Assembly (NCBI RefSeq): GCF_045679555.1
Contig: NC_092091.1
Span: 67,679,172-67,743,171 of the forward strand
Reading direction: 5' to 3'
Length of the DNA stretch: 64,000 nucleotides
Origin: Salvelinus alpinus
Lineage: Eukaryota > Chordata > Actinopteri > Salmoniformes > Salmonidae
Each line of letters starts with the position of its first letter. Positions within the stretch are counted from its first letter, which is position 1. A program made the position numbers and the translations under genes. Under the pieces are notes generated by a model, which had not been told where the DNA came from, ran no database searches, and saw nothing but the letters and a program-made list of their open reading frames with translations. This document shows positions 1-64,000 of this stretch, piece by piece.

Positions 1-678
1 ACCTAACCAAATCCACCACCATATGTTTGCAACCACTATGCTACTAGGCTAACACTAGCACTCTTCTGTCAGAGGGATATCAATGGTTAATATCACAGGG
101 TCTTTTCTCAGTCTACCTACCAAATCGTCAACTCTGGCGCTACAACCATAGAAATAGAATGATATTCTTATGACCACAACCACCATGGTGCTACACTATA
201 GGAAGTAAAGGGTTCCTATGAAAGGGTATTTTCTTGACATTGACCTACTTCCTCCATGGCTGATCAGAGTTAGACTCAGGGGTCAGGTTAATAACAGGCT
301 AATAAGGCCTTTCTGCCACTGTGACCAGCGGTGCAAAACGGACCAACACCTCTCTAACCTCCTCGGCTCTCTGAACCCACTAAGCTCTGGCCAATCAGAC
401 ACAAGGTCAAGGGCCCTCCTAGGGCCTGTCAGAGAGGGGATAAGCCAAGGCGTTTGGACGTTTGGCCGCAGTTATTAAAAAGAAGCCTGGGATTAAGATT
501 TAAGCATTAAGAAAGTTACCGGCTAAGTAAGTAACTCCGTCTGTCCAGAGTGGCCAATGTCAAGCGGCGAGTGGAATACTTTCTTTTGAAGGATAAAGGA
601 GTCATGAGATAGTATGGATTAAGGGCAGAGGAAGCAACGTATAGTCAATGGGGATCAGTGCCAGGTGACTACGAGCTT

Positions 679-849
679 CAGACCTGGGTTCAAATACGGT
701 TTGATATCTTATTTAATACCTTAAAAGGGGGGGTTGTACTTTTGGGACTATTATATTGGTCACATTGCGTCAGGTAAGCTTAATAGAGACCAGACAACAT
801 ATTTGAAATTATGAAATTATTTAGAATAGTATTTGAACCCAGGTCTGGT
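679..849. mobile_element. Short inverted-repeat element (MITE-like)
   Basis: CAGACCTGGGTTCAAATAC at 679-697 is repeated inverted as GTATTTGAACCCAGGTCTG at 830-848. The interior is AT-rich and non-coding. Confidence 0.65.
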
Positions 850-1369
850 TCATATGTGTGTTTTATGGCACCTGTTCTCTTCATGGGGCCTAATGAGGTA
901 GATACACTTCAAGCTGAGAAGAATGACCTAGATATGAAGTCTTAATCGCTTTAAATCTGAGGTTTTACAGAGGGTCCTGTCCAGGTGCAAATCTCAAATC
1001 TCAAGTCAGAGGTTTCCGTGTGCATGGGTCACAGACTCAAACATTGTAAGAACTAATTAGTTCATCTTTCTGTTTTTCACCAGAACAAATGTGAGCTACT
1101 TTCACAATACTAAGGTTTAACACCAAGGGGTAAAAGGTCTATTTTAAGCCTATAGACATGAAGTAGACATGAAGTTACCCTTGTCCCTCAGAGGTGCTGC
1201 TGGTGCTTAAAGGGATACCGCTGGTGCTTAAAGAGATAGGGCTGATGCTTAAAGGATATGGCTGGGGCTGCCATTTCAGTAAGTCACCAGGAGTAATGGA
1301 GCCTCTCTATGCACCTCACCTTTAACCCCTGTGCTAATACTGTCTGGTTTAGGTCAGAGGTGACAGAGA

Positions 1370-1388
1370 GCGAGAGAGAGAGAGAGTG

Positions 1389-1445
<57 letters not shown>

Positions 1446-1447
1446 GC
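1370..1447. repeat. (AGAC)n / (AG)n microsatellite
   Basis: GAGAGAGAGAGAGTGAGACAG followed by about 14 AGAC units. Confidence 0.9.
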
Positions 1448-1549
1448 AAGAGTGACAAAGAGAGACAGGGATTCCCTTGAACAGATCGTCACTTACAGTA
1501 GCTATCTGAGTCACTGTCAGCAAGTGATCCATTAAAAACGGGTCTCTCC

Positions 1550-1990
1550 ACTGCATCGCAGTGCTAGCTGTGCCACCAGAGACTCTGGGTTCGCGCCCAG
1601 GCTCTGTCGCAGCCGGCCGCGACCGGGAGGTCCGTGGGGCGAAGCACAATTGGCCTAGCGTCGTCCGGGTTAGGGAGGGTTTGGTCGGTAGGGATATCCT
1701 TGTCTCATCGCGCACCAGCGACTCCTGTGGCCGGCTGGGCGCAGTGCGCGCTAACCAAGGAAGCCAGGTGTACGGTGTTTCCTCCGACACATTGGTGCGG
1801 CTGGCTCCCGGGTTGGAGGCGCGCTGTGTTAAGAAGCAGTGCGGCTTGGTTGGGTTGTGTTTCGGAGGACGCATGGCTTTCGACCTTCGTCTCTCCCGAG
1901 CCCGTACGGGAGTTGTAGCGATGAGAAAAGATAGTAATTACTAACAATTGGATACCACGAAATTGGGGAGAAAAGGGGGTAAAATAAAAA
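1550..1990 (+). mobile_element. tRNA-derived SINE, long type, 5' end truncated
   Basis: A B box (GGGTTCGCGCCCAGG) is followed by a GC-rich body and the tail AATTGGGGAGAAAAGGGGGT with an A-rich end. A fragment of the same 3' part recurs at 47995-48150, confirming it is dispersed. It lies upstream of the first recognised frem3 exon, presumably in an intron. Confidence 0.75.
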
Positions 1991-2368
1991 AAACATTTTT
2001 TTAAACGGGTCTCTCTCTCTGTCCTGTTTTGGCCCATTCCCTGAGACTGTTAAGGAGGTAAGAGTCTAGCCAGGGGCAGGCAACCCTGCCAAAGGAGCCA
2101 GGGAACTGACACACGTATGTGGGTGAGGAGGTGAGAAACCCTAGCCAGGCACTGTCTGAGAGTGGGGGGTGGGGAGGTGGGGGGAGAACAATGGAGTGAG
2201 AGAGGAAATTCGAAACAAGGCATCACTCAAGAGGCCTGTGATGGAGGATTTGGGGGTAAGCCCTGACATTAAGTTATCAAGTTACCCTTCACAATTTAAA
2301 ATATCTGTGTCTTTTGTCATAGAGCTCAATGAGTTTACAAAAACTGATGTCAAAGTTGTGTCTTCCAG

Positions 2369-26437
<24,069 letters not shown>

Positions 26438-27080
26438 GTTTAAGACTAGAGACAGCCCTCCTACCAACACCATCCCGTCACCGTGGCCTTCTGATAAGAC
26501 ATTGACAGTTGTCAACAGTTCCACCCTCTACCACTGCGCTGCCGTCTAATGGCTCTATCCAGTCCTTACCGCTGAAGCGTGATAGAAATGTAAAGGTCAT
26601 TTCCGATTGAGCCGACATATGCAGCGTGAATACAGTCTCCGCTAACTCGGGAACACTGGTTTTAAATTTCAATCACGCTGTAACACTTGATCTTCAGCAA
26701 TACGGATTGAATAGAGCCCTAAGACAGGGCCAACCCTGCCTTCGGCTAGCACTGAAGACAGCACAGCCAATTCTTGGGACAGTTGATGTCAGTTGATGTG
26801 TGTTGTTGGGCCTATAACCAGAGTATGAATGAATGCATGGCTGGCCAAGCCTGGAGAGAAAGTCATGTGAGGATCCACGAACCCTCAATGAAGTGTTTTC
26901 ACCCCTTTTCCTGTGGTATAACATGGGTTTTAGTCCCCCTCAGAACTCCATTCAGGTGTGCTTTAGTTCATGTGTCAAATATTAAGAGTCCCCAAGGGCT
27001 GATGTTGTGGAGAATACCCCTTCCAACTATGCTAACTGCCATAGCTGAACATCCCAATTAAATCTTAAAACAGTAATGGC
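26438..27080 (+). other. frem3: frem3 3' UTR (approximate)
   Basis: Unique-looking sequence follows the stop codon. The first plausible polyadenylation signal is ATTAAA at 27057-27062. The true cleavage site cannot be fixed from sequence. From about 27080 to 27970 I see only AT-rich sequence between two convergent genes, without ORFs or clear repeats. Confidence 0.4.
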
Positions 27081-27971
27081 ATCTCCAGAAGGTAATGTCC
27101 CCCTTGATAGTGCAAAGCAGCTTTGAGGAGACTATTCTGTCCTGTTTTTAAGAGAACTAGCCTATCGTGGTATTTTTGTTGTCGGTCGTTCAATCCGTGT
27201 CATCTAATATTTGTTTTTTGAGTGCGAGATAGAGCCAAGTGGATGGAATGCTGGGTTGTGTCGGTCCGGTCGTATCAAATGTGGTAAATGTGTGTATTTT
27301 CTAATATTGATTGATGCACTGCTATGCTTTACAAAGCCCTCAGTAGTCAGCAGGTGTGCCCATAGACATGGTGCTATTCAATGGGATTGTGATGTTGCCC
27401 ATTTTAGTCATTCAAGTGCGTAAACTATTCATTCAGAATGTTTTTATATATTTTTGTTTCAGGTGCGGTTTAAAAAAAAATCACGTGTATGTGCATATTA
27501 TTAACTCTCATAAGTCTGTACATACCTGCATGTATAGGATGTTCAAAGTCAACACAGGACAATGCAAACAAAAAAAGGTATTCATTACTAAACCCTGGTG
27601 CAACTTGAAAAATATGTAAACCCCACATTTGATGCTGTTTATCAACTGAAGAATGTGACCATCTTGATCTTATGCAAGTGACAGTATAAGTTAATAGGTG
27701 CCAATTAGTTAAGGTACAGAAATTTGTCTCCGACCAATTTAGATCAAATTGGTGACTTATCAATTTTGTGATAATTTCAATCAATTGTTTGATGTACTCC
27801 AACTTTAACTGCCAAATACAAATGTACTTTTCCGAATGATTTTGGTCCTAGTCTTCACTCAGACTGCTTGTGAACGTCCACGGCTCTTTGTGTGAAAAGC
27901 TTTGCACAAATATTCAACATAAGTATATTTTCTTTGCATAAGAATAGACTTATTTTTAAAAAAAGGGGTAA

Positions 27972-28534
27972 TTTATTAGTGACACGTTCCAAAAATACAT
28001 TTTCTACAATGTAGGTCGGTAACATAACAGAGTGGGAGGGGGGATACATACAGGTGTCGTAACAATTAATGGAATGTGATAACATAACCAAACAGGCATA
28101 AATACATTTCTCGTCACCTCAAGTACTAGTAAAAAAGGGTAGAAAACTAAAACAAAAAGAAAATTCAACTAAATCAGCTGCAGTATGCCAGTTAGTCCCT
28201 ACTAGCAGGCCTGTGAATAGAAGGAACACAATAGGGAAAGAGGGACACCTAGTCAGTTGTATAACTGAAATGTGTCTTCCGCATTTAACCCAACCCCTCT
28301 GAATCGGAGAGGTGCGGGGGGCTGCCTTAAATCGACACTAAGAACCTAGGTTCCCTCCTGGCATCTTCTAGATAGAACGACACGCTATAGCGAAGAAAAG
28401 CTCAGTCCTCTTGGGTTTTATACAGTAAATCATCATCATCATCATGTATCACCACGGTAACCCGTACAAAACAAACAGACGCTACGACTACTATACTGCT
28501 GCCTGCCGCTGCCCTCATTCTGACCATCACCACC
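27972..28534 (-). other. smarca5: smarca5 3' UTR with polyadenylation signal
   Basis: Reading leftwards from the TGA at 28535-28537, the first canonical minus-strand AATAAA is at 27972-27977, so the transcript probably ends near 27955. The UTR contains a dispersed salmonid-type segment near 28245-28330 (AATGTGTCTTCCGCATTTAA) that recurs in the opposite orientation near 50415-50470. frem3 and smarca5 are convergent (tail to tail). Confidence 0.6.
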
Positions 28535-37145
<8,611 letters not shown>

Positions 37146-37359
37146 TGTTATCGAATTTCTTCCTCGATTTAAACCGATCGTCTGTTTATTCGATTACTTC
37201 GTCCGCCTATGATTGGCAGATATGGTTTTCAAAAACTTTCTTTCAGAAAATACGCTGCTATAGTCCTACTGTTTATTATGAAAGAAACTGGCTGGCTACA
37301 AGTGATTCATTCGCTAGCTTCCTTTCCCCGCTACCCGCGTTCACAAAGGTTCCGCGTTG

Positions 37360-37369
37360 TCTCGCGAGA
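37360..37369. promoter_or_regulatory. TCTCGCGAGA palindrome (Kaiso/ZBTB33-type core-promoter motif)
   Basis: This is a perfect 10-bp palindrome 215 bp upstream of the smarca5 start codon. The motif is enriched in TATA-less, often bidirectional vertebrate promoters. Its position supports a transcription start site close by. Confidence 0.6.
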
Positions 37370-38390
37370 CTTTGGTAGCGTGGCTGCGTGTTTTTCCCCC
37401 AAAATGCAAAAACTTAACAAATTTACTGACTTAAAACCCATCTGCTACATCAATCAGTCTAAATGCTATGCCTATCCAATGGCTATGAGCTCAGTTAGTG
37501 CGTAAAATAAGTCCGTGGAATAATACATTTTGTTTTAAGTCATTACAAACCATTGTCATTATGTTTATATTTGTATTTAAACAAACCCATAATTCCCCAA
37601 AAGTTTATATATTTTATTTTATAGTCGCCATTTTCGTTCTTTATGAAACAGGCAATGAGATCGTCAAAAGCAGAAGGCTCCTAGAAAAATTCGTGGTCCA
37701 TCGGAATGACGTTTCTGCAGGGCTTTTAAATCAGCTGATTTTATAATGTCAAAATAAGAGATGAATGAGCTGTCAACAGGCGACTAATGTCAACTGGCAT
37801 TTTATGATATTTTAATCGGATGCTGGTGTTATGAATTATATTGGTACGTGATGTTTGGGAAGATACATTTCTGATAGCTAAGTTAGTGACATCTCCGGCC
37901 TGCTTTGTTGCAATACCATACACAGCTAACGTCATGCTAGCATAGCTAGCTAGTTTGTTAAAGAACGTTAGCTTGCTAGATTGCGAAAAAGAAGTTAGTT
38001 ATCCACACATGTTTCATTTGTGCATCAATGCCTTTAATCTCAGATAATTTTAATTCGATAACATGCCGCTTGTGGTTACTGTAACTAGCTCAACGTGTTA
38101 ACTTGTTTAGCTAGCTAAGTTAGCTAGCTTTGTGATGATAAGGCAAAGCATGATGCTCTGTTGTTTTTGTTTACCTGTGGCTAGCTTCATAGCCGTGTGA
38201 TATTGCTATGGTTATACAACTTTTCAGCAATGGTAAAAACGATTACAGTTTGTTATTTACAAGTTGTTGACCGAATCATACGTCTAGCTAGCTAGCTGTG
38301 GTGGACATGCCATGGAGAAATGGAAAGCTAGCCAGAATAAGTAACTAGTCACTAATGGTGGTTGATGTCCTGCTCGCTCTCGTCTTTTAG

Positions 38391-38444
38391 GTGTGGACTG
38401 CTCCCTGATCTTTCCCCTCACAGCTATATAGATCGCCTGCCATC
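38391..38444 (+). other. usp38: usp38 5' UTR segment behind a splice acceptor
   Basis: TCGTCTTTTAG ends at 38390, a good 3' splice site, and the ATG follows 54 nt later in context CCATCATGG. This implies at least one upstream non-coding exon in the shared promoter region. Confidence 0.5.
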
Positions 38445-41400
38445 ATGGACAAGATTCTAGAGGCGCTGGTCAGCTCCTCTCACTCAGTCCCAGTGAAGAA
38501 GGCCATCGTGAAGAAGGTAGTCGAAGCCGCAGAGAAAGAGGTCACGGCGGAGCAATGTCAGGCCCTGTACACCCTCACCACTCGCCTCATCTTCTTGGGC
38601 GAAGACGCCTTCCAGAAACGGGTGGGCTTCCAGGTGCTGGAGGCCTATGCCCGCTACCACCGTGCTGATTTTGAGCTCTTCTTCAGCAAAGACTTTGTCC
38701 TGGGCCTGTTACAGCAGGGCTACGGCCCCCTGGACCGCAAAGACCCGGCCGTGGTCGACTACATCCATGGCTGCCTGCGGCTGCTGATCAGCTGCCCCTC
38801 GGTGCTGGATATCTTCTCCATCATCCAGACAGAAATCCTAAGGATGGTGTGCGAACGGCCTGAGCCAGCCCTGTGCGCCCGTCTTGCCACCATGCTCTCA
38901 GACTTCGTACAGTGCATCCCCCGGGAGAAGGCGGCCATTTTGTTCTGCCAGCAGTTGGTGAGGACCATTGGGTACTTCCACTGTCCGGCCAGCCAGGAGC
39001 AGGAGCTGAGGGAGTACGTGGACCAGGTGACCAAGGTCAGCACGTTGTTGCAGAACATCTGGAAGGCGGAGCCGGTCACACTGCTGCCATCTCTGCAGGA
39101 GGTGTTCGCTATAATCTCCTCCACTGGTGAGACTGAGGGAGGGAGCACCACACACAGTCACAGATGAGCACACACGCACAAATTGCACTGTATGTGTCTA
39201 TGCATCAATGCCCCATACAAGTTGGGGCGGCAGGTAGCCTAGTGGTTAGAGTGTTGGGCCAGTAACCGAAAGGTTGCTACATCGAATCCCCGAACTGACA
39301 AGGTAAAAATCTGTCGTTCTGCCCCTGAACAAGGCAGTTAACCCACTGTTCCCAGGTAGGCCGTCATTGTAAATATGAATTTGCTCTTAACTGACTTGCC
39401 TAGTTAAAGTTTTATAAATCATTTGAACAAAATGAGCAGTTTCAAATACAATATCAATTTTTACTGTACACAAGTAAAGTACACAATAGTATTTTCTAAT
39501 GCAGTCACTAATTTGACCTCCACTTTCGCCCACCTATGGAAAAACTAGGAATGTCAGGCTTGTTAGCACATGCTTGAGACTTGGAACAGTCACTACTTAG
39601 TCATTTTAATGATCCAGGGTGGTGGAGAGTTCATGCACCACTCAATATCAGACTTGAATTGGGTCACTTGGTTAGGGAAGAGGTTGTAAACAAGACATTT
39701 TAATAGAATTGGGACATATTTTATAAGCTGTGGCCCAACAAAACATCAGTCAATTATACTCAAGTTTTTTTGTGTTCTGCACAGACACCTCCTTCGACCC
39801 CTCCATTGCCCTAGCCAGCCTGGTTCAGCACATACCTCTCCAGATGATCACAGTTCTCATCAAGAGCCTTACCACCGACCAGAACGTCAAAGACACCAGC
39901 ATGACTCAAGCACTCTGCAGGTCACTGGGTGCCTTTACTGTGTTTTTTCATTAGCTAAACTGAATAAATGAATCCGTTGTATTTGCGATGTGTATACTAG
40001 ATGGGATGATGGGATGTAGTGATTTAATAGAGCTTTTCTGCCCTTATTTACCGTTCTCTCCATCTCTCTCTTTCCTTCCTCAGGATGATTGACTGGTTGT
40101 CCTGGCCTCTAGCCCACCATGTGGAGATGTGGGTCATTGCCCTGCTGAAGGGACTGGCTGCGGTGCAGAAGTTCACCATCCTCATAGATGTCACCCTGCT
40201 TAAGATTGAACTGGTGGGTAGTGTACTGACCACTATTGGTAGTTACACATGGTAATAGCAAAGACAGTACTCTATATGAAGATGGGCAGAAACTGCTTCT
40301 CCAATAGAAACCTCCGATCACACTTGTGGGCGACGTTGGCAGCTAAGCCCATGCGCAGAAACACGTCATCGTGTCGAACGGTCGTCTAGCGCTGAACTGT
40401 GCATGTGCAGGCCGTCAAATAAAAGGCACTCCTTTGATATAAAGTAGTATTTGACAAAAATGAAAACGAGTCACTTTCACGAGGTTGGAGTAATAACATG
40501 TTCAACTACTGAAGACATTGGCTGGAATCTAGGCTGTGACTTTAGGTTTTGAGACAAGTCACAACTAAGGAACAATTTTTCACTTCTCTCATTGGAGAGA
40601 AGCCTGATCTGTTTCGCAAGCGTTCCCGGAAGTCTTGCGATGTTGCGCCTCTGGGTTTAGAAACTCTGTAGTGATAGCATCTATCACTACAGAGTAACTT
40701 CAGTTAGAACTGAAGATCACATGAACGAAAATGTGTTCCTGTAGTTCATTATGGTGTCTAGCTATATCACTTCTGAATTGTGTGTTTCTGTGTCAGTGTG
40801 TGTACAATAAATATGCTGTATGTTTTATCTTTGTGTGTAGGTATTCAACCGTCTGTGGTACCCCATCGTGCGACAGGGGGCCCTAGTGGTTCTCTCCCAT
40901 ATGCTGCTGAGTTTCCAACACTCTCCTGAGGCCTTCCACTTGGTAAGAAACACACAATACAACTCGTTCTATTGCGCACCGCATGTCTTTCCCTCCCTCA
41001 TTCCCCCTATTTAGCTGAAATACCTTCAGGCTCCATTAAACTCCATTTCCCAGAAGCACTCTCCTCTCAGCAGGGCTCTTCCACTAATGAGGTGTAAAGT
41101 GTTTAAAGCACCATGATGGTCCTTTAGTTGACTGGTGGTGGTTTCATCTGCCATGATTGTCAATTCATTTTAAAAGGTTGATTACATTTAAGTCAGTGTG
41201 ACCCCCCCACCCCCCCATGACAAAAAGGGAGGCTTAATGTAGCATGTCAAGGTTGATGTTTTTACCAGTCACTACATCAGTGTGTTTAGTGCTATTCTGC
41301 TGCTATATGCAGTGCCTAGTTTCCTCCACTGCACCTTTCCACCTTGTAACAGATTAGAACAGCTGTGATGTGCATATGACCAAGAACGTCACTGACTTTG

Positions 41401-44400
41401 CTGATGAGGATAAATTGACGTACCACGACTGTGATGTGTTGGTTGTCTCACCTAGCTGTCTTAGGATGAATGCGCTAACTGTACGTCTGCTCAGCGACTT
41501 TAATGTAAATGTTTGTCTACAATACGTTCAATGTGTGTTCCCCAGGTCGTGCCACACATAGTGGACCTGGTTGAGAGTCTGAAGCGGGACGGCCTGCCCA
41601 CCAGTAAGGCTTTCCTGCTGCACTTCACAGAGCTCGTTCACTGTATGATGTACCAGTACTCTGGCTTCCCTGACCTCTACGACGACATCCTGGAGGCCAT
41701 CAAAGTAAGACACCTTGACAACGAGTGATCACATGAGCGTTGCCCTTTTTTTTAAATGTATCAAACATTTACTGTCCTTTATATTATGATCCACCTGACA
41801 TGGGAGGGGGTGGGTAGGTTTACGTTATTTATGTGACCAACTGTAGTGTTTGTGGCGTCGTGAATAATGTCGTCATTATTGAAGGATAGACCTTTTAAAA
41901 TTCGGAAAGTGTACAATACTATGCAGCTCATGTATAGTAAACGTGGTGTATGGAGTGTCTGAAAGCTATCTCTCTCCCCTCTAGGAGCTACCTGGGCCCG
42001 GTGAGGAGAAGATCAAGCTGGTTCTGAACCAAAGTGCCTGGACGTCCCAGTCCAACTCGTTTGCCTCAGGCCTGCTGAGGCTGCCGGGCAAGTCTGAGAC
42101 GGGCAAGACTGGCCTCATCAACCTGGGAAACACCTGCTACATGAACAGTATCATACAGACACTCTTCTCAGCCACAGAGTGAGTAGTGGATTTAGTATAC
42201 ACACAACTACACGTTGCATTTTTATATTGAATTGACCACATGGTTAACAAAGCTGTCTATGTACATTCTCACTTGAGTCCTCTCACGATAGAATGATATA
42301 ATGCTGTAATATTTATGTAGGAAGTTCCTATGAAATGCTCTGCACTAACTCTTCTATGGTCCTGTCCCAGTTTCAGGAGGCATGTCTTCTCGTTACGTCT
42401 GAATGATGCCACTGCCAACACACTGATGAAGAAACTGCAGCTCCTCTTCACCTTCCTCTCACACACCCAGGTTTGTCTCCCGCTGCTGTTAGTGGCCATC
42501 GGGTTTTTCAATGCAAATGACTATGGATCCATCCCTGACGTTTCGCTTGGTGTGTGTATTCGGTGAGTGGTCATTCAGTTTGTGTGTGTCTCTCCTGCAG
42601 AGGGCAGCGTACGCCCCCAGAGTCTTCTTTGAGGCGTCTCGGCCCCCCTGGTTCAATGCAGGTTCCCAGCAGGACTGTTCTGAGTACCTCCGCTTCCTCC
42701 TGGACAGGTAGTACACCATCTAGTAGACTGCTGGAGCACCCTACAACTCCTTCCTCCTGGACAGGTAGTACACCATCTAGTAGACTGCTGGAGCACCCTA
42801 CAACTCCTTCCTCCTGGACAGGTAGTACACCATCTAGTAGACTGCTGGAGCACCCTACAACTCCTTCCTCCTGGACAGGTAGTACACCATCTAGTAGACT
42901 GCTGGAGCACCCTACAACTCCTTCCTCCTGGACAGGTAGTACACCATCTAGTAGACTGCTGGAGCACCCTACAACTCCTTCCTCCTGGACAGGTAGTACA
43001 CCATCTAGTAGACTGCTGGAGCACCCTACAACTCCTTCCTCCTGGACAGGTAGTACACCATCTAGTAGACTGCTGGAGCACCCTACAACTCCTTCCTCCT
43101 GGACAGGTAGTACACCATCTAGTAGACTGCTGGAGCACCCTACAACTCCTTCCTCCTGGACAGGTAGTACACCATCTAGTAGACTGCTGGAGCACCCTAC
43201 AACTCCTTCCTCCTGGACAGGTAGTACACCATCTAGTAGACTGCTGGAGCACCCTACAACTCCTTCCTCCTGGACAGGTAGTACACCATCTAGTAGACTG
43301 CTGGAGCACCCTACAACTCCTTCCTCCTGGACAGGTAGTACACCATCTAGTAGACTGCTGGAGCACCCTACAACTCCTTCCTCCTGGACAGGTAGTACAC
43401 CATCTAGTAGACTGCTGGAGCACCCTACAACTCCTTCCTCCTGGACAGGTAGTACACCATCTAGTAGACTGCTGGAGCACCCTACAACTCCTTCCTCCTG
43501 GACAGGTAGTACACCATCTAGTAGACTGCTGGAGCACCCTACAACTCCTTCCTCCTGGACAGGTAGTACACCATCTAGTAGACTGCTGGAGCACCCTACA
43601 ACTCCTTCCTCCTGGACAGGTAGTACACCATCTAGTAGACTGCTGGAGCACCCTACAACTCCTTCCTCCTGGACAGGTAGTACACCATCTAGTAGACTGC
43701 TGGAGCACCCTACAACTCCTTCCTCCTGGACAGGTAGTACACCATCTAGTAGACTGCTGGAGCACCCTACAACTCCTTCCTCCTGGACAGGTAGTACACC
43801 ATCTAGTAGACTGCTGGAGCACCCTACAACTCCTTCCTCCTGGACAGGTAGTACACCATCTAGTAGACTGCTGGAGCACCCTACAACTCCTTCCTCCTGG
43901 ACAGGTAGTACACCATCTAGTAGACTGCTGGAGCACCCTACAACTCCTTCCTCCTGGACAGGTAGTACACCATCTAGTAGACTGCTGGAGCACCCTACAA
44001 CTCCTTCCTCCTGGACAGGTAGTACACCATCTAGTAGACTGCTGGAGCACCCTACAACTCCTTCCTCCTGGACAGGTAGTACACCATCTAGTAGACTGCT
44101 GGAGCACCCTACAACTCCTTCCTCCTGGACAGGTAGTACACCATCTAGTAGACTGCTGGAGCACCCTACAACTCCTTCCTCCTGGACAGGTAGTACACCA
44201 TCTAGTAGACTGCTGGAGCACCCTACAACTCCTTCCTCCTGGACAGGTAGTACACCATCTAGTAGACTGCTGGAGCACCCTACAACTCCTTCCTCCTGGA
44301 CAGGTAGTACACCATCTAGTAGACTGCTGGAGCACCCTACAACTCCTTCCTCCTGGACAGGTAGTACACCATCTAGTAGACTGCTGGAGCACCCTACAAC

Positions 44401-47400
44401 TCCTTCCTCCTGGACAGGTAGTACACCATCTAGTAGACTGCTGGAGCACCCTACAACTCCTTCCTCCTGGACAGGTAGTACACCATCTAGTAGACTGCTG
44501 GAGCACCCTACAACTCCTTCCTCCTGGACAGGTAGTACACCATCTAGTAGACTGCTGGAGCACCCTACAACTCCTTCCTCCTGGACAGGTAGTACACCAT
44601 CTAGTAGACTGCTGGAGCACCCTACAACTCCTTCCTCCTGGACAGGTAGTACACCATCTAGTAGACTGCTGGAGCACCCTACAACTCCTTCCTCCTGGAC
44701 AGGTAGTACACCATCTAGTAGACTGCTGGAGCACCCTACAACTCCTTCCTCCTGGACAGGTAGTACACCATCTAGTAGACTGCTGGAGCACCCTACAACT
44801 CCTTCCTCCTGGACAGGTAGTACACCATCTAGTAGACTGCTGGAGCACCCTACAACTCCTTCCTCCTGGACAGGTAGTACACCATCTAGTAGACTGCTGG
44901 AGCACCCTACAACTCCTTCCTCCTGGACGGGTAGTACACCATCTAATAGACTGCTGGAGCACCCTACAACTCCTTCCTCCTGGACAGGTAGTACACCATC
45001 TAGTAGACTGCTGGAGCACCCTACAACTCCTTCCTCCTGGACAGGTAGTACACCATCTAGTAGACTGCTGGAGCACCCTACAACTCCTTCCTCCTGGACA
45101 GGTAGTACACCATCTAGTAGACTGCTGGAGCACCCTACAACTCCTTCCTCCTGGACAGGTAGTACACCATCTAGTAGACTGCTGGAGCACCCTACAACTC
45201 CTTCCTCCTGGACAGGTAGTACACCATCTAGTAGACTGCTGGAGCACCCTACAACTCCTTCCTCCTGGACAGGTAGTACACCATCTAGTAGACTGCTGGA
45301 GCACCCTACAACTCCTTCCTCCTGGACAGGTAGTACACCATCTAGTAGACTGCTGGAGCACCCTACAACTCCTTCCTCCTGGACAGGTAGTACACCATCT
45401 AGTAGACTGCTGGAGCACCCTACAACTCCTTCCTCCTGGACAGGTAGTACACCATCTAGTAGACTGCTGGAGCACCCTACAACTCCTTCCTCCTGGACAG
45501 GTAGTACACCATCTAGTAGACTGCTGGAGCACCCTACAACTCCTTCCTCCTGGACAGGTAGGTACACCATCTAGTAGACTGCTGGAGCACCCTACAACTC
45601 CTTCCTCCTGGACAGGTAGTACACCATCTAGTAGACTGCTGGAGCACCCTACAACTCCTTCCTCCTGGACAGGTAGTACACCATCTAGTAGACTGCTGGA
45701 GCACCCTACAACTCCTAAAACCTGTGACTCCAGGTATAGATGGAAAGAATGTATGTATAAATCTAGTGTTTTGAGAGAAGGATTTTAATAAGTTAAAGAA
45801 TTCATGTTCACTCGAATGGGTGTTATTGAAAAGGACAGCTCCATTTATTATGCTGTTACATTCATTTGCAAGTTGTATTTTTGGTTGAGCTTTCTCTTGT
45901 TTCCTCGTGTTCTGTTGCCAAGGTTACACGAAGAGGAGAAAACCATCCAGGTTCTCATGTCAGCCAAGCCAAATGTTGTCTCCCCTGGCAACGGACCGAG
46001 CGACGACACCGGGGGTGAAACCTCTGCGGAGGATGCCGGAGTGTCACCCGTGGCTCCTGTGGAGGGGAAGTCTGAGGGGAATGACGAGAGGACGCTGATT
46101 GAGAGGATGTTTGGAGGCAGGCTGAGCACGGGTATCCGCTGTATGACATGCAACAGCGTCTCGGAGAAAGAAGAACCTTTCACTGACCTATCCCTGGCCT
46201 TCTGTCCCTCCACCACCTCCAGCCCTCTTCAGACCGAGGGCCCCTCAGAGGAACCCCGGGGCCCCTGCCAGGGGGCTGTCAACGGGGGCAGCGAGACTCC
46301 TGAAATAGGCCCTTCTCCCAAACCCGTCACGGCCTCCACCACCGGCGTCCATTTTGTTCCAGGGTCCAGCGAGCCACCGCTGTCTGTTCCTGACCTGGTG
46401 GACTACTTCCTGGCGCCAGAGATCCTGGACAAAGAGAACGCCTACTTCTGCCAGAAGTGTGGCTCGCTGCAGCGGGCGGAGCGGGGGATGAGGGTGGTGG
46501 CGGCGCCCGAGTACCTCATCCTCACGCTGCTGAGGTTCTCCTACGACGCCAAGTGCCACGTGCGCCGCAAGATTCTGGACAACGTCACCATCCCGCCGCT
46601 CATGAGACTGCCCGTGCACGCCCCTCCACCCAAACACTCTTCGTCCTCTTCCTCGCCACCATCCTCTCCACTCCAAGTGGACTCACCCGTGAGCAGCGAA
46701 AACCTGGCCAAGAAACTGAAGCCGTCGCAGAGAGATGAGGAGGAGACTGGGCTAGAGGGCGACAACGGGATGGCAGGAGGAGAAAGTGAGGTAGGGGTGT
46801 GGCCGGCAGCCCAGTTCGTTCCCTACGTCCTCAGCTCTGTAGTGATGCATTCTGGGATGTCGTCGGAGAGCGGCCATTACTACTCATACGGCCGCAACCT
46901 CAACGGTGCCGACGGAGCCCAACACCACCTAGCCAATCGCCTCGCCCTGGGGGAGGAGCCTGGGAACGGGCAGACTGAGCCCATCGCACTCACTTGCTCC
47001 GGGGCGACTCATCCCAAACAGGATGTGGAGGAGGTGTGCGGAGGCCAGGCGGCCGGCGATTGGCTGCTGTTCAACGACAGCAGGGTGACGTTCACTTCGT
47101 TGGGGTCGGTTCAGAACGTCACCAACCGTTTCCCCAAGGACACGGCCTACGTGCTGATCTACCGGAAACAGGACGTTACCGGGGGGCAGAACAGTACTGG
47201 GGGAGTGACGGCAAACGGCATGAGACTGGGCTCTGAACCTCCGCTGCAGAAAGAACTGATGGATGCCGTCACCAAGGACAACAAGCTCTTTTTACAGGTG
47301 AGAGAAGGGGGTGTGAGGAGTTACAGTATAGTGAATGAGGCATGTTCTGTTTGCTCGTGTTTATCCAAGTGCTCTACTCACTTTCATTTACAGTATGTTC

Positions 47401-49005
47401 ATTTTTGGTTTGAAACCTTAAAAAGGAAATCGTCTCTTTAGTTATCAGTGCAATTTTTTGTTTCATCGAATTAACTCTTAAATTGTTGACGTAAGCAGCC
47501 TCTTCCATTGGCTTTACAAGTAGGACAAGCCTCACCTTTGACCCCCACCCTCTTAACCATTAGAGGGCAACAACCCATATTATAATAATCTACTTTCATC
47601 TCTCTCTCCATGACCAGTTTTAGATAACAGGGTAGCAGAAGGGTGAAAATCCGATTCACTCAAACCAATTATCTCTATATAAAAAGCCCTCCAGTCCCAC
47701 CCTGTGTCGGAGCCTGTCATTTCTGTCACTAAATGCAGGCCAAGGAGGGGTGACGCAGCCATTAGCATAACCGTTTAGTGTGATCCTGACCTAAATGATG
47801 CATCAGGCTATGCTAATGTATTGGCCCAGGGAAGTGGAATGTGTTCACTTATGATCACGCTAGCCTCCAATAACCTTCCTCTAATTGCTTGATTAGCATG
47901 GGACGCTGAGGTGCATGCGTATTTACATTTTAGTCATTTAGCAGACGCTTTTCTCCTGAGCAACTTACAATTAATGCATTCATCTTAAGATAGCTAGTGC
48001 GGCTTGGTTGGGTTGTGCTTCGGAGGACGCATGACTTTCGACCTTCGTCTCTCCCGAGCCCGTACGGGAGTTGTAGCGATGAGACAAGATAGTAATTACT
48101 AGCGATTGGATACCACGAAAAATTGGGGAGAAAAGGGGATAACATTTATTTAAAAAAAATTTTTTAAAAAAAATATATAATAATAATAATTATGTCCCCC
48201 CCACGTCTAAAACCAAAGTTGCACCCCTGGTTATCAGCAAAGTCAGTGATGGTGGGGAAAATAAGTTTTTTTTGTTTGTTGTGGGGGTGGCATCGGTATG
48301 TCAGACATGTTTCCATATTCTTCAGGGTATTTCTGGTAATGTCAAGTCACGCTTTTCTCTTCTCTTTTGGACTTGTTTTTGGAATTTGTTCTTTCAACTT
48401 GTGCCCATGTTCAAAATTTAACAGGACCCTGTTTTCCATGTATCCATTAACAGGATTAAAGTACTTCTGAACCAGCTTTGATCAAAACATGTTGCAAGTA
48501 TTCAGAAAGGCAACCATACACATGTTACACATTTCCCTTGTGTTTTCAAGATGCAATTAGTCAAGTGAAATTTCATGAGTCGTTAATCTCTCAAAAAAAC
48601 AAGACTTCAACCACACATTTGCAGTAACCACTAGAGGACAGCAGAGCTGCATTTTCTTGCTCAGACAGAATACCCAAACTCCTGGGTCATGCTCATTAGG
48701 ACAGGCAACATTTTAAACCGTTCTGCAATGGAAAATTAAACTCCAGGTAGTCCCTGCCTGTTTCTGTTTTCTTCTATTTGGTCCCTAATGAACGACCCTC
48801 TGAACAGTGTTTAATGGTCCCGAACTCCTTTGTCCAATAGGAACAGGAACTGAACGCGCGGACCCGAGCTCTCCAGGCGGCCTCTGCCTCCTGCTCGTTC
48901 AGGCCCAACGGACCAGACGACAACGAACCCCCGGGCAGCTGTGGTCCCTCGGGGGGAGGAGGAGGAGGTGGGGGGTTCAACACTGTCAACAGACTGGTCT
49001 TCTGA
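38445..49005 (+). CDS. usp38: USP38 ubiquitin-specific protease (complete, 10 coding exons)
   Basis: Cysteine deubiquitinase of the USP (C19) family. Exons: 38445-39126, 39785-39920, 40084-40213, 40841-40942, 41546-41704, 41985-42178, 42371-42470, 42601-42707, 45923-47297, 48841-49005; together 1049 aa (human 1042). Residues 1-400 form an alpha-helical N-terminal region. The Cys box LINLGNTCYMNS puts the catalytic Cys at residue 454, the position known for human USP38. Exon 9 carries paired zinc-ribbon cysteines (CMTC, CQKC), the His box (MSSESGHYYSYGRN) and the downstream Asp/Asn motif (WLLFNDSRVT). The C-terminus is Gly-rich and ends FNTVNRLVF. The 3.2-kb intron after exon 8 is nearly filled by a 57-bp minisatellite derived from the exon-8 end. 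Confidence 0.96.
39224..39408 (+). mobile_element. HpaI-type salmonid SINE
   Basis: It starts GGGGCGGCAGGTAGCCTAGT, with tRNA-like A- and B-box spacing (GGTTGCTACATCGAATCCCC), then the middle part with CTGAACAAGGCAGTTAACCC and the tail ATTTGCTCTTAACTGACTTG. This is the diagnostic HpaI family of salmonids, located in usp38 intron 1, sense orientation. Best single marker for host lineage. Confidence 0.9.
40663..40715. repeat. Two adjacent perfect hairpins in usp38 intron 3
   Basis: ACTCTGTAGTGATAG at 40663-40677 is exactly inverted at 40681-40695 with a 3-nt loop (CAT). CTTCAGTT at 40698-40705 is inverted at 40708-40715 with a 2-nt loop (AG). They may be the core of a dispersed element covering roughly 40310-40720, whose borders I cannot define. 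Confidence 0.7.
42693..45716. repeat. 57-bp minisatellite, about 53 copies, seeded from the usp38 exon 8 end and 5' splice site
   Basis: The unit is TAGTACACCATCTAGTAGAC, TGCTGGAGCACCCTACAACT, CCTTCCTCCTGGACAGG. The first match starts inside usp38 exon 8 (TTCCTCCTGGACAG ends the exon at 42707), so each unit repeats the last coding bases plus the donor GTAGTA. The array from 42709 is 52 full units, one with an extra G, plus 43 bp. Copies are almost identical: variants seen are ACGGG near 44937, CTAATAG near 44943 and the inserted G at about 45561. Unit length is a multiple of three, so two minus frames and one plus frame stay open by chance for 1000 codons; these are not genes. Confidence 0.95.
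47937..48150 (+). mobile_element. SINE fragments (composite)
   Basis: The left part carries the teleost motif TTAGCAGACGCTTTTC; the right part from about 47995 matches the tail of the SINE at 1550-1990 (GGTTGTGCTTCGGAGGACGC through AAATTGGGGAGAAAAGGGG). In usp38 intron 9. Confidence 0.65.
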
Positions 49006-49510
49006 TGGAGAAGGGACTGGGAAGAGTGAGTGAGAGACAAGTAAATATAGCACTGAAAGACCACTGGACTCATATATGAATGAGAGACATGCACAGAGAA
49101 GTCTGGTTGGCTACTCATCCAGTGGATGGTGAAGCACATATGAACGTAAAGAGAGAGCGCTGAAGATCTTGGAGGGAGCACTTGAATACAATGCATAATG
49201 TTAACGCCCACATGAACTTAAATCCAACACACAACACTGAACTCAACACTGGACTCAACCTTACAGTGAGGGTCTTACCTCTCATATCTGTCTCTGTTGT
49301 TTTATTATCATCCATAACTCCCAACCTTCTGCCTCGGGACAAGCTAGACCTCATAACCTTTTCTGGTTTGCATGCATTTCTCTTTTTCAAGCGGTGGGTT
49401 TGATTTTTGATAAGGAGATTCATTGATGCGTACTTGTCAGATAAGACATTTTCATATGCAATAAAATGTACAGATATGGGTGCGAAAGTATATTCAATAA
49501 ACATGGAATA
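49006..49510 (+). other. usp38: usp38 3' UTR with two AATAAA signals
   Basis: AATAAA occurs at about 49460-49465 and 49496-49501, giving a short 3' UTR of about 0.5 kb. No repeat is recognised in it. Confidence 0.6.
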
Positions 49511-51489
49511 TGATTAACTAATGCCATGAATACTGTATACAAAAAGTATAAGATGCGATTTAATCTTTTAATACAAAATGTGTGTAATTTGCGTCAGAAC
49601 CATTGCATGCTGAACGTTTGACAACGTTCTTAAGGTGGGGTTATGGTTACTAACATTGACTCTTATAATTAAGTTATTCATTCAGGGATAATATTTTTTT
49701 GTTGCAGATTTTGTGCCTTTTTGTTAGATACTATTAATCCAGATTTTACAAGCAGAATTTGACTGGAAAGACACAAACCTCAGCCTTGCTGTACAGTGTT
49801 TTAAAGTAGTGTACAATACATGATTTCCCCCAATATTAAAGATGAATTGCTGAAAGGGTCTTGTTTGTGTCTTCCTGCTCTGTGTACCTTACGCTACCCA
49901 CAAGCCCCCCTGGTGAGTTTTACACCTTCTTCACGTTTCACATTCTTCCACAAGTGTCATTTAGATGCTCTTGTATTATTGGCTTCTCTGAACACACTGC
50001 AGTAGCTAGCTATCGGCCGTGTGAATGCATGGCTGTGTTCAGCTTCATGTGTTGTCAGTGCCCAGTCTGCCCACACACAATCAATGCCTCCTACCTTTTG
50101 TCTTATTCAACATTAAAATATTGTAGGTTGGGTTGCTACGTGTATTGTTTTTATTTTCATGGCATTCCTCCGCTGTAGTCATACTGAACATTACATGTAC
50201 TGGCTATGGTTCTTAGATTTCCAATTGGCCACTTGATGTTTGAGTGAATGTTAAGACTGGTTTTGAGGCACTGTTAATGATTGAATGTCCAGACATTTAC
50301 CTTTGGGTGGTGTTCCCATTTAATGAAGTCTGTTGCTGTGATACAGATGAACGGCATGCTAAGTTGCAGTAACATTTCCTCGGCCCGTGTGGATGTGATT
50401 TCATCAGAGAACCTAGAGGGGTTGGGTTAAATGCGGAAGACACATTTCAGTTGAATGCATTCAGTTGTGCAGCTACCTAGGTATCCCCTTCCCTAGATCA
50501 AAGACCGAGCAGAGTGGCTTTGAAGCTGTAGCCAAGACCACCTGCTTCAGGTGTGGTGCGTTTGTCACTGCTGTGGCGTCTCAAGGTTTCTCATGCACTG
50601 TCCCGGCATTCGGTCAATTACCGGTGCTCTTCTATGCCCATAGGTGAATATGTTTGAGTAAGACTGAAGGAGTGTCCAGGAAGAAGGAAATAAATCTGTC
50701 CTCCTTGACAATCTTGTATAATACCACGGGTTGTGTTCATTAGGCACCAAACGGAGGAAAACGCCAATTTTTGTTTTATGTTGCACAACATTTTGAAGTG
50801 TTTTGTTACGGTGTGCCCTAATGAACATGACCCAGTAGAGAGATTATAGGAGTAACAGAAGGGAGAGTTCACGGTGATGTCAGACAGACCTCCCATGGGA
50901 AAGCCTCATCATTCAAGTCACCAGCCAGGATAGGTTTCCTTACCCAGTGGAAACTGACCCAAAACCTCTTAGACGGGGCCGACATGTTATAGAACCCTTA
51001 CCCTCTCCAAAAGGAGATTGAGAAGGATCTTTATGTAATGGGTCTTAAAACAGTAGTGTCAGACTTGCAATAGTGGCACTACATGAATAGGAAATGGGAG
51101 AGAATGGTATGCAACGGTTGACCCTATCAGCACACTTGCTGTTGCTAATGGCATAGCCAATATGTGTAATGTAGCAATGCAAGCTTGTGGTTTGCAAATG
51201 GGGCATTTCTGTGCTATTCGGTATCCCTGCCATTAGGTTTACCACACACTGTAGTAGTAGCACTGTAATCGCCTCAAAAAGCATTTGGGAAAAATCAATG
51301 GCACTCAATTATTAATTGACCGATCCATTTGCGTTTCACTTCTACAGTTTTGTAAGGACACATGAAAAGTTTTTTTGAGCAATGGCATTCACTGTAAGTT
51401 ATACAACTCAGTGTTGTATGATATCAAGTGTGGCCTTTTATTTGATATCACCAGAGCAGCTTCATCAGCAGGTTCAGATTGCCCAAATA

Positions 51490-52270
51490 TACTGAACAAA
51501 AATATAAATGCAACATGTAAAGTGTTGGTCACATGTTTCATGAGCTGAAATAAAAGATCACAGAAATGTTCCATACTCACAAAAAGCTGATTTCTCTCAG
51601 ATTTTGTGCACAAATTTCCTTACATCACTGTTAGTGAGCATTTCTCCTTTGCCAAGATCATCCATCCACCTGACAGGTGTGGCATATCAAGAAGCTGATT
51701 AAACAGCATGATCATTACACAGGTGCACCTTGTGCTGGGGACAATAAAAAGTCACTCTAAAATGTGCAGTTTTGCCACACAACGCAATGCCACAAATGTC
51801 TCAAGTTTTGAGGGAGCGTGCAATTGGCATGCTGACGGAAGAAATCTCTACCAGAGCTGTTGCCATATAATTGAATGTTAATTTCCCTACCATAAGCTGC
51901 CTTCAATGTAATTTTAGACAATTTGGCAGTGCGTCCAACCGGCCTCACAACCGCAGAACAAGTGCAACCACGCCGGCCCATCACCTCCACATCCAGCTTC
52001 TTCACCTGCAGGATCGTCTGAGACCAGCCACCCGGACAGCTGATGAAACAGGATTATTTCTGTCTGTAATAAAGCCCATTTGTGGGGAAAACTAATTCTG
52101 GTTGGCTGGGCCTGGCTCCCAAGTGGGTGGGCCTATGCCCTCCCAAGCCCACCCATGGCTTGATTAGGGCCTAATTAATTTATTTCAATTGACTGATTTC
52201 CTTATATATTCCTTATAACTGTAACTCAGTAAAATCATCGAAATTGTTGCATTTATAAAAAAATTCTGTA
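51490..52270. mobile_element. Non-autonomous Tc1-like element
   Basis: It begins TACTGAACAAAAATATAAATG and ends in the approximate inverse TTTATAAAAAAATTCTGTA. The interior contains a fragment resembling a transposase N-terminus (MSQVLRERAIGML) without a catalytic domain. Located in the usp38-gab1 intergenic region. Confidence 0.7.
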
Positions 52271-52375
52271 TTGTATGTAGATTTGCCTGGCTGCACTTTT
52301 TAGGAGCAACTTTTTCAGTCTATGTAGATTTGCCTGGCTGCACTTTTTAGGAGCAACTTTTTCAGTCTATGTATT
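52263..52375. repeat. 54-bp direct duplication
   Basis: TATGTAGATTTGCCTGGCTG, CACTTTTTAGGAGCAACTTT, TTCAGTC occurs twice in tandem, beside the non-autonomous Tc1 element. Confidence 0.8.
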
Positions 52376-53271
52376 TACTGCCATGGTGGCAAAACAATTT
52401 CCCTCTGGGAACATATGAAGTACACTACAATTCAATTCAATTTAAGTTATGAAATACTATTATTGTGGCGGTGGGCTTTAAAATGGATGCTATAACCCCT
52501 CTATTATTGCAGAGATTTCAATGTGATAACAATGAAGGCAAAAACCAACGTGGGATGAATTGATGAGCAGCTAACATCCCCACACAAACACAAATCACAA
52601 ATGCATATTGTTTAATCCCTGTTTTGATTGTTTTTATTTTTCTGTGGTTGGTCTCCACCCACGACACGTCAAATGCAATTGGTTTTAATGCCTTTCTCAT
52701 AAAAGTTTAAGTCCCTTGCAAAAGCATGAACTCTGGAACCACTCATTTAAAATGTAATTTAATAAACATAATGCCTTCTCTGTCTCCCTCCCTTCCTCTC
52801 TCTTTTTCCATTTCAATCTATTGGGGACCATGAAGTTGGGATTTATGCTCCTGTTAAGTTCCCCAGTGACTAGCATGGCTCAGCAAAATGCCAGTGACTA
52901 GAGCAACTTTTACCACAGCAATATCTTTCTTTCAGCTCTATGGTGTCATAGACCCATCTTGAGGAGCACACAGTAAAAAGGAAAAATTATCTCCCGGGCT
53001 GAATAGGATTTTGGAAGACATTGACAAGTAGGATCAATAGTATTATGGATGGTAGACTGACAAATGTACTCAATTGTTGTCCTCACTGGTTGGGCTTGCC
53101 TGCTGTGACAAATATCTTTAATGGCTATGTGAATGTTTAAATTGATTAATATTAGAATGTAAAGTCTCACTCACAACTGGGTGGGTCATGACTGTACTTA
53201 GTTGTGAATCTGCATATGATTAATACATTGTTTGAATGTTATTGTGTTGCCTGAGTCATACATTGAGATGT

Positions 53272-53445
53272 TTTTTTAACATTTATTTAACTAGGAAAGT
53301 CAGTTAAGAACAAATTCTTAATTACAACAACAGCCTAGGAACAGTGGGTTAACTGCCTTGTTCAGGGACAGAACAACAGATTTCTACCTTTTCAGCTCGA
53401 GGATTAGATCTAGCAATGCTCTAACCACTAGGCTACCTGCCGCCC
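53272..53445 (-). mobile_element. HpaI-type SINE, minus orientation
   Basis: The inverse of the element at 39.2 kb: tail (AACTAGGAAAGTCAGTTAAG) at left, GGCTACCTGCCGCC head at right. Intergenic, between usp38 and gab1. Confidence 0.85.
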
Positions 53446-53828
53446 TGTGATGGCTGTTGTGCACAATAATAGTTATTAATTTGTATTAGTAAGTTATATG
53501 AAAAGTTCATATTTGTTTTGGTACATTAGTTGACTATTTGTTAATCAATATTGACCTTCATGTATACTATGCTCAAACCCATTAGAAATTGGCAGTCAAA
53601 CATTATAGATGCACTTACAAATACAGGCTAATAGCCAAAAGACAGTGGAGAGCTTTTTACCATTACAATAACATTCCAGGATTCCACAGATACTTTAACC
53701 CTCATGGGAACTCATCTCTTTCAAATTGCCAATAGTCAGGCTCAGGGTCTACAAGAACAACACCACTAGAGTCTTCAAGGGTTGGATAGCCTACTCTTGC
53801 AATGAAGCAACAGACATTTCATTCATTT

Positions 53829-54034
53829 GGGCTCCTGAGTGGTGCAGGGGTCTAAGGCACTGCATCTCAGTGCTAGAGGCGTCACTATAGACACCATGGA
53901 TCGAATCCAGGCTGTATCACAACCGGCAGTGATTCGGAGTCCCATAGGGCACCCGCAGAATTGGCCCAGCGTCGGCCGTCATTGTAAATAAAAATGTGTT
54001 CTTAACTGACTTGCCTAGTTAAATAAAGGTAAAA
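53829..54034 (+). mobile_element. tRNA-derived salmonid SINE with HpaI-like tail
   Basis: The head GGCTCCTGAGTGGTGCAGGG contains an A box, and a B box GGATCGAATCCAGG follows. The tail GTTCTTAACTGACTTGCCTA is shared with HpaI SINEs and their partner LINE. The head differs from HpaI, so it is another salmonid SINE subfamily. About 1.1 kb upstream of the gab1 start codon. Confidence 0.8.
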
Positions 54035-54589
54035 CATATGATGAAGAGATCTGTTTTAGTTATTGTTGCTGAAATGATAATATTCCTATTCGAGTTTTGT
54101 TGTTTCTGGTTTTGGTGCTCACACTTACACACATAGATACAATGTAATGGCAATCGCCAACTTTCTAATTGTACGGTCATTTCTACTCTGTCCTCGAGGT
54201 TGCATGACTTCGAGCGAACAAATGGCGCGCATTGTGGTAAGTGTAGTTTCCACGTGCGCATGGTATGAGAGCTCCTACATTGAACAATGGAATGCAGTTT
54301 TTTTGTTATTCCGTTCAGTCATTAGAAAGACATATTTCCCCCCGGTATTCAGTCAGATGGGTGTAAATCTATACTAACTATATGCAACAAATAATTTATC
54401 AAAATGCGGTTATTTGTTTTAGGGGGAGAAACGCCAAACAATTGAGAACTACATGTCCCATGGTGTGTTGGTTAATTTTTCCTGCACGCCGCCTCTCCCT
54501 CTGCCTGCGTGTTCCAAAGGAGGCTGTCAGGCTGAGTTCAGGGAAAACACAGAGCTGCCGATCTGTCAATCATAATTAACAAACACAGG

Positions 54590-55128
54590 GAGTGAAACTG
54601 GGAGGAAGGTCGGTGAAACGTTACGTTTTTGGGTGAAACGGCATTGTACTTTCCGTGAAACAATTATGCGTCGGAAAGGAGGGGAAAATAAGTATCCTAG
54701 TGTGCTTAAAAATATTTGTTCTACTTTGGAAGGAATTGCATAAAAGCGCGTTCACTGAAAGCCAAACTCAGCGAGTTTCACTTGCAAGCAACTATTCTGC
54801 TTGGAGTACGAAACATATCCAGAAGAAGGTAACCACGGACGCACGACACTTTGGGATTTAATTTGGCTATTTAACACACTTCTTGACAAAAGTGGTTGAT
54901 ACATTTCAGAGGACTGTCTTAAAGTCGCTGTTGGTGACTCGCAGCGCAGACTAGGAGGTGTGACGGTATTTATCGCTTACCCAACTCATAAAATCTCAAC
55001 CAATGCGACATTGTAATTTTTTAAAGTTTTTTTTTCTTCTCCATTGACCGCTCCCTGTCAATATTTGCAGGTTCACTCAAAACAATCTCGGCCCAAACAT
55101 CCAGACGGCGAGGAAGAAAGGAGGAAAG
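54590..55128 (+). other. gab1: Probable gab1 5' UTR, possibly with a short intron
   Basis: A strong acceptor (CAATATTTGCAG) ends at 55070, 58 nt before the gab1 ATG. A candidate donor AAG|GTAACC lies at 54829. This suggests a non-coding exon ending at 54828 and a 242-nt intron 54829-55070, but an unspliced leader is also possible. The CpG content upstream (for example ATGGCGCGC near 54220) fits a promoter to the left. Confidence 0.4.
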
Positions 55129-55200
55129 ATGAGCGGGGGAGATGTGGTGTGCTCGGGCTGGTTAAGAAAATCTCCTCCAGAAAAAAAGTTGAGACGTTAC
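55129..55200 (+). CDS. gab1: GAB1 first coding exon (start of PH domain; gene continues beyond the window)
   Basis: The 24 residues [20 protein letters not shown] plus LRRY match the N-terminus of GAB1, a docking adaptor that links receptor tyrosine kinases to PI3K, SHP2 and GRB2. They are followed immediately by a consensus donor GTAAGT at 55201. The exon covers the first strand of the PH domain; the remainder must lie to the right of 64000, consistent with the very long first intron of this gene in vertebrates. Proximity to usp38 supports the call. GAB2 starts similarly, but synteny and the exact start favour GAB1. Confidence 0.92.
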
Positions 55201-56097
55201 GTAAGTCAGCTTGATCATATTCATATCTTGCTTTGGATCGTTACCACAGAGCGGATACATTGTAGCTATGCAAATGTAACACTTTCGATTATTTCGAATT
55301 TGCGTACGTTGCCTCGCTAATCATTTCCCCCAGCTGCACAACGTTTATGCAGCATCTCGAATCTTTGTTTGCTACAACAAAACTATCGACAATTCATGAA
55401 TAGCAAGAAGGGGATTTCAAATCCGATTGTAGTATTGTCAAGTGACAATGGCCTCCTAAGCTACATCTTGTTATGATGACAGCCTGCATGCTGTTGAGTT
55501 TTTCAGTGATTTTATGCAAATTCCAACAGTGGGCCTATTTCAAAGCATTCATGAAAATGGTCCCATACTGTGCAACATTCGCATTCCACGGCAAGGCAAC
55601 TGAATTGCTCGTCTGTCTAGTCATACCATAATAGTTTGAGCACAAGCTTCAATGTCAAAATCCTAAGTGTAGGTTTGACTAATGTACGGCTCTAACAAAC
55701 AGATCACATTGACAACTCTCACAATGTTGTGAATGAATTCCAATTGACTTGTGTTCTTAAAAGGAATGCTTTTGAAAGCAGTTCCTGGTTGTCACAGGAA
55801 ATGAGAATGTTCAGTCTTCTCCATAGTCTAGTCTATGTAGACTAGGGAAACACACTTCTCGCGCCACTTCGATACCGAAGTTACATTTTTTGTAGCAGGT
55901 TAGGAGAACTTACGCAGCAGGTTAGGAGACTGAGGTTAAGGTTACCAAAAATGCTCTCCTAACCTGCAACAAATCACCTTGTATCAAAGTGGTGTGAAGA
56001 GTGTCCCATGTAGACTCAAGACTCTGCCTAGTTACGAGACAGGGGGGTATCCCAATATAAATCAGTACAGTATTGAAATTATATGAAAAAATACATT

Positions 56098-56155
56098 TTA
56101 CATTTACATTTAAGTCATTTAGCAGACGCTCTTATCCAGAGCGACTTACAAGTTG
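56098..56155 (-). mobile_element. SINE tail fragment
   Basis: TTAGCAGACGCTCTTATCCA followed by GAGCGACTTACA, the same tail motif in minus orientation; no head attached. Confidence 0.55.
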
Positions 56156-56979
56156 CATAGCTAGAACATGATTATGCAAAATAATGGTTGTCTCTCTATA
56201 AATCACACACTTCTTTGGAAGCTGGATGTCATTGTTGATAGTCTTACATGACCTTTGTTTTTTTAACCTGAAAAGTATTAACATTCTCAGACCCATAATG
56301 AAATTGCCACCCTGTATATGTCCCCTTTCTTTACTGTGTGACTCGGTTGGCTGTATATTAGTTCCCATGATATTGGATCTGTTATCTATCGCCATTGTAT
56401 TCGTGGGCCCTCTATCAGTTGTATTTGCTCCTAATCTACAAAGATGGCGTATTAAAGAGACTACACGCCACAACTCTGAGACACAAATTACCAATTTCAA
56501 AAGAGTCTTGCTGTGTCCAAAAGGCTGTTAAGCATTGTATTTGTGGCTTATTGGATATCTCTATTGATGTTTGCGTTAGGAACTGGACGGCCCTGCGCTC
56601 TACATGTTTTCACAGCAACCACAGTTGTCCTCATCCGATCTCTCAGGGAGAACCTCGTTTGTATACCCCTCGTGTCCTCTCTCGTCGCCGCCGCCTCAAA
56701 ACCCATTGGAGGTGAAGGACCTCTGGCTTTCTCAGCCAATGGGTTTTGAGGAGGAGGCGGGGCAAGAGGAGGATGTGAGGAGTATGCAATTGAGATTCTC
56801 CCAATGTCTCTGGTTGGCCATACTGAACCAAGGCATCGCCTACCAAATACCATTCCTTCTGTCCTCCCTCCACTGATGTTATGATCAATCTGAATCTGCA
56901 CAGAACTCAGTTCATTGTTCCCCATGCGTAGGACAGGAGTTTTTCCTGACTGCAGCCCTACTTAGTCCCTGTTTTTTCG

Positions 56980-57022
56980 GTTACTGGCCTGACGCTCTAA
57001 CCACTAGGCTACCTGCCGCCCC
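56980..57022 (-). mobile_element. SINE head fragment
   Basis: TACTGGCCTGACGCTCTAAC and GGCTACCTGCCGCCCC are the inverse of an HpaI-type SINE head. Confidence 0.6.
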
Positions 57023-57321
57023 AAAGTTAGAGCCTGCATCGAGGGCCAGAGCGATTCCTGTTCAGGTCACATGGTCAGGATAAGTCCAGCCCCTAGTCAT
57101 GATCAATCGGCACCCGGAGCTCAACACTCCCTCTGTCCTTGTGAAGTGTGACAGTCAGCCAGGGGGGTGTTTGGGTTACTATGGGATGGCTAGTGGTGGT
57201 GACACACTAACCATGGTGATACAGTAACCATGCCCTCCCACAGCAGGAACAGATGAGACAGGAGACTCTGATCACATGACACTTAGTGACCAAAGTTCCT
57301 TATTCCCAAGACACAGGGAGG

Positions 57322-57412
57322 CCGTGTGTGTGTGTTTTAACTGGAGGGTAGTGTAGGGAGCCAGCCCGTGTGTGTGTTTTAACTGGAGGGTAGTGTAGGG
57401 AGCCAGCCCAGC
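57322..57412. repeat. Direct duplication in gab1 intron 1
   Basis: TGTGTGTGTTTTAACTGGAG, GGTAGTGTAGGGAGCCAGCC occurs twice about 41 bp apart. Confidence 0.8.
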
Positions 57413-58429
57413 TGCTGTGCACACTGAGGTTGTGTAACTGCTAACTTGATGGACTGCGACACCCTGAGGTGTTCATTCATCAAGTCCATCTTACTTACAG
57501 CATGTCACTCTGAAGTGACAGACTGGGAACACTTATCCTTATGTGGATGGAGCACTGAGAACGGTCTACTCCCTTAAAAAGTGGACATTTTGTTAAGTGC
57601 ATAATCCAATGGATAAATGCAGTGTGGGTCATTTCACCAGGCCCCTGAGCAAACTGATTGTGACCTGATTGCACTGTAGCCTACTACTTCACTACCCTCA
57701 GGTCTATAGACTAGTGTGTATTTATTTCACCCTACATCCATTAGGCCCTAAGAATGTGTTTATCTATTTGTATGATTTGGTACGTGTCCATTCTGGCCTA
57801 AATGGCTTCATTGTGCCCCTATAACAGCCCGTTCTGCTGCTGCCTCTTTGTGGCCCTGTAGGAACAGCCTGTTCTACTGCTGTCTCTGAACAACTCTTTG
57901 ACCCAATTCATCTGATTCACACTTCTGCCAAAGCCTGGCGGCGTCTGTTTAAACACCGCTTTTGTAACCTTTTGTGTGTGTACGTTTTGGAACTGTGTGT
58001 GTGTCGTTAATGGTGTTCTACAATATGAATAGCTGTATTTTGACCCTCCAGTGTTAATAGGATCTGTGTGGTGTAGATGAGGCCCTGCATGCAGTATGAG
58101 AAGGAACACTGATCACTGGCAAATTGTTGTTTCTGGTTGAAGCTGTTAGCTGGAGCCCCCACTGAGTTACACTAGGCCAGGTGTGTGCGACCCACTTGCT
58201 GAGTGTGTGAAACTGGCCGCGTGTGTCTGTGTGTGTGGCAGTGGCTAACGACAGCAGCGGTTGTGGGTGGAGGCGACCTCACTTGAGCCCTCTCAGGATG
58301 GCCTGGGACTGAATAACAGAACCCATTATGCCTAACACAGCCTACGGGTCCTCAGGATTACGCCGTAACCACGACATCATGACCCGGTTTCAGGTGCCCA
58401 TCCAGATTATAGGCCAACCTCATAATATA

Positions 58430-59428
58430 CACTACCGTTCAAAAGTTTGGGGTCACTTAGAAACTTCCTTGTTTTGAAAGTAAAGCACTTTTAAAAAATA
58501 TATATATTTTTCTAAATAACATCAAATTGATCAGAAATACAGTGTAGACATTGTTAATGTTTTAAATGACTATTTTAGCTGGAAACGGCTGCTTTTAAAA
58601 ATGTTTTTAATGGAATTTCTACTTAGGCGTACAGAGGCCCATTATCAGCAACTGTCACTCCTGTGTTCCAAGGGCACGTTGTGTTAGCTAATCCAAGTTT
58701 ATCATTTTAAAAGGCTAATTGATAATTAGAAAAACCTTTTGCAATTATGTTAACACAGCTGAAAACTGTTGTTCTGATTTAAAGAAGCAGTTAAACTGGC
58801 CTTTAGACTAGTTGAGTATCTGGAGCATCAGCATTTGTGGGTTTGATTACAGGCTCAAAATGGCCAGAAACAAAACTTTCTTCTGAAACTTATCAGTCTA
58901 TTCTTGTTCTGAGAAATGAAGGCTATTCCATGCGAGAAATTACCAAGAAACTGAAGATCTCGTACAATGCTGAAACAAAGTTTCAGAAGAAAGTTCTTTG
59001 TTTCTGACCATTTTGAGCCTGTAATCGAACCCACAAATGCTGATGCTCCCGATACTCAACCAGTCTACAAAAGGTGAGTTTTATAGCTTCTTTAATCAGA
59101 ACAACAGTTTTCAGCTGTGCTAATATAATTGCGAAAGGGTTTTATAATGATCAATTAGCCTTTATAAAAAGCGAATCCAAGTTTTATAAAACACACCGTG
59201 CCATTGGAGCACAGGAGTGATGGTTGCTGATAATGGACCTCTGTACGCCTATGTAGATATTCCATTAAAAAAAAGGAATATTTCCAGCTGCAATAGTCAT
59301 TTACAACATAAACAATGTCTACACTGTATTTCTGATCAATCTGATGTTATTTTAATGGACAAAGAAATGTGCTTTTCTTTCAAAAACAAGGACATTTCTA
59401 ATTGACCCTGAACTTTTGAACGGTAGTG
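58430..59428. mobile_element. Fold-back (palindromic) Tc1-like element
   Basis: TA-flanked; the ends are CACTACCGTTCAAAAGTTTG and its inverse. The right half from about 58975 is an imperfect reverse complement of the left half up to about 58900: the transposase-start segment, the CATTATCAGCAACTG region and the CTCCTGTG region all recur inverted. The arms are therefore some 450 bp around a short spacer containing a remnant of a transposase N-terminus (MREITKKLKIS). No full transposase is present. Confidence 0.8.
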
Positions 59429-59497
59429 TAGGTCTAACTCTGGCAAGGGTTCTGAATGTAAAGGTGACCGTACAGATACGGGGATGGGTATTTCGGT

Positions 59498-59528
<31 letters not shown>

Positions 59529-61448
59529 GCGTTGACTGAGAGGGGGGGTCAGAGGTGGTTCTGCTGCTTTTTGTAAGGGAGACGGGTCATCTATAGACTG
59601 TATAGGTTGATCTAAGTAGAGCTTCTGTTTGTGTGCCCTCTCATTCTCCAGTGTTGACCCTTACTGTCTGAGCATTCAGCCTCTACTCTCCACAGTAGCT
59701 CCAGTCCAGACACGTAGTCCTGCCGGCTGCCGGGAGGTTAACCACTTTGGGGCAAAGTTTGTCCCCGGCTGGCCAGCTCAGCCCCTGATTGGACGAGATC
59801 AAGGGTTAAACTGTTCAGCGGCCTGCCTGTGTCTGCAGCACCGCCCTGTTTACCGGCAGGCAGAGCACTGGGCCGCTCAAAGTGCACACTAAGGCCTTTT
59901 TTCTATTTTGTGGAGAGTGGAGACGTGTAGGCACACAGACAGCGTATATAGTGGGAGTGTAACCAGGACAGTGCAGGGCCCCAGAGAACGGGTCTCTATC
60001 ATATGGCTAGGGGCCATACGCTGGCATATAGACTTCATGGACCACAGTGTTGTGGGTGTTTAGTGTGTTTTCAGGTTTATCCATACACAGGATAGGTATT
60101 TTTTCAATTTGATATACTATAGCCCTCAAATTCAACTCTGGACATCAAAGCCAGTTCCGCTGCTTTTTTTCATTGTTCCCCTGCTTTTTTTCATTGTTCC
60201 CCTCTAATCAGGTGCTGATTTAGACCTGGGACACCAGGTGGGTGTAATTCATTATCAGGTAGAAGAGCGTACCAGCAGGCTCCGGACCTCGTAGAGTAGG
60301 CTTGAATACCCCTGGCCTATAGGATGTATTAATGTAAGGTCACATTCAGAAGCGTTGCGTTCTCCTTTCTCGTCTTGGTGAGACGGTATGAGGAAACCTA
60401 CCACAACCACTCCAGTCTGATTTTACCCAGCCGCAGAAATGTAAACGTTTTCTCTGAACATGCAACTCTGTTAGGTTTTCATTTCATTGACATTGCACTT
60501 TCCATCTTTTTTTTTTACAAACTTCCTCTTTCGTTTCTCGCCTCTCTCGCAATCTGTGAATTTATGGAGGTCCCACTTGTAAAGCTTTCATCAAAGAGAG
60601 AGCCCTGCAGGTTGTGTGTCTTGAGACATCTGCGCTGTGTTTTCTAAACTACCCAAGGAAATTAAAGGGGATAAAAGTTGGTTGTTACTTCGTCAGCTCC
60701 ACTTAATGTGCAGAGACTGTTGAGGCCGGGAGGCAGCAGGGGGAATCTCTCTCGGTGTCCCCTCCCCATATGGCGACATGGATCGCTCCTCTCCTCATAG
60801 GAAGCTCAATTGGTTGGTCCCATCCAAAGCATTCCGAGGGGTTTTTCACGCTGTGCTTTTCCCATCCTTTCCCTCACAGGGCTTCAGTGTTTGAACAACA
60901 ACACTCCGGAGACATGCTGAGAGGGAAAATGTTGAACCCTGAAGGTCCCTGTTTTGAGTCTCTCTCTCTGTCCCAAATGGGCACTGATCTAAAGTAGTGC
61001 ACTAATATAGGGAATATGGTGCCTTTGGGACAAATCCATAGGATGATGGCAGTAGACTCACTGAGGACATCCTCTAGCCGGCTCAGAAAATATCCTTCCA
61101 CTCCTGTAAATGTCTCTCCACCAGCTTGAGGGAGTCTGTCTCCTGACCTGAACCACTTACTATATGTAGCTCGCTGCAGCGCCCTATAAGCCATTACTCG
61201 TGCTCAAGCCTAATTTAACACTTTTGATTTGCGCCCAACCAAGGGGGAAATTCTGCAACTTCTGAACAAACGACAGAGCAGACGGATAGACAGACGGGAC
61301 TCAGTGGAGTCGTCAAACGAAACAAAGGAATCGCTTTTTTGTTGAGTACAGGATTCATTAAATCTGCTTAGCAAGTGGAACAGAGAAGCGCTTGTGTGGC
61401 GTTAGCGTAAGAGGCTATTCCTAGCCAGCATACATTATTGTTGAAGAC

Positions 61449-61613
61449 CAGGGCTCTCCAACCCTGTTCCTGGAGAGCTACCCTCCTGTAGGTTTTCACT
61501 GCAACCCCAGTTTATCAACCAGCAAATTATTAGAATCAGGTGCGCTAGATTAGGGTTGGAGTGAAAACAACCTACAGGACAGTAGATCTCCAGGAACAGA
61601 TTTGGAGAGCCTC
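61449..61613. mobile_element. hAT-like MITE in gab1 intron 1
   Basis: CAGGGCTCTCCAACCCTGTT, CCTGGAGAGC and CCTGTAGGTTTTCACT at left are inverted at right (AACCTACAGG, CTCCAGGAACAGATTTGGAG). Confidence 0.65.
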
Positions 61614-63235
61614 TGTGTCCCAAACAGCACTATTCCCTATGTATTGCACTGCTTTTGATCAATAAGTAGTGTACTATATATGGAACAGTGTCCCATTTGG
61701 GATGCAGAGTATGTTCTCCTGGCTACCACGACAACGGAACAGTCCATTTTGAAAAGCAGCAGACTGATGTTGTGTGGGCGCAGTCATGCCCAGAAAATAA
61801 TGGATTGCATCGGCCATCAATTATTTAAATGTCCATTAGAAATATAAAGAAAAAAGAAAGGCATACAAAATGAATGCAGGGTGATATCTTGTTGACGCAG
61901 CAATTACAATGCTGTTACATATCACATACACCCTGTTTATCCCTCTTTTCAGTCGTTTCGAAAGACTGAAATTAAAGTTGAAATATTTTCCAAACAGATT
62001 AACTGCCTCAGACCCATTCATTGTTTGTATTTGAATGATTCTCCCAAAAATAAAAGGACCACCTGACTTGTGTTTATGTACCCAGAGCTCCACCAGTATC
62101 ACCAGACGACCCAAGGCGCTTTTCGTTTGTCTAAGTTTTCATTTTCTTGTTTACGTAGCGGGGGCCGCTTGAAACCCAATCATGACATGATAAACAATGG
62201 GCATAACCACAATAACACAGCAGCCAATTAAAGCTAAGCACTATGAATAAAGTTTGGGTTATTTTACAGGGACACACACATGGGTGAAAACCTCCTCCGC
62301 CAGTGTTTTATAACATCGAGGAAGCCTGATTTAACATGACCTGTGCGGTCTGGAGAGGTAGTGTATTTGAGCGGCTTGTTTTTCACTCAGGTTTGTGTGT
62401 GTGGCAACGGGAGTGTTCGCTTTCGCCTGATTTGGTTTTATTGGTGTAGTTAGCAATTCAGTGATGAAAGCCGTAGGTCTGTTATAACAGACACTAGACA
62501 GTTAAAGTATGCACACGTTCTGCCTGATAGTCTGTCTGGGACTCAGGGAGCAAGAATAGGCCTGGAGTTGACCCACGGCCAAAAACCCACAGGCTTCGTG
62601 CTACAGCAGGTACGTGTAGCTGGTCAGACGAGGCACACTGTCTGACAGCGTGGACTGCAGTGATATCATAACAGGGATAAGATCTATTCAACTTTGAGTT
62701 ATTACATATTTATAACTAAGTATACAATATCTGTATTTCCTTGTGGTCTGACTTGTCCTTGTCCTATTAGTGTTGTGGAGTGGGAAAGCCCACCAGCACA
62801 GACCCTATCCTTCCCCATATGTAACAATTTCCTTGCGTCACTCACTACCACTGTGTGGACAGCCTTGGTGACCAGTTCTCTGTTTCTGTGGCTATTCTCA
62901 TCAACTGCGGCGGTGGTCATGTGGCGTTCTAGGCCCATGTCGTCTTTCCAAAGTCCGCCTGTTATAACTCCCAACGTGCTCCGCTGACAAACACTGCTAA
63001 TAATTCTACCCCCCCACCCCCCTATTCTTCTCCCTCTCTCCTTACCACTCCTCTTGGGGAAAATAGCAACTAGTTGGAAGTTAATTCCCCCCCTTTAATC
63101 AACACTGTTTGCTTTTTGTCACGTTGCTTGGTGGCTGGGCTGCTGGCCTCGCTTGGTGCAGTCTGTAAACAGACGTGTTCCTTTATTGCCTGGCTCTTGC
63201 TGTTTACACTGTCATTGAGTCTTTATCTATCTCCC

Positions 63236-63744
63236 GCTGAGTGTACAAAACATTACAAACACCTTCCTAATATTGAGTTGCACCCCCCCTTTCCCCCTCA
63301 ACATCCTCAAGTCGTCAGGGCATGGACTGAAAGGTGTCAAGCCTTCCACAGGGATGCTGGCCCATGTTGACTCCAATGCTTCCCACAGTTGTCAAGTTGG
63401 CTGGATGTCCTTTGATGGTGGACCATTCTTGATACACACAGGAAACTGTTGTGTGAGAGACCCTACAGCATTGCAGTTGACACAAACCAGTGAGCCTGGC
63501 ACCTACTACCATACCCCGTTGAAAGGCACTTCAATTGTTTGTCTTGCCCATTCACCCTCTGAATGGCACACATACACAACCCATGTCTCAAGGCTTAAAT
63601 TCTTCTTCAACCTGTCTCCTCCCCTTCATCTACGTTCTACACTGATTGAAGTGGATTTAACAAGTGACATCAATAAGGGATCATAACTTTCACCTGGTCA
63701 GTCTGTCATGGAAACAGCAGGTGTCCTTAATGTTTTGTGCACTG
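63236..63744. mobile_element. Short Tc1-like element, copy 2
   Basis: Both ends are present (GAGTGTACAAAACATTACAA at left, AATGTTTTGTGCACTG at right), in inverse orientation to the copy at 24.1-24.6 kb. It lacks a convincing transposase. The right end runs into a (TG/CA) tract near 63744-63775. Confidence 0.75.
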
Positions 63745-64000
63745 TGTGTGTGTGTACACACACACACACACACAGACTCTTTCTGTTTTTTGTGTGGAAA
63801 CTCTCCTGTGGTAGAGCTCCACAGTCACATGGCGTTATGGTTGAATATGCCAACTCTAACACTATCCAGACCCAGTTCTTATGAAGCACAGATAAGACAC
63901 TTCTCCAGACTCTTGGCATGGCTGTTGTGCACAAGGCTGGATATGTTTAAATGCTAGCCTGTATCCAGGGCAGACAATTAAGCCAGATTTGGTCCTAAAT

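What the first reader, a model, noticed from the sequence alone, without database searches (positions are those of the whole stretch)
42693..45716. A 3-kb minisatellite that multiplies the usp38 exon 8 5' splice site about 53 times
The 57-bp unit contains the last 15 coding bases of exon 8 (TTCCTCCTGGACAG) plus the donor GTAGTA, and the array starts inside the exon. The true donor at 42708 is thus the first of about 53 near-identical candidates at 57-bp spacing. Moving to any later donor would add a TAG directly after the exon's last codon (GAC AGG TAG), so wrong choice truncates the protein before the His box. Near-perfect copy identity implies recent expansion or strong homogenisation. Copy number could tune usp38 output.
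Basis: partly seen in the sequence, partly recalled or inferred. Interest (0 to 1): 0.78.

Follow-up and report, generated by a model that had tools for sequence, protein, structure and literature searches.

The report
Fish minisatellite repeating a splice site
In a fish ubiquitin-protease gene a 57-letter piece that includes the end of one exon and its splice signal has been copied in tandem 53 times, a natural test of how cells choose among identical splice sites, though such repeats look common in this genome and no effect on the gene has been shown.

Summary
In detail: 42693-45716 is 53 copies of a 57-bp unit, 50 identical, starting 15 bases inside usp38 exon 8. The donor at 42708 is supported by gap-free homology to USP35 across the exon 8/9 junction. 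Using any later donor adds an in-frame TAG.

Units wrongly kept still begin with a donor and end with an acceptor, so re-splicing could restore the right mRNA. The unit lacks a T-N-A branch-point core and is only 57 nt, so acceptor use is uncertain.

Most likely this is a recently amplified minisatellite in a minisatellite-rich genome. No second usp38 copy was found. A second array (14881-15217) also spans a donor.

Closest known: the human CBS 31-bp exon-intron VNTR and the UBC dual-site array. Tuning by copy number is possible but untested; no RNA, population or related-fish data could be examined.

The parts
42601..42707 (+). usp38 exon 8 (107 nt); its last 15 bases are the first 15 bases of the repeat unit
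   Evidence: open frame and splice-compatible ends; USP35 homology through it
42693..45716 (+). 57-bp minisatellite, 53 copies, 50 identical
42708..42709 (+). true 5' splice site of exon 8 (CAG|GTAGTA), first of 53 unit GTs
42745..42766 (+). first internal unit boundary, readable as acceptor and donor (CTCCTTCCTCCTGGACAG|GT); repeated in register through the array
   Evidence: acceptor score 4.5 against 2.4 for the real exon 9 acceptor, with recalled human matrices
44916..44972 (+). variant unit 40: CGG|GTAGTA (AG lost, GT kept)
45543..45600 (+). variant unit 51: inserted G gives donor CAG|GTAGGT at 45558, best U1 pairing (-13.2) of 11 usp38 sites compared; matrix score 6.18, second to the exon 9 donor at 6.47
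42708..45922 (+). intron 8, 3215 nt; 250 nt if only one unit were present
45923..47297 (+). usp38 exon 9, with SGHYYSY at 46869; followed by a donor at 47298
14881..15217 (+). second donor-spanning array in the window: 94 bp x 3.6 over the end of a Calx-beta exon (FREM-like, label recalled), GACC|GTGAGT at 14924, 15018, 15112; fourth copy has GACCATGAA

Best explanation
A 57-bp segment across the end of usp38 exon 8 (15 coding bases, the donor and 42 intron bases) was duplicated in tandem and recently amplified to 53 copies, as many minisatellites in this genome have been. Because the segment contains CAG|GT behind a pyrimidine-rich stretch, amplification made a ladder of candidate dual-specific splice sites. 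I think correct usp38 mRNA is still made, for two reasons. First, the true donor bounds a short exon (107 nt), while later donors would need exons of up to about 3.1 kb. Second, a run of units left in by a wrong choice still starts with a donor and ends with an acceptor, so a further splice would restore the same junction. A minority of transcripts probably keep units, meet the TAG at once and are predicted targets of nonsense-mediated decay. Shown: anatomy, identity of copies, reading frame, junction homology, no second usp38 found. Inferred: use of the sites, re-splicing, exon-length preference, decay.
For: Array and copy identity. A 993-codon usp38 frame over nine exons has no stop when 42708 joins 45923 (exon ends chosen by me from frame and matrices); USP35 (PDB 5txk) aligns without a gap across that junction, EYLKYLLDRLHEEEKT. 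The donor pairs with U1 with a one-base bulge on the U1 side at -8.8 kcal/mol, stronger than 6 of the 8 other usp38 donors; the array acceptor scores above 3 of 8 true usp38 acceptors. Outside the array 1.9% of 8393 AG sites on both strands score as high, 20 of 509 AGGT and 3 of 31 CAGGTA. Toy model with all sites equal, 200 runs per setting: donors alone give the correct mRNA in 0.5-5% of runs; with AG|GT sites and unlimited re-splicing 100%; about 60% if 57-nt introns cannot be removed. Background: 20 stretches of 10 kb hold 76 arrays covering 77.9 of 200 kb, 4 of them with period 20-120, at least 20 copies and at least 97% matches. Dual-specific sites in tandem repeats are documented (PMC10809524).
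Against: The unit has no T-N-A branch-point core at all; 36 of 1069 other window 57-mers and 1.5% of shuffled units lack it too. A single unit (57 nt) is shorter than usual vertebrate introns (recalled). The exon junction complex represses re-use of regenerated donors (PMC6224609, abstract). The donor is weak by position matrix (1.1; 1 of the 8 other usp38 donors is lower), and unit 51 has a better U1 match than the true donor. Folding gives no reason for the first donor to be preferred: accessibility 0.36 against 0.38-0.44. In the toy model, if splicing always stops once exon 9 is joined the correct fraction is 2.5-37%, and with a 50% chance of stopping 14.5-52.5%. None of the sampled arrays with at least 20 copies is as pure as this one (best 98%), so it is at the pure end of its kind. 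No RNA was seen.
Confidence: 0.45

Rival explanations
1. Inert bystander: only the first donor and the exon 9 acceptor are ever used; the array is silent intron sequence.
For: Arrays are common in the sampled genome. The unit lacks a T-N-A branch core. The usp38 frame is intact and no second copy was found, so correct splicing presumably works.
Against: Most internal donors match the true donor in the 15 exon bases before it and the whole unit after it (50 of 53 units identical), so nothing that close distinguishes them; predicted folding does not either.
Confidence: 0.4
2. Copy number tunes usp38: more units raise the share of TAG-containing, decayed transcripts, so array length sets output.
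For: Every retained unit puts TAG directly in frame and at least 53 nt before the next junction. A human boundary VNTR exists in CBS (PMC2630376, passages; the title of Lievers 2001 in its reference list reports association with reduced activity).
Against: No polymorphism, expression or RNA data available; re-splicing of AG|GT units would cancel the effect.
Confidence: 0.12
3. Assembly artefact or inflated copy number.
For: Near-identity over 3 kb of repeat is what mis-assembly can produce; no reads could be examined.
Against: The array sits at one place in a 101-Mb contig; variant units 40 and 51 are interior and differ from each other; no N in the window.
Confidence: 0.05

Closest known systems
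Human CBS 31-bp VNTR, c.1444_1467+7(16_21)
   Same: A tandem repeat whose unit spans the exon end and the donor (24 exonic and 7 intronic bases by its name; PMC2630376, passages)
   Different: 31 bp and 16-21 copies there, known to be polymorphic; 57 bp and 53 copies here, polymorphism unknown
UBC polyubiquitin tandem dual-specific splice sites (and VCX3A), PMC10809524
   Same: Repeat boundaries are AG|GT and the unit length is a multiple of three, so units could be removed exactly
   Different: UBC units are coding and retained units add protein; here a retained unit adds a stop. Intron 8 is not a whole number of units, its acceptor lies outside the array, and use as a 3' splice site is not shown
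[quoted passage not shown]
   Same: A duplicated splice junction from which, by that paper, normal mRNA is made because one copy is strongly favoured
   Different: A single extra copy at the other end of an intron; no array
Recursive splicing (PMC6224609 and PMC10156609, abstracts)
   Same: A junction that regenerates a donor
   Different: No RNA evidence here; the sites are repeats, not single points
Intron gain by tandem duplication of an AGGT segment (model described in the abstract of PMC4974935)
   Same: Tandem copies of a segment with AG|GT give new GT...AG introns
   Different: Here the duplication lies at an existing boundary and adds to an existing intron

Membership tests
Minisatellite | Head-to-tail copies of a unit of tens of bases | tested here: met
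   57 bp x 53
Exon-intron boundary VNTR (CBS type) | Unit contains exon end and functional donor | tested here: met
   15 exon bases, GT at 42708, junction homology; function inferred from homology
Exon-intron boundary VNTR (CBS type) | Copy number varies among individuals | not testable with these tools
   one assembly only
Tandem dual-specific splice-site array (UBC type) | AG|GT in register in the units | tested here: met
   52 of 53 units
Tandem dual-specific splice-site array (UBC type) | Intron embedded in the repeat with length a multiple of the unit | tested here: not met
   intron 8 is 3215 nt and ends outside the array; only hypothetical internal introns would meet it
Tandem dual-specific splice-site array (UBC type) | Same site used as 5' and 3' splice site in RNA | not testable with these tools
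   no RNA data
Recursive splicing | Stepwise removal with regenerated donor, seen as lariats or intermediates | not testable with these tools
   no RNA data
Recursive splicing | Branch point upstream of the AG | tested here: inconclusive
   pyrimidine-rich stretch present, no T-N-A core in the unit
usp38 | Usp38-like N-terminal domain and USP catalytic core | tested here: met

The most novel reading that the evidence does not exclude
The array is a 53-step ladder of dual-specific sites, in a gene with no second copy found, through which the spliceosome removes intron 8 in random multiples of 57 nt, self-correcting wrong donor choices, with array length setting how often transcripts fail and decay: a heritable splicing rheostat made by a minisatellite.
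Probability: 0.12. Interest if true: 0.78.

Novelty: new member of a known kind. Interest (0 to 1): 0.45.

Why it matters
How a spliceosome picks one donor among dozens of identical ones, and whether regenerated sites are re-spliced or blocked by the exon junction complex, is usually studied with constructs (recalled). This locus offers about 50 identical candidates at fixed spacing in one native gene, with two marked variant units (40 and 51) as internal labels. It also suggests how repeat growth at an exon edge may be tolerated when the unit carries AG|GT.

Tried and rejected
Exact 21-mer scans of viral contigs and genome contigs found nothing, as expected for a fish sequence. RNA structure as a guide to the first donor: rejected, accessibilities are alike; the folded two-unit sequence is 1.8 standard deviations below 300 shuffled units, not notable. 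Ohnologue comparison: no second usp38 among 40 scored candidates. Donor-spanning arrays as a clear excess in this window: 2 of 18 arrays, expected 0.28-0.55 with an assumed 30-60 donors (not annotated), P 0.03-0.11, counted after seeing them, so only suggestive; the 18 were hand-listed, and two arrays that one search also keeps (12 bp at 1362, 20 bp at 12611) were left out. Survey of arrays at exon ends elsewhere in the genome through Pfam PF00041 and PF00069: not completed. In 12 exon loci already held (L039-L050, one of them, L043, inside the window), none had an array of period 15 or more over the match. Literature: the CBS VNTR was recalled first and then searched for; searches gave the CBS, UBC and tandem-duplication papers and, in their listed titles, no fish case; usp38 with salmon (31 papers, 8 listed) had no title on this. 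A search on bulged U1 pairing found no paper. Splice matrices and the U1 and U2 letters were recalled, human-like and not tuned to fish.

Full report
What is there. The array at 42693-45716 is real: 53 units of 57 bp, 50 identical. It begins 15 bases before the end of a 107-nt exon and continues for 3009 bases of the intron. A two-unit, 105-base query matches at one place in the 2.37-Gb genome that holds the window, contig C6, with the reservation that one candidate was scored and very common words are skipped. At the joins the exon side reads CCG|CTTCC, the unit join ACTC|CTTCC and the far end ACTC|CTAAA, so the first duplication need have used only about two shared bases (inference).

The gene. 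Nine exons, whose ends I chose from frame and splice matrices, give 993 open codons with Usp38-like_N and UCH domains. The protein aligns to USP35 (PDB 5txk) without a gap where exon 8 meets exon 9, which supports 42708 as donor and 45923 as acceptor. NTCYMN (Cys box) lies upstream at 42129 and SGHYYSY (His box) in exon 9 at 46869 (box names recalled). Use of any later donor keeps G-TAG and so ends the protein after FLLDR; the TAG lies at least 53 nt before the resulting junction, so decay is predicted. A protein search of the whole genome found usp38 only here: 9 matches, all in this locus, from 40 scored candidates. The FREM-like exon has relatives at 80-81% on C22 and C21 and the SMARCA-like exon at 82% on C13 and C1, pairs that would fit a duplicated genome; gene labels are recalled and the species was not identified.

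The unit carries CTCCTTCCTCCTGGACAG before each GT. With recalled human matrices the internal boundary scores 4.5 as an acceptor, against 2.4, 3.1 and 4.0 for three of the eight usp38 acceptors and 5.6 to 11.6 for the other five. Outside the array about 1.9% of 8393 AGs reach it. So 52 of 53 boundaries are AG|GT, of the dual-specific type. This changes the logic: if donor k joins exon 9, the k-1 units left behind still start with the true donor and end with the acceptor of unit k, so one more splice gives the correct message. In a toy model with equal sites, 200 runs per setting, the correct product rises from 0.5-5% (donors only) to 100% when re-splicing is unlimited; it is about 60% if 57-nt introns cannot be removed, 14.5-52.5% with a 50% chance of stopping per further step once exon 9 is joined, and 2.5-37% if splicing then always stops. 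The model shows what the sequence allows, not what the cell does.

Points against. The unit has no T-N-A branch core, which 36 of 1069 other window 57-mers also lack. Donor strength is modest by matrix (1.1; 1 of 8 other usp38 donors is lower) though fair by U1 pairing with a bulge (-8.8 kcal/mol; stronger than 6 of 8). Unit 51 has the best U1 match of the 11 usp38 sites compared (-13.2) and a matrix score of 6.18, second to 6.47 for the exon 9 donor among sites scoring at least 5 in 38401-48200; if donors competed freely it should be favoured and would keep 50 units. Predicted folding does not set the first donor apart. The exon junction complex is known to block regenerated donors (PMC6224609, abstract only).

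How ordinary it is. In 20 stretches of 10 kb from the same genome (fixed positions at 5, 15 and 25 Mb of six contigs and 5 and 15 Mb of a seventh, not random; 2696 N) TRF gave 76 non-overlapping arrays of period 10-120 covering 77.9 kb, 36 of them with at least 8 copies. Four have period 20-120, at least 20 copies and at least 97% matches, one of them 3.5 kb long at 98%; none with at least 20 copies reaches the 99% of the usp38 array. Long, fairly pure arrays are therefore common, and some will straddle exon ends. A second one does so in this window: 94 bp x 3.6 at 14881-15217 repeats the end of a Calx-beta exon with GACC|GTGAGT three times, and the fourth copy reads GACCATGAA. That unit has no AG at the donor, so it would not be self-correcting in the same way. 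A related exon on C21 (L040) has a 40-bp array of at least 34 copies starting about 140 bp downstream of the exon's donor; its unit matches the exon end and donor in 24 of 29 bases, reached by 0 of 2000 shuffles and 0 of 500 other 29-mers of that locus. The C22 relative (L039) shows one such copy in the stretch printed and no such array.

Place among known things. The human CBS 31-bp VNTR, c.1444_1467+7(16_21), spans an exon end and donor (PMC2630376, passages; the primary report was not held). [quoted passage not shown] The present case is a boundary repeat with more copies than the CBS alleles listed there, and its unit also has UBC-like AG|GT joins; it fails the UBC criterion that the intron be a whole number of units. 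I file it as a new member of a known kind, the boundary repeat (length variation untested), with a possible dual-site behaviour that needs RNA.

Noticed in passing
14881-15217: A second minisatellite (94 bp x 3.6) also spans a donor, at the end of a Calx-beta exon of a FREM-like gene; three intact GTGAGT donors, fourth copy ATGAAT.
   Followed up: partly
L040 1850-3210 (own genome C21): A related exon has a 40-bp array of at least 34 copies (cut by the end of the locus) about 140 bp downstream of its donor; the unit resembles that exon end and donor (24 of 29 bases) and carries GTGAGT; the C22 relative shows one copy.
   Followed up: partly
8041-9717: 48-bp x 35 array, open over 580 codons on the + strand (unit peptide [16 protein letters not shown]); coding status unknown.
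   Followed up: no
42539-45788: Because 57 is a multiple of three, several frames on both strands stay open for about 1000 codons through the array; probably meaningless.
   Followed up: no
5392-6158 and 13160-14159: Frames that look like Tc1-type transposase remnants (label recalled, no search made).
   Followed up: no
42688-42708: The end of exon 8 itself scores 6.2 as an acceptor, so the true AG|GT join could be dual-specific without any repeat.
   Followed up: partly
own genome, 20 sampled 10-kb stretches (L018-L037): Tandem arrays cover 77.9 of 200 kb, a very high share, though sampling was not random.
   Followed up: partly
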